NCBI GenBank assembly: GCA_013359255.1
Contig: JABWCF010000002.1
Location: forward strand, 62,001 to 126,000
Direction of reading: 5' to 3'
Length of the DNA stretch: 64,000 bases
Source: Flavobacteriales bacterium
Lineage (GTDB): Bacteria; Bacteroidota; Bacteroidia; Flavobacteriales_E; Vicingaceae
Shown here piece after piece: positions 1 through 64,000 of the stretch. The notes under the pieces were generated by a model. It saw only the letters and a list, made by a program, of their open reading frames with translations. It did no database searches and was not told the DNA's origin. How positions within the stretch are numbered: the first letter of the stretch is position 1; each line of letters starts with the position of its first letter. The position numbers were made by a program, and so were the translations under genes.

Positions 1-1
1 A

Positions 2-925
2 AAACCCATAGTACAAAGATTGGCCGAAGACATTACTGCCGTTTGCGAAGAAAAAGTAGAAGAAATAGCCTTTATCATAGGTCGCTTTGGAGAAGAAACC
101 GAAAAAAACCTGCTTGCTATCGCCTCTAGTCTTGGAGCAAAAGGTAAAATCTTTTATCAGGACGAGGCTTTAGGTACAGCACACGCCATTCTTTGTGCAA
201 AAGAAAGCCTAAATGGAAAAGTAATTATTGCGTTTGCCGATACCCTTTTTAGAGCCGATTTTAAACTGAACGAAAACGAAGATGGTATTGTGTGGGTTCA
301 GCAAATTAAAGACCCTAGTGCTTTTGGCGTTGTAAAACTCGATGCCGAAGGAAAAATTACCGATTTTATTGAAAAACCTAAAGACTTTATTTCTGACCTC
401 GCCATTATTGGCATTTATTATTTCCACGATGGAGATAATTTAAAAAGCGAACTGCAATACCTCCTCGATAATAACATAAAAGAAAAAGGGGAATACCAAC
501 TTACCAACGCCCTCGAAAACATGAAAAATAAAGGCCTTCGCTTTGCTGCCGGCAAAGTAACCGAATGGCTCGATTGCGGAAACAAAGATGTAACAGTTTA
601 TACCAATCAGCGCATTTTAGAGTTTATTAAACAAAAAGAAAATCTTATAAATCCAAAATCCATTATACAAAACAGCAAAATAATAGAGCCCTGCTTTATC
701 GGAGAAAATGCAGAAATAATAAACTCTACCGTTGGCCCCCACGTATCGGTAGGGAAGGGAACCATTATTACAAACAGCACCATTACAAACAGTATCATTA
801 GTGAAAACACACGTATAACCAATGCCACCCTAACGAACTCTATGCTAGGTAATTTTGTAGAATACGTTGGCTTTAACGGTACAGAAAAACAGGTAAGTAT
901 TGGGGATTATACCACCATAAAATAA
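2..925 (+). CDS. Sugar-phosphate nucleotidyltransferase, 5'-truncated by window edge
   Basis: Probable NTP:sugar-1-phosphate nucleotidyltransferase of the RmlA/GalU-like family, making NDP-sugars for envelope polysaccharides. The reading frame is open to the left edge, so the N-terminal glycine-rich nucleotide-binding loop lies outside the window. The visible part begins KPIVQRLAEDI, the segment that normally follows that loop. Further signs are the FADTLF motif, EKPKDF (the typical EKP lysine region) and WLDCGNK. The C-terminal ~80 residues are hexapeptide-like repeats (IINSTVGPHVSVG, ITNSTITNSIIS), consistent with a left-handed beta helix. It is followed after 5 nt by a TPR lipoprotein gene, probably in the same operon. 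The TTG at position 20 is internal, not the true start. The exact sugar cannot be told. Confidence 0.85.
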   Translation, partial: KPIVQRLAEDITAVCEEKVEEIAFIIGRFGEETEKNLLAIASSLGAKGKIFYQDEALGTAHAILCAKESLNGKVIIAFADTLFRADFKLNENEDGIVWVQQIKDPSAFGVVKLDAEGKITDFIEKPKDFISDLAIIGIYYFHDGDNLKSELQYLLDNNIKEKGEYQLTNALENMKNKGLRFAAGKVTEWLDCGNKDVTVYTNQRILEFIKQKENLINPKSIIQNSKIIEPCFIGENAEIINSTVGPHVSVGKGTIITNSTITNSIISENTRITNATLTNSMLGNFVEYVGFNGTEKQVSIGDYTTIK

Positions 926-930
926 ATGCA

Positions 931-2661
931 TTGATAAAATCGCTTTTAAAATATTTTCTAATTACCTCTCTTTTTTTTGTTTCCTGCAAAACATCTAAAC
1001 ACTCCGGAAACAAAAATGCAGCCGACCGTGATTTTTCTGAAAAAGACCAAGTTAAATTCGAACATTACTTTTTTAATGCATCAAAAGAAAAAATACTTGG
1101 TAATTATGAGTTGGCACTTAACCTATTTCTGCAATGTGCCAAAATAAACCCAAAAGAACCCACTCCGCTTTACGAAATAGCCCTTATTTACGAACAAAAC
1201 AATGATGCAACATCTGCTTTACCTTTTGCAGAAAAAGCAAGCCAATTAGATCCGGATAATTATTGGTTTCAACTGTTATACGGCCAGGTTTTATATAAAA
1301 ATAATCAGGTAGCCAAATCCATCAAAGTATTCGAAAAATTGTTAGAAAGAAACCCAAAAGAACTGGAATTGGCCTTCAATTTAGCCGGTATTTATACTTA
1401 CGAAAAACTTCGGGAAGCGATAAGCCTTTATGATCGTATTGAATCGCAAATAGGAATTTCTGAAGATATTTCTTATCAAAAACAACAACTCTACCTCAAG
1501 CTCAACGATGTGGAAGGGGCTGCAAGTGAAATAAAAAAATTGATTCTGGCTTTTCCTACCGAAACAAAATACTATGGAGTATTGGGCGATATTTATTTTA
1601 CCAACGGACAAGAAGAAAACGCATTGGAAATATATCAGAAAGTATTAAAAATAGACCCTGAAGCACCTTTTGTACATCTCTCGCTTGCCGATTACTACCG
1701 TAAAAAAGGCCAAAAAGCCTTATCGTACGAGCATCTGATGCTCGCCTTTAAAAATCCCGAATTAGACATTGATACCAAAATGAAAATTTTGCTTTCGTAC
1801 TATTCCCTAAGTAATAACAACGATGAATTAAAAAAACAAGCCTTTGAACTTTGCGATATACTTACAGGGGTTCACCCCAATGATGCCAAATCATATTCTA
1901 TTTACGGAGACTTTTTATACCGAGATGGGCAACTTAAAGAATCAAGAGAAGCCTTTAAAAAATCTGTTTCATTAGATCAAAGTAGGTTTCCTGTATGGAA
2001 TCAGATTTTAGTAATAGATATTGAACTTTCCGATTTTGCTTCTTTGGTAGAAGATGGAATACAAACCATAGAGCTTTTTCCAAATCAACCCACCGCCTTC
2101 TTTTTTTACGGATACGGATTGGTACAGAAAAAAGATTATACGAAAGCCTTAGAATACCTTAATATTGGAAAAGATTTGGTTTTTAACAACGATGAGTTGC
2201 TTACCCAATTCTATTCTACCTTGGGCGAAGCATATTACCGTCTTAAACGCTTCCCAGAATCGGATAATGCATTTGAAAACGCCTTACGCAAAAACCCAAA
2301 CGATGCCACAATACTAAACAACTACAGCTATTATCTTTCGGAGCGAGGCGAAAAATTGGAAAAGGCCGCAGAAATGTCGGCTAAAAGCAATAATTTACAA
2401 AGTGGACAACCCTCTTTTTTAGATACCTATGGCTGGATTTTATATAAACAAGCAAAATATGCCGAAGCCAAAGAATGGCTTAAAAAAGCCATAGACAGCG
2501 GAGGCAACAACAATAGCACTATTTTAGAACATTATGGAGATGCTCTTTACCAGCTAGGCGAAAAAGAAAATGCCCTGATGTACTGGAAAAAAGCAGAAGA
2601 AAATGGTGGTAAATCCGAAAATTTGAAAAAGAAAATTGCCGATAAAAAGCTATATGAATAA
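931..2661 (+). CDS. TPR-repeat lipoprotein
   Basis: Predicted 576-residue tetratricopeptide-repeat protein anchored as a lipoprotein. The N-terminus is hydrophobic and ends in the lipobox-like FFVSC, followed by a charged stretch. The rest is a chain of ~34-residue helical hairpins with TPR spacing (for example LGDIYFTNGQEENALEIY and LGEAYYRLKRFPESDNAFE). The start must be TTG at 931: the only nearby ATG (926) is out of frame and hits a stop at once, and no other in-frame start lies between the upstream stop and the signal sequence. TPR proteins are scaffolds; here the partner is unknown. It sits between a nucleotidyltransferase and DUF4292/EnvC-like genes, with overlapping junctions downstream, which suggests an envelope-assembly operon. 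Confidence 0.85.
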   Translation: MIKSLLKYFLITSLFFVSCKTSKHSGNKNAADRDFSEKDQVKFEHYFFNASKEKILGNYELALNLFLQCAKINPKEPTPLYEIALIYEQNNDATSALPFAEKASQLDPDNYWFQLLYGQVLYKNNQVAKSIKVFEKLLERNPKELELAFNLAGIYTYEKLREAISLYDRIESQIGISEDISYQKQQLYLKLNDVEGAASEIKKLILAFPTETKYYGVLGDIYFTNGQEENALEIYQKVLKIDPEAPFVHLSLADYYRKKGQKALSYEHLMLAFKNPELDIDTKMKILLSYYSLSNNNDELKKQAFELCDILTGVHPNDAKSYSIYGDFLYRDGQLKESREAFKKSVSLDQSRFPVWNQILVIDIELSDFASLVEDGIQTIELFPNQPTAFFFYGYGLVQKKDYTKALEYLNIGKDLVFNNDELLTQFYSTLGEAYYRLKRFPESDNAFENALRKNPNDATILNNYSYYLSERGEKLEKAAEMSAKSNNLQSGQPSFLDTYGWILYKQAKYAEAKEWLKKAIDSGGNNNSTILEHYGDALYQLGEKENALMYWKKAEENGGKSENLKKKIADKKLYE

Positions 2662-3499
2662 CCATTTCAGATTAAAATATTTTATCGGGTATTTTCTTTT
2701 TCTTCCCTTATTTTTTACATGTAAACCCAAAAAAGAACTTTCAAAAAAAGAGCTGAAAGACTTAATTGACGAAGTATACACCACAGAGCAAATACTCGCT
2801 AAACTAAAAGAAAACGAATTTAAATTTGACGGGTTAAGCATTAAAGCCACCGTTGAATATAATGCCAACGGGAAAAAAAATTCATTTAAATCTACCCTTC
2901 GGATAAAAAACGATAGTGCCATTTGGGTATCAGTTACCCCGCTAATGGGCATAGAGGTTGCCAGAGCTTTAATTACACCTGATACCGTTTTAGTAATAGA
3001 CAGGATACACTCTACTTATTTTGCAGGAAATTTTAATTACATTAATAAAATTTTTAATGTTGATTTAGATTTTAAAATGCTGCAATCCCTAATGATAGGC
3101 AACAGCATTGAATTTGAAGAAAATGAAAAAATATTTTCTCAAATAGACAAGCACATGTTTTTTTTGGGAACCACAAAAAAAAGGAGAGTAAAAAAAGCCA
3201 TTAAAAAAGATAAAGAAAGTAAACTAAAAGATGACAATCAATCGATATGGCTCGACCCAGAATCGTTTAAAATAAAAGAACTTTTTATAACAGACCACCG
3301 TTCCGAACAATCTTTAAGAGCCGTTTACTCAGAACATCAGAAATTAGAAGAACAGTTCTTTCCGGTAAAAATGCGTTTTTTTATCTCTTCGAACCAAAAT
3401 GCATATCTTGGCGTTGAATTTTCTAAAATTACACTAGAAAGCGATTTAAATATGCCTTTTTCAATACCCGAAAAATATGAGCCTGTTGAAATTAAATAG
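2654..3499 (+). CDS. DUF4292 family lipoprotein
   Basis: 281-residue protein resembling the DUF4292 family of Bacteroidota, thought to have a LolA/LolB-like fold and so perhaps to handle lipoproteins or lipids. The chosen ATG at 2654 overlaps the stop of the TPR gene (ATGAATAA arrangement) and gives a lipoprotein signal ending LFFTC; a TTG 18 nt upstream is the alternative. The middle contains SFKSTLRIKNDSAIWVSV, MGIEVARALITPD and a lysine-rich insertion (KKRRVKKAIKKDKESK). Its last 23 nt overlap the start of the EnvC-like gene, so the two are probably translationally coupled. Family placement is by recall of sequence pattern, not by search. Confidence 0.75.
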   Translation: MNNHFRLKYFIGYFLFLPLFFTCKPKKELSKKELKDLIDEVYTTEQILAKLKENEFKFDGLSIKATVEYNANGKKNSFKSTLRIKNDSAIWVSVTPLMGIEVARALITPDTVLVIDRIHSTYFAGNFNYINKIFNVDLDFKMLQSLMIGNSIEFEENEKIFSQIDKHMFFLGTTKKRRVKKAIKKDKESKLKDDNQSIWLDPESFKIKELFITDHRSEQSLRAVYSEHQKLEEQFFPVKMRFFISSNQNAYLGVEFSKITLESDLNMPFSIPEKYEPVEIK

Positions 3500-4703
3500 C
3501 TTTCTGCTCCTTTTTTTATTTTTTACTTCATTTGCTTCGGCTCAAACAAAAGCTGAACTAGAAAAAAAGAAAAAACAACTGCTTAACGATATTTCTTACA
3601 CCAATAAATTATTAAAAGAAAACGAAGAAAAAACTAAAAATTCTTTTACAGAACTTAACCTTATAAAGAAAAAAATTAATGACCGGCAGGAATTAATTTA
3701 TACGATTAACAGTGAAATAAAATACATAGATAAACAGATACAAAAAAACAACGACATTATTCTTTCGCTGAAAAACGATTTAACAAAACTAAAACAAGAT
3801 TATGCACACATGATTTATTATGCCAATAGAAACAAAAGTTTTTATTCCCGCATCATGTTTGTGTTTGCAGCAAACGATTTTAATCAGGCGTATAAGCGAA
3901 TGAAATACCTTCAGCAATATGCAGGATTTAGAAAAAAACAAGCCGAATCGATTGTTAAAACACAAGAAACTATTTCTAAAAAAATAGATGAATTAGATGA
4001 AAAAAAACAGGAACGGGTTTCGTTAAAAGAAAACAACGAGCATGAAAAAAAACAACTTGGTTCAGAACAAGAGCAACAACAAGTAGTAATAAGCAAACTA
4101 CAAAGCCAGGAAAACGAGCTGAAAGAACAATTAAAAAAGAAACAAAAAGATGCCGATGCATTGCAAAAAGCCATTGAAGAAATTATACGAAAAGAAATAG
4201 AAGCCGCTCAAAAAGCGGCACAGAAAGCAGGAAATACAACCTCTGTCAATAAAGGAGGATTTCCTCTAACCCCTGAAGCTCAAAAACTATCGAATACCTT
4301 TGCCTCCAACAAAGGGAAACTTCCATGGCCTGTTACCGAAGGTGTTATAACCGGTGCATTTGGCACCCATGAACATGCTGTATTAAAGGGTATTATGGTT
4401 GATAATAACGGGATTGATATAAGTACTAAAAAAGGCACACAAGTTCGATCTGTTTTTGAGGGTGAAGTAAGTTCAGTAATTATTATTCAGGGAGCCGGAA
4501 AATGTGTAATGATAAGGCATGGAGAATATTTAAGTGTTTACTCTTACCTTTCAGAAGTTTTTGTTAAAAAAGGGGATAAAGTTTCTACAAAACAAGTACT
4601 TGGAATTCCCGCCACCGAAGAGAATGCATCGAAATCTGAAGTACACCTCGAAATATGGAAAGGCACCACCAAACTTAATCCTGAGTACTGGATTTATAAG
4701 TAA
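3477..4703 (+). CDS. EnvC-like murein hydrolase activator (M23 domain)
   Basis: 408-residue periplasmic protein with a signal peptide ending FASAQ. Residues ~25-245 are long, charged coiled coil (ELEKKKKQLL, then a KQLGSEQEQQQ region). Residues ~280-405 form an LytM/M23 peptidase-like domain (GTQVRSVFEGEVSSV, GKCVMIRHGEYLSVYSYL). The canonical M23 zinc ligands look altered: NNGIDIS stands where active enzymes have HxGxD, and YSYL where HxHL is expected. This fits an EnvC-type activator of N-acetylmuramoyl amidases rather than an active peptidase. The start overlaps the DUF4292 gene, and the gene ends 2 nt from the convergent rpiB. Role in septal wall splitting is inferred from the family. Confidence 0.85.
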   Translation: MSLLKLNSFLLLFLFFTSFASAQTKAELEKKKKQLLNDISYTNKLLKENEEKTKNSFTELNLIKKKINDRQELIYTINSEIKYIDKQIQKNNDIILSLKNDLTKLKQDYAHMIYYANRNKSFYSRIMFVFAANDFNQAYKRMKYLQQYAGFRKKQAESIVKTQETISKKIDELDEKKQERVSLKENNEHEKKQLGSEQEQQQVVISKLQSQENELKEQLKKKQKDADALQKAIEEIIRKEIEAAQKAAQKAGNTTSVNKGGFPLTPEAQKLSNTFASNKGKLPWPVTEGVITGAFGTHEHAVLKGIMVDNNGIDISTKKGTQVRSVFEGEVSSVIIIQGAGKCVMIRHGEYLSVYSYLSEVFVKKGDKVSTKQVLGIPATEENASKSEVHLEIWKGTTKLNPEYWIYK

Positions 4704-4705
4704 AT

Positions 4706-5128
4706 CTAAATTTTTTGCACTCTTCTTTCATGTCTTCCACCTTCAAAGTGGGTATTTAAAAACACTTCTACACACTCTTTGGCATCGTTGTTACTTATAA
4801 ATCTTGCAGGTAAAGCAATAATATTGGCATCGTTGTGTTCTCTTGCCAACTTTGCCAACTCTTTATTCCAACATATAGCACTTCGTATTCCTTTATGTTT
4901 ATTAGCTGCCATACTAATTCCATTACCACTTCCACAAATTAAAATACCGTATTTAAATTCTCCTTTTTCTACTTTCAAAGCAAGGGTATGAGCAAAATCA
5001 GGATAATCTACACTTTCTTCAGAATGTGTTCCAACATCCTCTAATTCAAAACCTTTTTTTATTAATTCTGCCTTTAAGTATTCCTTTAATTGGAATCCGG
5101 CATGGTCGCTCCCTATTATTAATTTCAT
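4706..5128 (-). CDS. rpiB: Ribose 5-phosphate isomerase B
   Basis: 140-residue RpiB/LacA/LacB-family sugar isomerase interconverting ribose 5-phosphate and ribulose 5-phosphate in the pentose phosphate pathway. It begins MKLIIGSDHAGFQLK, the family signature. The catalytic cysteine is Cys65 in ICGSGNG, which also forms the anion hole, and His98 is in REHNDANI. Length is normal for the family. It is convergent with the EnvC-like gene (2 nt apart). Its upstream region is the 369-nt AT-rich gap shared with the divergent MORN-repeat gene, where a TACTTTTG box on this strand (5272-5265) is a candidate promoter. Cytoplasmic. Confidence 0.93.
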   Translation of the reverse strand: MKLIIGSDHAGFQLKEYLKAELIKKGFELEDVGTHSEESVDYPDFAHTLALKVEKGEFKYGILICGSGNGISMAANKHKGIRSAICWNKELAKLAREHNDANIIALPARFISNNDAKECVEVFLNTHFEGGRHERRVQKI

Positions 5129-5264
5129 GTTTATAATTAATTTTTGCTTTTTATAACTTTTATTTGCTTTTTAACTTTTAAAATCTATTGATGTTAGTTC
5201 TTTAATATAACAATACTTTATAGAAAAAATATGTAGATTAAATACAAACACTTTTTAAGCATTT

Positions 5265-5278
5265 CAAAAGTACATTTG
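5265..5278. promoter_or_regulatory. Overlapping divergent -7 promoter boxes
   Basis: CAAAAGTA (5265-5272) read on the minus strand is TACTTTTG, and TACATTTG lies on the plus strand (5271-5278). Both match the Bacteroidota -7 consensus TAnnTTTG, and they share the central TA. They would fire toward rpiB and toward the MORN-repeat gene. No convincing -33 TTG was seen for either. The rest of the 5129-5497 gap is very AT-rich with no gene, hairpin terminator or DnaA box that I can see. Confidence 0.4.
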
Positions 5279-5497
5279 TTTTTAAAAGAAACATTATTAA
5301 CTATTATTATTCATTGTTAATAAATAATAAATTTTATACATTTTAAAGGGTTTTATACATTCTTAATTGTTAATTTTATTGATTAAAAACTACTATTAAA
5401 AGTTTGTAAAATAAAAAATGGGTTGTTTATTAACAAAATGAACATGCTAGTAATAACACCATAAATATTTAAATTATTTTTTTATAATTAATATATA

Positions 5498-7063
5498 ATG
5501 TTTGTTCACTTTTTAAAATATGTATTCTTCATTTTTGTGCTGTTATTTGCTCTAACAAAAAATACCTTATATGCCCAACAAAAAAATAAAGTAAATCCTA
5601 ATGGGTATAATACATTTTATTATTCTAACGGCAATATATCAAGCGAAGGAAATATGAAAAATGGAAAACCGGAAGGTTATTGGAAAACTTATTTTGAAAG
5701 CGGAACCATTAAAACCGAAGGAAATAGAGAAAATTTTTTGTTAGAAGGTACATGGATATTTTACAGAGAAAACAAAACCATTGAAAAGGAAATTAATTAC
5801 AAAAAAAATAAAAAAGAAGAGTGGAGCTTTTATTATAATGATAGTACAAAACTTATAAAAAAAGAATTTTATAAAAACGATTTAAAAGATAGTGTAACCA
5901 TTTTATACTACGAAAATCAAAAAGATAACAGAATATACAAAACCATTCCCTTTATAAAAGGAATAGAAGAAGGTTCCGGATTTGAATACTCTTTAGATCA
6001 AAAAATAATAACTATTATACGCTATAAAAAAGGAGCAATTCTGTCTGAAGAAAAAATAAACAGATACGATAAAAACGGACTTAAACAAGATGTTTGGAAA
6101 GAATTTTACGAAAATGGTAATTTAAAAACAGAAGCTAGGTATATAGACGATAAGTTAAGCGGATACTATAAAGAATATACTAAAGATGGTAAATTATTAA
6201 AAGCAGTGTTGTATATAGATGGAGAAATACACGAAGATGAACGACTACAAACATTAGACTTGCGACAGGAATTTTACGAAAACGGTTTACCAAAAGTAAT
6301 CGGAACCTATAACGTAAGAGGTGAAAAACATGGTAAGTTTAAGTACTTTAATGAAAACGGGCAACTTGAAGAACAAATTATTTACAACAACAATGTAATT
6401 GTAGCAAAAGGAAAAATAGACGAAGAAGAAAGAAAACAAGGATACTGGGAAGAATTTTATCCAAACGGAGCTATTAAGAGTAAAGGAAAATATATAGATG
6501 GAGAAAAAATAGAAAACTGGGAGTTCTTTTTTTTAAGCGGAAAAAAAGAACAAGAAGGCACTTATGTAAAAGGCGGAAAACAAAACGGAACCTGGACATG
6601 GTATTATGAAACAGGAGAAATACTAAGAAAAGAAGAGTTTAGAAAAGGGTTGGAAGATGGTATTTTCATAGAACATTTCCCCGATGGTAAAGTAATTACA
6701 CAAGGTGAATTTTTGGAGGGTAAAAAAGAAGGATTTTGGTTTTACGAATTAAACGACCACAGAGAAGAAGGAAACTATAAAAACGGGCTAAAAGATGGTT
6801 CTTGGAAGTATTTCAATGTACTTACCAACAAATTGGTTTTTGAAGGCACTTTTTTTGAAGGCCAAGAAAACAGTAAATTTAAGTTTTACTATCCCAGCGG
6901 AAAATTATATGAAGAAGGAACTTACGCACTAGGAAAAAGAGAAGGCATTTGGAAAAGATACAACGAAATGGGAGAAGTAATTATAACATTTGATTACAAC
7001 AACAACAACGAAATAAAAATTGACGGAAGTACCTTAAAATTTCCGAATCATGCACCCGAATAA
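5498..7063 (+). CDS. Secreted MORN-like (YwqK-type) repeat protein
   Basis: 521-residue protein with a signal peptide (hydrophobic residues ~8-24, ending LYAQ) and then repeats almost to the C-terminus, each ~22-25 residues with the pattern GxWxxYYxxGxxxxEGxYxxGxxxG (for example GYWKTYFESGTIKTEG, GTWTWYYETGEILRKEE, GIWKRYNEMGEVI). This is the MORN-variant/YwqK-type repeat, a beta-hairpin solenoid. Automatic tools often label it 'toxin-antitoxin YwqK antitoxin', which the context does not support. The stop is 3 nt before the start of a PAS histidine kinase, so the three genes to 10441 look co-transcribed. It may sense an extracytoplasmic signal for that kinase; this is inference only. Confidence 0.85.
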   Translation: MFVHFLKYVFFIFVLLFALTKNTLYAQQKNKVNPNGYNTFYYSNGNISSEGNMKNGKPEGYWKTYFESGTIKTEGNRENFLLEGTWIFYRENKTIEKEINYKKNKKEEWSFYYNDSTKLIKKEFYKNDLKDSVTILYYENQKDNRIYKTIPFIKGIEEGSGFEYSLDQKIITIIRYKKGAILSEEKINRYDKNGLKQDVWKEFYENGNLKTEARYIDDKLSGYYKEYTKDGKLLKAVLYIDGEIHEDERLQTLDLRQEFYENGLPKVIGTYNVRGEKHGKFKYFNENGQLEEQIIYNNNVIVAKGKIDEEERKQGYWEEFYPNGAIKSKGKYIDGEKIENWEFFFLSGKKEQEGTYVKGGKQNGTWTWYYETGEILRKEEFRKGLEDGIFIEHFPDGKVITQGEFLEGKKEGFWFYELNDHREEGNYKNGLKDGSWKYFNVLTNKLVFEGTFFEGQENSKFKFYYPSGKLYEEGTYALGKREGIWKRYNEMGEVIITFDYNNNNEIKIDGSTLKFPNHAPE

Positions 7064-7066
7064 ATT

Positions 7067-9679
7067 ATGCCCGATAAAAAAATAAAAAATTTTAAAGAAG
7101 TTAAATTAACTCTGCTCGAAAATTTCATTAACTCATCAACCGATGTGTATGTGCTTTATGATGAAAATTTAAACCTCTTGGATATTAATAAATCAGGCAT
7201 TAAACTAACTGGCAAAAACAAAAAAAATATTATAGGAAAACACATTACTAAAATATTTAAAAACGTAGAATTAACCGAGAGATACAAAGTATACAAAAAG
7301 GTACTAAAGACTGGTAAAACAACTGTTTTGGAAGGTTCGTTGGGCTACAAACCCACCGAACACGATTGCTTTAACATTCATGTATTTAAAGTAGATAAAG
7401 GCATTGGTATTATAGCTCGCGATATTTCTGAAAATAAAAAAATAGAAAAAAAAATAATAGAAGAAAAACAGAAACTAGAACTCATTTTAAATTCAACTCC
7501 CGGCATTACATACTATTCTACCATAGACCAAAACGGCAATAAAAAAGTAGAATTTATGAGCCCCAAAACACAAGAATTATTAGGCATAGAAGTTCATAAA
7601 TATCTAAAAATAGCTCAAACACCACAAATTAAAAAATACTTTCATCCCGATGATTTTTCAGAAATAGTAAAGAAAAATCAACAACTTTTAAAAGACAAAA
7701 AGCCACTAAGTATGGTGTATCGGTTTAAAAAACCGGGTAACAAAAATTACATCTGGCTCGAAGAAACAGTAGTGCCCAAGAAAATAGGCAATAAACTAGC
7801 TATTTTTGGTATATCAAGAGATGTAACCCATGAGGTATTAGACAAGCAAAAAATAAAATACAACGAAGAAAAATACCGAAACCTCTTCGAAAGAAACTTA
7901 GCAGGCGTTTTTAGAACCAATATTAAAACAGGAGAAATTCTAGACTGCAACGATTCCTTTGCCAAAATATTTCAGTTTAAATCAAAAAAAGAGCTGATTG
8001 GTAAAAATGCAGCGAAGCTATTATATTTCACAAACACAGAAAGAGAAAAATACGTAAAAGAGCTAAGAAAAAAACAACAACTTATAAATTATAAATTACG
8101 CCACAAAACAAAATACAACCGCGAGGTATGGATACTTGCCAATGTAAACATAGCAAGTGATACCAATTACCCAAATACCGAAATAATTGAAGGAACTCTT
8201 ACCGATATTACCAAAATTGTAGAACTAGAAAGAAAAGCAGCTAAAACACTCATTGTAGAAGAAACCAATAAAGTGTTGCAAAACGAAATAAAGAAAAGAA
8301 TTGAAATAGAAAAAAAATTACGGCAACAACAACAATACACAAACAGCATTATTAACAGCTCTCTCGATATTATTTGTGCATCAGATAAAAACAACAAAAT
8401 CATTGAATTTAATAAAGCCGCACAAATAGTGTTTGGCTATACCGAAAAAGAAGTATTAGGAAAACCCACTACAACACTTTATGCAAACAAAAAAGAAAGC
8501 GAAAAGGTAAAAAACAGTTTAAAAACAAATAAATCATTTACAGGCGAAGTGCTCAATAAAAGAAAAAACGGAGAAACCTTCACCTCTTATTTATCAGGCT
8601 CCCTGTTGTATAACGATAAAAAAGAACAAATAGGAGCCATGGGTGTATCGAGAGATATTACCGAATTAAAAGAAGCCGAAGAACAACTCAAAAATTCCTT
8701 AGAGAGAAACAAAGCCATTGTAAATGCCTTACCCGATATTATTTTTAGAATAAATAGAGAATGTGTTTTTCTTGATGTGTTAACCAACAACGAAGATTTA
8801 TTAGCCTTTCCGAAAGAAATTTTTTTAGGGAAAAAAATAAATGATTTTTTCCCCATTTGTTTTGTTAAAAAAAGCAAAGAGTGCATAAAAAAAGCCCTGC
8901 AAAATAAAAGCAATATTATACACGAATATTCTTTAAATACGCCTAAAAAAAATGGTTATTTTGAGGCACGATACGCCAAAATAAACGAAAAAGAAGTGCT
9001 CGTTGTAATAAGGGATATTACCGAAACCAAATTAGCCGAACAAGAACTAAAAAACTCCCTAGCCGAAAAAGAAATACTGCTTAAAGAAATTCATCACCGT
9101 GTAAAAAACAACCTTCAGGTTATTTCTAGTATTTTAAATCTTCAATCTTCGTTTATAAAAGACACACACGTTATTAATATTTTAAAAGAAAGCCAAAACC
9201 GCATTAAATCCATGGCTTTCATTCACGAGTCGCTCTACCAGAATAAAGATTTTTCTAACGTAAACTTTAGCGATTATGTGAGCAATTTATGCAACACACT
9301 TTTTTATACTTACAATACTTCCGATGATTTTGTTAAACTAAAACTGGAAATAAGCCCCATAAAACTAAGTATCGATAATGCAATACCCTGTGGATTAATA
9401 ATAAACGAGCTGGTATCAAACGCACTTAAATACGCCTTTCCAAACAACCAAAAAGGAGAGCTTACCATTAGAGTATATTTCCACAAAAACCAACTCCGAA
9501 TAGAAGTAGAAGACAATGGAATAGGCTTTCCTGAAAGTTTGAATTTCAGAAATACCGATACACTCGGATTGCAGCTAGTAATTACGTTGGTGGAACAATT
9601 AAATGCCGAAATTGAGCTTATTTCAAAAGAAGGTTGTAAATTCGCAGTAAAGATGAACACAGAACCCAATATTAAATAA
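7067..9679 (+). CDS. Multi-PAS sensor histidine kinase (HisKA_2 type)
   Basis: 870-residue soluble kinase with no membrane segment. Five PAS-like domains are visible at roughly 10-125, 135-260, 268-385, 415-540 and 545-660, with typical ends such as GISRDVT and GVSRDITELK. Then comes a HisKA_2 dimerisation domain with the phospho-acceptor box EIHHRVKNNLQ (His676/His677), and a HATPase_c domain with N-box Asn780 (NELVSNALKYAF) and G-box DNGIGF. This is the LytS-like/HWE-related group found in Bacteroidota next to LytTR regulators. It lies 3 nt after the MORN-repeat gene and 6 nt before a LytTR response regulator, its probable partner. The ligand is unknown; heme, flavin and redox are all possible for PAS domains. 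Confidence 0.92.
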   Translation: MPDKKIKNFKEVKLTLLENFINSSTDVYVLYDENLNLLDINKSGIKLTGKNKKNIIGKHITKIFKNVELTERYKVYKKVLKTGKTTVLEGSLGYKPTEHDCFNIHVFKVDKGIGIIARDISENKKIEKKIIEEKQKLELILNSTPGITYYSTIDQNGNKKVEFMSPKTQELLGIEVHKYLKIAQTPQIKKYFHPDDFSEIVKKNQQLLKDKKPLSMVYRFKKPGNKNYIWLEETVVPKKIGNKLAIFGISRDVTHEVLDKQKIKYNEEKYRNLFERNLAGVFRTNIKTGEILDCNDSFAKIFQFKSKKELIGKNAAKLLYFTNTEREKYVKELRKKQQLINYKLRHKTKYNREVWILANVNIASDTNYPNTEIIEGTLTDITKIVELERKAAKTLIVEETNKVLQNEIKKRIEIEKKLRQQQQYTNSIINSSLDIICASDKNNKIIEFNKAAQIVFGYTEKEVLGKPTTTLYANKKESEKVKNSLKTNKSFTGEVLNKRKNGETFTSYLSGSLLYNDKKEQIGAMGVSRDITELKEAEEQLKNSLERNKAIVNALPDIIFRINRECVFLDVLTNNEDLLAFPKEIFLGKKINDFFPICFVKKSKECIKKALQNKSNIIHEYSLNTPKKNGYFEARYAKINEKEVLVVIRDITETKLAEQELKNSLAEKEILLKEIHHRVKNNLQVISSILNLQSSFIKDTHVINILKESQNRIKSMAFIHESLYQNKDFSNVNFSDYVSNLCNTLFYTYNTSDDFVKLKLEISPIKLSIDNAIPCGLIINELVSNALKYAFPNNQKGELTIRVYFHKNQLRIEVEDNGIGFPESLNFRNTDTLGLQLVITLVEQLNAEIELISKEGCKFAVKMNTEPNIK

Positions 9680-9685
9680 CCCAAT

Positions 9686-10441
9686 ATGTCTAAAATAAAC
9701 ATATTTGTTGTTGAAGACGAAAGTATCGTTAGCAAAGACATTCAGCAAAGCCTTAAAAAATTAGGCTACAATGTGGCTGGTGCAGCAACCTCTGGAGAGC
9801 AGGCCGTTGAGCTTATAGAACAAACAAATCCCGATTTGGTATTAATGGACATTATGCTCAAGGGCGAAATGAACGGAATACAAACTGCAGAAATAGTAAA
9901 AAACAAACACAATATCCCGGTTATATTTCTTACCGCCTATGCCGATGAAAATACCCTTAGCAAAGCAAAAGTTACAGAGCCCTATGGTTACATTATAAAA
10001 CCATTTAAAGAAATAGATATACACACCTCTATCGAAATGGCCTTATACAAGCACGGCAAAGAAACAGAGGTAAAAAAAGAACGCGATTTTTTATACTCGC
10101 TGGTTGAAAGCAAAGAAGCCGGAGATGGTGTAATATTTGTAAAATCCAATTCCAGACTGGTAAAAGTTAAAAGCAGCGATATTTATTTTATAGAAGCACT
10201 AAAAGATTACGTGGTAATTAACACCGCTACGGCAAAATACACCATACACTCTACCATGAAAGATATTGAGAAAAAACTACACCCAAGCGAATTTGTTCGG
10301 GTGCATCGTTCTTACATTGTGCGATTAGATAAAATTTTATCTATAGAAATGCCCAACGTGGTATTAGAAGGAAACAAAAAACTAATACCCATCGGAGGCT
10401 CTTATAAAGACGAATTACTGAACAAAATAAATCTTATTTAA
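9686..10441 (+). CDS. LytTR-family response regulator
   Basis: 251-residue two-component regulator. The receiver domain (1-~120) has the acidic pair Glu10/Asp11, phospho-acceptor Asp55 (LVLMDIML), Thr83 and Lys105 (IIKPF). The C-terminal LytTR DNA-binding domain spans ~145-250 (VKVKSSDIYFIEALKDYVVI, FVRVHRSYIV), normal for LytR/AlgR-type activators that bind short direct repeats. It follows the PAS kinase by 6 nt and is followed by a strong hairpin terminator, so it ends the operon. Targets are not evident here. Confidence 0.94.
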   Translation: MSKINIFVVEDESIVSKDIQQSLKKLGYNVAGAATSGEQAVELIEQTNPDLVLMDIMLKGEMNGIQTAEIVKNKHNIPVIFLTAYADENTLSKAKVTEPYGYIIKPFKEIDIHTSIEMALYKHGKETEVKKERDFLYSLVESKEAGDGVIFVKSNSRLVKVKSSDIYFIEALKDYVVINTATAKYTIHSTMKDIEKKLHPSEFVRVHRSYIVRLDKILSIEMPNVVLEGNKKLIPIGGSYKDELLNKINLI

Positions 10442-10463
10442 TAAAATAAAATACGAATCAATA

Positions 10464-10485
10464 GGGGCAAACAGCCCCTTTTTTT
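10464..10485 (+). terminator. Rho-independent terminator after the LytTR gene
   Basis: GGGGC (10464-10468), five-base loop, GCCCC (10474-10478), then seven T. It closes the MORN/kinase/regulator operon. Confidence 0.85.
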
Positions 10486-10500
10486 ATTTACAATTTAATC

Positions 10501-11532
10501 ATGGCAGAACATTTTAATCCCAACGAAGTGGCCGTTGCAAACGGAAATATTTTCGGATTCCCATATTCCCTATCCGAAGCAGAACTAGTTATTTTACCTA
10601 TTCCATGGGAGGTTACCACATCGTATGGTGGTGGTACTGCCGATGGGCCACAAGCTATTTTAAATGCTTCTACTCAGTTAGATTTTTACGATCCGAACCT
10701 TGAAAAAGCGTGGCAATATAAGGTGGCCATGAAAGAAATACCGCAAAAAATATATGATAAAAATACCGCACTGCGACCTTTGGCCGAAGAATACATTAAA
10801 AGGTTGGAAGAAGGAGAAATGCCTCAAGAAAATAGGGGTTTGAGAAAAATTGCAGAACATATAAACAAAGAATGCGAAGGACTAAAAAACTGGGTTAAAG
10901 AAGAAGCCAAAAAAGTATTAGATTCAGGAAAAACAGTAGCTGTTTTAGGTGGAGACCACAGTACGCCACTTGGTTTAATAGACGCATTGACCGAAAAATA
11001 TTCCTCTTTTTCTGTATTGCAAATAGACGCACATGCCGATTTAAGAAAAGCTTACGAAGGTTTTACTTATTCGCACGCCTCCATTATGTACAACACCTTG
11101 CAACTGCAGCAGGTTTCAAAACTTGTACAAGTAGGCATTAGAGATATTTGCCCCGATGAAGTAGAAATGATTACCCACTCGAGAGGGAGAATTAAAACTT
11201 TTTTTGATTGGGAAATTAAAAACGCCCAGTACGAAGGAAAATCATGGAAAATACTTTGCGATGAAATCATTGCAGAACTAAGCAATGAGGTCTACATTAG
11301 TTTTGATATTGATGGGCTAGACCCTAAACTTTGCCCCAATACAGGCACCCCGGTTGTTGGCGGGCTAGAGTTGGCTCAGGTAAGCTACTTGCTTAACCGC
11401 CTTTGCGAATCGGGGAAAAAAATAATAGGTTTCGATTTAAACGAAGTTGCCCCTGGAGAAAACGAGTGGGATGCCAATGTAGGAGCAAGAGTTTTATACA
11501 AACTCTGTTGTATGCTGTTTAAAAGTCGGTAA
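10501..11532 (+). CDS. Arginase/agmatinase/formimidoylglutamase family hydrolase
   Basis: 343-residue ureohydrolase-fold enzyme. All Mn-binding motifs are present: GGDHS (150-154), DAHAD (Asp176, His178, Asp180) and SFDIDGLDP (Asp269, Asp271). It hydrolyses a guanidino or formimino group, but the substrate (agmatine, arginine, formiminoglutamate) cannot be decided by eye. The length is greater than typical agmatinases because of an insertion at ~75-130 rich in charged residues, a layout common in Bacteroidota members. Transcription probably starts in the short gap after the terminator at 10485. The DUF1697 gene follows after 8 nt. Confidence 0.88.
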   Translation: MAEHFNPNEVAVANGNIFGFPYSLSEAELVILPIPWEVTTSYGGGTADGPQAILNASTQLDFYDPNLEKAWQYKVAMKEIPQKIYDKNTALRPLAEEYIKRLEEGEMPQENRGLRKIAEHINKECEGLKNWVKEEAKKVLDSGKTVAVLGGDHSTPLGLIDALTEKYSSFSVLQIDAHADLRKAYEGFTYSHASIMYNTLQLQQVSKLVQVGIRDICPDEVEMITHSRGRIKTFFDWEIKNAQYEGKSWKILCDEIIAELSNEVYISFDIDGLDPKLCPNTGTPVVGGLELAQVSYLLNRLCESGKKIIGFDLNEVAPGENEWDANVGARVLYKLCCMLFKSR

Positions 11533-11540
11533 TTTTTAAA

Positions 11541-12089
11541 ATGACCACCTATATATCAATATTAAGAGGAATTAATGTAAGCGGGCAAAAGCTTATCAAG
11601 ATGGATAGATTGCGAGAACTGTATCAAAACATAGGATTTAATAATGTTACAACCTATGTTCAGAGTGGTAATGTTGTTTTTCAAAGCAATAATTCAGATG
11701 TTGGCAATTTGAAACAAAAAATATCTCAACAAATTCAAAAAAATTTTGAATTTGAAGTTCCGGTAATTGTTTTAACTATAAATGAACTAAGTTTGATAAT
11801 AAATAACAATCCATTCAAAAATAACCTTAAAAAAGAGCACACGCATTTGTATGTTACGTTCTTGTCGTCAAAACCAAAGTATTGCGAAAAAGAAATAATT
11901 GAAAGTAAAATTCAAAAGGAAGAAGAAATTTGTTTTTCTGAAAAAGCTATATATCTATACTGTCCAAATGGATATGGAAGAACAAAACTGAATAATAATT
12001 TTTTAGAAGCAACACTTAAAGTGGTGGCAACTACCAGAAATTGGAAAACAACAAATGAACTCTTTAAAATGGCAAATCAAATAAATTGA
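11541..12089 (+). CDS. DUF1697 family protein
   Basis: 182-residue cytoplasmic protein of the DUF1697 family, recognised from its N-terminus (TYISILRGINVSGQK, then LYQNIGFNNVTTYVQSGNVVF). These proteins have two ferredoxin-like subdomains; no biochemical function is established. Only 8 nt separate it from the arginase-family gene, so it may be co-transcribed. No sorting or membrane signal. The 69 nt to the convergent dusB hold nothing recognisable. Confidence 0.85.
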   Translation: MTTYISILRGINVSGQKLIKMDRLRELYQNIGFNNVTTYVQSGNVVFQSNNSDVGNLKQKISQQIQKNFEFEVPVIVLTINELSLIINNNPFKNNLKKEHTHLYVTFLSSKPKYCEKEIIESKIQKEEEICFSEKAIYLYCPNGYGRTKLNNNFLEATLKVVATTRNWKTTNELFKMANQIN

Positions 12090-12158
12090 AATAGTATAAT
12101 AAGATTCCATTAAATTTATCATAGACAACGCTTTAAATTTTTGCCTTTCGTTGAATAA

Positions 12159-13133
12159 TTATCCCCTGTTTTTTATTAAGTTTAAGGTGTCCAATAATTC
12201 GTTTACACCATTTTGTGAAACCAGTTTTTTGCGAAAATCTTTAAAATCAGGTATTCCTCTAAAGTAATTTCCGTAGTGTTTTCTCATTTCCAGCACCCCC
12301 TGTTTTTCGCCTTTCCATTTTACAGAATCCGATAAGTGTTTTTTGGCGGCTTCTGTGCGTTCAAAAAGAGTGGGAGGAGGCAATATGTGCCCGGTACGCA
12401 AAAAGTGCTTTATTTCTTTAAAAATCCACGGATATCCAATGCTTGCTCTACCAATCATTATACCATCAATTCCATATCTGTTTTTCATTTCAAGCGCCTT
12501 TTCGGGAGTATTTACATCTCCGTTTCCGAAAACCGGAATAGTTATGTTTGGATTGTTTTTAACTTCTCCAATTAAAGTCCAATCTGCTTGCCCCTTATAC
12601 ATTTGTACTCTTGTACGTCCATGAATGGAAATGGCTTTTATGCCCACATCTTGAAGTCGTTCGGCCACTTCTACAATATGCTTCGATTGCTCATCCCAAC
12701 CTAAACGGGTTTTTACGGTAACGGGCAATCGGGTAGACTTTACAATTTCTTCGGTAAGTTTTACCATTTTGGGTATATTTCTGAGTATCCCTGCACCAGC
12801 TTCTTTGCAAACCACTTTTTTTACGGGGCATCCGAAATTAATATCTATCAAATCGGGCCTGGCTTCTTCTGCCATTGCAGTAGCTTTTTTCATAGATTCA
12901 ATATCGCCACCAAAAATCTGAATGCCTATAGGTCGTTCGTATTCAAAAATGTCTAATTTTTTTTTGCTTTTAATGGCATTGCGTATTAAGCCTTCGGAAG
13001 AAATAAATTCGGTAAACATTAAATCGGCACCATAGACTTTGCATAGTGCACGAAAAGGTGGGTCGCTCACGTCTTCCATGGGAGCAAGCAACAGCGGAAA
13101 TTCTCCTAATTCAATATTTGCTATTTTTACCAA
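12159..13133 (-). CDS. dusB: tRNA-dihydrouridine synthase DusB
   Basis: FMN-dependent reductase that makes dihydrouridine in tRNA D-loops. Family marks are PLLLAPMEDVSDPPFR near the N-terminus, INFGCPVKKVV with the conserved Cys, TVKTRLGW, ISIHGRTR and the FMN phosphate-binding GNGDV and GIMIGRASIG segments. I place the start at the TTG at 13133 (reading VKIANIELGEF, the usual N-terminus). A second TTG at 13142 is possible but overlaps a TAATTTTG -7-like box. Length ~324 is normal. The gene is divergent from the CPBP protease, 19 nt away. Confidence 0.9.
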   Translation of the reverse strand: MVKIANIELGEFPLLLAPMEDVSDPPFRALCKVYGADLMFTEFISSEGLIRNAIKSKKKLDIFEYERPIGIQIFGGDIESMKKATAMAEEARPDLIDINFGCPVKKVVCKEAGAGILRNIPKMVKLTEEIVKSTRLPVTVKTRLGWDEQSKHIVEVAERLQDVGIKAISIHGRTRVQMYKGQADWTLIGEVKNNPNITIPVFGNGDVNTPEKALEMKNRYGIDGIMIGRASIGYPWIFKEIKHFLRTGHILPPPTLFERTEAAKKHLSDSVKWKGEKQGVLEMRKHYGNYFRGIPDFKDFRKKLVSQNGVNELLDTLNLIKNRG

Positions 13134-13139
13134 ATCAAC

Positions 13140-13147
13140 CAAAATTA
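13140..13147 (-). promoter_or_regulatory. Candidate -7 box of dusB
   Basis: On the minus strand the bases read TAATTTTG, matching TAnnTTTG. If used, transcription would begin close to the TTG start at 13133, giving a leaderless or nearly leaderless mRNA. No -33 element was identified. Confidence 0.3.
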
Positions 13148-13152
13148 CGTTT

Positions 13153-14073
13153 ATGCGTGGAATGTTAGGGCATCTTTCAAAAGGAACTCAGTTTCTTTTT
13201 CTTCTTTTGCTGTGTATTTTTTCTTTGTCGGTTTTTGCAATTATGGCCGCAGCGGCCATGAAATTTATTTTTCAGGTGGGAGATGTGTTCGATATGGAAC
13301 AACTTGCTGAAACAAACAACTCCCGCATTATTTCAGCTCTTAAATTTTCGCAACTTTTAAACTCGGTAGGTTTATTTATTGTGCCACCTGTGTTGTTTTC
13401 ATTTTTGGTTTCTTCAAATTCTTCAGAATATTTAGGGTTTTGCAAAAAGAATAAAACATCTAACTACTTTTTGGTATTTCTGATTATGTTGGTTTCTCTT
13501 CCGTTTTTAAATTGGATGATAGAGTGGAATGAATCCATACAACTTCCGGAATCTTTATCGGCTTTAGAAGAGATGATGAAAGAATCGGAAAAAAAGGCTA
13601 CAGAACTAACGAAAATGCTTTTAAAAGCCCACACCATGGGCGATTTACTTTTTAATCTTGCATTAATTGCTATAATACCTGCTTTGGGCGAGGAATTATT
13701 GTTTAGGGGTGTAGTACAAAAATTATTTTCGGAGATATTTAAAAACCCTCATGCTGCAATTATTACTACAGCCATATTGTTTAGTTTTTTACATTTTCAG
13801 TTTTATGGGTTTTTCCCACGTACATTTTTCGGAATACTTTTCGGATACATGCTGGTTTGGAGTGGCTCCATAAAATTACCGATATTAGCTCATTTGGTAA
13901 ATAACTCTATGGTGGTGTTGGCTAATTTTTATGGTAACGATAATGGCCTAAGTCAAACATTAGATAATATTGGCAAAAGCGAATCGGTATGGTGGGCAAT
14001 AGCCAGCGTGGCTTTGTTAAGCGTGTTGATGATTGTGTTGTACAAAAATACTTTTCAAAAAGAGAGGATATAA
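13153..14073 (+). CDS. CPBP-family intramembrane glutamic protease
   Basis: 306-residue multi-pass membrane protein of the CPBP (Rce1-like/ABI) family. Motifs: Glu180-Glu181 with Arg185 (GEELLFRG), His214 (FLHFQF) and His247 with Asn250/251 (LAHLVNN), the catalytic set of glutamic intramembrane proteases. There are six or more hydrophobic segments, and a charged loop at ~135-157. I start at ATG 13153. The longer frame from 13039 would run antisense over dusB and adds 38 residues of unlikely composition. Substrate unknown. It ends at a perfect 30-bp palindrome that serves as a two-way terminator. Confidence 0.88.
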   Translation: MRGMLGHLSKGTQFLFLLLLCIFSLSVFAIMAAAAMKFIFQVGDVFDMEQLAETNNSRIISALKFSQLLNSVGLFIVPPVLFSFLVSSNSSEYLGFCKKNKTSNYFLVFLIMLVSLPFLNWMIEWNESIQLPESLSALEEMMKESEKKATELTKMLLKAHTMGDLLFNLALIAIIPALGEELLFRGVVQKLFSEIFKNPHAAIITTAILFSFLHFQFYGFFPRTFFGILFGYMLVWSGSIKLPILAHLVNNSMVVLANFYGNDNGLSQTLDNIGKSESVWWAIASVALLSVLMIVLYKNTFQKERI

Positions 14074-14101
14074 AAAAGGGCGATGATCATCGCCCTTTTT
14101 T
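14072..14101. terminator. Bidirectional terminator, perfect 30-bp palindrome
   Basis: The left half AAAAAAGGGCGATGA is exactly complementary to the right half TCATCGCCCTTTTTT, with no unpaired loop in the DNA. A-run and T-run flank a GC-rich core, so it can stop transcripts from both convergent genes (the CPBP gene and the glycine-rich cargo gene). Confidence 0.85.
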
Positions 14102-14118
14102 GAGAATAATCTACTATT

Positions 14119-15681
14119 CTATTTCATTAATGAAACTTTAATAATCTTATCGAAATTCCCTGCTCTAAAATGCAAATTGTAAAGACCGTTGGGTAATTCT
14201 TGTAAAGAAACAGCCACTTGGCCTTTATTGTTTTCTAATTTTTCAACTTTCATAAGCACCTTTCCTTGTAAATCTTCAACTTCTAAAGAAATTAAGGCAT
14301 CAGATTGGGGTATGTTAACGTAAACAACGCCTTTACTTGGATTTGGAAAAACGCTTAACTCATTAAATAAGGTTGAATTAGAAATTCCTGCACAAGCATC
14401 AACTACAATGGAATCCGTAGCAGAATTTGAGCAAGCTCCATCTGAATAGGTATAAGTAATAACGTGTGTTCCCACACCGGCAATCGAAGGATTAAACGCT
14501 CCGCCCGATACTCCACTACCGGAGTACACTCCACCGCCCGGATTACCACCGCTTAGAGTTAAAGCAGGTGCGTTTAAACAAATAGTATCTTGAGGTAAAT
14601 TAAACAATACACTAGGCGTAACTCCAACATAAATAGATTTTACTTGGGCGGGGCTTGATCCGCAAGTGCTATCGGCTGTTACGGTTATATCTCCTGCATT
14701 GTTACTAAAAGTTACATTTATAGTTGTAGTGCCTTGTCCACTATTAATAGTTGCACCTGAAGGAACTGTCCATGTATAAGACAAAGCACCTGGCACGGGA
14801 GAAATAGAATATACTTCAGTTGCATTCTCACAAACTGAATCTTTTCCTGCAATAGCACCCGGCATAGCAGGAGGAGCCGGAACATTAACTGTAACGATAA
14901 TTTCTCCATTTCCAGTTTGAAAGCCTGCCGTATGTGTTACGTTTGTGGCACCCGGAGCTGTATAGCTACTGCCACCACCACCACCACCGTAGCCACCACC
15001 ACCACCACCATAGTAGCCACCGCCACCACCGCCACCATAAGTACAGGCCCCATTTCCACCCTGTCCTAGAGTTCCAGCTTGTATGCAACCTTGTCCTTGA
15101 TCATTTCCTTGTAAGCCACCTGCAACTTGAGTACCGCCAGCACCCGGATAGTTTGGAGTGCCTCCTGCACAAGAACCACATTGGCAACCCGGAGCACCTG
15201 TTAAACCCCCTCCGTCTCCTCCATGGTCTCCGTTGCCCCAACAGTTTGTGCCTGCCCCAGCACCGCCTGCTGCAACAATAATTCGGTTTACTAAAGCGGT
15301 ACCGTTTAATCTAATATCTGATGCACCTCCACCGCCTGCACAGTATGTATTATTTCCCCCTGTTCCTCCACCATTGTAGCCTGGGCTGTTTTGGTTTGGC
15401 GAGCCACCTTGTCCGCCCACATAAATGCTTAATACATCACCCGGTGTTACAGGAAAAGAACAAGTAACCCTACCGCCTTTACCTCCGTTGCTGGTTTGAC
15501 CGTTATAGGTCATATTACCGCCTTTAGCTCCTTTTACATCTACGGTTATAGATGTAGCACATAGCGGAACAGTATAAGTTTGCACACTTCCGGTATAGGA
15601 AAAAGTGGTGGTTTGTGCTTTTGCAGAGTTTACGGTAAAAGCAAGTGCAAATGTGGATAACAAAAAGCAGATTTTTTTCAT
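14119..15681 (-). CDS. Glycine-rich, PKD-like T9SS-secreted protein
   Basis: 520-residue secreted protein. Signal peptide 1-~22 (ends NSAKAQ). Residues ~50-265 are extremely glycine-rich (GGSPNQNSPG, then long runs of GGGGG with Tyr), like the glycine-rich domains of cell-surface adhesins. Residues ~275-355 look like a PKD/Ig-like fold (SYTWTVPSGATINSG) and ~355-430 a related repeat ending YTYSDGACSN. The last ~80 residues are a type A T9SS sorting domain (VFPNPSKG, LPNGLYNLHFRAG, ending KVSLMK). It should be exported by the SprA-containing T9SS and attached at the surface. Monocistronic, facing the CPBP gene across a terminator. Confidence 0.88.
   Translation of the reverse strand: MKKICFLLSTFALAFTVNSAKAQTTTFSYTGSVQTYTVPLCATSITVDVKGAKGGNMTYNGQTSNGGKGGRVTCSFPVTPGDVLSIYVGGQGGSPNQNSPGYNGGGTGGNNTYCAGGGGASDIRLNGTALVNRIIVAAGGAGAGTNCWGNGDHGGDGGGLTGAPGCQCGSCAGGTPNYPGAGGTQVAGGLQGNDQGQGCIQAGTLGQGGNGACTYGGGGGGGYYGGGGGGYGGGGGGSSYTAPGATNVTHTAGFQTGNGEIIVTVNVPAPPAMPGAIAGKDSVCENATEVYSISPVPGALSYTWTVPSGATINSGQGTTTINVTFSNNAGDITVTADSTCGSSPAQVKSIYVGVTPSVLFNLPQDTICLNAPALTLSGGNPGGGVYSGSGVSGGAFNPSIAGVGTHVITYTYSDGACSNSATDSIVVDACAGISNSTLFNELSVFPNPSKGVVYVNIPQSDALISLEVEDLQGKVLMKVEKLENNKGQVAVSLQELPNGLYNLHFRAGNFDKIIKVSLMK
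14971..15036 (-). repeat. Low-complexity Gly-codon (GGN) tract
   Basis: Two runs of CCACCACC-type triplets interrupted by Tyr codons lie inside the glycine-rich cargo gene and encode poly-Gly/Tyr. In-frame triplet repeats like this can change length by slippage without breaking the frame. Confidence 0.7.
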
Positions 15682-15712
15682 AATATAAGTTTAAGGGTTG
15701 TTTAAAAACAGA

Positions 15713-16186
15713 CTATTTTATCTTATCTGTTTTTCTCGAAGAGTAGTTTATTTTTAAAGCTTGTGCTTTGCGTAATTCTTGTTTTACATCGGTTACCACA
15801 CCCATCTCGCAATCTTTGTCTACTTTGAGTGAAAAAGTGATAAGAGGCCTTTCGGCTTCATTAATTTTTTGTCGTTCTACTTCTACGTATTCTGCAATTT
15901 GTTCTTTTGTGGCAAATTGGTCGTTTAGTTGAATACGAGGGGCAGAGCCATAAGTGGCTTTTAGTTTTTCAATGGGAGAGCCTATATAAATGTAGCTAAC
16001 CAAATCTTTGCGGTCAATCTTTTCGGCTTCTGTAGCTTCCGGTGGAGATACCTTAACGAGTAAATCTTGCTCTCTCATTACAGTGGTAACCATAAAGAAA
16101 AACAGGAGCATAAAAACAATATCGGGCAAGGAGGCGGTTGAAATAGCCGGTTGTTCTCCTGATTTATTTTTTTTAAATTTCGACAT
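15713..16186 (-). CDS. exbD: ExbD/TolR-family biopolymer transport protein (second copy)
   Basis: 157-residue ExbD/TolR-like protein with one N-terminal membrane helix (~19-40: STASLPDIVFMLLFFFMVTT), containing the conserved Asp (PDI) that carries protons, and a periplasmic domain after it. It works with the ExbB-like channel to drive energy transfer to the outer membrane. It is the last gene of a four-gene operon (ExbB, 133-aa membrane protein, ExbD, ExbD) with 20 nt to the previous gene. Two different ExbD-like subunits in tandem are usual in Bacteroidota. Confidence 0.9.
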   Translation of the reverse strand: MSKFKKNKSGEQPAISTASLPDIVFMLLFFFMVTTVMREQDLLVKVSPPEATEAEKIDRKDLVSYIYIGSPIEKLKATYGSAPRIQLNDQFATKEQIAEYVEVERQKINEAERPLITFSLKVDKDCEMGVVTDVKQELRKAQALKINYSSRKTDKIK

Positions 16187-16206
16187 ACTTACAACTATTC
16201 AAAAAA

Positions 16207-16782
16207 TTATTTAGTTCCAATATTTTTTGGTTCTGCTTCGGAAATACGTTGTGGGTAAATTTCCTTTATTATTTTTTGTTGGTCTTCGTTTAAATCTTTA
16301 AAAACTTTTCCGAATCTTTTTTTAGATTCTTCGTCTCTTACCTCATTATAAGCAGCAATTAATTCGTTTTGTACTTTTATGTACATTCCATAAGAGGTAC
16401 CACGGTCGTTTTGCAAAGAAACTACTTGTTTAGAAACCATCACATTTCCTACTCCGGTAATGTCTTTGGCTTCTTTTTCGGGCATATCTTCTCGGTCTCT
16501 TGGGTTTACAATAAATTCTTTGGCTTTTTCGCGTAATTGGGTTACTTGTATGTAATCACTTTCAACCAATAACTGGTCGTTTGCGTTAATAAGAATTTCT
16601 AAGATATTTCTTTGTTTAATTTTAATGTCTTCGTTTTGGGGTTCATCAACGGGTGGAGGGAGTTTACGCAATAAGCCTTTATCTACATCCATAGTAGTGG
16701 TTACAAGAAAGAAAATAAGAAGCAGAAAAGCGATATCTGCCATTGAGCCTGCGTTTATTTCCGGTAATCCTCTGCGTGCCAT
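16207..16782 (-). CDS. exbD: ExbD/TolR-family biopolymer transport protein (first copy)
   Basis: 191-residue ExbD/TolR-like protein. The N-terminal helix SMADIAFLLLIFFLVTT holds the conserved Asp16. The periplasmic part is longer than in the second copy and has an insertion at ~95-130 (NPRDREDMPEKEAKDITG) and a charged tail. Its start codon shares base 16782 with the stop of the 133-aa membrane protein gene, so the two are translationally coupled. Confidence 0.9.
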   Translation of the reverse strand: MARRGLPEINAGSMADIAFLLLIFFLVTTTMDVDKGLLRKLPPPVDEPQNEDIKIKQRNILEILINANDQLLVESDYIQVTQLREKAKEFIVNPRDREDMPEKEAKDITGVGNVMVSKQVVSLQNDRGTSYGMYIKVQNELIAAYNEVRDEESKKRFGKVFKDLNEDQQKIIKEIYPQRISEAEPKNIGTK

Positions 16783-17183
16783 TATTTAAACATTTTAGAA
16801 ATTTCAGAAAACACTGCGACTCCTATAGCTCCTAAGCCCAATAGATAAAAAGCAATTAACCCGGCACCTACCATTTTAGAAGAACTTTCGGTTACAATGT
16901 CTTTGTAAGCAGGGAGTACTTCGCTTCCGGCCATAGCATAAGAAATACCAAAAACAACTACTAAAAGGCCAACTCCCAATAGTGCGGTTTTTGCATTTTT
17001 AGGGTTTTGTGCCATAATAATTATGGGAAATATGATAGCGGCTGCTGCCGAAATAAAAAGTAGAATATAGCACCATGTAATGAGTAAACTTTCGCTTACC
17101 GCACTCAGGTAAAATAATATTCCCAACAAGGCTGAAATACCAAGTAAGGATAATCGTATGATGGTCATTAATTTGTCAGACAT
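16782..17183 (-). CDS. Four-helix membrane protein of the ExbB/ExbD operon, unknown function
   Basis: 133-residue hydrophobic protein with four predicted membrane helices (about 8-27, 35-57, 67-86 and 103-127) and short loops. I do not recognise a named domain. It lies between ExbB (5 nt upstream) and ExbD (overlapping by 1 nt), so it is almost certainly made with the proton channel and may be an accessory subunit. Function is inferred only from position. Confidence 0.8.
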   Translation of the reverse strand: MSDKLMTIIRLSLLGISALLGILFYLSAVSESLLITWCYILLFISAAAAIIFPIIIMAQNPKNAKTALLGVGLLVVVFGISYAMAGSEVLPAYKDIVTESSSKMVGAGLIAFYLLGLGAIGVAVFSEISKMFK

Positions 17184-17188
17184 AGGTC

Positions 17189-17953
17189 TTATTTTTTGTT
17201 TGTCAATTCGTGTTTAACCAATAAGTCTACTAAAGAGATGGAGGCATTTTCCATATCGTTTACAATGCCATCAACTTTAGCAATAATATAGTTATAAAAT
17301 ATTTGTAAAATCATGGCAACAACAAGACCAAATACAGTGGTCAAAAGAGCTACTTTAATACCTCCGGCTACAAGAGAAGGAGAAATATCTCCAGCTGCTT
17401 CAATGGCATCAAAAGCTGAAATCATACCGATTACCGTACCCATAAATCCTAACATGGGGGCTAATGCAATAAAAAGAGAAATCCAAGAAACTCCCTTTTC
17501 TAATAAACCCATTTGAACGCTACCATAAGAAACAACAGATTTTTCAACCATTTCTATTCCTTCGTGGCTTCTGTCTAAGCCTTGGTAAAAAATACTGGCT
17601 ACCGGTCCACGTGTGTTGCGGCAAACTTCTTTAGCGGCTTCAATACCTCCGCTGCTTAGTGCTGATTCGATATTGCTGAGAAGTTTATTGGTATTAGTGG
17701 TTGCCATATTTAAGTAGATGATACGCTCTATGCATATAGCCAAACCTAAAATAAGAGAAATTAATACAATCCCCATAAATTCGGGGCCACCTTCAATAAA
17801 TTTTTGTTTTATAATCTGATGAAATGTTTCGTTCGATGCAACAGCAACAGCGGTTTCTTCGGTAGCTGCTTTTTCATCTTGTGCATACACCTGATTGATG
17901 GTTGAAAAACACATAAATCCGGCCATTGATAGAATTGCAAATAGTTTTTTCAT
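17189..17953 (-). CDS. exbB: MotA/TolQ/ExbB proton-channel family protein
   Basis: 254-residue inner-membrane protein, first gene of the Exb operon. It has an N-terminal hydrophobic segment resembling a signal peptide (ends NQVYAQ), a helix at ~57-77, a cytoplasmic loop and the paired helices of the MotA/TolQ/ExbB domain (LAPMLGFMGTVIGMISAF and VALLTTVFGLVVAMILQIFY). With the ExbD subunits it forms the proton-driven motor that energises outer-membrane transport through a TonB-like partner. No TonB gene is in the operon. Confidence 0.92.
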   Translation of the reverse strand: MKKLFAILSMAGFMCFSTINQVYAQDEKAATEETAVAVASNETFHQIIKQKFIEGGPEFMGIVLISLILGLAICIERIIYLNMATTNTNKLLSNIESALSSGGIEAAKEVCRNTRGPVASIFYQGLDRSHEGIEMVEKSVVSYGSVQMGLLEKGVSWISLFIALAPMLGFMGTVIGMISAFDAIEAAGDISPSLVAGGIKVALLTTVFGLVVAMILQIFYNYIIAKVDGIVNDMENASISLVDLLVKHELTNKK

Positions 17954-18052
17954 AGATGTTCTGGTTAAATTTATTTTTCTTGTTTGGTTTTTATGTTTAC
18001 TTTTTTTACGATTTGAATTTGTGTTTACATTTTTATTTACGCTTTATTATTG

Positions 18053-18140
18053 CGGAGAGAGAGGGATTCGAACCCTCGGTACCCTTTTGAGATACACACG
18101 CTTTCCAAGCGTGCTCCTTAAGCCACTCGGACATCTCTCC
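18053..18140 (-). tRNA. tRNA-Ser (GGA anticodon)
   Basis: 88-nt cloverleaf with the long variable arm of a serine tRNA. Acceptor stem GGAGAGA (18140 side) pairs with TCTCTCC, anticodon stem CACGC/GCGTG encloses the loop TTGGAAA (anticodon GGA, reading UCC/UCU), and the T-arm contains GGTTCGAATCC. Discriminator base is G; a full CCA is not encoded (GCA follows the stem). It stands alone between the Exb operon and the asparaginase gene. Confidence 0.95.
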
Positions 18141-18249
18141 GGGCTGTATTTTCTCTTTTAAAAATGTAAAAGAACAAAACAAACTTTAAATGTAGGCTGC
18201 CAAATTACAAAAATTTATTTTCGAACAAAGGGGTTTTCTTTTCCTAGTG

Positions 18250-19278
18250 TTAAGATTTTGTTATTTCGCCACTTATAGAGGTAACAAACTTTTTTTTCAA
18301 TTGGGTATAAGAAAGTTGAAATACAAGCAGATGCATTAGTTTCGTAATTGCGGCTTCGAAGGTAATATCATTTCCTCCAATGATTCCTAGTTTTTTTAAT
18401 TCGGTACTGGTTTGGTATTTTCCTTGTTCAACACTTCCTGCTATGCATTGCGTAACATTTACAATGATCTTTCCCTCATGAATGGCTTTTTTGAAGAGGT
18501 TTAATAACCATTTTTCGGTAGGGGCATTCCCCGATCCGAAAGTTTCTAGAATAATGGCTTTAGTATGGTGGGCATTTAAAACACTTCTTACATAATTCTC
18601 TGTTATTCCGGGGAACATTTTGAGTACCGCAATGTTTGAATTGGTTTGGTAATGAACATTGAGTTTTTTATTATTTGGTTTTCTTATATATTCGTGATTA
18701 AACTTAAGGTGTACGCCTGCTTCGGCAAGTTTTGGGTAGTTTGGCGAGGCAAAAGCCTGAAAATGTTCTGCATTTACTTTTTTGGTGCGATTTCCACGGT
18801 AAAGGGCATATTCAAAATAAATGGCAACTTCGGGCACAACGGGTTTTCCGTTTTGTTTGGCTGCTGCAATTTCTATGGCTGTAATAATGTTTTCTTTTCC
18901 ATCGGTACGTATGGTTCCAATAGGCAACTGTGAGCCGGTTAGAATAACCGGCTTGTTTAAATTTTCGAGCATAAAACTTAATGCCGATGCGGTGTATGCC
19001 ATGGTATCTGAGCCGTGCAGAATAACAAAACCATCGTATTTATCGTAATTTTTTTCTACAATTTTTACCAAATCGCTCCAAATGCTTGGATTCATGTTAG
19101 AAGAATCAATAGGCTTGGCAAATGAAAAACTATCAAGTTTTATTTTAAACTTTTTTAATTCGGGTATTTCTTTCGATAAATTTTTAAAATTAAAGGGTTT
19201 TAGTATGCCGCTTAAAGGGTCTGATACCATGCCTATAGTGCCTCCGGTATAGATGATGAGTACTGATGAATTTTTCAT
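18250..19278 (-). CDS. ansA: Type I L-asparaginase
   Basis: 342-residue cytoplasmic asparaginase (L-asparagine to aspartate and ammonia). First catalytic motif TGGTIG (11-16, nucleophile Thr14), second motif LHGSDTM (His88-Thr92), and LTGSQLPIG and GSGNAP segments typical of type I enzymes. There is no signal peptide, as expected for the cytoplasmic type. Its ATG overlaps the TatD stop by 4 nt, so the two genes are coupled. Confidence 0.92.
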   Translation of the reverse strand: MKNSSVLIIYTGGTIGMVSDPLSGILKPFNFKNLSKEIPELKKFKIKLDSFSFAKPIDSSNMNPSIWSDLVKIVEKNYDKYDGFVILHGSDTMAYTASALSFMLENLNKPVILTGSQLPIGTIRTDGKENIITAIEIAAAKQNGKPVVPEVAIYFEYALYRGNRTKKVNAEHFQAFASPNYPKLAEAGVHLKFNHEYIRKPNNKKLNVHYQTNSNIAVLKMFPGITENYVRSVLNAHHTKAIILETFGSGNAPTEKWLLNLFKKAIHEGKIIVNVTQCIAGSVEQGKYQTSTELKKLGIIGGNDITFEAAITKLMHLLVFQLSYTQLKKKFVTSISGEITKS

Positions 19279-20048
19279 TTTATTCCAAAAATATTTAATG
19301 CATTATCGCTTGTTTTTTCGGCAATTACTTTGAAGGGAACATCAAAAATATCGGCCATTTTTTTTGCTATTTCGGTAATATATGCAGGCTCATTTCTTTT
19401 GCCTCGGTGAGGAACGGGAGCAAGGTAGGGTGAATCGGTTTCTAATACCATTTTTTCTAGTGGAATAGTTTTAATTACCTCATCTAAGCCGCTGTTTTTG
19501 TATGTAAGAACTCCACCAATGCCCAGCAAAAAATGATGGTATCCTAAAATATGTTTTGCCTGTTCGGCATTTCCGTTAAAACAATGAAAAATTCCTTTCA
19601 GGTTTTCATCGTCTAGTTCGTCTATTATTTCCAATATTTCGTTAAAAGCATTTCGGCAGTGTATAATCAAGGGTAATTGATATTCTTTTGCCCATTGTAT
19701 TTGTATTCTAAAGGATTGTTTTTGCTGTTCTATAAAAGTTTTATCCCAATATAAATCGATTCCTGTTTCGCCAATACCGTAGTATTTGTTGGTGTTTAAA
19801 AGATTTTTCATTTTTTCAAGCACCTCTAAATAATTTTCTTTTACCGAGCAGGGGTGTAGTCCCATCATGGGGAAACAATGGTTTGGGAAAAAACTAGATA
19901 ATTGGTGCATTCCATCAATGGAATCCGCATCTATATTGGGAAGAAATAGGTGTTTTACTCCTGCGTGGATAGCTCGTTCTATAGCTTCGGTGCGGTCGTG
20001 GGTAAATTGTTTGGAATATAAATGTGTGTGGGTATCGGCCAATACCAT
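19275..20048 (-). CDS. TatD-family metal-dependent hydrolase
   Basis: 257-residue TIM-barrel hydrolase/DNase of the TatD family. Metal site: DTHTHLY near the N-terminus (His7, His9), GETGIDLYWD, IHCRNAF, FHCFNGN and ETDSPYLAP. The start is ATG 20048. The frame can be extended to 20117, but that would run over the divergent glycosyltransferase start and upstream of the promoter box at 20070-20063. TatD proteins have 3'-5' exonuclease activity in some species; the cellular role here is unknown. Operon with asparaginase. Confidence 0.9.
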   Translation of the reverse strand: MVLADTHTHLYSKQFTHDRTEAIERAIHAGVKHLFLPNIDADSIDGMHQLSSFFPNHCFPMMGLHPCSVKENYLEVLEKMKNLLNTNKYYGIGETGIDLYWDKTFIEQQKQSFRIQIQWAKEYQLPLIIHCRNAFNEILEIIDELDDENLKGIFHCFNGNAEQAKHILGYHHFLLGIGGVLTYKNSGLDEVIKTIPLEKMVLETDSPYLAPVPHRGKRNEPAYITEIAKKMADIFDVPFKVIAEKTSDNALNIFGIK

Positions 20049-20062
20049 TAAAAAAATTTTGC

Positions 20063-20107
20063 CAAAAGTAAGAAACGAATTGATAGTTGACGAATACATT
20101 ATCTTTG
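20063..20107. promoter_or_regulatory. Divergent promoters of tatD-like and glycosyltransferase genes
   Basis: Minus-strand TACTTTTG (20070-20063) lies 14 nt before the TatD ATG. Plus-strand TATCTTTG (20100-20107) lies 4 nt before the glycosyltransferase ATG, with TTG at 20080-20082 as a possible -33 (17-nt spacer). Both match TAnnTTTG. The 63-nt gap leaves room only for very short leaders. Confidence 0.5.
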
Positions 20108-20111
20108 TGAA

Positions 20112-21125
20112 ATGCAAACGGAAAGGAAGCCTATAAAAGTACTGGTTTTACGTTTTAGTTCTATTGGCGATATTGTGCTTACTACTCCCGTTGTTCGATG
20201 CCTTAAAAAACAATTGCCCCAAGGTTCTGAAGTGCATTTTTTAACAAAAAACGGTTTTACCGATTTTCTTAAAAACAACCCTCATATTTCTAAACTATAC
20301 GGAATAAATAAAAAGGTTTCCGAAATACTACCTGAGCTTAAAAACGAACGGTACGATGTGGTTATCGATTTACATAAAAACATCAGAACCCTGCAAGTTA
20401 AAACAGCATTAAAAATTAAATCGCACACCTTCAAGAAATTAAATATCGAAAAATGGATTTATGTAAACTTTAAATGGAATTTATTGCCCAACACTCATAT
20501 TGTGGATCGTTATTTTGAAGCTGTAAAACCTCTAGGTGTAATAAACGATAACAAGGGTTTAGATTATTTTATACCTAAAAACGAAGAAATATCAATTACG
20601 CATTTACCCGAAAATTTTAAAAATGGTTTTATTGCTTTTACGGTAGGGGCAAAGTTTGCAAGCAAATCGATGCCAAGCAATAAAATAATTTCTCTTTGTC
20701 AAAAAATGCCTTTACCGGTTGTATTATTGGGTGGCAAAGAAGATGGGGCAAAAGCCGAAAAAATAAGTAGTGCTTGCAGAAACGCGGTTTATAATGCCTG
20801 TGGCAAATATAATTTAAACGGCTCGGCCTCTATCTTAAAACTATCTCAATTGGTAGTTGCCCATGATACGGGTTTAATGCATATTGCGGCAGCTTTTAAT
20901 AAAAAAATTATCTCGATTTGGGGCAGTACGGTTCCGCAGTTTGGTATGTATCCTTATGTGCCTCAAACTTCCGATAATATTTTTATTGCAGAGGTGAATC
21001 ATTTATCTTGCCGGCCTTGTTCTAAAATTGGTTTTGATACTTGCCCTAAGAAACATTTCAGATGCATGATGCAACAAAACGAAGACGAGATTGTTTCTGT
21101 TGTTAATAGGTTTTTAAGTAAATAA
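20112..21125 (+). CDS. Glycosyltransferase family 9 (heptosyltransferase-like)
   Basis: 337-residue GT-B fold enzyme of family GT9 (ADP-heptose:LPS heptosyltransferase type). N-terminal signature VLVLRFSSIGDIVLTTPVVR and C-terminal donor-binding segment VVAHDTGLMHIAAAFNKKIISIWG. Likely adds a sugar to the lipopolysaccharide core on the cytoplasmic side of the inner membrane; donor not certain. It begins 4 nt after a -7 box and is followed after 1 nt by an outer-membrane beta-barrel gene. Confidence 0.9.
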   Translation: MQTERKPIKVLVLRFSSIGDIVLTTPVVRCLKKQLPQGSEVHFLTKNGFTDFLKNNPHISKLYGINKKVSEILPELKNERYDVVIDLHKNIRTLQVKTALKIKSHTFKKLNIEKWIYVNFKWNLLPNTHIVDRYFEAVKPLGVINDNKGLDYFIPKNEEISITHLPENFKNGFIAFTVGAKFASKSMPSNKIISLCQKMPLPVVLLGGKEDGAKAEKISSACRNAVYNACGKYNLNGSASILKLSQLVVAHDTGLMHIAAAFNKKIISIWGSTVPQFGMYPYVPQTSDNIFIAEVNHLSCRPCSKIGFDTCPKKHFRCMMQQNEDEIVSVVNRFLSK

Positions 21126-21126
21126 T

Positions 21127-21960
21127 ATGAGAAATTGTTTTTTGGTATTTCTTATTGCACTTCCTGTTATTCTTTTTTCGCAGAGCGAAAATCAAAATGA
21201 AAAAGGAAAATTTTTTGCATACTGGGGCTACAATAGGGCATGGTATTCCACTTCCGATATTCATTTAAAAGGCAGCGATTATAATTTTACTCTTTATAAT
21301 GTGGAGGCTAAAGATCGTCCAAGTAAATTTTCTTTTCACGATTATGTAAGTCCGCAACGTATATGGATACCACAATATAATTATCGCGTAGGGTATTTTT
21401 TTCATAAAAACTATAGCATTTCACTGGGTTTAGACCACATGAAGTACGTAATGATTAAAAATCAGGAATTGGAAGTTTCGGGAACCATTGATTCTACCCG
21501 ATCTAAACAGTACCAAGGAAATTACAATAAAGAGAAAGTAGTGATAGCCCCCGATTTTTTATTGTTTGAACACACCGATGGCCTAAATTATCTGTCTATA
21601 GATGTAGACCGCTTTGATCAATTATTTGCAATAAAAAACAAATTTCGTTTTTACTTATCCGAGGGGCTTAATGCCGGACCGGTTATACCACGTACCGATG
21701 TGCGTTTGTTTACCGAAGGATTAAATAATAAATTTCATTTGGCAGGTGTAGGAGTAGGCTTAAAAGCGGGTTTGCATATTACCGTGTTTGAAAGGTTTTT
21801 TGTTCGTTCCGATGTAAAATATGGGTATATTACCTTGCCCAATGTGTTAACAACTGGTAAAAAAGAAGACAGAGCCAAACATCATTTTACTTTTTTTCAG
21901 TACTATATAGTGGCAGGAATAAATTTTCATTTTCCTCCTAAAAAAACAATGAAAGAGTAA
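21127..21960 (+). CDS. Predicted outer-membrane beta-barrel protein
   Basis: 277-residue protein with a signal peptide (MRNCFLVFLIALPVILFSQ) and alternating hydrophobic/aromatic strands typical of a small barrel (YNYRVGYFFHKNYSISLG, VGVGLKAGLHITVFERFF, FFQYYIVAGINFHF). I do not recognise a named family. It starts 1 nt after the glycosyltransferase stop, so it is translationally linked to an envelope-sugar gene. No T9SS sorting domain. Confidence 0.75.
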   Translation: MRNCFLVFLIALPVILFSQSENQNEKGKFFAYWGYNRAWYSTSDIHLKGSDYNFTLYNVEAKDRPSKFSFHDYVSPQRIWIPQYNYRVGYFFHKNYSISLGLDHMKYVMIKNQELEVSGTIDSTRSKQYQGNYNKEKVVIAPDFLLFEHTDGLNYLSIDVDRFDQLFAIKNKFRFYLSEGLNAGPVIPRTDVRLFTEGLNNKFHLAGVGVGLKAGLHITVFERFFVRSDVKYGYITLPNVLTTGKKEDRAKHHFTFFQYYIVAGINFHFPPKKTMKE

Positions 21961-22064
21961 AGACAATTACTATTTCATTGTAGTAACTAATGGCTATTTT
22001 CTAACGATTAATAACAAATTTTCAATGCCTATTTACTTAATCACAAAGTATACAAAGGGCAAGT

Positions 22065-22723
22065 TTACTCTACCATAATTTTTTGGCTGTATATTCCAAT
22101 TTTAATAAAGTACATTCCCTTGGAATATCCGGTTAAATTTAGGATTAAGGTATTACGCCATTATCTTGCCGTAAATTTACTTGTATATGGTAAGTTAATG
22201 CTACAAATTTTACCAGATACCCTTTATCGCCTGTGGTTTCGTACATCTCTAACAAGGCATTGAGTACATCAGCATACCTATCGCCTAAGCGGTTGTTTAG
22301 GGTGGAATCGATCTTTATTATTGGGGAAGCGGTGTCTCTGTAAAGATATTGTCAACTATAGAAATAATTATAATCTGATAAGTAATCGAAGTTTTCTTTT
22401 TTACATATTACTCAATATTTTTATTTCAGTTTTCTTGTTTAATTCTCTTACTCACAGATTCCGAAACAAGTTTGGAATGACCTCTTTTATATTTTTTTGG
22501 ATTTGCCCTATTACTTGAAAATTACAAGTGGGGTTGTTAGTACCTACGCCTACAAAACCTGTATCGGGCAGGGTGTTGGGCAGGTTTTGGCTAATGGCCG
22601 AAAGGGTAAATATGCTCATAAAAAAGCATAATAAACTAATTTTTAGATAATTGAGGGGGAGGTAAATGTACCCTTGTTGTTTTTGTGTACTTGCATCATA
22701 GTTTTTTTGTGTACTTGCATCAT
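22065..22723 (-). pseudogene. Decayed gene for a T9SS-sorted secreted protein
   Basis: No intact gene fills 21961-22883, but the minus strand holds ordered fragments. From the N-terminal side: a start at 22723 (MQVHKNNKGTFTSP); a run of five C (22659-22655 on this strand) where one extra C would restore the frame to LNYLKISLLCFFMSIFTLSAISQ, a signal peptide; then LPDTGFVGVGTNNPTCNFQVIG, a typical start of Bacteroidota surface proteins. Next is an unrelated-looking gap, then an open stretch around 22350-22150 (NNRLGDRYADVLNALLEMYE) ending in a stop, and finally NLTGYSKGMYFIKIGIYSQK with a stop at 22065, the end of a T9SS sorting domain. At least two frame breaks and large loss of the middle are needed. 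Confidence 0.75.
22458..22478. repeat. Short palindrome, possible dispersed intergenic repeat
   Basis: ATTCCGAAAC and GTTTGGAAT form an imperfect inverted repeat with a 2-nt centre, inside the decayed gene. Translated it gives a GHSKLVSES-like peptide; from memory, similar peptides appear in spurious ORFs of many Bacteroidota genomes and mark a dispersed repeat. Only one copy was found here. Confidence 0.4.
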
Positions 22724-22727
22724 AGTT
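22680..22727. repeat. 24-bp tandem duplication
   Basis: Two adjacent perfect 24-bp copies (core TGTACTTGCATCATAG) at the 5' end of the decayed T9SS gene. On the minus strand each copy contains ATGATGCAAGTACAC, so the duplication keeps frame and would add eight codons. Confidence 0.9.
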
Positions 22728-22883
22728 TTAGGGTTTGGTGCAGCTAAAGGGAAAGAATTATTTTTGAGAATGGCAAATTGTTTAATGTGATAATGGGAGA
22801 GAAAGCTATTTTTTATAAACGAAACACTCAGAAACTCATTTCACACATTTAAAAATTTAAGATTTCAAAATCTCAAATTTATT

Positions 22884-23396
22884 TTACTTTCCAAACAAGG
22901 CTTTTAGTTCAGTAGCCTCTTCGGGTTTCATTTTACCGGCCAATATTAAGCTAAGTTGTTTTCTGCGTAATGCGGCATCGAAGCGTTCTTTTTCCTCATT
23001 GGTTTCGGGTAATAATTCCGGAACTTCAATGGGTTTTCCGATTTGGTCTACCGCTACAAAAGTATAAATAGCACTATTGCATTTAATTCTATTACCCGAG
23101 CGAAAATCTTCTACAAAAACATCGATATATACTTCCATGGAAGAGGTAAACGCTCTGGAAATTTTTGCTTCAAGAGTAACCACATCGCCCAGTTTAATGG
23201 GTTGTCCGAAAGAAACATTGTTTACCGAGGCGGTAACTACAATTCTGCGGCAATGCCTATGGGCAGCAATGGCTGCAGCAATATCCATCCAATGCAACAA
23301 TCGTCCGCCCATTAAATTTCCGAGTGTATTGGTATCGTTGGGCAGAACAATTTCTGTCATTACGGTTTGCGATTCTTTTGGGGTTTTTGCTTTCAT
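22884..23396 (-). CDS. Acyl-CoA thioesterase (hotdog fold)
   Basis: 170-residue acyl-CoA thioesterase of the YciA/BFIT-like hotdog family. Signature PNDTNTLGNLMGGRLLHWMDI with the catalytic-type Asn/Asp, followed by VTASVNNVSFGQPIKLGD. Cleaves acyl-CoA to free acid and CoA; chain-length preference not predictable. It is downstream of the ThiF-rhodanese gene with 9 nt between, so it is probably the second gene of that operon. Cytoplasmic. Confidence 0.9.
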   Translation of the reverse strand: MKAKTPKESQTVMTEIVLPNDTNTLGNLMGGRLLHWMDIAAAIAAHRHCRRIVVTASVNNVSFGQPIKLGDVVTLEAKISRAFTSSMEVYIDVFVEDFRSGNRIKCNSAIYTFVAVDQIGKPIEVPELLPETNEEKERFDAALRRKQLSLILAGKMKPEEATELKALFGK

Positions 23397-23405
23397 GTGG
23401 TTAAG

Positions 23406-24542
23406 TTAAATAAAGGGTAACTTGTTGTCAATTTCTTTTGCCCAGGCACTTATTCCGCCTTTTAAATTGTATGTGTTAGTGAAGCCTTGTTCCTGCAAAA
23501 ATTCAATTACTTTAGCACTGCGTATTCCGCTGCGACAATATACAATTACGGGAACATCTTTTTTTATTTTGTTTAGATTAAGAGGTATCGTGTTCATAGG
23601 AATAAAATCACCACCGATGTGTGCTGCTTCTCTTTCTGCTGGTTCGCGTACATCGAGCAATTGAAGAGGTTGTTTGGTATCGAGTTTCTGTTTTAGTTCC
23701 TGTGTGCTTATTTCTTTAATGGTATCGTTGGTGGGGGTATTGCAAAATAATTCGTAATCGATTAAGGTTTTTTGGGTGGGTTTTTCTCCGTTTAAAGGAT
23801 TTTGTGGGTTTTTATTTATTTTCATTACCCTGTTTTGCATGGAAAGAGTATCTAAGATGAACATTTTGCCGGAAAGAGGTTCTCCTATGCCTGTAATTAC
23901 TTTAATAATTTCACTGGCTTGCATGGCTCCAATAATACCAGGTAAAACTCCCAATACGCCTGCTTCGGCACAGTTCGGAACTGCCCCCGGGGGTGGGGGA
24001 GAAGGAAAAATATCACGATAGTTTGGTCCGCGAGCACCTTCTTTCTCTAACAAATTAAAAACCGATACTTGCCCTTCGAAGCGGTAAATAGAAGCAAATA
24101 CATTTATTTTTTCGCTTAACACACAGGCATCGTTTACTAAGTAGCGTGTGGCAAAATTGTCGGTTCCATCGGCAACAATATCGTAGTTTTTAATTATTTC
24201 CAAGGCATTGCTGCTGTTAAATCGGGTATTGTAAGTAGTAATTTGTATGTGTGGATTTAGGGCAGTGAGTTTGTTTTTTGCGATTTCGGTTTTAAGCTTA
24301 CCTACCTCACTAGAGGTAAATAATACTTGTCTCTGCAGGTTCGATTCGTCTATGGTATCGTAGTCTACAATACCAATGTTTCCTACCCCTGCAGCTGTAA
24401 GGTAAAGCAGTACCGGAGAGCCCAAGCCTCCTGCACCAATTACCAATACGCGGGCCTTTTTAAGTTTTTCTTGTCCTTTGGTTCCTAATTGCGGAATAAG
24501 CAAATGACGGCTGTATCGTTTTAGTTCATCGGTTGAAAACAT
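23406..24542 (-). CDS. ThiF/MoeB-type adenylyltransferase fused to rhodanese
   Basis: 378-residue E1-like enzyme. Residues ~1-245 are a ThiF/MoeB/HesA adenylation domain (ATP loop VIGAGGLGSP, VDYDTIDESNLQRQ, ADGTDNFATRYLVND, NCAEAGVLGVLPG). Residues ~275-378 are a rhodanese domain with active-site Cys in VIVYCRSGIRSAK. It would adenylate the C-terminal glycine of a ThiS/MoaD-like sulfur carrier and may pass sulfur through the rhodanese. The CxxC pairs that bind zinc in E. coli MoeB are absent; the usual first pair is replaced by GPNYRDIFP. No ThiS or MoaD gene is nearby. Confidence 0.9.
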   Translation of the reverse strand: MFSTDELKRYSRHLLIPQLGTKGQEKLKKARVLVIGAGGLGSPVLLYLTAAGVGNIGIVDYDTIDESNLQRQVLFTSSEVGKLKTEIAKNKLTALNPHIQITTYNTRFNSSNALEIIKNYDIVADGTDNFATRYLVNDACVLSEKINVFASIYRFEGQVSVFNLLEKEGARGPNYRDIFPSPPPPGAVPNCAEAGVLGVLPGIIGAMQASEIIKVITGIGEPLSGKMFILDTLSMQNRVMKINKNPQNPLNGEKPTQKTLIDYELFCNTPTNDTIKEISTQELKQKLDTKQPLQLLDVREPAEREAAHIGGDFIPMNTIPLNLNKIKKDVPVIVYCRSGIRSAKVIEFLQEQGFTNTYNLKGGISAWAKEIDNKLPFI

Positions 24543-24549
24543 ACTGCTG

Positions 24550-24557
24550 CAAAAGTA
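24550..24557 (-). promoter_or_regulatory. Candidate -7 box of the ThiF-rhodanese gene
   Basis: TACTTTTG on the minus strand, 7 nt before the ATG at 24542. It abuts the hairpin at 24557-24585 that ends the upstream gene. Confidence 0.45.
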
Positions 24558-24585
24558 AGAAAGCGGGAGGATTTCCCGCTTTCTT
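24557..24585 (-). terminator. Hairpin terminator of the T9SS cargo gene
   Basis: 12-bp perfect stem (AAGAAAGCGGGA / TCCCGCTTTCTT) with a 5-nt loop, between two genes on the same strand. The T-tract on the minus strand is short (TTACTTTT), so termination may be moderate. Confidence 0.7.
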
Positions 24586-24612
24586 TTAAAAAGGTATTGT
24601 AAAAGATGGGTT

Positions 24613-25599
24613 TTATTCTACCATCAATTTTTTAGTAAAATTTTCTTTTCCATTCGCTATAGAAATAAAGTACATTCCTTTGTTAAGATGGCTAATGTCT
24701 ATGGAGTTGGGTTGGTTTCCATTGGTTTGGTGTAGTAAAACCACTTTGCCAGTAATATCAGAAACAGTAATTTGAGTAGAGGTAGAATTTCCGCATTGAA
24801 CTGTAATATTGTTTTTGGCGGGGTTAGGAAACACGCTAAAAAGATTTTCTTTAGTTGGTTCAACAATCGAATTGCTATTGGGGTCGTGGGTACGTACCAT
24901 TTTTACATTAGTGGTATTACCCATTACAGTTACTACATTATAAATTACCTGAAACAAGGGATGTTTGTATGCAGGGTCCATAAAATTATAAGTGGTAGAA
25001 ACGGTGTTGGTTACCACCGGATTTCCCATAATGTTCATGGAATCATTAATAGTTTGAACCGTTTTAATTCTTAATACACTACCAAAAGAACCAAAAGAGG
25101 TATTTAGAACACCACTAGCATCGGCATCAAAAGTAATAGTTCCTGACCTGTAAATGGTATTACCGCCCGAGGTATATGTAGCTGTAAAATTATCGTTGAA
25201 GCTGGTACCGTAAGAACAAGGGTATTCAAAGAATTTAACGGTGTTTGCATATTGATACGTGGTGGCGGTAGAACCAATACCATCAATAATCATATCGTTG
25301 GCGGTGGTGGTAAAAAAAGTATAATCTTGGTTGTTTTCGGTTGAGGCCAGATTAGAGCTTGTAAAAGTTCCTGAATAAGGAGTAGAAGAGGGGGCTACAT
25401 AGCTCAGGGTATAGGTGGCACTGTCTATTACATTGATGTTCCATACTTGGCTTGTTCCTGCGTTTCCTTCGGAAATACCGGCAGCTTTATGAATTTTTCC
25501 AAAAAAAGAATCGCCCACCTGTGGAGCGTTGTTTATGGTTTGTGCCTCTACCGACAAAACCAATATTGATGATGCAAAAAAAGTGTAAAGTTTTTTCAT
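24613..25599 (-). CDS. T9SS type A sorting domain protein, unknown function
   Basis: 328-residue secreted protein. Signal peptide ~1-19 (ends SVEAQ). The body (~20-245) is rich in Ser, Thr and Asn with beta-strand patterns and contains no domain I recognise. The last ~75 residues form a type A sorting domain (LFSVFPNPAKNNITVQ, ISHLNKGMYFISIANG, ending KKLMVE), so export by T9SS and surface attachment or release are expected. Single gene, with its own terminator and a candidate promoter box at 25632-25625. Confidence 0.85.
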   Translation of the reverse strand: MKKLYTFFASSILVLSVEAQTINNAPQVGDSFFGKIHKAAGISEGNAGTSQVWNINVIDSATYTLSYVAPSSTPYSGTFTSSNLASTENNQDYTFFTTTANDMIIDGIGSTATTYQYANTVKFFEYPCSYGTSFNDNFTATYTSGGNTIYRSGTITFDADASGVLNTSFGSFGSVLRIKTVQTINDSMNIMGNPVVTNTVSTTYNFMDPAYKHPLFQVIYNVVTVMGNTTNVKMVRTHDPNSNSIVEPTKENLFSVFPNPAKNNITVQCGNSTSTQITVSDITGKVVLLHQTNGNQPNSIDISHLNKGMYFISIANGKENFTKKLMVE

Positions 25600-25624
25600 G
25601 TTAACGTTTTTAAGGGTTACAATA

Positions 25625-25632
25625 CAAAGATA
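25625..25632 (-). promoter_or_regulatory. Candidate -7 box of the T9SS cargo gene
   Basis: Reads TATCTTTG on the minus strand, 25 nt before the ATG at 25599. No well-spaced -33 TTG was found. The rest of the gap to 25798 shows nothing else. Confidence 0.4.
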
Positions 25633-25798
25633 CTTTTTAAGTACACAAGTTAAGTACGTATAGATACTTAAAATGGTATTTTGTAGAGAGCTTTTTTAAA
25701 TCCCTTTTTACTGTAAATGTGGCAAAAGGAAAGGGTTTACAGAAAGGTAGTGAGGATGGCCAAGGATTTTAGTAGTATATTTACAGTAGAGATATTTT

Positions 25799-27964
25799 TT
25801 AAATAGATTCTTCACTATCTTTTTTCTTAAAAATAGAACCAATGCCTTTCCCTATCTTCTGAACGGCATCAATTCCTCTATTTAAAGGTTCTGCAGAAAA
25901 ATCGCTATATTTTTCGTTGCTTATGCTGTCGGAATAAGGTTGAGGGTAGATTACAAATCGGCTATTTTTTGTAAAGTGTTTTTCGAGTTTAGCCGGAAGG
26001 TTTTCCAATGTTCCCATGTAGGAAGCAGCTCCTTTTCGGGCAGATACCAAAATAAACAAATCTTCTGCTTGAATATATCTAGAAAGCACGAGAAAATCTT
26101 CCCAATCGTTAAAAGGGTTTGCTTTAAATGATGCCGTAATCTTTGCTTTTTTAAAAAATTTTTGAACAGCTTTTTCGGTTGCTTCGTTAGAATAAAGTAA
26201 AATGGGAATACTTAATTCTTGAGCTAGTTTTGCTATTTTGCTGAGCCAAAGTTCAAAACCGTATTCGTGTTCGGTTAAAGGTGGGGCGGCAATAACAATT
26301 CTTTTGTGAAGAACTAAAGGCTTTTCTAGGTGGCAAATGAAAGTGGTTTTTTCTGTATGGGTTAAAATACTGTCCATTTTTTCGCCAATTAATTTATCTA
26401 ATAAACCTGAGCGTTGAGGCCATCCCAAAACAATAATGTTTGCTATTATTTCTCTAGAAATTCTGGCTATACCGCTAGCCGGGTTATGGTCGATAGTGGT
26501 AATAATATTTACTTTAGTTTCGGAGGCAGAGGCTTGTTTTACGAACTCTTCAAGTTTGTTTCGGGCTTTTAGAATATTCAATTCGGCTTCTTTGTTATTA
26601 GATACTACCGAAAGGATGGAGACCGGGTTTGCCGATTTTTTTTCTTTTATAAAAATAGCAAACTCAAGGAGTTTTTCTATACTAGAAACATTTGCAATGG
26701 GTAAAAGAATATGCTCACTAAGAATTCTATCAGATTTTATAAGTACTTCTGTTTCATCTTCCGATTCAATTACAATTTTTTTAGCTGCTTTTTCTGTGGC
26801 AAACGAGGCCACTATGCAGGTAATTAGAATAAGTATAATAGTGCCGTTGAGGATGTTTTCATCTAATATATCGGCTTTATAACCCACTAAAATTATTGCC
26901 AATGTTGCGGCAGCGTGAGAGGTGCTAAGTCCAAAAATAAGTTGCCGTTGTGCTTTAGAATACTTAAATATGAGCTGAGTGAACAAAGCGGCAAGCCATT
27001 TTCCAAAAATAGCCACCACCGTTAGTGTTCCCGCTACTATAAGAGCGGTAGGACCACTTAAAATTACACGTACATCTACTAACATTCCTACGCTAATAAG
27101 AAAAAACGGAATAAATAGGGAATTTCCAATAAATTCTATGCGGTTCATCAATGCAGAAGAATGTGGAATAAGTTTGTTTAAAGCCAAACCTGCAACGAAA
27201 GCTCCAATGATAGGCTCAACGCCTGCTACTTCTGCTAAAAAGGCCGCTAAAAAAACGATCGACAAGACAAAAATGTAGTGTGAATGTTTTTCACTTTCCA
27301 ATTTGCGAAAAAACCATTTTGCGATTCTTGGAATGAGAAGAAACATGATGGCCGAGAAAATGATTAATGAAACCCCCAGTCTAATCCAAAACTCTGAGTT
27401 TAAACTTCCCTGACTTTTTCCTATAACTACGGCTAAAATAATAAGTACAGCTGTATCGGTTAATATGGTTCCTCCTACGGTAACGGCAACAGCCTGATTT
27501 TTTGAAACGCCTAATTTGCTTACAATAGGATAGGCTACTAATGTATGAGTTGCAAACATGCTGGCGGTTAGAAAACTGGCATTAAAATCGTATCCGAGTA
27601 TATAATAGCAAACCGGAAAACCCACTCCTATTGGAATAATAAACGTAAAAAATCCAAACAAAAGACTTTTATTTTGATTCGTTTTGAATTCGTTCATATC
27701 AAGTTCTAACCCGGCAATGAACATGATGTAAAGAAGCCCGATAGTTGAAAAGAGTTCAATAGCAGAATTTTTTTCAAGCATATTAAATCCATGCGGACCA
27801 ATAACCACACCCGCTATGATTAATCCGATGATTCCGGGTATATTTAATCTTTTCAGCAGTATGGGAGATAACAGAATGATAAATAAAATCAGTGAAAATA
27901 TCAGCACAGGGTTTCCCAACGGCAATTCAAATTCGTGCATCAGGTGTTCAAAAAAAGAGGGCAT
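25799..27964 (-). CDS. CPA2-family cation:proton antiporter with C-terminal USP-like domain
   Basis: 721-residue inner-membrane protein. Residues ~15-390 contain about twelve helices of a Kef/NapA-like monovalent cation:proton antiporter (IPGIIGLIIAGVVIGPHGF, LGLVLA-type repeats, ATHTLVAYPIVSKLGVSKN, VEPIIGAFVAGLALN). Residues ~405-690 are a soluble region resembling tandem universal-stress-protein folds (HILLPIANVSS, RIVIAAPPLTE), not a TrkA-N domain. It probably exchanges Na+ or K+ for H+. No KefF-like partner lies nearby. A -7-like TAGTTTTG (28062-28055) is about 90 nt upstream. Confidence 0.9.
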   Translation of the reverse strand: MPSFFEHLMHEFELPLGNPVLIFSLILFIILLSPILLKRLNIPGIIGLIIAGVVIGPHGFNMLEKNSAIELFSTIGLLYIMFIAGLELDMNEFKTNQNKSLLFGFFTFIIPIGVGFPVCYYILGYDFNASFLTASMFATHTLVAYPIVSKLGVSKNQAVAVTVGGTILTDTAVLIILAVVIGKSQGSLNSEFWIRLGVSLIIFSAIMFLLIPRIAKWFFRKLESEKHSHYIFVLSIVFLAAFLAEVAGVEPIIGAFVAGLALNKLIPHSSALMNRIEFIGNSLFIPFFLISVGMLVDVRVILSGPTALIVAGTLTVVAIFGKWLAALFTQLIFKYSKAQRQLIFGLSTSHAAATLAIILVGYKADILDENILNGTIILILITCIVASFATEKAAKKIVIESEDETEVLIKSDRILSEHILLPIANVSSIEKLLEFAIFIKEKKSANPVSILSVVSNNKEAELNILKARNKLEEFVKQASASETKVNIITTIDHNPASGIARISREIIANIIVLGWPQRSGLLDKLIGEKMDSILTHTEKTTFICHLEKPLVLHKRIVIAAPPLTEHEYGFELWLSKIAKLAQELSIPILLYSNEATEKAVQKFFKKAKITASFKANPFNDWEDFLVLSRYIQAEDLFILVSARKGAASYMGTLENLPAKLEKHFTKNSRFVIYPQPYSDSISNEKYSDFSAEPLNRGIDAVQKIGKGIGSIFKKKDSEESI

Positions 27965-28085
27965 TAACTATCGTTTAGTCGTTTATTTTTTACCAAATTT
28001 CCTTATTTATTCTGAAAGTAGGCAAAAATTCATGCTTTTTGGTTTTCGAGTTAGCAAAACTAAATAAACTCTTAAAAGTGCTTGG

Positions 28086-28240
28086 TTTTATTATGTAAAG
28101 CGAACGGTTTGGCAGCTTTGCATTGGGGCAGGTATTTTAGCACCATGCTCGATACGAAGAACCGTACATTGAGCAAACACAAAAATTTCAACTTAATTGC
28201 GTTACTCTATATAAAGGAAAAACCGATGCCAATGGTTGAT
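28086..28240 (-). repeat. Eroded second copy of the attC-like palindromic site
   Basis: This gene-free stretch (27965-28274) aligns collinearly with the palindromic site at 32172-32309. Shared blocks are TTTTATTATGT (28086), TTTTAGCAC (28135), CGAAG (28155), CACAAAA (28178), ATTGCG (28196) and ACCGATG (28222). The spacings between the TTTTAGCAC, CGAAG and CACAAAA blocks are identical in the two sites (20 and 23 nt). The right arm has an insertion after ATTGCG, and the GTTAGCGGT core has become CCAATGGTT, so folding is probably lost. It lies just after the stop of the P-type ATPase gene, where a cassette's recombination site would sit. Confidence 0.7.
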
Positions 28241-28274
28241 ATAAATTAGTTTATATTTTTTATGTTGCATTTTG

Positions 28275-30743
28275 CTAATACGATTGTTTAAAACGCTTTA
28301 TAAACTCAAGGATAAAGAGCATAGTCAGAGCTCCGATTAATGAGGAAGCAAAATGCTTGAAACCCGGAAACTCAAAAGCGAAAATGGTTTGCAAAAAAGG
28401 AATAGCAATGGTCAGTATCAGTATTACAAATGCTACAAGTGAAATAATAATCACAGCCATATTTTTTTCAAGGATTACCGAAAGAAAGTTACGTGTTTCA
28501 GATAAAGAAGATAGAATAAGGAATACGTTTCCAATAATCAAAGCCGAAAATGTAATGGCTCTTATTTCTCCGTCAGAATGACCCTCATTAATTGAAATAA
28601 AATAAATAGCTGTAACCATTCCAAATAATAATAGTCCTTTAAATAAACTGAATGTTATTTTGCTCCATCCGAAAAAAGAATCGTTAGGATTTCGAGGCGG
28701 ACGTTTCATGATTTTCTTTTCCTCTTGTTCCGATTCAAAAGCAATGGCACAAACCGGGTCAATAATCAATTCTAAAAAAACAATGTGCAGTGGCATTAAG
28801 AGAATGGGCAACCACGAAAAAAATGCAGGTAGCAAAACCAGTCCAATAATTGGAATGTGAATAGCAATGATGTAAGACATTGCTTTTTGTAGATTATCAA
28901 ATACTCTTCTTCCGGAACGTATGGCGTGAACAATGGAAGCAAAATTGTCATCTAGCAAAACAAGTGAAGAGGCTTCTCGAGCAACGTCTGTTCCTTTTAA
29001 TCCCATTGCTACACCAATATCGGCAGCTTTTAATGCCGGTGCATCATTTACGCCATCTCCCGTCATGGCAACAATTTCGCCATTTGCTTTTAGTGCCTTA
29101 ATAATTTGTAGTTTTTGTTCAGGTACTATTCTTGCAAAAATAGTAGTGTGTTTTATCCTTTCTTTTAATTTATCTTCACTCAGGCTTTTCAATTCTAACC
29201 CTGTTAGTACATTTTCGTTATGCTTTAACCCAATTTGATTAGCAATACTTTGAGCCGTTGCGGGATAATCACCGGTAATCATAATCACGTTAACTCCTGC
29301 CTCATAACAATCTTTTATAGCTTGAGGCACTTCAGCTCTTATAGGGTCTTCAAAAGCAACGAGTCCGGTAAAGGAGAATATGAAATCATTTTGTTTTTCA
29401 GGAAGATTAACCATTGCAGAGCTACTTTTTGCTGCAGCCAGTACTCTGTAGCCTTTTACAGCCAGAGCTTGAACAATGTTGGTATAGCCGGCAATTTCAG
29501 CTTCCGACAATCTGCATAACTGATAAATGGCTTCGGGTGCCCCTTTGCAGTATGCTTCCGCCAATTCATCAACTTCTGATTTTAAAACTCTGGTCATTGC
29601 GAGTAATTCTTTACTCAATGGATATTCTTTTATCAGTTTTAGTTGATTTTTTGATTCTTTTATTTTTTCATATTCAACACTAATGGCCTTTTCCATCGGG
29701 TCAATGGAATTATTTTGAGAGGCATAATTTAACACTGTCAACAACCCCTTTATTTTTTCCTCACTAGATGTAAAATCGGTTTTGTAATATATTTTATCAT
29801 TCGGAAACAAAGCCGATATCTCCATTTTGTTTTGGGTAATCGTTCCTGTTTTATCACTACACAAAACTGTTGCAGAACCAAGTGTTTCAATGGCAGAAGG
29901 CTTGCGTGTTAATACATTGTTTTTTGACAAACGCCAAGCCCCTAAAGCCAAAAATATGGTAAGTACTACGGGAAATTCTTCGGGCAGTAATGCCATGGCA
30001 GCAGCCAGTCCGTTGATAAGGGCATTTAATATATTGCCCCGCGTAAAGTAAAACGCAGCAATTACTCCTGAGCTAACGATGGCACCCCCTATAAATAAGT
30101 TGCGAATAAGTTTTTTCATTTCACGCTGCAGGCGTGTACTTTCTTGTTCTATACCCTGCAACGAAGTTCCAATTTTGCCAAATTGGGTTTTGGTTCCTGT
30201 GCTGATAACTTTTGCAATTCCCTTTCCCTGTACCACTAATGTGCCACTGAATATACGATTTTGGGAATCTTCGTTTTTAATTACCGGAATCGATTCTCCT
30301 GTCAGCAAAGATTCATCAATCGTTAGGTTGTTGCTTTCCAGAACCAGTGCATCTGCCGGCACACGGTCGCCTTCATGTAAAATAATGATATCATCGGGCA
30401 CTACCTCTCTTCCCGAAATTCTTGTTTCTACACCATCTCGAATTACTAAAGCCCTTGGAGAGGCAAGTTGTCTCAAGGCTTCTAATGATTTTTCTGTTTT
30501 ACGATATTGATAAAAGGTAATTAAAATGATTACGAATACCCAACATAATAGAATGATGCCTTCGGAATAGTTGCCCAATAGAAAGTAGACAGAACCACAG
30601 CATAGAAGCAGAATAAACATGGGTTCTTTTACAACCTCTTTTACAATTTGCCAAACATTTTTTGGTTTTGCAGAGGGTAATTCGTTATACCCATGCAGCT
30701 TTAACTGTTCGGCCGCTTTTTTACCGGTTATCCCATTTTTCAT
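28275..30743 (-). CDS. Cation-transporting P-type ATPase (PacL/SERCA-like)
   Basis: 822-residue P-type ATPase with an N-terminal cation-ATPase domain, actuator motif TGES (148-151), membrane cation motif PEEFP (254-258) in place of the PEGLP of Ca2+ pumps, phosphorylation site SDKTGT with Asp297, MTGDGVNDAPALK hinge motif and a C-terminal bundle of membrane helices. It belongs with P2-type (Ca2+/Mn2+/Mg2+) pumps; the ion is uncertain because of the PEEFP change. I start at ATG 30743; a TTG at 30767 adds eight residues. It is separated from the upstream DUF2231-like gene by a hairpin, so it may have its own promoter. It lies between the two attC-like sites. Confidence 0.92.
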   Translation of the reverse strand: MKNGITGKKAAEQLKLHGYNELPSAKPKNVWQIVKEVVKEPMFILLLCCGSVYFLLGNYSEGIILLCWVFVIILITFYQYRKTEKSLEALRQLASPRALVIRDGVETRISGREVVPDDIIILHEGDRVPADALVLESNNLTIDESLLTGESIPVIKNEDSQNRIFSGTLVVQGKGIAKVISTGTKTQFGKIGTSLQGIEQESTRLQREMKKLIRNLFIGGAIVSSGVIAAFYFTRGNILNALINGLAAAMALLPEEFPVVLTIFLALGAWRLSKNNVLTRKPSAIETLGSATVLCSDKTGTITQNKMEISALFPNDKIYYKTDFTSSEEKIKGLLTVLNYASQNNSIDPMEKAISVEYEKIKESKNQLKLIKEYPLSKELLAMTRVLKSEVDELAEAYCKGAPEAIYQLCRLSEAEIAGYTNIVQALAVKGYRVLAAAKSSSAMVNLPEKQNDFIFSFTGLVAFEDPIRAEVPQAIKDCYEAGVNVIMITGDYPATAQSIANQIGLKHNENVLTGLELKSLSEDKLKERIKHTTIFARIVPEQKLQIIKALKANGEIVAMTGDGVNDAPALKAADIGVAMGLKGTDVAREASSLVLLDDNFASIVHAIRSGRRVFDNLQKAMSYIIAIHIPIIGLVLLPAFFSWLPILLMPLHIVFLELIIDPVCAIAFESEQEEKKIMKRPPRNPNDSFFGWSKITFSLFKGLLLFGMVTAIYFISINEGHSDGEIRAITFSALIIGNVFLILSSLSETRNFLSVILEKNMAVIIISLVAFVILILTIAIPFLQTIFAFEFPGFKHFASSLIGALTMLFILEFIKRFKQSY

Positions 30744-30810
30744 GCTTACAGTAATATTCTTACTCAATTTATTTAAAAGCAGGGATAGAAGAGGGCTGGA
30801 ATATTTGAGG

Positions 30811-30833
30811 AAAAAAGGCGGTAAGCCGTTTTT
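30811..30833 (-). terminator. Hairpin terminator after the DUF2231-like gene
   Basis: On the minus strand A5-C-GGC, short loop, GCC-T6 begins directly after the stop codon; the stem has one bulged C. A weak to moderate terminator between the VIT/DUF2231 pair and the ATPase gene. Confidence 0.5.
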
Positions 30834-31331
30834 CTAATCGTCATCTTCCTCTGATTGGTTTTGATTCATTGGTTCAGAAACTTCATTTTGGTTTGCTCTT
30901 ATTTCTGTATGTCTTATTTCTCCTCCCGTTGTTCCGGTTTCCTTGCCAAAATAAATTACTACAAATACAAAAATCAAAATACCCATATTTACAAACGTTG
31001 AAAAGTTTTTTTGTTTAATGCTTGCCCAAAGTCCAAACAAAGAAAGTCCGCCTAAAAGATAGGTTAGAATTGAAAAAAGTTCTGCTGATTCTTCGTGGCT
31101 TTCAATGTAGTTTTCTGTTACTCCACTAATGTTTTCAACCACCTCTTCGGCACCTTCACCGCTTGTCATTGCGGCAATAGAGCTCAAAGAGCCTATAATA
31201 AAAAGGAAGAAAGCCGTTCGCTTAACGGCATCGGATTTAAAAATTAAACCCGTAATCATAACGATTGCTCCCGCCATTGGGAAAATGATTGGTAAATGAT
31301 TTACCACTAAATGAAAATGTGCTGCGTTCAT
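30834..31331 (-). CDS. DUF2231-like four-helix membrane protein
   Basis: 165-residue inner-membrane protein with about four helices (~10-30, 36-56, 85-105 and 110-130) and an acidic C-terminal tail ending in Glu/Asp. The N-terminus AAHFHLVVNHLPIIFP with its HxHxxxNHLP pattern resembles the DUF2231 family, often linked to metal or heme chemistry. Start chosen at ATG 31331, 16 nt after the VIT stop; a longer frame from 31364 would overlap that gene. Probably co-transcribed with the VIT-like transporter; function unknown. Confidence 0.7.
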   Translation of the reverse strand: MNAAHFHLVVNHLPIIFPMAGAIVMITGLIFKSDAVKRTAFFLFIIGSLSSIAAMTSGEGAEEVVENISGVTENYIESHEESAELFSILTYLLGGLSLFGLWASIKQKNFSTFVNMGILIFVFVVIYFGKETGTTGGEIRHTEIRANQNEVSEPMNQNQSEEDDD

Positions 31332-31347
31332 ATTTACAAAATTAAGA

Positions 31348-32049
31348 TTATACATTAACACCAAAAATATATCCTACCAAGGCGGATAAGCCCATTGCAA
31401 TGGTTCCCCAAATTACAATTCTTATAATGGATTTGCTTATGCTTGAGCCACCTGTTTTTGCAGAAACTGCTCCAAGAATAATGAGCGATAATAGGGTAAA
31501 TCCGTAAAGGAAATATTCCATAGTTGGAACCGGAGCAAAGAGAGTTACTAAGAGCGGTAAAAGACCGCCTGCTGTAAATGCTGCACCCGAAGCAAAAGCT
31601 GCTTGTATGGGGTTTGCCTGACTTATTTCGTTAATACCCAATTCATCACGAATATGTGTACCTAAAGCATCTGCTTCGGTTAATTCTTTTGCCACTTGCA
31701 AAGCGGTTTCCTTTTTTAGTCCTCTTTTAACGTAAATCTCAGCAAGAATTTTCATTTCTGCTTCGGGCATTTCTTTAAGTTCTTGTTTTTCTCTTTCAAT
31801 ATCGGCTTTTTCAATATCGGTTTGGGAACTTACCGAAACATATTCTCCTGCTGCCATAGATAGAGCACCTGCTACAAGGCCTGCTATGGTTGCTAAAAGA
31901 ATAGGATCTTTGGTTGTGCTGGCTGTTGCAACTCCAATGGCAAGGCTTGATACGGAGATAATCCCGTCATTAGCTCCCAAAACGGCAGCCCTCAACCAAT
32001 TGCTTCGGTGTATATAGTGGCTGTCTAAATAATTTTCTATGGTTATCAT
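31348..32049 (-). CDS. VIT1/CCC1-family metal transporter
   Basis: 233-residue transporter of the VIT1/CCC1 (vacuolar iron/manganese) family. N-terminal signature HRSNWLRAAVLGANDGIISVSSL, then MAAGEYVSVSSQTD with the Gly/Glu-rich helix that lines the metal path, a cytoplasmic helical insertion (~80-130) and three C-terminal helices (GGLLPLLVTLF). Such proteins export Fe2+ or Mn2+ against protons. It precedes the DUF2231-like gene and, further on, a P-type ATPase; together they look like a divalent-metal module. Its upstream flank is the attC-like palindrome at 32172. Confidence 0.9.
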   Translation of the reverse strand: MITIENYLDSHYIHRSNWLRAAVLGANDGIISVSSLAIGVATASTTKDPILLATIAGLVAGALSMAAGEYVSVSSQTDIEKADIEREKQELKEMPEAEMKILAEIYVKRGLKKETALQVAKELTEADALGTHIRDELGINEISQANPIQAAFASGAAFTAGGLLPLLVTLFAPVPTMEYFLYGFTLLSLIILGAVSAKTGGSSISKSIIRIVIWGTIAMGLSALVGYIFGVNV

Positions 32050-32171
32050 TTTCTAACCGCACAAATTTAATTAATAATAACTATCGGTTATTGTTTTAAA
32101 ATAGGATTTATAGCTTCTGCTTTATGTAAATCAGCATTTTTTTGTTTTTGTTATTCGTATTAGTTCATTTT

Positions 32172-32318
32172 TTTTATTATGTTGGGTAACGTTTTTCGGC
32201 TTGCCGCAGTGGGGGATTTTTAGCACAAAAGTTCAATCGAAGCACTGCACTTTGATTAACCACAAAAGTGTCATAGAAGCACGTCAGCCCCCATTGCGGC
32301 AAACCGATGTTAGCGGTT
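32172..32318 (-). repeat. attC-like imperfect palindrome (cassette recombination site)
   Basis: Arms CGGCTTGCCGCAGTGGGGG (32197-32215) and the region 32288-32306 pair at 17 of 19 positions across a 72-nt middle. The middle contains a nested inverted repeat (GTTCAATCGAAG with CTTTGATTAAC) and two direct copies of CACAAAAGT...GAAGCAC. Outside the arms are GTTAGCGGT (32309-32317) on one side and GGTAACG (32185-32191) on the other. Long arms, bulged bases and nested structure resemble integron attC sites, but the outer cores do not match RYYYAAC/GTTRRRY exactly. A 62-codon frame through it is a by-product. No other gene lies in 32050-32364. Confidence 0.7.
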
Positions 32319-33373
32319 CGGCTTTCTTTTCTGTCGTCTGTGCTTAGCTGAATATTCATTGTCACTACTGAATTGTCGCAATGTAATTTTCAATTTCTTG
32401 ACTTTCTCCAAAAGCAGTTGTTGGGTTGTTGAATGGTGGTTTGTCAGAATTTTGTGGACTTAAAATCTCACCGTTTTCTACTTCGTCTCCGTAATTTTCT
32501 GTTGTTCTAAATCTTCCTTTTCCCCTAAAATTCAAAATGACCGCTTGAACTCCTGGAATGATACAAATTTGAAGTCCGGTTTCTTCACTTTCAAAAAAGT
32601 CGTTTTGGTTAAGTCGCATACGAACAGTCTTGCCTTTCAATAAACTTTCAGGGCAGTATCCGTTCCACATATTTGAAATTTTCGTTTCAGTCATTTTTGT
32701 TGTTTTTAAGTTATTGCCGAAAGTAAAAAGAAATAGTTCAATGTTTTCTCCTTGTGTGTCAAGGTCATCGGCAAGCTGTCTTGTAAGCTGCAAAAAGTCA
32801 AGATACTTTTTCTCAGCATTGTCATATCGGATTTTGTCTAACAGTTGAAAATTTGAATATGTCTTGCTTGCAAAAACATCAATAAGTCGCTGGTCAAGTA
32901 TTAAGCAAGGATTGTCGTTAAATGATATTTTAAAAAAATAAAGTAGTTTGCTGTAAGTTGATAGCCCAAGTCCAGCAACGTTCCTAAAAGTTAATGTCAG
33001 TTCGTTAAAGTCTTTGGTTGCTGGATTTGGTTTTTCTCTTAAAGACCGCAATACGTTTTCAATCGTGTCAATGTGTTTGAGAATATTTATAAAATGATTT
33101 CCACGCATTCCTGCTGTGTAGCCCCAATAAATTGTCTTGATAATTGCTTTTCTTGGCTCGTTTGTTTCAAAAATGTCTTGACGGCTAATAGTCAATGTTT
33201 TGTTGTCGCCAAACAACTTGTCATTGAGATTTTTTAGCCACTGAATTTCATTTTCTGCTTTTGTCCAAGTCGTTCGTTTAGTCGTAAAACATTGTTGTCT
33301 TACAGGCAAGTTTGAGATTAATATTTTGTAATTGTTAATGTTCATTCGTGTCGTCTTTTAAGCTGACCGCTAA
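32190..33373 (-). mobile_element. Putative integron-like gene cassette (one gene plus attC-like site)
   Basis: A 1184-bp unit read on the minus strand: it begins TTAGCGGTCAGC just after a G (33374), carries one gene, then ACCGCTAAC, the long palindrome, and ends at the G of AACGTTACC (32190). Joining its two ends would recreate GTTAGCGGT opposite the internal ACCGCTAAC, giving a fully symmetric site. That is the rule for integron cassettes cut at G^TT. The unit sits 30 nt after the stop of an aldehyde dehydrogenase gene. No integrase gene is in the window. Boundaries are inferred. Confidence 0.6.
32365..33345 (-). CDS. Cassette-borne protein, OGG/HhH-like domain plus C-terminal domain
   Basis: 326-residue protein, the only gene of the putative cassette. 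Residues ~1-210 resemble uncharacterised OGG-type (8-oxoguanine glycosylase-like, helix-hairpin-helix) proteins: VAGLGLSTYSKLLYFFKI followed by CLILDQRLIDVF, where Asp could take the catalytic place. Residues ~216-326 begin at an internal Met (MTETKISNMWNGYCPESLL) and look like a separate small domain (KMRLNQ-type, FFESEETGLQICI, AVILNFRGKGRFR), joined by a short Lys/Thr linker; this may be a fusion of two neighbouring genes. A base-excision or defence role would be a guess. Start ATG 33345 lies 21 nt inside the cassette end. Confidence 0.65.
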   Translation of the reverse strand: MNINNYKILISNLPVRQQCFTTKRTTWTKAENEIQWLKNLNDKLFGDNKTLTISRQDIFETNEPRKAIIKTIYWGYTAGMRGNHFINILKHIDTIENVLRSLREKPNPATKDFNELTLTFRNVAGLGLSTYSKLLYFFKISFNDNPCLILDQRLIDVFASKTYSNFQLLDKIRYDNAEKKYLDFLQLTRQLADDLDTQGENIELFLFTFGNNLKTTKMTETKISNMWNGYCPESLLKGKTVRMRLNQNDFFESEETGLQICIIPGVQAVILNFRGKGRFRTTENYGDEVENGEILSPQNSDKPPFNNPTTAFGESQEIENYIATIQ

Positions 33374-33374
33374 C
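33366..33374. repeat. Cassette end, inverted partner of 32309-32317
   Basis: ACCGCTAAC, the exact reverse complement of GTTAGCGGT at 32309-32317, with partial extension (both ends continue to GCTT). It marks the upstream edge of the putative cassette, between its gene and the aldehyde dehydrogenase gene. Confidence 0.7.
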
Positions 33375-33404
33375 TTGTTTATACCCGCCATAAAAGAATT
33401 TATC

Positions 33405-34955
33405 TTAAGCCAAATCGAACTTAATACCTTGAGCGAGGGGCAAATCGTTTCCGTAATTAAGTGTATTCGTTTGCCTTCTCATGTAAATTTTCCATGCATC
33501 GGAGCCCGATTCTCTGCCTCCCCCTGTTTCTTTTTCACCACCAAAAGCTCCTCCTATTTCTGCTCCACTGGTACCTATGTTTACATTGGCAATGCCGCAA
33601 TCCGAGCCTTCGCAGCTAAGAAATTTTTCGGCTTCACGCATGTTTAATGTCATAATAGCAGAAGAAAGACCTTGTTTTACTCCATTTTGTATAGCAATGG
33701 CCTCTTCTAAATTTTGGTATTTCATAACGTACAGTATAGGAGCAAAGGTTTCTTCCTGCACGGTATGGTAGTGGTTTTCTACCTCCACAATAGCGGGTTT
33801 TACATAACACTTACTTTCAAAGTCTAAGATACCTCCTTCAACCAGTATTTTACCTCCTTCTTTTTTTACGTTTTCAAGGGCATTAAGATAAAGTTCTACC
33901 GCATTAGTATCTATAAGGGGACCAACATGGTTGCTGCTGTCTAACGGATTGCCTATTTTAAGTTGAGAGTAGGCTTTTATCAAACGCTGTTTTACGTCTT
34001 CAAAAATACTTTCATGAATTATTAATCTTCTGGTAGAAGTGCACCGTTGCCCTGCAGTACCTACTGCTCCAAACACCATGGCAGGAATACACATATTTAA
34101 ATCGGCATGTTGAGAAACAATAATGGCATTGTTTCCTCCCAGTTCAAGTAAACTTCGGCCCAAGCGTTCGCCCACAGCAGCACCTACTTTTTTGCCCATA
34201 CGGGTAGAACCGGTGGCCGAAACAAGGGGCACACGTTCATCTTTAGAAAGTAACTCGCCCATTTTATAGTTTCCAATTACCAAACAAGAAACACCATCAG
34301 GCACATTGTTTTTTTCAAAAACTTCGTTGATGATGTGTTGGCAGGCAATGGCACAAAGCGGGGTTTTTTCTGATGGTTTCCAAATACAAACATCACCGCA
34401 AACCCATGCCAATGCGGTATTCCAGCTCCAAACGGCCACCGGAAAATTAAAGGCCGAAATAATGCCTACAATTCCCAGCGGATGCCATTGTTCGTACATG
34501 CGGTGCTTGGGTCGTTCGCTGTGCATGGTAAGGCCATAGAGTTGCCTCGACAAACCTACTGCAAAATCGCAGATGTCAATCATTTCCTGTACTTCGCCTA
34601 AGCCTTCCTGTAAAGATTTTCCCATTTCGTATGATACGAGTTTACCAAGCGGCTCTTTGTATTTTCTAAAAGCTTCGCCCATTTGGCGTATTACTTCTCC
34701 TCTTTTGGGGGCAGGTACGGTACGCCACTGTATAAAGGCTTCTTCGGCTTTTTTAATGCATGCTTCGTATTCCATTTCGGTAGCCGAAGTAACCGAGGCG
34801 ATTTGTTTTCCATCAACAGGCGAGAAAGATTCAATTTTTTCTCCGCGGGTGGCAAACCAGTGTTTGCCGGCTGCAGCCCCCTTGTTTTCGGGTTTAATGC
34901 CTAGTGTTTGTAATATTTCTTTTACTGTGTTTTCTTGTGTGGTAGCGGTTGACAT
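33405..34955 (-). CDS. ALDH7-type aldehyde dehydrogenase (aminoadipate-semialdehyde type)
   Basis: 516-residue NAD(P)-dependent aldehyde dehydrogenase closest in pattern to the ALDH7/antiquitin group (alpha-aminoadipic semialdehyde / piperideine-6-carboxylate dehydrogenase of lysine breakdown). Visible are ISAFNFPVAVWSWN, WKPSEKTPL, ATGSTRMGKKV, catalytic Glu in LELGGNNAI and nucleophile Cys in GTAGQRCTSTRR. No lysine catabolism gene lies next to it, so the substrate is inferred from the family. Its 3' flank is where the putative cassette was inserted (30 nt after the stop). Confidence 0.88.
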   Translation of the reverse strand: MSTATTQENTVKEILQTLGIKPENKGAAAGKHWFATRGEKIESFSPVDGKQIASVTSATEMEYEACIKKAEEAFIQWRTVPAPKRGEVIRQMGEAFRKYKEPLGKLVSYEMGKSLQEGLGEVQEMIDICDFAVGLSRQLYGLTMHSERPKHRMYEQWHPLGIVGIISAFNFPVAVWSWNTALAWVCGDVCIWKPSEKTPLCAIACQHIINEVFEKNNVPDGVSCLVIGNYKMGELLSKDERVPLVSATGSTRMGKKVGAAVGERLGRSLLELGGNNAIIVSQHADLNMCIPAMVFGAVGTAGQRCTSTRRLIIHESIFEDVKQRLIKAYSQLKIGNPLDSSNHVGPLIDTNAVELYLNALENVKKEGGKILVEGGILDFESKCYVKPAIVEVENHYHTVQEETFAPILYVMKYQNLEEAIAIQNGVKQGLSSAIMTLNMREAEKFLSCEGSDCGIANVNIGTSGAEIGGAFGGEKETGGGRESGSDAWKIYMRRQTNTLNYGNDLPLAQGIKFDLA

Positions 34956-35067
34956 GTTTGGGTTTTTTAGGCAGCTAAGTTAAGCATCTTTAAAAAAAAG
35001 AAAATTTTACTTAATGAAACTCCAATTTTCAACTTTACAGATATTGGCTTTTTATTAATCTTGCATT

Positions 35068-35655
35068 ATGTTATTGAATGCAGCATTTGATTATTGGAGT
35101 TGGGTGGTAATACCCTTGCTCATTTTTTTTGCCCGATTAATAGATGTTTCGCTGGCTACCATGCGCCACATATTGGTAGGAAAGGGCATGAAGCATATTG
35201 TACCTTTTTTGGGTTTTTTCGAAGTGCTTATTTGGTTGCTTGCTATCACACAAGTAATGCAAAACCTTACCAATGTGGTGTGTTATATAGCTTGGGCGGC
35301 CGGCTTTTCTACCGGAACGTATTTGGGAATGGTAATAGAAGAAAAAATAGCACTAGGGTATCAGATGGTAAGAATTATTACCAATCAGCAAAGCGAAGAA
35401 TTAATAGAGGAACTTAAAAGGCATGGGCATGGAGTAACCGTGGTTCCTGCACAAGGAGCAATGGGCCCTGTAAAAATGGTTTTTACGGTGGTTAAACGAA
35501 AAGATGTAAACGCAGTAATAAAACAAATACGGGAATTTAATCCCCAATCTTTTTTTTCGGTAGAAGATATACGAAATACAAGTGCAGGCGTGTTTTCTAA
35601 CAATGGGAGTGCCAGTGTTATCGGAAATTTATTCAGTATCAGAAAAGGGAAATAG
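35068..35655 (+). CDS. UPF0316/DUF2179 membrane protein
   Basis: 195-residue protein with three N-terminal membrane helices (~12-30, 42-62 and 68-88) followed by a DUF2179-type cytoplasmic domain (ITNQQSEELIEELKRHGHGVTVVPAQG). This layout (FFARLIDVSLATMRHILV at the start) is that of UPF0316/YebE-like proteins; function unknown, perhaps nucleotide sensing. It ends 3 nt from the convergent ChaN-like gene. A TAATCTTG close to the -7 consensus lies just upstream of the start. Confidence 0.85.
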   Translation: MLLNAAFDYWSWVVIPLLIFFARLIDVSLATMRHILVGKGMKHIVPFLGFFEVLIWLLAITQVMQNLTNVVCYIAWAAGFSTGTYLGMVIEEKIALGYQMVRIITNQQSEELIEELKRHGHGVTVVPAQGAMGPVKMVFTVVKRKDVNAVIKQIREFNPQSFFSVEDIRNTSAGVFSNNGSASVIGNLFSIRKGK

Positions 35656-35658
35656 TTT

Positions 35659-36516
35659 TTAATACGTTTTGGTCATACTGGCCGGAACACAAATAATATA
35701 GTCTGCCTGTCCTTTATGTTCATCATTTAATTTGCTTACATTATCTTGCTCAACAGTGGTAACGGTGGCAACATTCAGTTTGGGTTTTTTGTCTTTTATG
35801 TACCAAACAATGCCCTGGTAGTTGTTGGAATGGTATGCCCCGTTATAATGAATGAAAATACCTTCTTTAACCATGTTTTCTAAAATAAAATGAGCCATGG
35901 TAGCATCTTTGAGGGCTTGCGATTTTGGAATATTATCTCCGCCATGTCCGCCCATCATGGCTAACATGTCTTTGTAACAAGCCAATTCCGGGTCATATTT
36001 AATGGGAAGGGGAGCTATCCATTTTTTAGCATCTTTGCTTACATCGTTTAAGGCCTCCAGTCCGCTTTTATATACAATGTTGGCATATCTGCGGGGTACG
36101 TTGGCGGCCACAAAAGGGAGTTTGTATTTTTTAGCAAAATCGAGTAAAGGCTGATAATCGGTTTCATTATTAGGCCACAAGCGGGCTTGTTCTTTAAATG
36201 TTTTGTAGGTTATTTGGTCTTTTAAATATTCGTTTAGCAATTCCTGATTATCGGCTTCGTACATTTCTGCTCCCAACACCATTTTCTCGTTGTACTTTTC
36301 AAAAAGGTCTTTGGTTATTTCATATTCCATCCAGTGCGAAATGGGGTTGTTGTGTAATTCGCCAATAAACAGAACATCAGCTTTAGCAGTATTTTCCAGC
36401 ATGGTTTGGTAAGAAACCTCTATGCCGTTTTTATCAAAAATTTTATAGGCCGGTTTTTCTTGAGCAAACAAAGCGATGCTAAATAAACAGGCAAAAGCAA
36501 AAAATAGATTTTTCAT
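35659..36516 (-). CDS. ChaN-like heme-binding family protein
   Basis: 285-residue secreted or periplasmic protein of the ChaN/haem-binding uptake family (PF04187 type). Signal peptide 1-~18 (ends IALFAQ). Conserved segments: VLFIGELHNNPISHWMEYEI, GAEMYEADNQELL, FVAANVPRRYANIV and MAHFILENM. In Campylobacter ChaN a Tyr binds heme at a dimer interface; whether that holds here is not clear. There is no lipobox Cys, unlike many members. Monocistronic. Confidence 0.85.
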   Translation of the reverse strand: MKNLFFAFACLFSIALFAQEKPAYKIFDKNGIEVSYQTMLENTAKADVLFIGELHNNPISHWMEYEITKDLFEKYNEKMVLGAEMYEADNQELLNEYLKDQITYKTFKEQARLWPNNETDYQPLLDFAKKYKLPFVAANVPRRYANIVYKSGLEALNDVSKDAKKWIAPLPIKYDPELACYKDMLAMMGGHGGDNIPKSQALKDATMAHFILENMVKEGIFIHYNGAYHSNNYQGIVWYIKDKKPKLNVATVTTVEQDNVSKLNDEHKGQADYIICVPASMTKTY

Positions 36517-36602
36517 AAATAAAATTTTTACAAAGGTGCAAACTTTTCTGCAACACCTATGCCGAATTTGTATGGGCGTTTAAAAAAACGGATAAGTGGT
36601 AT

Positions 36603-37190
36603 TTACTCGTTAAATTTATCGAACAACACTCTAAAACGAACACTTCGGGAGTATTTTTTAAAGCTATTTGCAGGTAAAAAACGCATCTCTGTGTTTAGAA
36701 TCAGTTCGGGCTTATAGGTATTCATCCATTCGTTAAAAACAACATCGGTGGTAGTAAACGAGTAGCGGTAACGAAACTTATGCGAGTTTACCGCTTCGGC
36801 AAAAAATTTCTCAAATTCTTTTATCTCAAAGTTGTTTTTTGCCAAAAGTAACTTTAAGCTTTCGGGTTTAAATTTTTCTTGATTTGTTATGAGTGTATAA
36901 TTACACACCACCGATGATGGGGCCGATTTAACGGAGTAATACGTATGATCCATCAATATTTTTCCTTTTCCCTTTTTTAGTTTGTATACAAAGGGGCCGG
37001 CAAAGTAAATAGTGGTATCTCCTTTTAAAAAAACTTTTACAAATGTAGCGGGCCCTTTAGGTCCTTTTGATGAAACATTTCCTTTTCCTGTACCTCCTCC
37101 GGCTCCGGCAGGGGCCACGCGGCAAGAACTAATTAAAAGTAAAAAAACAGTTGTTGCAAAAAAGGAGATATTCCATTTCATCATATTCAA
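36603..37190 (-). CDS. Hypothetical lipoprotein (paired gene 2)
   Basis: 195-residue predicted lipoprotein: hydrophobic segment ~8-21 ending LISSC, then a Gly-rich linker (PAGAGGGTGKGNVSSKG) and a mostly beta/alpha body with no domain I recognise. The start ATG overlaps the TGA of the upstream gene (ATGA), so the two are coupled and probably act together at the envelope. Nothing downstream on this strand until the ChaN-like gene, 86 nt away. Confidence 0.7.
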   Translation of the reverse strand: MNMMKWNISFFATTVFLLLISSCRVAPAGAGGGTGKGNVSSKGPKGPATFVKVFLKGDTTIYFAGPFVYKLKKGKGKILMDHTYYSVKSAPSSVVCNYTLITNQEKFKPESLKLLLAKNNFEIKEFEKFFAEAVNSHKFRYRYSFTTTDVVFNEWMNTYKPELILNTEMRFLPANSFKKYSRSVRFRVLFDKFNE

Positions 37191-37690
37191 TGTACTTTTT
37201 TTGAAAAAAAGCTTTCTAAATTATTGTAGTAGGCTTTTGTGTTGGTAGAATCTGTGCTTACGTAATCGTACATTAAAATCAATCCGCTTTTAGGCTCGTC
37301 AAATACCACACGACTTAAATAAAAATTATTCTTTTTAAGAAAAAAAGCCTGGCATTTTGTTTTGGCGGTAAAAGTTTTATCAGCTAACCAAACAAAGGAC
37401 GAATCGTTTATTTGATAGGCATTAAATTCCGAAGAATGTATTTCGGAACTGGCCCCAATAAACACTCTGTAATTTTTGCTTTTATTGGCAATGGTGCGAT
37501 TCAGATAAATGTCGGCATCGAGCTTACAACATTCTTTGTATTCCTCAACCTTTTCTTTGGGTACCGGGTAAAAATTTTCCTCACCGGGGTCAAGTTTATA
37601 AATACTGTACATACCAAACGGCACTTCCTTTTTTGATTTACACGCAAATAAAACTGCAATTAGAAATAAATACCCTAAAATAGATTTCAT
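37187..37690 (-). CDS. Hypothetical lipoprotein (paired gene 1)
   Basis: 167-residue predicted lipoprotein with signal MKSILGYLFLIAVLFAC and lipobox Cys at ~17. The mature part contains CCKLDADIYLN and a Trp/Phe-rich stretch but no known domain. It overlaps the next gene by 4 nt. The upstream flank is the terminator of the TRL-like gene, so its promoter must lie in the short interval 37691-37712 or it relies on read-through. Confidence 0.7.
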   Translation of the reverse strand: MKSILGYLFLIAVLFACKSKKEVPFGMYSIYKLDPGEENFYPVPKEKVEEYKECCKLDADIYLNRTIANKSKNYRVFIGASSEIHSSEFNAYQINDSSFVWLADKTFTAKTKCQAFFLKKNNFYLSRVVFDEPKSGLILMYDYVSTDSTNTKAYYNNLESFFSKKVH

Positions 37691-37712
37691 AGTTTATGAA
37701 TTTAGAAAAAAT

Positions 37713-37743
37713 AAAAAAAGCAGCATTTACAGCTGCTTTTTTT
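37713..37743 (-). terminator. Rho-independent terminator of the TRL-like gene
   Basis: 12-bp stem with outer A7/T7 and inner AGCAGC-type core (37713-37724 with 37732-37743), 7-nt loop. It lies 18 nt after the TRL-like stop on the minus strand. Confidence 0.85.
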
Positions 37744-37760
37744 AAAAAATGCAAGAAAAA

Positions 37761-38042
37761 TTATTCTCCTGTAACAGTAGTTTCGTGAGTAATAATAATT
37801 CCTAATACGTTTTTGTTAGTGTAATCAACAGTAGCAATTTTGTTGATACCGCCATTTTTTGCAGCTGATTGTAAACCAAAATCAACACCAAAACAAAGGA
37901 TGTGGAAGTAGCAAGTACCTGAAGATTTACCTACTTTAGATCCGATTGAATTTTGTGTAACCATGCTTGGTCTTGTGTACGAACAAGATGCCATTAAAGC
38001 ACCTGCAGCAACTAACATTAATACGTTTCTTACTTTTTTCAT
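37761..38042 (-). CDS. TRL-like small lipoprotein
   Basis: 93-residue lipoprotein resembling the TRL-like family (first named from a tRNA-linked repeat gene). Signal ends AAGALMASC. The mature part SYTRPSMVTQN, then GTCYFHILCFGVDFGLQSAAKNGGI and VDYTNKNVLGIIITHETTVTG fits the family. Function unknown. Single gene with a good terminator; a TATACTTG that deviates by one base from the -7 consensus lies upstream. Confidence 0.8.
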   Translation of the reverse strand: MKKVRNVLMLVAAGALMASCSYTRPSMVTQNSIGSKVGKSSGTCYFHILCFGVDFGLQSAAKNGGINKIATVDYTNKNVLGIIITHETTVTGE

Positions 38043-38152
38043 AATTTAGGTTTTTGGGTTTTACTTAAAATTTAGTGGCAAGTATAGGTATTTATTTTTT
38101 TATGTACAAAAAATTATAGGTAAATCTATATTATTTATGGTAAAGTACGTAT

Positions 38153-39187
38153 TTATACATAGGGGTAGGTTCTTACAAAATCGGCAAGTTTAGCTACATT
38201 TTCAGTAGGAGTTCCGGGTAAAATGCCATGCCCCAAATTAAAAATATATCCCTTTTTGTTTTCAACGCTTTTTAAAAGTTTTGAGGCATGTTTTTCAATC
38301 GTTTTCCAATCGGCAAAAAGCAAGGTGGGGTCTAGGTTTCCCTGAACAGCTACTTCGTAATTTAATCCTTTCCAAGCATTGGCAAGATTGGTTTTCCAGT
38401 CTATACCCACCACATCGGCACCGGTGGCTTTAAAATGATGCAACAGATGAGAAGTATTGGTGCCAAAAAGAATAATAGGAACCGAACTTTTTGCTTTAAT
38501 CTTTTTAATCATATTCAACATGTGTGGATGCACATAGTCTAGATAATCGTCTTCGCTTAAAACGCCAACCCAGCTATCAAAAATTTGAACGGCAGCCGCA
38601 CCACATTCTGCCTGAAAAATAAGATATTCGGCCATGCTTTCGGCTAAAAAATTCAATAGTTTATTCCAAGCCTCAGTGTGATTATACATCATTTTTTTTA
38701 GTTCAATGTAGCTTTTAGATGCCCCCCCTTCAATCATGTAGCTGGCTAAGGTAAAAGGGGCTCCTGCAAAACCAATGCAGGGCACATTCAATTCTTTTTT
38801 TAGTATTTGCAGGGCTTTCCCTGTAAAATGCAAGTGTTCTGAAGCACTAATCGGTTTTAACTTTTCAACGTCTGTTTTATTACGAATCGGATTGTTAATT
38901 ACGGGTCCTACCCCTCCTTTGTACCAAAAATCAATACCCATTGGCCCGAGCGGAATAAGAATATCGGAAAAAACAATGGCTGCATCTAAGTTAAATTGCT
39001 TTATAGGAAGCAGTGTAACTTGTGTTATCAATTCTGGATGATGGCAAATTTCAATCATAGAATATTTGTCTTTAATAGCCATATATTCTTTTTGATAACG
39101 CCCCGCCTGACGCATAAACCAAACGGGAGTATGCGAAACCGGCTCTTTGCGACAGGCTTTTAAAAAAGTATCATTCAATGCGTTCAT
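38153..39187 (-). CDS. hemE: Uroporphyrinogen decarboxylase
   Basis: 344-residue HemE, converting uroporphyrinogen III to coproporphyrinogen III in heme synthesis. Signature motifs: PVWFMRQAGRYQKEY (Arg residues bind propionates), IVFSDILIPLGPMG (catalytic Asp), GFAGAPFTLASYMIEGG and FNLGHGILPGTP with the catalytic-region His. Length normal. Cytoplasmic. No other heme-pathway gene is adjacent. Confidence 0.95.
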   Translation of the reverse strand: MNALNDTFLKACRKEPVSHTPVWFMRQAGRYQKEYMAIKDKYSMIEICHHPELITQVTLLPIKQFNLDAAIVFSDILIPLGPMGIDFWYKGGVGPVINNPIRNKTDVEKLKPISASEHLHFTGKALQILKKELNVPCIGFAGAPFTLASYMIEGGASKSYIELKKMMYNHTEAWNKLLNFLAESMAEYLIFQAECGAAAVQIFDSWVGVLSEDDYLDYVHPHMLNMIKKIKAKSSVPIILFGTNTSHLLHHFKATGADVVGIDWKTNLANAWKGLNYEVAVQGNLDPTLLFADWKTIEKHASKLLKSVENKKGYIFNLGHGILPGTPTENVAKLADFVRTYPYV

Positions 39188-39242
39188 TTTTTTTCCTTAA
39201 AAATATTTTGGCAAAGAAAACAATTATATAAGACTATCGTTT

Positions 39243-39593
39243 TTAAAATTCTTTTTTAACGATTAAAATATAGTTGTTTTCTATAGGCAGGTAGCCCATT
39301 TCGTAGCAATAATAGTAAGAACTGCCTTTTTGTGTAGTATAAATAGTGGTAAAATAATTAAAGTCAAAACCGTCTTTTAAGAGCGTATCTCTAAGTACTT
39401 TGTTTTTTTCGCCCTTCAACCGGGTCTCTAAAATACGCTTGTTTTTACGAAGAATGTTGTTTACATTCCTCATATAACTTGTGCTATCGCTGTTTAGTTT
39501 ATTGTTGAAAGCATTGCGGCATGCATCGGAACAAAATCGCTTATCGGCTCGGCCCACTATGGCTTCTCCGCATTCGGAACATTGTTTTTTCAT
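39243..39593 (-). CDS. Small zinc-ribbon protein
   Basis: 116-residue protein with an N-terminal zinc ribbon: CSECGEAIVGRADKRFCSDACRNAF (Cys4-type, two CxxC/CxxxC pairs), related to DUF2116-like ribbons. The remainder (~45-116) is charged helix then beta strands (YYYCYEMGYLPIENN) common in Bacteroidota homologues. Probably nucleic-acid binding, inferred from the ribbon. It is divergent from ssb, and the shared 167-nt gap holds repeated TACAAACG motifs that overlap its candidate -7 box (TACGTTTG at 39649-39642). Confidence 0.75.
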   Translation of the reverse strand: MKKQCSECGEAIVGRADKRFCSDACRNAFNNKLNSDSTSYMRNVNNILRKNKRILETRLKGEKNKVLRDTLLKDGFDFNYFTTIYTTQKGSSYYYCYEMGYLPIENNYILIVKKEF

Positions 39594-39607
39594 AATCTGT
39601 TTATTCG

Positions 39608-39650
39608 TTTACAAACGGTAGCAAATGGTTGTAAATATATACAAACGTAT
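39608..39650. promoter_or_regulatory. Repeated TACAAACG motifs, possible operator
   Basis: TACAAACG occurs at 39610-39617 and again at 39640-39647 (30-bp spacing), and GTTGTA (39628-39633) forms an inverted repeat with TACAAAC (39640-39646) around AATATA. On the minus strand TACGTTTG (39649-39642) matches the -7 consensus, so a bound regulator would block the zinc-ribbon gene promoter. Confidence 0.4.
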
Positions 39651-39760
39651 GTAAATGACCAAAAACCGAGTAAACATTTTTGCTGTCCCCATTTTTGCCT
39701 CATCGTTCTTAAACCAAAAACAGAAATCAATTTAATGTTTAACTATAAAATGTATGTATT

Positions 39761-40108
39761 ATGAAAAGTATGAGAAACAAAGTGCAATTAATCGGAAACT
39801 TAGGTATTAATCCTGAAATGATGGATTTGCAAAAAGGGCAAAAGTTAGCTAAATTTTCGCTGGCCACTAACGAATCGTATTATAATGCGAGTGGCGATAA
39901 AATAACCGATACGCAATGGCACCAGTTAGTTGCCTGGGGAAAAGTAGCCGAGCGTGTAGAAAAACTGCTAAAAAAGGGCACTGAGGTAGCCATTGAAGGA
40001 AAATTAGTAAACCGCAGTTACGAAGATAAAGCAGGGAATAAACGCTACATAACCGAAGTAGTGGTTAATGATTTCCTTCTTTTAGGAGGCAAAAAAGAAA
40101 CAAATTAA
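39761..40108 (+). CDS. ssb: Short single-stranded DNA-binding protein
   Basis: 115-residue OB-fold SSB (NKVQLIGNLGINPEM, FSLATNES, TQWHQLVAWGKVAERVEKLLKKG). It stops after the OB fold (FLLLGGKKETN) and lacks the disordered region and the acidic tip ending in PF that recruits partners in housekeeping SSBs. It is therefore probably a second, specialised SSB; Bacteroidota often have such short copies. A strong hairpin terminator follows. The chosen start is the ATG at 39761; a second Met follows three codons later. Confidence 0.88.
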   Translation: MKSMRNKVQLIGNLGINPEMMDLQKGQKLAKFSLATNESYYNASGDKITDTQWHQLVAWGKVAERVEKLLKKGTEVAIEGKLVNRSYEDKAGNKRYITEVVVNDFLLLGGKKETN

Positions 40109-40132
40109 CGCCTTTATCGTTTTGTAAAAAAG

Positions 40133-40159
40133 CTCACAAAATATTTTGTGAGTTTTTTT
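40133..40159 (+). terminator. Rho-independent terminator of ssb
   Basis: Perfect 20-bp palindrome CTCACAAAATATTTTGTGAG (40133-40152) followed by seven T. Confidence 0.85.
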
Positions 40160-40164
40160 ATTTA

Positions 40165-40203
40165 TATATTTGTTGCAACAAATGTTGTTTTTGTTTAGCT
40201 TTG
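40165..40203 (+). promoter_or_regulatory. marR promoter with palindromic operator
   Basis: The perfect 16-bp palindrome ATTTGTTGCAACAAAT (40168-40183) is the size and type of a MarR dimer site. It overlaps one -7 box, TATATTTG (40165-40172), and supplies the TTG (40173-40175) that is spaced 20 nt from a second -7 box, TAGCTTTG (40196-40203), which ends 14 nt before the marR ATG. Either way binding would block the promoter, so autorepression is likely. Confidence 0.6.
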
Positions 40204-40217
40204 TAAAAAAATGAAAA

Positions 40218-40670
40218 ATGAAGATAGAAGAAGCCATAAAACAAAATACATTTAAAAACAATATACAAAAGGCTTTAGTAAACTTGGTCTATACAGGCAA
40301 CTGGCTTCGCGATATACACGAAAAAACATTTAAAACGTTTGATCTCCTTCCTCAACATTTTAATGTTCTGAGAATACTAAAAGGGAAACACCCCAATCCG
40401 GTATCGCCCGGAGAAATAAAAGAAGTGATGCTCGATAAGGGTCATGACCTTACCCGCCTGCTCGATAAATTAGTAAAGCAAGGTTTGGTAAACAGAAAAA
40501 CCTGCAACGAAAACAGAAGAAAAATCGATATAACCCTTACTGAAAAAGGGTTATCGAAATTGGAAGAAATGAACAAAAGTTTAGACAATAATACGCTGCC
40601 AATAAACCACCATGTTTCAGAAAAAGAGGCCTTATTGCTGAGCGATTTACTCGATAAATTAAGAGGATAA
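40218..40670 (+). CDS. MarR-family transcriptional regulator
   Basis: 150-residue winged-helix repressor of the MarR family. The DNA-binding core is LTRLLDKLVKQGLVNRKTCNENRRKIDITLTEKG with the wing Arg/Lys residues; dimerisation helices lie at both ends. The gene is 2 nt from the downstream pirin gene and preceded by a palindrome likely to be its operator. MarR proteins commonly respond to phenolics or oxidants; the pirin partner (quercetinase-like) fits a phenolic signal, but this is inference. Confidence 0.9.
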   Translation: MKIEEAIKQNTFKNNIQKALVNLVYTGNWLRDIHEKTFKTFDLLPQHFNVLRILKGKHPNPVSPGEIKEVMLDKGHDLTRLLDKLVKQGLVNRKTCNENRRKIDITLTEKGLSKLEEMNKSLDNNTLPINHHVSEKEALLLSDLLDKLRG

Positions 40671-40672
40671 CT

Positions 40673-41389
40673 ATGCAAACGATTTTACATAAAGCAAGTC
40701 AAAGAGGGTTTGTAAACCATGGTTGGTTAAAAGCAGCCCATTCATTTAGTTTCGGCTCTTGGTATAATGCCGAAAAAATACGTTTTGGCATGTTACGTGT
40801 TTTAAACGATGATGAAATAGCCCCACATCAGGGCTTTTCTGAACATCCGCACGATAATATGGAAATTATTACACTCGTACAGGAAGGTGCACTAAAGCAC
40901 AAAGACAGTATGGGAAACGAAATAATTATGCACCCCAACGAAGTGCAGGTAATGAGTGCCGGTAGCGGAATTCTTCATTCGGAAATAAATCCCTCTGCAT
41001 CGATCACAAAATTGTTTCAAATTTGGGTTTTTCCAAACAAAAAAAACGTAACTCCACGCTACGAACAAAAAATATTTTTACCCGAAAATAGAAAAAATAA
41101 ATGGCAGGAAATTATTAAACCATACACCCAAAATGATGGAGACGGAATTTTTATTTACCAAGAGGCATGGTTTTATTTATGCGATTTAGAAGAAAATCAA
41201 AGCATAACATACACTCAAAAAAAGGCCGGAAACGGAGCGTTTGTTTTTGTAATAAACGGAGAAATTGAAATTCAATCCAACACATTGCAAACCAGAGACG
41301 CCATAGGGATTACCGATTTTTCTGAGTTTACCATTTGTTCCACTTCAAAGTCTAGTCTATTGCTTATAGAGGTTCCTATGAATTTGTAA
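40673..41389 (+). CDS. Pirin-family bicupin (YhhW/YhaK-like)
   Basis: 238-residue pirin-like protein with two cupin halves. The N-terminal cupin keeps the metal ligands in EHPHDNMEII (two His) and SAGSGILHSE (His, Glu). Relatives such as E. coli YhhW oxidise quercetin; others act as redox sensors. It directly follows the MarR regulator gene (2 nt) and is probably controlled by it. Cytoplasmic. Confidence 0.9.
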   Translation: MQTILHKASQRGFVNHGWLKAAHSFSFGSWYNAEKIRFGMLRVLNDDEIAPHQGFSEHPHDNMEIITLVQEGALKHKDSMGNEIIMHPNEVQVMSAGSGILHSEINPSASITKLFQIWVFPNKKNVTPRYEQKIFLPENRKNKWQEIIKPYTQNDGDGIFIYQEAWFYLCDLEENQSITYTQKKAGNGAFVFVINGEIEIQSNTLQTRDAIGITDFSEFTICSTSKSSLLLIEVPMNL

Positions 41390-41480
41390 AAAAAGATTCA
41401 GTTGTTTTTTTTATTTAACTTTAGTGCTGCATTCTATTTTTTGAAAAACATTCTAATAGAAAACGTACAAAATAATATTT

Positions 41481-43523
41481 ATGAAAAAACAACCCTCTTT
41501 TTTTCTATGCTTGGCTTTATTCCTTTTATTTTCATGCCAAACAAAAACAACAAAAACAGAACTTGTGAAAGATCCTGATTATGGATTTTCGCTCAGTAAT
41601 TTAGACACTAGCGTATCGCCTTGTACTAATTTTTACCAATATGCGGTAGGTGGTTGGCTTAAACAAAACCCCGTACCGGCTAGCGAATCCAAGTGGGGTT
41701 CTTTTAGTATCTTAAACAACGAAAACCTTACTAAACTAAAATTAATATTAGAAGAAACCTCGGCCAAACAGCAAAAAAAAGGAAGCGATGAACAACTGGT
41801 AGGCGATATGTACAAATCGGCCATAGACTCAAACTTTGTAAACGAACTCGGAATAAGCCCTCTCGAAAATTACATAAGAAAAATAGAAGCTCTTTCTACC
41901 ACCGATGAAATACTTTTGATATTGGCTGAAATGCGTAAACTGGGTTCTGGTTTTTTATTTGGTTATTATGTGGGGCAAGACGAAAAAAACAGCGAAAAAT
42001 ATATAACAACTATTTATCAGGGAGGCCTTGGTTTGCCCGATCGTGAATTTTATTTTCCACAAGACGAAAGAGGAAATACCATATTAACAGAATACAAAAG
42101 CCATATAAAACAACTGTTTTTACTTATTGGAAAACCAGATACCGAGGCAGAAAAAAGTGCAAAGTTTGTTCAGGAAATAGAAATACAATTAGCCCAACAA
42201 TCTATGGATAGAGTGGCTCTTAGAGATCCTGAAAAAACATATAACCTACAAACAATAAAAGAATTAAATCAACTAGCCCCAAATATAAACTGGAATATAT
42301 TTATAGAATCGGCTGGTTTAAAAGGTGTTTCGGAAGTAGTGGTGGGGCAACCCCAGTTTTTAGTGAATGTAAGCAAAATGCTAAAAGCAGTTTCTATAGA
42401 AAAATGGAAGGCTTACATCACTTTTCATTTAGTAAATGATTTTTCGCCTTATCTTTCCCTTCCTTTTGAAAAAGCCCATTTCAATTTTTACGATAAAACT
42501 CTTTCCGGAAAAAAGGAGATGAAGCCTCGTTGGAAAAGAAGTTTAGAAATAATTAACAGCACACTGGGCGAAACGATGGGCAAACTCTACGTGCAAAAAC
42601 ACTTTAGCGAAAGCAGTAAAAAACGAATTGCCGAAATGGTTGAAAATCTGCGTGAAATATACAAAGAAAGAATTTTACAGCTCGATTGGATGAGCGATAG
42701 CACGAAGCAGCAAGCCCTTGCCAAACTAGAAAAGTTTAATAAAAAAATAGGGTATCCCGATACATGGAAAGACTACAGCAACATAGAAATAAGCAACAAC
42801 ACATTATTGCAAAACGTAATGAATTGCAGACAATGGCAATATCAAGAAATGGTAACTCGAATAGGAAAACCTGTTGATAAAAACGAGTGGCTCATGAATC
42901 CGCAAACCATTAACGCATACTACAGCCCCAATATGAACGAAATCGTTTTTCCGGCAGCTATTTTGCAACCCCCATTTTTTAATCCTGATGCCGATGATGC
43001 TATTAATTACGGAGGAATTGGTGCTGTAATAGGACACGAGTTTACTCACGGTTTTGATGATCAGGGAGCAAAATTTGATGGTAACGGAAATATGCACAAT
43101 TGGTGGAGCGATGCCGACAAAACCAAGTTTAAAGAACGCACAGAGGTGCTTGTAAAGCAATTTAACGAATACCAACCTCTAGAAAACGTATTTGTAAACG
43201 GAGAACTTACATTGGGCGAAAATATGGCCGATTTGGGAGGATTGCTGCTCGCTTATTATGCGTTGGAGAAATCTATGAAAACGAAAAATCACACAAAAAT
43301 TAACGACTTTACTTACCAACAGCGTTTTTTCTTAGGTTGGGCACAGGTTTGGCATGCCAACATTAAAGACGAAGCCATGGGGCAAATGGTAAAAACAGAT
43401 TCTCATTCTCCCAGCGAATACAGAGTAAACGGCCCTCTCTCTAATTTGCCCGAGTTTATCAATGCATGGGGGTGTAACGAAAACAATGCAATGGTGCGAA
43501 AAGAAAAAGTGAAGATTTGGTAA
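41481..43523 (+). CDS. M13-family zinc metallopeptidase lipoprotein (PepO/neprilysin type)
   Basis: 680-residue M13 peptidase. Lipoprotein signal ending LLFSC at ~20. Residues ~45-430 form the N-terminal M13 domain (FYQYAVGGWLKQNPVPASESKWGSF). Catalytic domain: VIGHEFTHGFD with His519, Glu520 and His523, third ligand Glu580 in ENMADLGG, and NAYYSPNMNEIVFPAAILQPPFF for substrate binding. It would degrade small peptides in the periplasm or at the surface. All active-site residues present. Monocistronic. Confidence 0.93.
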   Translation: MKKQPSFFLCLALFLLFSCQTKTTKTELVKDPDYGFSLSNLDTSVSPCTNFYQYAVGGWLKQNPVPASESKWGSFSILNNENLTKLKLILEETSAKQQKKGSDEQLVGDMYKSAIDSNFVNELGISPLENYIRKIEALSTTDEILLILAEMRKLGSGFLFGYYVGQDEKNSEKYITTIYQGGLGLPDREFYFPQDERGNTILTEYKSHIKQLFLLIGKPDTEAEKSAKFVQEIEIQLAQQSMDRVALRDPEKTYNLQTIKELNQLAPNINWNIFIESAGLKGVSEVVVGQPQFLVNVSKMLKAVSIEKWKAYITFHLVNDFSPYLSLPFEKAHFNFYDKTLSGKKEMKPRWKRSLEIINSTLGETMGKLYVQKHFSESSKKRIAEMVENLREIYKERILQLDWMSDSTKQQALAKLEKFNKKIGYPDTWKDYSNIEISNNTLLQNVMNCRQWQYQEMVTRIGKPVDKNEWLMNPQTINAYYSPNMNEIVFPAAILQPPFFNPDADDAINYGGIGAVIGHEFTHGFDDQGAKFDGNGNMHNWWSDADKTKFKERTEVLVKQFNEYQPLENVFVNGELTLGENMADLGGLLLAYYALEKSMKTKNHTKINDFTYQQRFFLGWAQVWHANIKDEAMGQMVKTDSHSPSEYRVNGPLSNLPEFINAWGCNENNAMVRKEKVKIW

Positions 43524-43550
43524 AATTTCTTACTATAGAAGCACATTCAT

Positions 43551-43558
43551 TACTTTTG
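43551..43558 (+). promoter_or_regulatory. Candidate -7 box of the 126-aa gene
   Basis: TACTTTTG, 16 nt before the ATG at 43575; no clear -33. Confidence 0.4.
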
Positions 43559-43574
43559 AAAAAAAACAATTACT

Positions 43575-43955
43575 ATGTTAGTTACAGAATTTAGCGAAAC
43601 CTGCTTTCAGTACAGCCATTTTGAAGTATGGCAAATAGATAACCTCGATGCCTTTTTTAAAGGAAATACCATTTTGGAAAAAATTTTCGAAGATTATTAT
43701 AAAATGCCATTGATTGACTTAAAAACAAAACGCTCCGATATTCAAGATACCGATATGATGATTATCACCAAACTTTTGGCACAAGTTGACGATAAGCACT
43801 TTTTCATTTTTACTCTACACGATGAAAATCATTTGGAACTTATAAAAATGCAAAAACTTAATATCATGAACTTTGGTTTGGACATAGAAAAAATAAGTCC
43901 CGATAAAGTTTTTGTAATGCTAATGGATAAAAAAATGCAGGAGCATTTAAATTAA
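43575..43955 (+). CDS. Hypothetical cytoplasmic protein
   Basis: 126-residue acidic protein without signal or membrane segment. I recognise no domain. Alternating beta and alpha patterns (HFFIFTLHDENHLELIKMQKL, KVFVMLMDKK) suggest a small alpha/beta fold. It has its own -7 box and is convergent with sprA (19 nt apart), so it is probably a single-gene unit. The next gene upstream on the same strand is the M13 peptidase, 51 nt away. Confidence 0.65.
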   Translation: MLVTEFSETCFQYSHFEVWQIDNLDAFFKGNTILEKIFEDYYKMPLIDLKTKRSDIQDTDMMIITKLLAQVDDKHFFIFTLHDENHLELIKMQKLNIMNFGLDIEKISPDKVFVMLMDKKMQEHLN

Positions 43956-43974
43956 AATTTTACTTCAATTTATT

Positions 43975-46900
43975 TTATTGCGATAACGAAAACCGTAAGC
44001 TAATACCGGCATTTGTGTTTGCTGTTGGGAAAGTGGTAGAAATAAATGGTTTCGTTAATACTTTATCATAAAATAAACGTAAATTCAGGTTTTTACTCAA
44101 TCGATAATCGCCTGTAATTTTAATAGAAATAATTCGTTGCCCTCCGGTTAACTGGTGGCTTTCTTCTACAATTTTTCTAATAATCGTTAAATTGTTACGT
44201 ATTGAAAAATCGGCTCTTAAATCAAAATCGCTTACTGGTTGTTTTCTGTCCGGACCAAATTTTATAGGGAAACGCATATCTTTAAACTTATATCCGGCAC
44301 CCAAAATTATTTCACGACCTTTTACTTCGGTTATCTGATTGTTGTTTAAACTCAACGAGATATTTCGGTCGGTTTTTAGTTCCACTTTAGAGAGTAAACT
44401 ATTGTTCCAACTCATATCAAAGTTAATGAGTGGGCTAAATTGTTCCGAAATAGAAACAGTAGCAATTTGGTATTGGTTTATAAAATTATTATTTATATCT
44501 CTGGCCGATGGGTTTCCTTGTGCATCTTCAGTATACAGCAAGTTTGCCGTAAAAGAGCTAACATTGTAAGTAGACCGGTAACCATGCCCAACGGTAATGT
44601 TTTTAAAATATTTTTTAAAGAAGTCTAATTTATTTAAGCCATCAAAAGTAACTCTCCAGTTGGGAAGCGGTATTTGTGGAAATTGTTCTAACGAAGTAAA
44701 CTTGGCACTTTTACCGGAATAAGCGGCTCTAAAAGCATTTATGAGTACTTCTTGGTGGGTGGCTCCGTACCCATCAAAATACCCTGTTCCGGTGGGTGCC
44801 GAGTTTGGATTTTTTTCTCCTAACCGATCAGAAACATTTTTTCTTTCTTCAAGTAATTTTTTAAATGTAGTCGAAGAATAATCTTTTTTATCGTCACCAA
44901 TAAATGCCGTTCTCCAGGTAATGAACGATATGCTGTAATTTCCGGTAATAGTGGGAGGAGTGCCGAAATTATAAAAAGGTTCTACTCCCGGTTGTGTATC
45001 GTCCCAAAAAAATTGTTGAGTTGTATTTTGGGCATACCTGCGGTTGGCAGTAAGTTCAATTCTTACGCTTTCTATGGGGCGTATGGTCATTCGGCCTTCT
45101 AAGTTTTTAGAGAGTGTATTGGAATACTGATACATTAATACACGGTTAGGAGTAAGCCAACCTTTTTCGGCAGCAAAAACAGGGTAATTAGGATCTTGCA
45201 TCCCCATTATGAAATTGTAGCCTGGAGCATCAAAGGCAGGGTCAAATCCCATAATTTTTGTTTCTCTTCCGTAGCCTGGAAGTAGGGTTCCTCTATCTTC
45301 AGAATATGTTGCAGAAACATTTTTAACACCCATTAGCAGTTTAAAAAACCGGTCGTGAATACGAGAACCTATTTCTGCTTCTTTCTTTTCTTTTTCTTTG
45401 GCTTTTTTGTCTTCAGGCTTTTGTTCTTCGCCTGGTTTTGGTTTGGGTTTTGGAGCAGGTTTTTTAGGTTTTGGAGAATTTAATTTTTTAAAATAAGGCA
45501 CTTTGTTATAAAGAGTTACCATATTAAACTGTCCATTCAGTTGCTTAGAATTTGCATTTTGAATGGTATGCCCTAGGGTATCGGCACCAATGGGGGCTCT
45601 TTTCCAATCATAACTACCGGTATAACGGGCAGTAGCAGTAACAAAATCGAGTAGTGGTAATTTATTTATGGGGAGGTTGTAATCTAAACTAAAATTATGT
45701 CGGTATTGTGTATTTAAGCCCCAGGTACTAATGCTTTTCATAACGGAATCTTTAAATTCGCTGTACTCTTCTTTGTATCTTTTATCCACTCTTCCATCGG
45801 GTTCGCCAATTACTGAGTTATTGGTAGCATCGAAGGCAAATTTTAGAGACTTTGTAAAATCATGACGAAGACTGTAAATTCGGTTCCAGTAAAAACTTTT
45901 TTGATAAAGGGTGGGTAAAGAAATATCGTAAATAGTGTTGTTTCTTCGTTGTCTTTCGTTGTAAAGCCGGTCGAAGTTGGTTTGAAAACTGTATTGTTTC
46001 GGGGTAAGGTAAAAATTAAATTCGTGCAGCCACTTTAATGATTTTTTTGTGCTGATGTATTTAGAGGATTTAAAGGGTTGGTAGTTTTTTGGATTTGCGT
46101 TGTAATTGTAAGCGATTCCTCCTTTGTAGTTCTTTTTTGTATCGTATTCGGTATTAATATCTCGTTGTAGAGTTTCGGTATAAGCATAAGTAAGGGAGAG
46201 ATTTTCTACATCGTAAATATGCGGTTTGCTTTGTGCTCCTTTTTCTTTACGCACATTGGTAAAATTAATGCTTCTTATTTTTTGATAGGTTTCGCTGCGT
46301 TTTTTAACAGAATCTTTTACCTCCTCTGTAATTTCTTCCGACTGTAAAAAGTCTTTAAACTCAATATCGGGGTCTAGCGGATTATAGCGTGGTGTAATCC
46401 ATTCTTCGGATACTCCGTAAAACATGGGGACACTAATTTTAGTTTGCTCGGGCAAAAATTTTCCTAACTCAACACTGGTAGATAAATCGTATCTCTGCCT
46501 TGTTTCTTGTTGGCGTTCATTTAATTTTTTTTCTATGCTTCCCCAACCGGGAGTACTCATTCCTGCCGAAAGGGTGGCTGTTCCTAAATCGGCAACATTG
46601 GTAGTGACCCTGCCAATAGTAGCCCATCCGCCTTTATTGTTAAAATCAGATAATCGCAATTCGTTTACCCATATTTCGGCACATTTAGCAAGGCCGTCAT
46701 CATTCGGGTTGGTTTCCGATGCCTTAGGATTTCTAACTCCAATGAGTATGGTTTTTACTTTACTAAGATTTGGGTTCCCTTTTATTCGAATAATATTATT
46801 CTTTCCGCTTTCGGTAATAAAATCAGTAATTACATAGGGAATATTTATAGAAACTCCGGCATTGGGATCGAGCAATAGTTCGTTTCTTTTTGTTTTGGCT

Positions 46901-49900
46901 GCATACAGTTTTTCAAATTCAAGGTCGAGGTTATTATATTCCGGCCAAATATCATTTTCGCTTCGGCTGCCCCAGGGGGTAACTTTTAGGGGTATTTCGT
47001 ATTCGTAATAATTATCGTTGAAATCGGTACCCAAACGAATAAACACAGACAAATCATTATCGTTAAGAGTTTCGGCTGACTTTTTTTGCTCGGCATGAAT
47101 AAACATTTTGAGCCTTTTGTACTGGCGTATATCCAGATTTAGATTTTTGAAAGAAGCTCTGGCATCTCCATTTTTAAGGTTGCACACATCTAATACAAGG
47201 GATTGTTCATTTAATTGCTGTAGTATTGCCGAATTGCTGGTACGAGCTAATTGTCTTTGAATTCCTGGAGGTAATACATAGGGGACAGGTTGCTTTTCAG
47301 AGTTTTCTTCTACGTTTACAGCTCCTACATTAAAAGTGGTTTCGTCCTCATCGTTAGGAATGTACTCCCCGTTCGATAATAAATTACCATTATATTTTCT
47401 CCATTCTCCTCTTATTAAATCTAAGGTAGCAAACCTTAGCACAATAGGTTGGCTAAAGCCTTTCACAAACATACGCATAAAGCGAATAGCTTTAAAATCA
47501 TAAATTTCTCCAACCACTCTGTCGGGCATACGTATGGGCACTTTAAACTGGTACCAACGAACTTTACGGGTCCCGTTAGGTGTTTGAGCTTCGGCTGTGT
47601 ATATGTTGGTAATGTAATTTTTCCCTATGTTCGATTCATCTAAATCTTGCGGAGTAAGGCGAATTTGATATTGATAATAGTTTTCTTTTCGGTCTTGGTT
47701 ATTGTCTAGGTTTATATCTTCTACATCGGGCAGGGTGGTGGCAGAGGTAGGGTAAGATTCTCCTCCGCTTCCCGTTTCGGCCGAATTCCCTTGAAAGTTA
47801 TTGTATTTTTTATAGCGTTCAAGAATGCTTTTTTTGTCGTTATCGTAACTTGTACCACGGTAGTATTTGTAGTTATCGGAAGCAATATCACCATTTAATG
47901 CTTGTTGTGCAGCCGGAGAAAGGGCATCATAAAAACTTTTAAAATGTTCTTGTTCTTCGGCATCGTTTAATCCGTCAAGCCCTATATCCTGAAAAGTTCT
48001 TGTGCCGGTTTGGTTATCGAATGCGTAAATAATGGGTTGTTGTTTGGCTACTCTTCCCCATGAGGTATAATCGTAGTCGGCATTGTTTACATTGGCAGAG
48101 GTAGGCAATCCATTTTCAAAACTTTTTCGGTTATCACGTAAAATATCTTCAGAAATACTTCCTAGGTTTATGTATAAGTCTCCTCCGGAGTGATTGGGGT
48201 TTCCGTCTTCGGGGTCAAAAGGATCCATCATCCAAAATTGAACAAATTCAATATTAGAGGCTTCAAAATCGGTGGTTTGCAAATCTCGCATTATGCCTCC
48301 CCAACGGCTGGTTGGGTTGTTTAACATTCCATTACTCATATTTGTTCCTGCAGAGTACGCACTAGGATTAGCATCGAAATTATAAGGGCCTCTTTCTTCG
48401 GGGTAAAAAGCTAAATCGAGTACCGGAATGTTGGTAACTACGTTGTTGGCTAATGATTTGTTTGGAAATACTTCTAATTGGTCTACCTGCCTCATGTAGT
48501 GGTTAGAACGCATATCTTTGTCATCTTTAATATGTGCGGGCGTTCTGGAGTCTATTCTCCAAAAAAGAGGATCGATTACATACCATGCAAGATTCGCTCT
48601 GTTGTAGCCGTAAGCAAGGTTATCTGAAAGATTTCCTTCGGGGAATAAGTCGGGTTGTTTTTGTGGAGTACTGGCAATTCTCCATCTATTAAAGGCTTTA
48701 ATGTCTATGGCCGATTGACTTCCTTCAAAATCGTCAACATAAGCAATACCTTCTCTGGTAATAGCTCTAGAGTTTCCGGGTATTAAATAGGCAAATTCTC
48801 CTTGTACGGTTAATGATGATTTTTCTTTGGTAGAATAAAAGGGAAGTTTATCGGCAAGGCGTGTAATAATAGGAGCTTCCTTGGTATAGGTAGCATCTAA
48901 GCCAACTACAGTATTTGCTATTGGCTCATTTCCTATGTTTATTTTTTGCGTCATGGGGCGTTCTGCTAATCGTAATACAGTACCACCAATATTTATATTT
49001 TCGTTGAATTTGTAGTCTAATCTGGCACCTACCATGGTTTTAACCTGCACAGCAAATAGGGCATTGCTTTGAAGTGATACTTTAATGGGTTGCCCCGACT
49101 GGAGTAAACCGGAATTGATGATTTTTACCCGGCCCAAGTTGTAATCTACGGTATAGTCAACATTTTCGGTAAGCGGGCTTCCTCCAGCCGTAACCACTAC
49201 AGAGCCTTGCGGAATATTTAACGCATTTAAAGAAATTTCGGAACCCGATGAAGATGAATACTGTCCTTTAATCGTGTAACGATTGTGTGGAGCATCTAAT
49301 TTAGCAAGTGCTTGAGTAGTGGTATAAAGCGAATCGAAGGCAAATTTGTTAGCGAGAGCAGTTTCGCCCGAATTAAACTTATTTCGCAACCCCGAGCTAA
49401 AAGGTTCTAATACCGGAAAATAAATTCTGCCATTGGTGGGGTTAATGGTTATGCCCGGAACAAAGTCAAAAACACCATCGGCTCCGGGTTGATTCATTTG
49501 GTTTAACCGATCTATATCGGTAAGCATAATGATGGGCTTGCCCTTTACCGAACCCTCGGGTAAAAAAGGAATTTCTACTCCTGTTTCGGGATTTAAATAC
49601 CATACATCTAATAAAAAATCTTTTTGACTTACATTAAACGCTCCAAGAGCATAAACGTTTTTCATCATCAAATTCCAGTTTGGAATTTTGGTGTTTAAAA
49701 TAGTACTTTTTAATAATTTAAGGTAGAGGGCATTTTGTCCGTTTATACCGTCTGTAGAAAATTCACCTACCTGATAGGTTTTACCATTGTAGGTATATTG
49801 GTAAGCAACGGCTACAATATCATCATCGCCTATCATTGAATTTAACGATACGTAGCCTAGTTGCGGATTTAGTATATATTCAGACGATGAGAGCATGCGT

Positions 49901-51219
49901 GCGTTTTCATACACTTCATAGTCTAATCCATTAATAAAACCAAGCCCGTCAAGAACAACGGAAGCATTGGTGAAAGAACGTATGGCCGATGAATTTGGAA
50001 ATCCTGAACTTAAGTTAGAATAGAGGTTGTTTGCACTGTTATTTGGAATAGGAGAATTTATATCATTATCTGAAGTTAAATCATCTCTGTGAATATGAGT
50101 TTGCGTTGCTTCACCGAGGTCTTGCATGGCTACTATGTTACGTATGTTGTCTGTTGCTCTATTTACATTCGATACCCAAATTTCTACGCGGTTTACGGTA
50201 ATACGAGAGCTAATGAGTGGAGGATTAGAAAGAGATGATTCGTATTGGTCTCGGAAAAATTGCGATAAAAAGAAGTGTTTGTTAGCCTCATAATCGGCTA
50301 CATTTTTTTCAAATTCTTGTATTTGAGCTCCTCCGGTGATTTCAATTTCTTTCTTTTCTCCTTTTTCTTGCGATAGAACCGTGGTAACTCGTAGCCTTCC
50401 GAATTTGAGTTCCGATTTTATTCCAAACAAAGTTTGGCTTCCCGTAATTAAGGAGCCTTTTACAGGCAGGGCTACATTACCGGCTTCAATTTTTTGAATA
50501 ATTTCGTCTTCGTACCCTGTGTATTCCAATTTCATTTGGTTTTCGAAGTCGAAGGTTGCTTGTGTGTTGTAATTGGTAGAAATTCTTAGTTTATCGCCAA
50601 TTTGACCAATTACACTAAGTTGTATTCGTTGGTCGAAATCGAAAGTAGTAACTCTTCGTTGTCGTTCGGGTATGGCAGGGTTATCTCTTCTAGAACTATT
50701 TACTCCAAAAATAAGTTCGGCCGAGCCATTGGGGCGAATCTCAATTTTATCTCCTCCAAAAATGCGATCGAATGCTTCGCTTTCTACTTTTAACGTAGGA
50801 GCTAATCCTTTTGCCCCATGAGCCATATCGCTCTCTGTACCCGATTTTTCCCTCCAATACTCTTTGGTTCTTTTTTTAAAATCGTACTCTAAGTATTCTT
50901 CGAAGGTAAGGTAAGAAGGAGGACGAAAATTGTAATTGCCGTATTTTTCTTTGTAGTTGTAGTTCCCTGTTTCGGGGTCGTACTCGTAACCCGATTTTAT
51001 GTTTTCGGGTTGGTTTAAATACAATCCTCCATTGTTGTTTGTGCCAAAGGGGTAGGGTAATTGCACTTCAGGGGTATCGGGAGGTGGAGGTGGTGCATAA
51101 AAACCTAAGGGTTTAGCTACCGAATGAGGAGTTTTTAAAAAAGATGCTCCCGAAGCGATAAGAATACTTAGCGAAACAAAAAGAAGTAGCCGATATATGT
51201 AAGTAATTTTTAAATTCAA
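43975..51219 (-). CDS. sprA: Cell-surface protein SprA, T9SS outer-membrane translocon
   Basis: 2414-residue SprA, the very large outer-membrane barrel through which T9SS cargo leaves the cell. N-terminal signal ~1-30. Diagnostic segments include FPYGTNNNGG-like region, EIRPNGSAELIFGVNSSRRDNP, QTLFGIKSELKFGRLRVTTVLSQEKGEKK, AYVDDFEGSQSAIDIK and WVNELRLSDF. A Pro/Lys-rich linker (KPAPKPKPKPGEEQK) lies at about residue 1915 and may be a periplasmic loop. The start is TTG (51219): no ATG or GTG is in frame between it and the ruvA stop. It follows ruvA by 13 nt in the order maeB-ruvA-sprA found in many Bacteroidota. Needed here for export of the five sorting-domain proteins. Confidence 0.95.
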   Translation of the reverse strand: MNLKITYIYRLLLFVSLSILIASGASFLKTPHSVAKPLGFYAPPPPPDTPEVQLPYPFGTNNNGGLYLNQPENIKSGYEYDPETGNYNYKEKYGNYNFRPPSYLTFEEYLEYDFKKRTKEYWREKSGTESDMAHGAKGLAPTLKVESEAFDRIFGGDKIEIRPNGSAELIFGVNSSRRDNPAIPERQRRVTTFDFDQRIQLSVIGQIGDKLRISTNYNTQATFDFENQMKLEYTGYEDEIIQKIEAGNVALPVKGSLITGSQTLFGIKSELKFGRLRVTTVLSQEKGEKKEIEITGGAQIQEFEKNVADYEANKHFFLSQFFRDQYESSLSNPPLISSRITVNRVEIWVSNVNRATDNIRNIVAMQDLGEATQTHIHRDDLTSDNDINSPIPNNSANNLYSNLSSGFPNSSAIRSFTNASVVLDGLGFINGLDYEVYENARMLSSSEYILNPQLGYVSLNSMIGDDDIVAVAYQYTYNGKTYQVGEFSTDGINGQNALYLKLLKSTILNTKIPNWNLMMKNVYALGAFNVSQKDFLLDVWYLNPETGVEIPFLPEGSVKGKPIIMLTDIDRLNQMNQPGADGVFDFVPGITINPTNGRIYFPVLEPFSSGLRNKFNSGETALANKFAFDSLYTTTQALAKLDAPHNRYTIKGQYSSSSGSEISLNALNIPQGSVVVTAGGSPLTENVDYTVDYNLGRVKIINSGLLQSGQPIKVSLQSNALFAVQVKTMVGARLDYKFNENINIGGTVLRLAERPMTQKINIGNEPIANTVVGLDATYTKEAPIITRLADKLPFYSTKEKSSLTVQGEFAYLIPGNSRAITREGIAYVDDFEGSQSAIDIKAFNRWRIASTPQKQPDLFPEGNLSDNLAYGYNRANLAWYVIDPLFWRIDSRTPAHIKDDKDMRSNHYMRQVDQLEVFPNKSLANNVVTNIPVLDLAFYPEERGPYNFDANPSAYSAGTNMSNGMLNNPTSRWGGIMRDLQTTDFEASNIEFVQFWMMDPFDPEDGNPNHSGGDLYINLGSISEDILRDNRKSFENGLPTSANVNNADYDYTSWGRVAKQQPIIYAFDNQTGTRTFQDIGLDGLNDAEEQEHFKSFYDALSPAAQQALNGDIASDNYKYYRGTSYDNDKKSILERYKKYNNFQGNSAETGSGGESYPTSATTLPDVEDINLDNNQDRKENYYQYQIRLTPQDLDESNIGKNYITNIYTAEAQTPNGTRKVRWYQFKVPIRMPDRVVGEIYDFKAIRFMRMFVKGFSQPIVLRFATLDLIRGEWRKYNGNLLSNGEYIPNDEDETTFNVGAVNVEENSEKQPVPYVLPPGIQRQLARTSNSAILQQLNEQSLVLDVCNLKNGDARASFKNLNLDIRQYKRLKMFIHAEQKKSAETLNDNDLSVFIRLGTDFNDNYYEYEIPLKVTPWGSRSENDIWPEYNNLDLEFEKLYAAKTKRNELLLDPNAGVSINIPYVITDFITESGKNNIIRIKGNPNLSKVKTILIGVRNPKASETNPNDDGLAKCAEIWVNELRLSDFNNKGGWATIGRVTTNVADLGTATLSAGMSTPGWGSIEKKLNERQQETRQRYDLSTSVELGKFLPEQTKISVPMFYGVSEEWITPRYNPLDPDIEFKDFLQSEEITEEVKDSVKKRSETYQKIRSINFTNVRKEKGAQSKPHIYDVENLSLTYAYTETLQRDINTEYDTKKNYKGGIAYNYNANPKNYQPFKSSKYISTKKSLKWLHEFNFYLTPKQYSFQTNFDRLYNERQRRNNTIYDISLPTLYQKSFYWNRIYSLRHDFTKSLKFAFDATNNSVIGEPDGRVDKRYKEEYSEFKDSVMKSISTWGLNTQYRHNFSLDYNLPINKLPLLDFVTATARYTGSYDWKRAPIGADTLGHTIQNANSKQLNGQFNMVTLYNKVPYFKKLNSPKPKKPAPKPKPKPGEEQKPEDKKAKEKEKKEAEIGSRIHDRFFKLLMGVKNVSATYSEDRGTLLPGYGRETKIMGFDPAFDAPGYNFIMGMQDPNYPVFAAEKGWLTPNRVLMYQYSNTLSKNLEGRMTIRPIESVRIELTANRRYAQNTTQQFFWDDTQPGVEPFYNFGTPPTITGNYSISFITWRTAFIGDDKKDYSSTTFKKLLEERKNVSDRLGEKNPNSAPTGTGYFDGYGATHQEVLINAFRAAYSGKSAKFTSLEQFPQIPLPNWRVTFDGLNKLDFFKKYFKNITVGHGYRSTYNVSSFTANLLYTEDAQGNPSARDINNNFINQYQIATVSISEQFSPLINFDMSWNNSLLSKVELKTDRNISLSLNNNQITEVKGREIILGAGYKFKDMRFPIKFGPDRKQPVSDFDLRADFSIRNNLTIIRKIVEESHQLTGGQRIISIKITGDYRLSKNLNLRLFYDKVLTKPFISTTFPTANTNAGISLRFSLSQ

Positions 51220-51232
51220 AGTAAATACTTGC

Positions 51233-51817
51233 TTATAAGGCTTTTAGTGCTTTTTTAATAATTTCTTCTACACTTGCTTCTGTGTTGGAGGCAATGATTT
51301 GATTAACCACCTTTTCTGTTTGAATTTTTGAAAAGCCAAGCATAACCAAGGCCGATAACGCTTCTTCTTTAGAAGTATTGTTTTGAGCATTGATAATTTG
51401 AGGTGAAAAATGGTCGCCTTTCAGTAATTTATCTCTTAGGTCAATAATAATTCTTTCGGCCGATTTAGTTCCAATACCCTTTATGCTTTTAAGTAAGTTT
51501 ACATCTTTAGAAATAATGGCATTTTTAATTTCGGCAGCACTAAGTGAAGAAAGAATTAAAATAGCGGTGGCTGCCCCTACCCCTGAAACAGATATAAGTT
51601 GGAGGAATAATTCTTTTTCACTTTTTTCGGCAAAACCATAAAGAAGATGAGCATCTTCTCTCACAATAAGGTGTGTATGTAGCTTACATAAATCGTTACT
51701 GGTTAATTTTGAAAAAGTATTCAGGGAAATATTAACTAAATAACCAACTCCTGCACAGTTTATTATAACGTAAGTTGGTGTTTTTTCAAAAATTTTCCCT
51801 TCAATGTAAGCAATCAT
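51233..51817 (-). CDS. ruvA: Holliday junction branch migration protein RuvA
   Basis: 194-residue RuvA. OB-fold domain I (1-~62, MIAYIEGKIFEKTPTYVII), tandem helix-hairpin-helix domain II (~70-140, LISVSGVGAATAILIL and LKSIKGIGTKSAERIIIDL) and domain III (~148-194, EEALSALVMLGFSK) that contacts RuvB. A tetramer holds four-way junctions while RuvB drives migration. RuvB is not in the window. It lies between maeB (10 nt) and sprA (13 nt). Confidence 0.95.
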   Translation of the reverse strand: MIAYIEGKIFEKTPTYVIINCAGVGYLVNISLNTFSKLTSNDLCKLHTHLIVREDAHLLYGFAEKSEKELFLQLISVSGVGAATAILILSSLSAAEIKNAIISKDVNLLKSIKGIGTKSAERIIIDLRDKLLKGDHFSPQIINAQNNTSKEEALSALVMLGFSKIQTEKVVNQIIASNTEASVEEIIKKALKAL

Positions 51818-51827
51818 AATAGTTTAG

Positions 51828-54101
51828 TTAGGGTAATCGGGTTTGGGCATCGGCAGCGGCTAGTGCTGCCATATTTACAATTTCTCTTACAGAACTTCCT
51901 AATTGCAGTATGTGTACAGGTTTTTTCATTCCCAGTAAAATAGGGCCTATAGATTCGGCTCTTCCTATTTCTTGCATTAATTTATAGGCAATGTTTCCGG
52001 AAGCTAAATTTGGAAAAATCAGGGTATTTACTCTTTTATTGGTAAGAGATGAAAAAGGAAAAATTTCGTTTAATAAATCGGAATTAAGTGCAAAGTTTGC
52101 CTGAATTTCTCCATCTACTTCAATTTCGGGATATTCTGTGTGTAATATTTCAACTGCTTCTCGCATTTTAACGGCATCGGGGCCTTCGGCCGAACCAAAA
52201 TTGGAATAAGATAAAAGAGCAATGTTTGGTTTAGTGCCGAATCGGTTTACTATTTTATTTACGAGTACAACTAAATCAACAATTTCGCGGCAGGAGGGAT
52301 TTAAATTAACAGTGGTGTCGGCTAAAAAATAGGGGCCATTTTTCGTATTAATTATGTGCATTCCGGCAATGCGGTTAATGCCATCGTCTTTTCCTATAAC
52401 CTGCAATGCGGGTTTAATAGTGGAGGGGTAGTTTCGGGTAAGACCCGAAATCATAGCATCGGCATCACCTGCCTCGAGCATGGCCGATCCATAATAATTT
52501 CGCTCTCGCATAATGTGTTGGGCCTCGTGTAAGTTTACTCCTCGTCTTTTTCGTTTTTCAAAGAGGTATTTCGCATACTTTAGCCTATTATTGGCTTCTT
52601 CTTCGCAACGAGGGTCTATTATTTTTACAGTATCTAGTTCGAGGTTATACTCTTGAATAAGCTTTAATATCTTTTCTTTTTTACCCAGTAAAATTGGAAT
52701 AGCTATTTCCTCGTCTTTAATAATTTGTGCGGCCTTTAGAATTTTGGGATGATCGGCTTCAGCAAAAATTACTTTTTTAAGTTCTTTTTTAGCTCGCTCT
52801 GTTATACTTCGCATTAGTTTATTGTCCTGCCCGAGTCGGTTAGAAAGAGCCTCTGTGTATTCTTTCCAATTTTTAATAGGAGCTTGAGCTACTCCTGATT
52901 TGATTGCCGCTTGAGCTACAGCCGGAGCTACTGTTGATAACAGTCTTGGGTCTAAGGGTTTTGGAATAAAATAATCTTTTCCGAAGACTAAATTTTTTTC
53001 ACCATAAGCACGATTTACGATATCGGGGACGGGTTGTTTGGCTAACTCAGAAATTGCATAAACGGCAGCTAGTTTCATTTCTTCATTTATGGCAGTGGCT
53101 CTCACATCAAGTGCTCCTCTGAATATAAACGGAAACCCCAATACGTTGTTTACTTGATTTGGATGGTCGGAACGCCCGGTAGCCATAATAATATCGGGTC
53201 GGGCTGCAATAGCTTCTTTGTAGCTAATTTCGGGGTCGGGATTGGCTAAGGCAAATACAATGGGATTTTTTGCCATGGAACGAACCATTTCTTTAGTTAA
53301 AATATTTCCTTTTGAAAGACCCAGAAATACATCAGCTCCTTTGATGGCATCTTTAAGAGTACTTACCGATTTGTTAGTAGAGTAAACTTTTTTATATTTA
53401 TCCAAATCGGTTCTTTTGTTGTTTATTACCCCTTTACTATCGCAGATAATTACATTTTCTTTTTTTACTCCTAGAGCAATATAGAGTTTTATGCAAGAGA
53501 GGGCAGATGCTCCTGCTCCGTTTACCACCACTTTTATTTTTGCTATTTTTTTATTCGCAACATCTAGAGCATTTAGTAAAGCGGCACTTGTAATAATAGC
53601 GGTTCCATGTTGGTCATCGTGCATTACCGGAATGTTCAACTCTTCTTTTAAGCGTTTTTCAATTTCAAAACATTCGGGGGCTTTTATATCCTCAAGGTTT
53701 ATTCCGCCAAACGTAGGAGATATTGCTTTCACGGTGTTTACAAAATAATCAACATCTTTAGCATCTACCTCAATATCGAATACGTCAATATCGGCAAATA
53801 TTTTAAAGAGCAACCCTTTTCCTTCCATCACAGGTTTCGATGCGTCCGGACCAATATCTCCTAAGCCCAACACGGCTGTTCCGTTTGAAATTACTGCTAC
53901 TAAGTTTCCTTTAGCGGTATACTTATAAACATTTTCTGTTTTTTTAGCTATTTCTAAGCAGGGAACTGCTACACCGGGCGAGTAGGCTAAGGATAAATCT
54001 CTTTGTGAACTGTATGGTTTGGTAGGAACTACCTCAATTTTTCCGGGTTTGCCTGATGAATGATAATCTAACGCTTCTTGCTCTTTTCTTGTCTTAGACA
54101 T
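51828..54101 (-). CDS. maeB: NADP-type malic enzyme with phosphotransacetylase-like domain
   Basis: 757-residue MaeB-type malic enzyme: oxidative decarboxylation of malate to pyruvate with NADP. Malic N-domain ~15-155 ([36 protein letters not shown]), NAD-binding domain ~160-400 ([16 protein letters not shown]), and a C-terminal phosphate acetyl/butyryltransferase-like domain ~425-750 that acts as a regulatory module in E. coli MaeB (acetyl-CoA sensing). The catalytic Tyr/Lys region (DDQHGTAI) is intact. First gene of the maeB-ruvA-sprA group. Confidence 0.95.
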
Positions 54102-54223
54102 ATTAACTTTTTATATTAAGTTGGAACTTGTAAAAGTATTAAAAAGTATTAAAATGCTATATCGTATCAAAAAAGGTTGGTTTTCTAATTTTTATTTAGA
54201 AAATTTAGCCATTCAAGTTTTAT

Positions 54224-54922
54224 ATGAAAAAGAAAAAAGTAGTGGTATTTACAGGAGCAGGAATTAGTGCCGAAAGCGGACTAAAAACATTTAGAGATAC
54301 CGGAGGCTTGTGGGAAAATTATAATATCTCAGAAGTTGCCTCTCCGGAAGCGTGGAAAAAAGACCCCGAAAAAGTATTGAGTTTTTACAATATCAGGAGA
54401 AAACAAACCATAGAGGCGAAACCGAATAAAGCTCATTATGTAATAGCCCAATTAGAAGAAAAATTTGATGTTTTTGTTATCACTCAAAACATTGATGATT
54501 TGCATGAAAGAGGAGGTTCAACAAAGGTATTGCATTTGCACGGAGAGATACGAAAATCGCAAAGCAGCAAAAACCCAGATTTAGTATATAATATCAAAGG
54601 TTGGAAGCTAGAAATAGGTGAAAAATGCGAACTAGGGTCGCAGCTTCGCCCGAATGTAGTTTGGTTTGGCGAACCAGTGTTAAAAATGGGCGAAGCCTAC
54701 GAAATCACTTCCAATGCAGATATTTTTATTGTAATAGGAACTTCGCTTTCCGTATATCCTGCAGCCGGTTTATTAGAAATGGCTCCGGTAAATGCCGAAA
54801 AATACTTAATCGATCCGGCTCCAATCAATTTGTATTCGCAAAAGGAATTTATTACGCACATAAAAGAAAAAGCCAGTACCGGAGTTTCGGCACTGGCTCT
54901 TAAACTGCTAAAAGAGGATTAA
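54224..54922 (+). CDS. Sir2-family NAD-dependent deacylase lacking the zinc cysteines
   Basis: 232-residue sirtuin. Catalytic core motifs present: GAGISAESGLKTFRD, TQNIDDLHERGG and LHLHGE with the catalytic His, then NVVWFGE and GTSLSVYPAAG. The usual four-Cys zinc ribbon between HGE and the VVWFGE motif is missing: that stretch holds a single Cys (GEKCELGS). Deacylase or ADP-ribosyl activity is still plausible because the catalytic residues remain. The frame ends 1 nt from the convergent T9SS protein gene. Divergent from maeB across 122 nt with no clear promoter boxes. Confidence 0.9.
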   Translation: MKKKKVVVFTGAGISAESGLKTFRDTGGLWENYNISEVASPEAWKKDPEKVLSFYNIRRKQTIEAKPNKAHYVIAQLEEKFDVFVITQNIDDLHERGGSTKVLHLHGEIRKSQSSKNPDLVYNIKGWKLEIGEKCELGSQLRPNVVWFGEPVLKMGEAYEITSNADIFIVIGTSLSVYPAAGLLEMAPVNAEKYLIDPAPINLYSQKEFITHIKEKASTGVSALALKLLKED

Positions 54923-54923
54923 T

Positions 54924-55673
54924 TTATTTACTAATAACTAATTTTTTGGAGCTTAACAATTTTCCATCGGCTTTAAAACCATAAAAGTAAATTCCTGAAG
55001 AAAGCGAACTGACATCTAATTTAATCTCTCCATTTTTTCCGGTTGTTGGTACTTGTAGTATTTCGTTTCCTATAATATCAATTACTACTAAATGGGCAGA
55101 AGCTATATTTTCAGCAATGGTATAAGATATGGAAACAAATTTTTCAGCCGGATTTGGAAAAGCATTGTAAGAAGTTTTTGTTGCGTTGATGGTTTGGATA
55201 CCGGTAGCCCAAGTCGTCCAAGTAATAATGGTTGAAACCGAATCGTTCGGATTATTCATATCATACGCAGTAATTCCCCATGTGGCAGAGGTATTGCCTC
55301 CCCAAGCAAAAGCAAAAGGAGCTATTTTTAGTGTTAGGTCCTTATTGTTTCCTGCAACTGTTCCATTTCCGGAAATAGTTTGTGCTCCAGTAATCCCTGC
55401 GGTTGCAGTATAACATGCCTGTCCAAAACACACCTGCAAATCGGAATTAGGGAAATTTAATATTTGATATGCTTTGATTTTATAGTCAATAGAGTTAGAA
55501 GAAATATTTTCAACATGAAATTTTGTTTCCGACATCATAGTAGGGGTTCCACTTTCCATATGGGTTAAACCACCTATATTGTTATCTAAATGATCTAGTA
55601 TTTTTAAGGATTGGGCTCTTAATGTAAAAAGAAAAGAGAAGGCCAACGAGCAAAGAAATAAATGTTTTTTCAT
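54924..55673 (-). CDS. Small T9SS type A sorting domain protein
   Basis: 249-residue secreted protein. Signal ~1-20 (ends TLRAQ). The middle ~21-170 is beta-rich with no known domain (FHVENISSNSIDYKIKAYQ, a conserved-looking pair CFGQAC). Type A sorting domain in the last ~75 residues (YNAFPNPAEKFVSISY, SSLSSGIYFYGFKADG). Expected to be exported by T9SS. Its promoter region is shared with the divergent Omp28-like cargo gene. Confidence 0.85.
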   Translation of the reverse strand: MKKHLFLCSLAFSFLFTLRAQSLKILDHLDNNIGGLTHMESGTPTMMSETKFHVENISSNSIDYKIKAYQILNFPNSDLQVCFGQACYTATAGITGAQTISGNGTVAGNNKDLTLKIAPFAFAWGGNTSATWGITAYDMNNPNDSVSTIITWTTWATGIQTINATKTSYNAFPNPAEKFVSISYTIAENIASAHLVVIDIIGNEILQVPTTGKNGEIKLDVSSLSSGIYFYGFKADGKLLSSKKLVISK

Positions 55674-55697
55674 AGGTTATCAGTTATTTAGTTTTAC

Positions 55698-55729
55698 CAA
55701 ATATACAAAATTTCACTGAATTTGTTCAA
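55698..55729 (-). promoter_or_regulatory. Promoter of the small T9SS cargo gene
   Basis: On the minus strand TTG (55729-55727), 21-nt spacer, TATATTTG (55705-55698), ending 24 nt before the ATG. Both elements of the Bacteroidota consensus are present. Confidence 0.55.
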
Positions 55730-55813
55730 GAAAGTGGTCTTTGCTTGTTTTTATATTTTAATAGGTTTCCAAGAATTAATTTAAAACTAGTTTTATTAGC
55801 ATCTGTAAAAGAG

Positions 55814-55821
55814 TACATTTG
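55814..55821 (+). promoter_or_regulatory. Candidate -7 box of the Omp28-like cargo gene
   Basis: TACATTTG, 30 nt before the ATG at 55852. No -33 TTG at suitable distance. Confidence 0.4.
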
Positions 55822-55851
55822 TTATCAACTTTAAAACAAAAATATTAATTT

Positions 55852-58005
55852 ATGAAAAAAATTACAACCTTAGTATCGGTTGCTTTAATAGCCTCGGGTT
55901 CTTACGCTCAAAAAGGCTTTAATTGCAACAACTGCGAAGTGGCTCCCTTGGCAGGGAAAGGCAATTCGCCCAGTGAAAAAGCCCTTTGGGATATTCAATT
56001 TGACCATGCTGCCGGAGCATTGCCCGGGAGAGCGGGAGCCTATTGGACAGGCACAGAATTTTGGATATCGCGTTGGAGTAATGATTCCCTTTTTACGGTA
56101 AATAACAGCGGCACAGTTACAGCATCTTTTAAGATAGGTGGAATTACCGGAGTTCGCGGTATTACCGGAGATGGCACATCTCTTTATCTTGCAACAAATT
56201 CAACAACAGTTTATAAAGTGAACCCCGCCACAAAAACACTAATAAGTACTATTACTGTTCCGGCTGCTGCTCGTTATATAACCTATGATGCTAGTTTAAA
56301 TAGTGGTGCGGGAGGATTTTACATTGGAAGCTTTAATTCGGCAATTACAAAATGTAGTATGACTGGTGCAAATTTAGGGTCTATCGCTCCGGGAACACAC
56401 GGCTTAACCGGAATTTATGGTTTGGCTTATGATAATATTTCTACCGGTGGCCCTTACTTATGGGCTTATGACCAAGGAGGAAACGGTGGTCAAATTGTAC
56501 AACTAAAACTACCTGCCGGCACACAAACCGGTTTAATACACGATGCTACGGTTGATTTTCCGGGTATTGCCGGAGGTTTATTTATTGCTCAGAATATTGT
56601 TCCGGGTAAAAACACCATTGGAGGAATTGCTCAAGGAGTTTCTTTGTTTGGTTATGAATTAGCTAATCCAAATGCAAATGATGCAAAAATGGTTAACCTA
56701 GATATTCCAAAATATGCAGTTAATCCATCTTCAGTGCAAATTAAAGGAACCATTAAAAACAATGGTTCTAACACCATTACTGCAATGACTATTAAATGGA
56801 ACGATGGAACAAACACATTCGCACAAAATCTTACTAGCCTAAATGTTCAGGCTTGGCAGAATTATAATTTTACTCATAATGTATCACTTAATATAACTAA
56901 CACAAATACTATTAATGTAAAAGTATGGGTAGAATTGGCGGGTGATCAAGATGTGACAAATGATACCATGAAAACCACAGTTACAGGAGTAGCCTATGTT
57001 CCACAAAAAAGAGTGTTTGGCGAAGAAGCTACAGGAACTTGGTGCCAATGGTGTCCTCGCGGAGCCTGCTTTATGGATCAAATGGCAACAGATTATCCAA
57101 GTACATGGGTAGGTGCAGCGGTACATAATAACGATCCAATGGTAGTAACCGCTTGGGACCAAGGCTTAGGAGCGTTTATTAGCGGATACCCCAGTGGAAC
57201 GGTAGATAGAGTAAATTCCGATGTCGATCCTTCTCAGTTTCCTGCAGAGTACAATGTATTAATAAACAAAGTAGTTCCTGTTGCGGTAGATATAAAAAAC
57301 ATATCGTACAATTCCGTTACTAAAGTGGTAACATTTACAGTAGAAGGCGATTTTGTGGCTGCTTTAACCGGTAACTATAAAATTAATGCGGTAATTACCG
57401 AAGATGGAGTAACAGGTACCACCTCTGCATATAACCAAGCTAATGCTTACGCAGGTGGTGGAAATGGGGTAATGTGCGGATACGAAAGCAAACCAAACCC
57501 AGTTCCGGCTGCTCAAATGGTTTACGACCACGTAGGAAGAGCTTTGCTTGACGGATTTGGCGGAAGTTCATTGCCAGGCTCGATTCCAATTGGAATCCAA
57601 AGCAAAACATATAATTATACCGTGCCAAGTGGTGTAAACGTAAATAAAATTCATTTGGTAGGTATGATTTTAGATGGTTCTGATGGTTCTATATTGAATT
57701 GCAAAGCTAGTAGTGTACCTACCGGAGTTAAGGAAGATATCAATGCTCAATTCGATTTGAATATTTATCCTAACCCCTCTGAAAATAACACTGCTGTTAC
57801 ATTCTTTTTACCAAACAATAACAATGTAAAAGTAGAAATTTACAATGTTATGGGAGCGGTTGTAAAATCTCAAAATTTAGGAAGCTTAAATCATGGTAAT
57901 CATAGAGTAGAGTTTAACGTAAACGATTTAGATAATGGTTTATATTTTGTTAATCTTACTGCCGGAGCTAGAGTAATTTCTAAAAAATTAACCATCTTAA
58001 AATAA
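55852..58005 (+). CDS. T9SS-secreted protein with beta-propeller-like and Omp28/thioredoxin-like domains
   Basis: 717-residue secreted protein. Signal ~1-19 (ends GSYAQ). Residues ~40-290 have repeated blades (LWDIQFDHAAGALPG, GITGDGTSLYLATNSTTVYK) suggesting a beta-propeller. Residues ~290-385 look like an Ig-like CARDB domain. Residues ~388-600 are an Omp28-related thioredoxin-like domain with the motif TWCQWCPRG (Cys398, Cys401). Residues ~640-717 are a type A sorting domain (NIYPNPSENN, NDLDNGLYFVNLTAG). Likely a surface thiol-redox or adhesion protein. It is followed by a hairpin terminator and a group of redox genes. Confidence 0.85.
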   Translation: MKKITTLVSVALIASGSYAQKGFNCNNCEVAPLAGKGNSPSEKALWDIQFDHAAGALPGRAGAYWTGTEFWISRWSNDSLFTVNNSGTVTASFKIGGITGVRGITGDGTSLYLATNSTTVYKVNPATKTLISTITVPAAARYITYDASLNSGAGGFYIGSFNSAITKCSMTGANLGSIAPGTHGLTGIYGLAYDNISTGGPYLWAYDQGGNGGQIVQLKLPAGTQTGLIHDATVDFPGIAGGLFIAQNIVPGKNTIGGIAQGVSLFGYELANPNANDAKMVNLDIPKYAVNPSSVQIKGTIKNNGSNTITAMTIKWNDGTNTFAQNLTSLNVQAWQNYNFTHNVSLNITNTNTINVKVWVELAGDQDVTNDTMKTTVTGVAYVPQKRVFGEEATGTWCQWCPRGACFMDQMATDYPSTWVGAAVHNNDPMVVTAWDQGLGAFISGYPSGTVDRVNSDVDPSQFPAEYNVLINKVVPVAVDIKNISYNSVTKVVTFTVEGDFVAALTGNYKINAVITEDGVTGTTSAYNQANAYAGGGNGVMCGYESKPNPVPAAQMVYDHVGRALLDGFGGSSLPGSIPIGIQSKTYNYTVPSGVNVNKIHLVGMILDGSDGSILNCKASSVPTGVKEDINAQFDLNIYPNPSENNTAVTFFLPNNNNVKVEIYNVMGAVVKSQNLGSLNHGNHRVEFNVNDLDNGLYFVNLTAGARVISKKLTILK

Positions 58006-58023
58006 TACATTTTTTAAATAAGC

Positions 58024-58054
58024 AGAGGGGGTATTCGTGCCCCCTCTCTTATTT
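58024..58054 (+). terminator. Hairpin terminator of the 717-aa cargo gene
   Basis: Stem AGAGGGGG/CCCCCTCT (58024-58031 with 58040-58047), 8-nt loop, then CTCTTATTTT; strong stem, short T-rich tail. Confidence 0.7.
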
Positions 58055-58186
58055 TATAGGGTTTCAATTTTCATAAATCAATTTAAAAATTTAAAAATCT
58101 CTTATTGTGTATTTTTACAGTTCAAAAAGAAAATGTTTGGTTACTTTGGCAGAGTAATTGTTTTATAAAGCGGAAAAAGAAAAAAT

Positions 58187-58696
58187 ATGAAAAAAATTGT
58201 TTGTACATTCTGCGTTGTTATTTCATCAGTCGGTCTCTTTGCCCAAAATGGCAGAGGAATACCAGAGGCTGAGGTAAAAGACTTAAAGGGAAGTTCGTTT
58301 AATACAAAAAACCTTTCGAACGAAGGAAAACCCATGGTAATTAATTTTTGGGCCACTTGGTGTACTCCGTGTAAAAAAGAGCTAAACAATATAGCCGAAG
58401 TTTACGATGAGTGGCAAGAGGAAACTGGAGTTAAAATTGTGGCTGTTTCTATTGATGACACCCGCAATATGAGTAAAGTGGCTCCCTATGTTAACAGCAA
58501 ATCGTGGGAGTATGAAGTTTACTTAGATCCTAATGGCGATTTTAAAAGAGCCTTAAATGTGAACAATGTTCCTCATACTTTTTTAATAAACGGCAAAGGA
58601 GAAATTGTTTGGCAACACAACTCTTATTCTGAAGGAGATGAGCACGAACTCTACGAATTAATCAAAAAACTATCTAAAGGCGAAACCATTGAATAG
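58187..58696 (+). CDS. TlpA-like periplasmic thioredoxin
   Basis: 169-residue TlpA/ResA-type thioredoxin-fold protein. Signal 1-~20 (ends GLFAQ). Active site FWATWCTPC (Cys59, Cys62), then cis-Pro region NNVPHTFLI. It would reduce or shuffle disulfides outside the cytoplasm. Its last 8 nt overlap the DUF6029 gene, and the Omp28 lipoprotein gene follows 10 nt after that, giving a three-gene operon of envelope proteins. A TTACTTTG close to the -7 consensus is upstream. Confidence 0.88.
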   Translation: MKKIVCTFCVVISSVGLFAQNGRGIPEAEVKDLKGSSFNTKNLSNEGKPMVINFWATWCTPCKKELNNIAEVYDEWQEETGVKIVAVSIDDTRNMSKVAPYVNSKSWEYEVYLDPNGDFKRALNVNNVPHTFLINGKGEIVWQHNSYSEGDEHELYELIKKLSKGETIE

Positions 58697-60362
58697 ATTT
58701 TATTCTAATCTTTTTTTATTTTCCAAAGTAGTTATTTCTCTGTGCTTTTTCTGTTGGACTAACACTTCTTTATCGCAGGAAAAGGAAAAGCCAAACTACG
58801 GTCAGGTACACGGGAATTTCGAAATGAACATACAATATTATAACGAAGACTCCCTCATTGGAGCGAAACAACCTCCCGAAAAAATGCTGATGAGTGGTTT
58901 TGCAAATGTTATTTATACTAACGGAAATTTCGAAGCAGGCATACGGTACGAAAGCTATTTAAATGCACTACAGGGTTTCCCCACGGCTTATAAAGGAAAT
59001 GGAATTCCTTTTAAATATGTATCTTTTCATAAAGATAATTTAAGCATGACGGCCGGTAATTTTTACGAACAGTTTGGCAGCGGTATGATTCTCAGAGCCT
59101 ACGAAAGCAGAGGCTTAGGTTACGATAACGCTTTTGAAGGATTTAGAGCCTCGTATAAACCCATAAATGGAGTAGTGTTGAAAGGTCTCATCGGGAAACA
59201 ACGAAAATATTTTACAACCAGCGAGGGGATTGTTAGAGGTGTAGATGGAGAAATAAATATTAGCGAACTTTCTGATTCACTTGCAGATATGAAAACAAAA
59301 ATAATACTTGGAGGTAGCTTTGTCAGTAAATTTCAGGCCGACCAAAATTCGCAATTTGTGCTACCCGAAAACGTTGGGTCTTGGGCAGGAAGAATGAATA
59401 TAATAAATGGGGGAATAAATTTTTATACGGAATACGTTTACAAAATTAACGACCCCAGTGCCGATAACGGGTTTATTTATAAGCCGGGCGATGCTCTTTT
59501 AACTCAAATCAGCTATTCTACAAAAGGCTTTGGAATCTCGCTAAGCGGAAAAAGAAATGACAATATGAGTTTCCGATCGGAAAGAGATGCCGCACTTACC
59601 GATGTGTTGATTAATTATATTCCTACCCTAACAAAACAACACACTTACAATCTTTTGGCTACTTTATACCCTTATGCTACGCAGCCTAACGGAGAAGTAG
59701 GTTATCAGGCCGAAGCAAATTACCAGTTTAAAAAAGAAAGCTTTTTAGGAGGTAAATATGGCACCTCATTATTAGTAAACTACTCCGAAGTGCGAAACTT
59801 AGATACCATTCGCTTAAACGATGAAACAACCAACCGAATAGGATATACCTCTGATTATTTTGGATTTAATGGTCAAGTTTACTTCAAGGAACTTTATGCC
59901 GAGATAACCAAAAAGTTTTCTAAAAAAGTAAAAGGAACATTTGCCTACGCAAATCAAATTTTTAATATCGAAGTAATACAGGGAAAACCCGGAAAACCAA
60001 CCATATATTCAAATACAGCAATTATTGACATTACCTATAAAATAAATCTTAAACACGCTATTAGAACCGAGCTGCAAGCATTGTTAACCAAACAAGATAA
60101 ACAAGATTGGGCAACCGCTTTAATAGAGTACACATTTTCTCCGCATTGGTTTGTTGCCGTAATGGATCAGTACAATTATGGCAATAAAAAAACACAAGAA
60201 AGAGTTCATTACTACAATGGCTCGGTAGGTTATGTAAACAAAGGAAACAGATTTATGGTTACTTATGGAAGACAAAGAGCCGGTATTTTTTGCGTTGGGG
60301 GCGTATGCAGAAATGTGCCCGCTGCAAATGGCTTAATATTTACGGTTACCAGCAGTTTTTAA
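58689..60362 (+). CDS. DUF6029-like outer-membrane beta-barrel protein
   Basis: 557-residue protein with a signal (~1-30, ends TSLSQ) and a full-length barrel pattern ending in Phe (FTVTSSF), as outer-membrane proteins do. The sequence GQVHGNFEMNIQYYNEDS and AGNFYEQFGSGMILRAYESRGLGYDN are characteristic of the DUF6029 family of Bacteroidota. It overlaps the TlpA stop by 8 nt. Function unknown; the context points to transport or assembly related to the neighbouring redox proteins. Confidence 0.85.
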   Translation: MNRFYSNLFLFSKVVISLCFFCWTNTSLSQEKEKPNYGQVHGNFEMNIQYYNEDSLIGAKQPPEKMLMSGFANVIYTNGNFEAGIRYESYLNALQGFPTAYKGNGIPFKYVSFHKDNLSMTAGNFYEQFGSGMILRAYESRGLGYDNAFEGFRASYKPINGVVLKGLIGKQRKYFTTSEGIVRGVDGEINISELSDSLADMKTKIILGGSFVSKFQADQNSQFVLPENVGSWAGRMNIINGGINFYTEYVYKINDPSADNGFIYKPGDALLTQISYSTKGFGISLSGKRNDNMSFRSERDAALTDVLINYIPTLTKQHTYNLLATLYPYATQPNGEVGYQAEANYQFKKESFLGGKYGTSLLVNYSEVRNLDTIRLNDETTNRIGYTSDYFGFNGQVYFKELYAEITKKFSKKVKGTFAYANQIFNIEVIQGKPGKPTIYSNTAIIDITYKINLKHAIRTELQALLTKQDKQDWATALIEYTFSPHWFVAVMDQYNYGNKKTQERVHYYNGSVGYVNKGNRFMVTYGRQRAGIFCVGGVCRNVPAANGLIFTVTSSF

Positions 60363-60372
60363 AAATACATTT

Positions 60373-61191
60373 ATGAAAAATTTATCAATTATATTTTTAG
60401 TGCTCCTCTTTACACTAAATTCTTGCGATAAAGTAAAAACCCCCATACAATCTACAGGTAATAATCCGGCCGATACAATACAAGTGATTAAACGCAGAAT
60501 TTTGATAGAAGAATTTACCGGACAACTTTGTACTTTTTGTCCCGATGGAGCTAGAGAAATAGAAAGATTAGTGGAAGTGTATGGTTCACAAATTATACCT
60601 GTATCAATACATGCCGGTAGTTTTGCCGAGCCGGGAAATGGAGCATGGAACGATTTTACCACCACTGCCGGAGATGTTTATTTAGCCACCTTTGGTGTTT
60701 CAAGCTATCCGGCAGCCGCAGTTTCCAGAATCAACACAGCCGAAATAACAGGGAAGAATCAATGGGAGTCTAAAATTCTTAGTATCAAAGACGATGAACC
60801 CTATGCCGAGATAAAAATTACAAATACATACAATAACACTACTAAAAAAGTAGATATAAATGCAGAATTAGAATGGCTTAAAGATGCCGAAGGTGGTGTA
60901 AACTATAAGTTACAAGTGTATATTATAGAAAATCACATTACCGCTAAACAAATTGATAATGGAGTTACTATAAACGATTACGATCATAAACACATGTTCC
61001 GAGCCGATGTAAATACTCCATGGGGAGATATTATCAGCACTTCACAAAAAGGTCAAAAAGAAAATTTTTCATACACCTATACTCTTGATCCTACATGGAA
61101 AGAAAACGATTGTGAAACGATTGTTTTTATTTACAAAGAAGGCCCCGATTATGAGGTAATGCAAGCGGCTGTTAAACATGTGGTAGAGTAA
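60373..61191 (+). CDS. Omp28-related lipoprotein with CxxC motif
   Basis: 272-residue lipoprotein (LTLNSC, Cys18). Residues ~42-190 are an Omp28-like thioredoxin fold beginning ILIEEFTGQLCTFCPDGA, with CTFC (Cys53-Cys56) in the thioredoxin active-site position, and the cis-Pro-like SSYPAAAVSR. The rest resembles an Ig-like domain. Porphyromonas Omp28 is a surface adhesin; a redox role is inferred from the CxxC. Third gene of the TlpA-DUF6029-Omp28 operon. Confidence 0.85.
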   Translation: MKNLSIIFLVLLFTLNSCDKVKTPIQSTGNNPADTIQVIKRRILIEEFTGQLCTFCPDGAREIERLVEVYGSQIIPVSIHAGSFAEPGNGAWNDFTTTAGDVYLATFGVSSYPAAAVSRINTAEITGKNQWESKILSIKDDEPYAEIKITNTYNNTTKKVDINAELEWLKDAEGGVNYKLQVYIIENHITAKQIDNGVTINDYDHKHMFRADVNTPWGDIISTSQKGQKENFSYTYTLDPTWKENDCETIVFIYKEGPDYEVMQAAVKHVVE

Positions 61192-61239
61192 ACATTCTGA
61201 TTCTTACATTGTTTTTCTCGTAAACACATTAATATATTC

Positions 61240-61743
61240 ATGAGCGAAATAGTAAACAGAGTAGCACAAAGTAATATTATTACCCTTCATTTAGAAGATT
61301 TTTACCCCAAAGAGGAACGTGTTATTATTGATATCAAAGACCACCTCTGGCAAGGTCTTGCACTAAAAGAAAAAAACTTCAGAGAATTTATTAATACTCA
61401 TCACTGGCCGCAATATCAAAATAAACTGGTTGCAGTACATTGCTCGGCTGATGCCGTTGTTCCAACATGGGCCTACATGTTAGTAGCAGCTGCATTACAA
61501 CCATTTGCCAAAGAAATTTTTTTCGGAAATGCGGAAATGCTCGAAATATTTTTATTTAACAAAGCACTTCAAAAGTTAAATGTAGAAGAATTTAAAGATG
61601 CAAAAGTAGTTGTAAAAGGTTGTGGAAATAAACCAATACCCGCCTCTGCCTATCTGCAAATAACAGCCCTATTAAGACCCCTTGTAAAAAGCATAATGTT
61701 TGGTGAAGCCTGCTCTACTGTGCCAGTTTACAAAAGAAAATAA
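61240..61743 (+). CDS. DUF2480 family protein
   Basis: 167-residue cytoplasmic protein of the DUF2480 family, restricted to Bacteroidota as far as I recall (SEIVNRVAQSNIITLHLEDFYP, KDHLWQGLALKEKNFREFI, CSADAVVPTWAYMLVA). Small alpha/beta protein of unknown function. It lies 48 nt after the Omp28 gene. No signal peptide. Confidence 0.85.
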   Translation: MSEIVNRVAQSNIITLHLEDFYPKEERVIIDIKDHLWQGLALKEKNFREFINTHHWPQYQNKLVAVHCSADAVVPTWAYMLVAAALQPFAKEIFFGNAEMLEIFLFNKALQKLNVEEFKDAKVVVKGCGNKPIPASAYLQITALLRPLVKSIMFGEACSTVPVYKRK

Positions 61744-61778
61744 ATGTATTTTAATTCAATGAGTTGATGCTTAAAAAG

Positions 61779-61786
61779 TATATTTG
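61779..61786 (+). promoter_or_regulatory. Candidate -7 box of the M1 aminopeptidase gene
   Basis: TATATTTG, ending 17 nt before the ATG at 61804. A TTG at 61764-61766 is closer than usual (12 nt). Confidence 0.45.
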
Positions 61787-61803
61787 TAAAACAAACATAC
61801 TTT

Positions 61804-63735
61804 ATGAAACAAACACTTATACTTTTTTGCACCTTTGCCCTTATTGGAAATCTGTTTTCTCAGCAGATTTTTCACGATCAGGTTTGCAAAATAGCTCAAT
61901 CTGAAAAGCTAACTAAAGGAGCCAAAGTACCGATAGATAAAAAAAATAATATTACAGGAAACTACGATATTAAATACCAACGCATGAAATGGCAGGTAAA
62001 TCCGCAGGTTTACTACATAGCAGGAAACATTACCTCCTATTTTACCATTCCTCAAAATGGGACAGACACTATCAATTTTAATTTATCCGACAGCCTAACT
62101 GTAGACTCAATAAAATACCACTCGAGTAATATTTCTTTCATTCATGTAAATAATTTATTGAAAGTGCAATTTCCTTCAGTAATACCCATAAATACATTAG
62201 ATTCGGTTACTGTTTATTATCAAGGAAAACCTTCTACATCGGGTTTTGGATCTTTTATACAAACATCACATGCAAACGATTCTATTATTTGGACCCTTTC
62301 CGAGCCTTTTGGAGCAGCCGATTGGTGGCCCTGCAAACAAGACTTGTCCGACAAAGTAGATTCTGTAGACATTTACGTTGCCACACCTGCTCAGTACAGA
62401 GTAGCCAGCAATGGGTTACTAATAAGTGAAATCACTTCAGGTGGAAACAAAATTTTTCACTGGAAACATAAATACCCAATTACAGCCTATCTTATCGCTA
62501 TTGCCGTTACCAATTATGCATATTACTCAAATTATGCTACCCTAACAAATGGCACATTAGAAATATTAAACTATGTTTTTCCGGAAGATTTACTTACAGC
62601 ACAGGCTCAAACACCGGGCATTGTTCCAATTTTACAACTTTTTGATACGTTGATAGAACCTTACCCGTTTTCAAATGAAAAATACGGTCACGCCCAATTT
62701 GGTTGGGGCGGAGGAATGGAGCACCAAACTATGAGTTTCATGGGTAGCTTTGGGCATGAGTTGATGGCACACGAACTAGCACATCAGTGGTTTGGCGATA
62801 AAGTAACCTGTGCTTCGTGGGAAGATATATGGCTTAATGAAGGTTTTGCAACCTACCTAACAGGGTTAACTTACGAACATATGTTTAATGGATTTTGGTG
62901 GCCCCTTTGGAAAAAAGGCACCATAAACAGTATTGTTTCTTTGCCCGATGGTTCGGTAATGGTTGATGATACAGCGAATGTAAGTCGTATTTTTAGCAGT
63001 CGCTTAAGTTATAAAAAAGGAGCCTATGTGTTGCACATGCTTCGTTGGGTAATGGGTGATTCGGCTTTTTATGCCGGGGTTAAAAATTATCTCAACGATT
63101 CTCAACTTTCTTATGGCTATGCATATACTTCCCATTTAAAACAGCATTTAGAGAACACCTCTAATTTAAACCTTACGGAATTTTTTAACGATTGGTATTA
63201 TAAAGAAGGGTATCCTTCTTACCAGATAACATGGGAACAAACAGGCAGCAATATAACTGTGAAAATAGATCAAACTCAATCGCACCCCAGTGTTTCTTTT
63301 TTTGAAATGCCTGTTCCTATTAAGTTTTTTGCATGGAATGCCGATACTACAGTAGTTTTTAATCACACTTCATCTGGCGAATTATTTTCTTTTACATGGA
63401 ATCATTCTATAGATTCGTTACAGTTCGACCCCTCACTATGGATTATTTCGGCTAATAACACCATCAGTGTGGGTATACAGGATTTAGTAAACCAAAGCGG
63501 AATAGCGAAAGTTTATCCTAATCCGGCAAAAGATTTTATAAATATTCTCTTCCCCACAAACGAATCATTTTCTCAAATAACCATTTTCGATATTAACGGA
63601 AAAATGGTTTTACATCAGCAAATAACAGAAAGAGAAAAGCATTTGGTTAATGTAAACAGCCTCTCAAAAGGGTTTTATACACTCAAATTACAGGGGCAAA
63701 AAAGTATTCAAAATCACAAATTCATAAAAGACTAA
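61804..63735 (+). CDS. M1-family aminopeptidase secreted by T9SS
   Basis: 643-residue secreted zinc aminopeptidase. Signal ~1-20 (ends NLFSQ). N-terminal M1 beta domain ~40-245; catalytic domain with substrate motif GGGMEHQTM (MEH in place of the usual GAMEN), zinc site HELAHQWFGD (His323, Glu324, His327) and Glu346 in WLNEGFATYL. It lacks the large C-terminal helical domain of PepN-type enzymes. The last ~80 residues are a type A sorting domain (AKVYPNPAKDFINILFP, NSLSKGFYTLKLQGQ). Likely digests peptides outside the cell. Confidence 0.92.
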   Translation: MKQTLILFCTFALIGNLFSQQIFHDQVCKIAQSEKLTKGAKVPIDKKNNITGNYDIKYQRMKWQVNPQVYYIAGNITSYFTIPQNGTDTINFNLSDSLTVDSIKYHSSNISFIHVNNLLKVQFPSVIPINTLDSVTVYYQGKPSTSGFGSFIQTSHANDSIIWTLSEPFGAADWWPCKQDLSDKVDSVDIYVATPAQYRVASNGLLISEITSGGNKIFHWKHKYPITAYLIAIAVTNYAYYSNYATLTNGTLEILNYVFPEDLLTAQAQTPGIVPILQLFDTLIEPYPFSNEKYGHAQFGWGGGMEHQTMSFMGSFGHELMAHELAHQWFGDKVTCASWEDIWLNEGFATYLTGLTYEHMFNGFWWPLWKKGTINSIVSLPDGSVMVDDTANVSRIFSSRLSYKKGAYVLHMLRWVMGDSAFYAGVKNYLNDSQLSYGYAYTSHLKQHLENTSNLNLTEFFNDWYYKEGYPSYQITWEQTGSNITVKIDQTQSHPSVSFFEMPVPIKFFAWNADTTVVFNHTSSGELFSFTWNHSIDSLQFDPSLWIISANNTISVGIQDLVNQSGIAKVYPNPAKDFINILFPTNESFSQITIFDINGKMVLHQQITEREKHLVNVNSLSKGFYTLKLQGQKSIQNHKFIKD

Positions 63736-63741
63736 TTTTAC

Positions 63742-64000
63742 TTGAAAACCAATTTTAAAATACTTGCTTCAATTGTAGTTATAGCCATTGTTTTATCCTC
63801 TTGTAGTTCTGAACATAGTAATAAAGCCTACGAAAACTATGCTGCCCAAAACGATTTTTCTGCACCCGAAGGAAAAGGTGGAGAAGCAGAACCTGAACAA
63901 CAAAACATTATTACCGAACGAAAATTAATAAAAGAAGGAAGTATAACTTTTGAGACAGAAAATGTGCAAAAATCAAAAGAACTTATTTTCAAATCTCTAA
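63742..64000 (+). CDS. DUF4349-like lipoprotein, 3'-truncated by window edge
   Basis: First 86 codons of a lipoprotein gene that runs off the window. It starts with TTG (63742), 6 nt after the aminopeptidase stop; no other start fits between the stops. The signal ends AIVLSSC, then a Glu/Gln-rich linker and RKLIKEGSITFETENVQKSKE, which resembles the start of DUF4349 domains. Possibly co-transcribed with the aminopeptidase gene. Confidence 0.7.
   Translation, partial: MKTNFKILASIVVIAIVLSSCSSEHSNKAYENYAAQNDFSAPEGKGGEAEPEQQNIITERKLIKEGSITFETENVQKSKELIFKSL

Follow-up and report, generated by a model that had tools for sequence, protein, structure and literature searches.

A probable lone mobile cassette from an integron-like gene-collecting system in Bacteroidota

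Integrons are the classic bacterial route for collecting and shuffling genes. Sedentary chromosomal integrons, e.g. the Vibrio superintegron, combine a tyrosine recombinase and one insertion site beside its gene with tandem single-gene cassettes that all point in one direction. A hairpin site with GTT cores follows each gene, the ends of a cassette are mutually complementary, and the cargo is wide and mostly accessory. All of these traits are shared by the Bacteroidota system described here. However, its recombinase lacks the insertion of ~42 residues found in IntI and has an extra N-terminal part of ~95 residues, and the recombinase gene is co-directional with the array (divergent in one side clade only). 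Its cores mostly read GTTA(G/T/C).. rather than GTTRRRY. Across the phylum the sites keep their loop repeats and a length of ~124 nt, the complementarity of the ends covers ~15 nt with a fixed mismatch, and the attI has a sequence of its own.

Cassettes can also lie far from a recombinase, as CALIN (attC clusters without integrase) or as solitary cassettes at secondary integron sites. The cassette described here and the arrays of contigs C2, C18 and C19 of the same genome are placed likewise, but the ectopic insertion site resembles the system's own attI. The pdif modules of Acinetobacter plasmids, flanked by XerC/XerD sites, are also gene modules moved by an Xer-related tyrosine recombinase. 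Their short dif-like sites stand on both sides, whereas here short dif-like XerC/XerD sites at both ends were not found; there is one long folding site per gene, of 124 nt with AAC/GTT ends, and an attI.

By sequence, the closest proteins are archaeal XerA and the integron-like tyrosine recombinases (NCBIfam NF040815, named by NCBI 'site-specific tyrosine recombinase/integron integrase'; the 'integron-like subgroup' of Smyshlyaev et al., 2021, PMC8138268). The parts of that paper available to us give no cassette arrays, attI or sites for members without the IntI insertion, and call this insertion essential for integron function (PMC8138268). In surveys, integrons are almost absent from Bacteroidota, with only cassette-less integrases and one complete integron reported (IntegronFinder 2.0, PMC9024848). 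No earlier description of the present system was found in the literature searched, which excluded preprints and most subscription journals, and its novelty is likely.

The cassette in the window and its insertion site

The window, meaning the whole stretch of DNA that was analysed, comprises 64,000 nucleotides of contig JABWCF010000002.1 from a Flavobacteriales bacterium (GCA_013359255.1). A first-pass annotation, made from the letters alone, had proposed a cassette with integron-like logic at 32190–33373, bounds which are exact under the G^TT convention. Judged on sequence, this unit is very probably a solitary mobile gene cassette of an integron-like Bacteroidota system with its own recombinase and site sequences. 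The features are as follows.

33373 to 32190, minus strand: putative whole mobile gene cassette (TT...G), from TTAGCGGTC (33373) to ...AAAAACG (32190); its termini obey the family rule
32183..32319, minus strand: attC-like folding site (cassette recombination site), 3' of the gene, 137 nt, identified by the covariance model and stem covariation
32197..32215, no strand: site stem arm 1, 17/19 complementary to arm 2
32288..32306, no strand: site stem arm 2, 17/19 complementary to arm 1
32309..32317, minus strand: inner core (R'' equivalent) ACCGCTAAC, reverse-complementary to where the cassette starts
32188..32190, minus strand: outer core GTT (AAC on the plus strand), the 3' junction of the cassette (G^TT); the homology of cassettes shared between genomes breaks at this GTT
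32365..33345, minus strand: cassette gene, 326 aa, OGG-like, PF21790 (Pfam E 6.8e-32)
33371..33392, minus strand: attI-like insertion site TATGGCGGGTATAAACAAG^TTA, the presumed cassette target, which fits the attI consensus TATAWACAAG^TT of complete systems
28098..28238, minus strand: probable decayed second site of the same family, 26 bits, E 8e-4 within the window, stem partly broken

In the direction of the gene, the unit runs ...TATGGCGGGTATAAACAAG^TTAGCGGTCAGCTT - gene - AAGCCGAACCGCTAAC - hairpin - AAAAACG^TTACCC..., and the attI-like junction is TATGGCGGGTATAAACAAG^TTAGCGG. The palindrome with 19-bp arms noticed in the first-pass annotation pairs at 17 of 19 positions, as it had stated, and the AAC at the outer edge (32188–32190) is also present. 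The nested direct repeat is real, and lies in the loop (32219–32245 against 32256–32282, 78% identity). On the plus strand the inner edge (32309–32317) reads GTTAGCGGT, with its exact reverse complement at 33366–33374, again as proposed. The idea of complementary cassette ends stood, but their length of 9 nt had to be revised to ~15 nt (GTTAGCGGTCAGCTT against GTTAGCGGTTCGGCT), and the site, for which 32172–32320 had been suggested as the search sequence, is conserved in the family over ~32183–32319. The window site scores 131 bits (E 1.7e-26) with covariance model R1, among whose 54 members it is counted. Together with the ~28 sites of the genome and the covariation of the stem, both described below, this score puts the palindrome far beyond chance.

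The cassette gene belongs to a family of putative 8-oxoguanine DNA glycosylases, and had no PADLOC match as a defence gene. In the distant genome G302 a relative was found whose DNA is 88% identical over 33372 to 32316, an extent that corresponds to cassette start to hairpin edge; no recognisable site was found at the hairpin edge of the G302 unit. The probable decayed second site at 28098–28238 lies directly 3' of a P-type ATPase gene.

The last motif of attI, GGCGGGTATAAACAAG, stands directly before the window cassette. There are two exact copies of the 13-mer TATAAACAAGTTA in the genome, at the cassette starts of C16 (the window) and C18, and 15 further copies have one mismatch, two of them also at array starts (C2 and C31). 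The exact 13-mer at cassette starts indicates that the window cassette was inserted at an attI-like sequence behind an aldehyde dehydrogenase gene. G001, the other genome of the genus, lacks the unit, and the flanking genes are adjacent there. The strain comparison suggested in the first-pass annotation therefore succeeded for the unit as a whole but not for a base-precise empty site, which was not found in G001, the ~130 bp between the two genes having diverged.

Folding sites and cassette arrays

A first search with the site DNA found eight places in the genome and matches in 20 of 60 related genomes, and a structural scan of the retrieved loci gave further site copies, of which 54 were oriented and aligned. 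Conserved secondary structure, as expected of attC, is seen in the covariation of the stem, where 17/17 pairs change on both sides. Stem cells are paired in 97.1% of cases, compared with 61.1% when shuffled and ~40% when slid. The covariance model (E < 1e-4) finds ~28 sites in the genome (30 listed), with arrays on C2 (minus strand, >10 sites), C19 and C18 (plus strand), C9, C12 and in the window. With the same model, 207 of the 295 class genomes sampled proved to have sites, for the most part as tandem arrays, and sites were found in 60 of the 118 genomes of the phylum sample. A search of this kind had been put forward as a check on the cassette reading, and it places the site beside different genes in most of the class genomes. 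No site was present among 50,697 phage records, and no recombinase in viral contigs.

In folding, the bottom strand of the sites is favoured over the top by a small margin only (35/54 sites, p 0.003), a weak preference that counts against a firm claim of single-strand recognition. An extrahelical base shared by all sites, as in attC, was not found in any column of the 54, the commonest stem irregularity being a G.T pair (25/54). The integron core consensus RYYYAAC / GTTRRRY occurs in 1/54 and 2/54 sites, and at 5/89 cassette starts, which agrees with the first-pass remark that the cores are unlike it.

The arrays consist of genes and hairpins in one direction, up to 10 cassettes and more, as in integrons. 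As read from the arrays, each cassette is one gene plus a folding site of ~124 nt that runs from AAC to GTT. The length of cassettes has a median of 944 nt (range 328–5599), and 132 of the 136 ORFs of at least 100 aa within them lie in the sense direction. In 75 of 89 adjacent cassettes the 6-mer after GTT is the exact reverse complement of the 6-mer before the AAC of the cassette's own site, against a mean of 2.4 (largest 11) in shuffled pairs, and a second set gave 83 of 99 (shuffles: mean 1.9, largest 10). These boundary statistics contradict a reading of the hairpin as a MITE, REP or terminator. The identity extends over ~15 nt, except that at offset 10 an A stands on one side and a G on the other, with a match frequency of 0.01 in both sets; this mismatch is a fixed polarity mark. 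The window cassette shows the same pattern at its ends. The R'/R'' complementarity and the G^TT junction are those of integrons, the cut base itself being deduced from complementarity and the homology break.

Hairpins that are palindromic, repeated, intergenic and 3' of genes could also be dispersed repeats (MITE, REP-like or terminator-type) which stand behind genes incidentally. This is hardly credible here, as each cassette start matches its own hairpin edge, whole units of gene and hairpin are exchanged exactly, the strand is fixed relative to the recombinase, and the arrays have a median cassette length of 944 nt. An Rfam search of a seven-site array returned two chance-level matches only.

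The recombinase linked to the arrays

A search of 60 relatives with the integron-integrase model TIGR02249 gave partial matches without the middle of the model, some of them just upstream of arrays, and none of the 60 genomes held a canonical integron integrase over the cut-off. An alignment (A5) built from the array-adjacent recombinases finds 149 of 295 genomes at E 1e-60. Among the 50 genomes whose recombinase is close (score of at least ~426 bits), 49 have sites, compared with 158 of the 245 others (Fisher p 1.1e-7), the genome lists of sites and recombinases having been compared by eye. The first-pass annotation had suggested a separate cassette family with its own recombinase, to be sought in site-rich genomes, and a tyrosine recombinase gene does lie directly upstream of arrays there. 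Its statement that there is no integrase is right for the surroundings of the lone window cassette but wrong for the genome, which has a suitable recombinase on G000:C31, next to an attI. All three checks that it suggested spoke for its reading.

At 46 recombinase loci, some of which were picked with their sites already known, 99 of 109 sites lie downstream on the same strand and none downstream on the opposite strand; seven upstream sites on the opposite strand stem from two loci of another clade. A cleaner test is given by 80 loci for whose choice only the recombinase counted; there the 174 sites without exception share its strand, and 172 are downstream. The 80 loci were taken from named genomes, chiefly of Flavobacterium, Lutibacter and metagenome-assembled Bacteroidota, and a few of them belong to genomes of the first set. 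Sites are present in 46 of the 80 loci by our own count. Many recombinase loci have no site, often with the contig ending just downstream, which is as expected if short-read assemblies break at arrays. Contig ends 100–300 bp past the recombinase are very frequent (L116, L117, L124, L132, L135, L136, L142, L068). Draft genomes probably lack a large part of the system.

In complete systems the order is tyrosine recombinase, attI ~100 bp after the stop codon (TATAWACAAG^TT) and array. An attI beside the integrase gene as the point of insertion is thus shared with integrons. Across 30 loci, TATA at -9 to -6 and AGTT are invariant, and two inverted copies of a similar motif can be seen by eye before the attI core in many loci, giving three copies with TATAWACAAG^TT as the last. 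In the source genome the recombinase gene lies terminally on contig C31, which breaks off after ...CGGGCATAAACAAG^TTAGTGG. The gene is not adjacent to the window cassette or to several arrays of the same genome, e.g. that of C2, which has a full attI and no recombinase. In a side clade (L148, G261:C2; L150, G115:C7) the array is divergent from the recombinase gene, as in classical integrons, and L150 carries a cassette shared with the main recombinase clade.

Cassettes that are real could still be moved by the housekeeping XerC/XerD, as Acinetobacter pdif modules are, with the IntI-like recombinase merely cargo or a neighbour. Xer-like recombinases occur in every genome searched, solitary cassettes and integrase-less arrays exist, and the insertion point in the Empedobacter plasmids described below is a short palindromic sequence. 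We nevertheless regard this as highly improbable, since the sites are 124-nt hairpins and not 28-nt dif, in dozens of arrays the recombinase precedes attI at a constant position and in a constant direction, and recombinase and sites co-occur in 49/50 genomes.

The catalytic residues of the recombinases are invariant. The spacing from KGxKDR to HxLRHS is 58–59 residues (34/34 and 74/74 proteins), compared with 100–101 in IntI, so that the IntI-specific insertion ('additional domain') found in integron integrases is absent; the gap recurs in an alignment with 2A3V, an IntI whose structure is known. In a tree rooted with Xer, for which support is given as SH-aLRT from a quick search, IntI forms one clade (100), 31 of 35 array-linked recombinases form another (93), to which four rows of a related group do not belong; the wider Bacteroidota recombinase group is sister to IntI (90). 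The array-linked recombinases do not group with IntI1, IntI2 or Vibrio IntI.

The best matches of an AlphaFold model of the recombinase (mean pLDDT 83) are IntI and archaeal XerA. Residues 1–75 (e.g. L152:10001-10270) form the extra N-terminal domain, which is conserved, with a W-S...W motif, and which no Pfam family matched at cut-off. Its best Foldseek match is SMARCAL1 HARP (E 0.11), and a second structural comparison gave eIF1/aIF1 (Z 7.0) and XPB (Z 6.2). SMARCAL1 HARP and XPB bind branched DNA. The resemblance of the modelled fold to HARP/XPB-DRD is too weak to name the fold, and can serve as a lead only.

The unit could instead be an ordinary integron cassette or CALIN, a member of the IntI/attC family whose integrase has been lost. 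The cassette logic, the range of site lengths, the GTT cores and the attI beside an IntI-related recombinase are alike, and the best Foldseek match of the recombinase model is IntI 2A3V. This reading is improbable, however, because the integron-integrase cut-off was reached in 0/60 relatives, the IntI insertion is absent from all proteins compared, just 1/54 and 2/54 sites carry the core consensus, and IntI and the array-linked recombinases are separate clades. The system appears integron-like in every feature visible in its sequences, with two defining traits lacking, the IntI insertion and the core consensus. For these two reasons it is not filed as an integron.

Exchange of cassettes, cargo and significance

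Comparison of genomes gives evidence for movement of whole cassettes. Genomes of two families (L130 and L150) share a cassette at 97.4% identity over 1440 nt, with unrelated flanks and homology that stops at GTT at either end. A second shared cassette has 95.8% identity over 2153 nt and is exact at the left end. Two plasmids of Empedobacter falsenii are 98% identical as far as one point, beyond which their cassettes differ, with lnu(H) and a second cassette in one and an unknown gene in the other. In the plasmid p1681-tetX (L231, NZ_CP040909.1), from E. falsenii of human faeces, lnu(H) is a cassette of the family, and the cassette after it contains mph(G)/mef(C) in reversed orientation. A Chryseobacterium plasmid holds both recombinase and array. 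In the plasmid of Chryseobacterium sp. SNU WT5 (L233), a group II intron reverse transcriptase gene is found inside the cassette array (16738–18054). Group IIC introns target attC sites, and the intron of L233 is reminiscent of them.

A cassette would be excised as a circle through recombination between its two GTT cores, with the recombinase recognising the folded hairpin, probably as a single strand. The circle would then be inserted at the G^TT of attI or, less often, at attI-like sequences elsewhere, which would explain the place of the window cassette after the gene for aldehyde dehydrogenase. The recombinase's N-terminal domain may take over the recognition of branched DNA in place of the IntI insertion.

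The cargo of the cassettes is wide, with 101 cassette ORFs matching 86 Pfam families. Matches to defence models include Hachiman HamB, Gabija GajB, AbiP2 and restriction-modification, and a TIR effector, mercury transport genes and a class A beta-lactamase occur in single cassettes. The beta-lactamase gene (G000:C2:47058-47963, L269:7058-7963, minus strand) is the first cassette of an array which starts at a full attI without an adjacent recombinase gene.

A broader reading, to which we give an even chance, is that this is a second, IntI-independent integron lineage which serves Bacteroidota as their main gene-capture platform. Its recombinase, sister to IntI but lacking the insertion, would read folded sites via an N-terminal HARP/DRD-like domain, and its pool of cassettes, with phage-defence and resistance genes, would cross families and plasmids and be missed by IntI-based tools. 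As a recombinase without the IntI insertion heads the same kind of arrays, the essential role assigned to this insertion becomes testable. Sites of this parallel system occur in about half of the phylum sample (60/118) and in 207/295 genomes of the class, and tools based on IntI and RYYYAAC are not expected to detect them. The system carries genes for phage defence, mercury transport and beta-lactamase and, on a plasmid of a human faecal isolate, the lincosamide resistance gene lnu(H).
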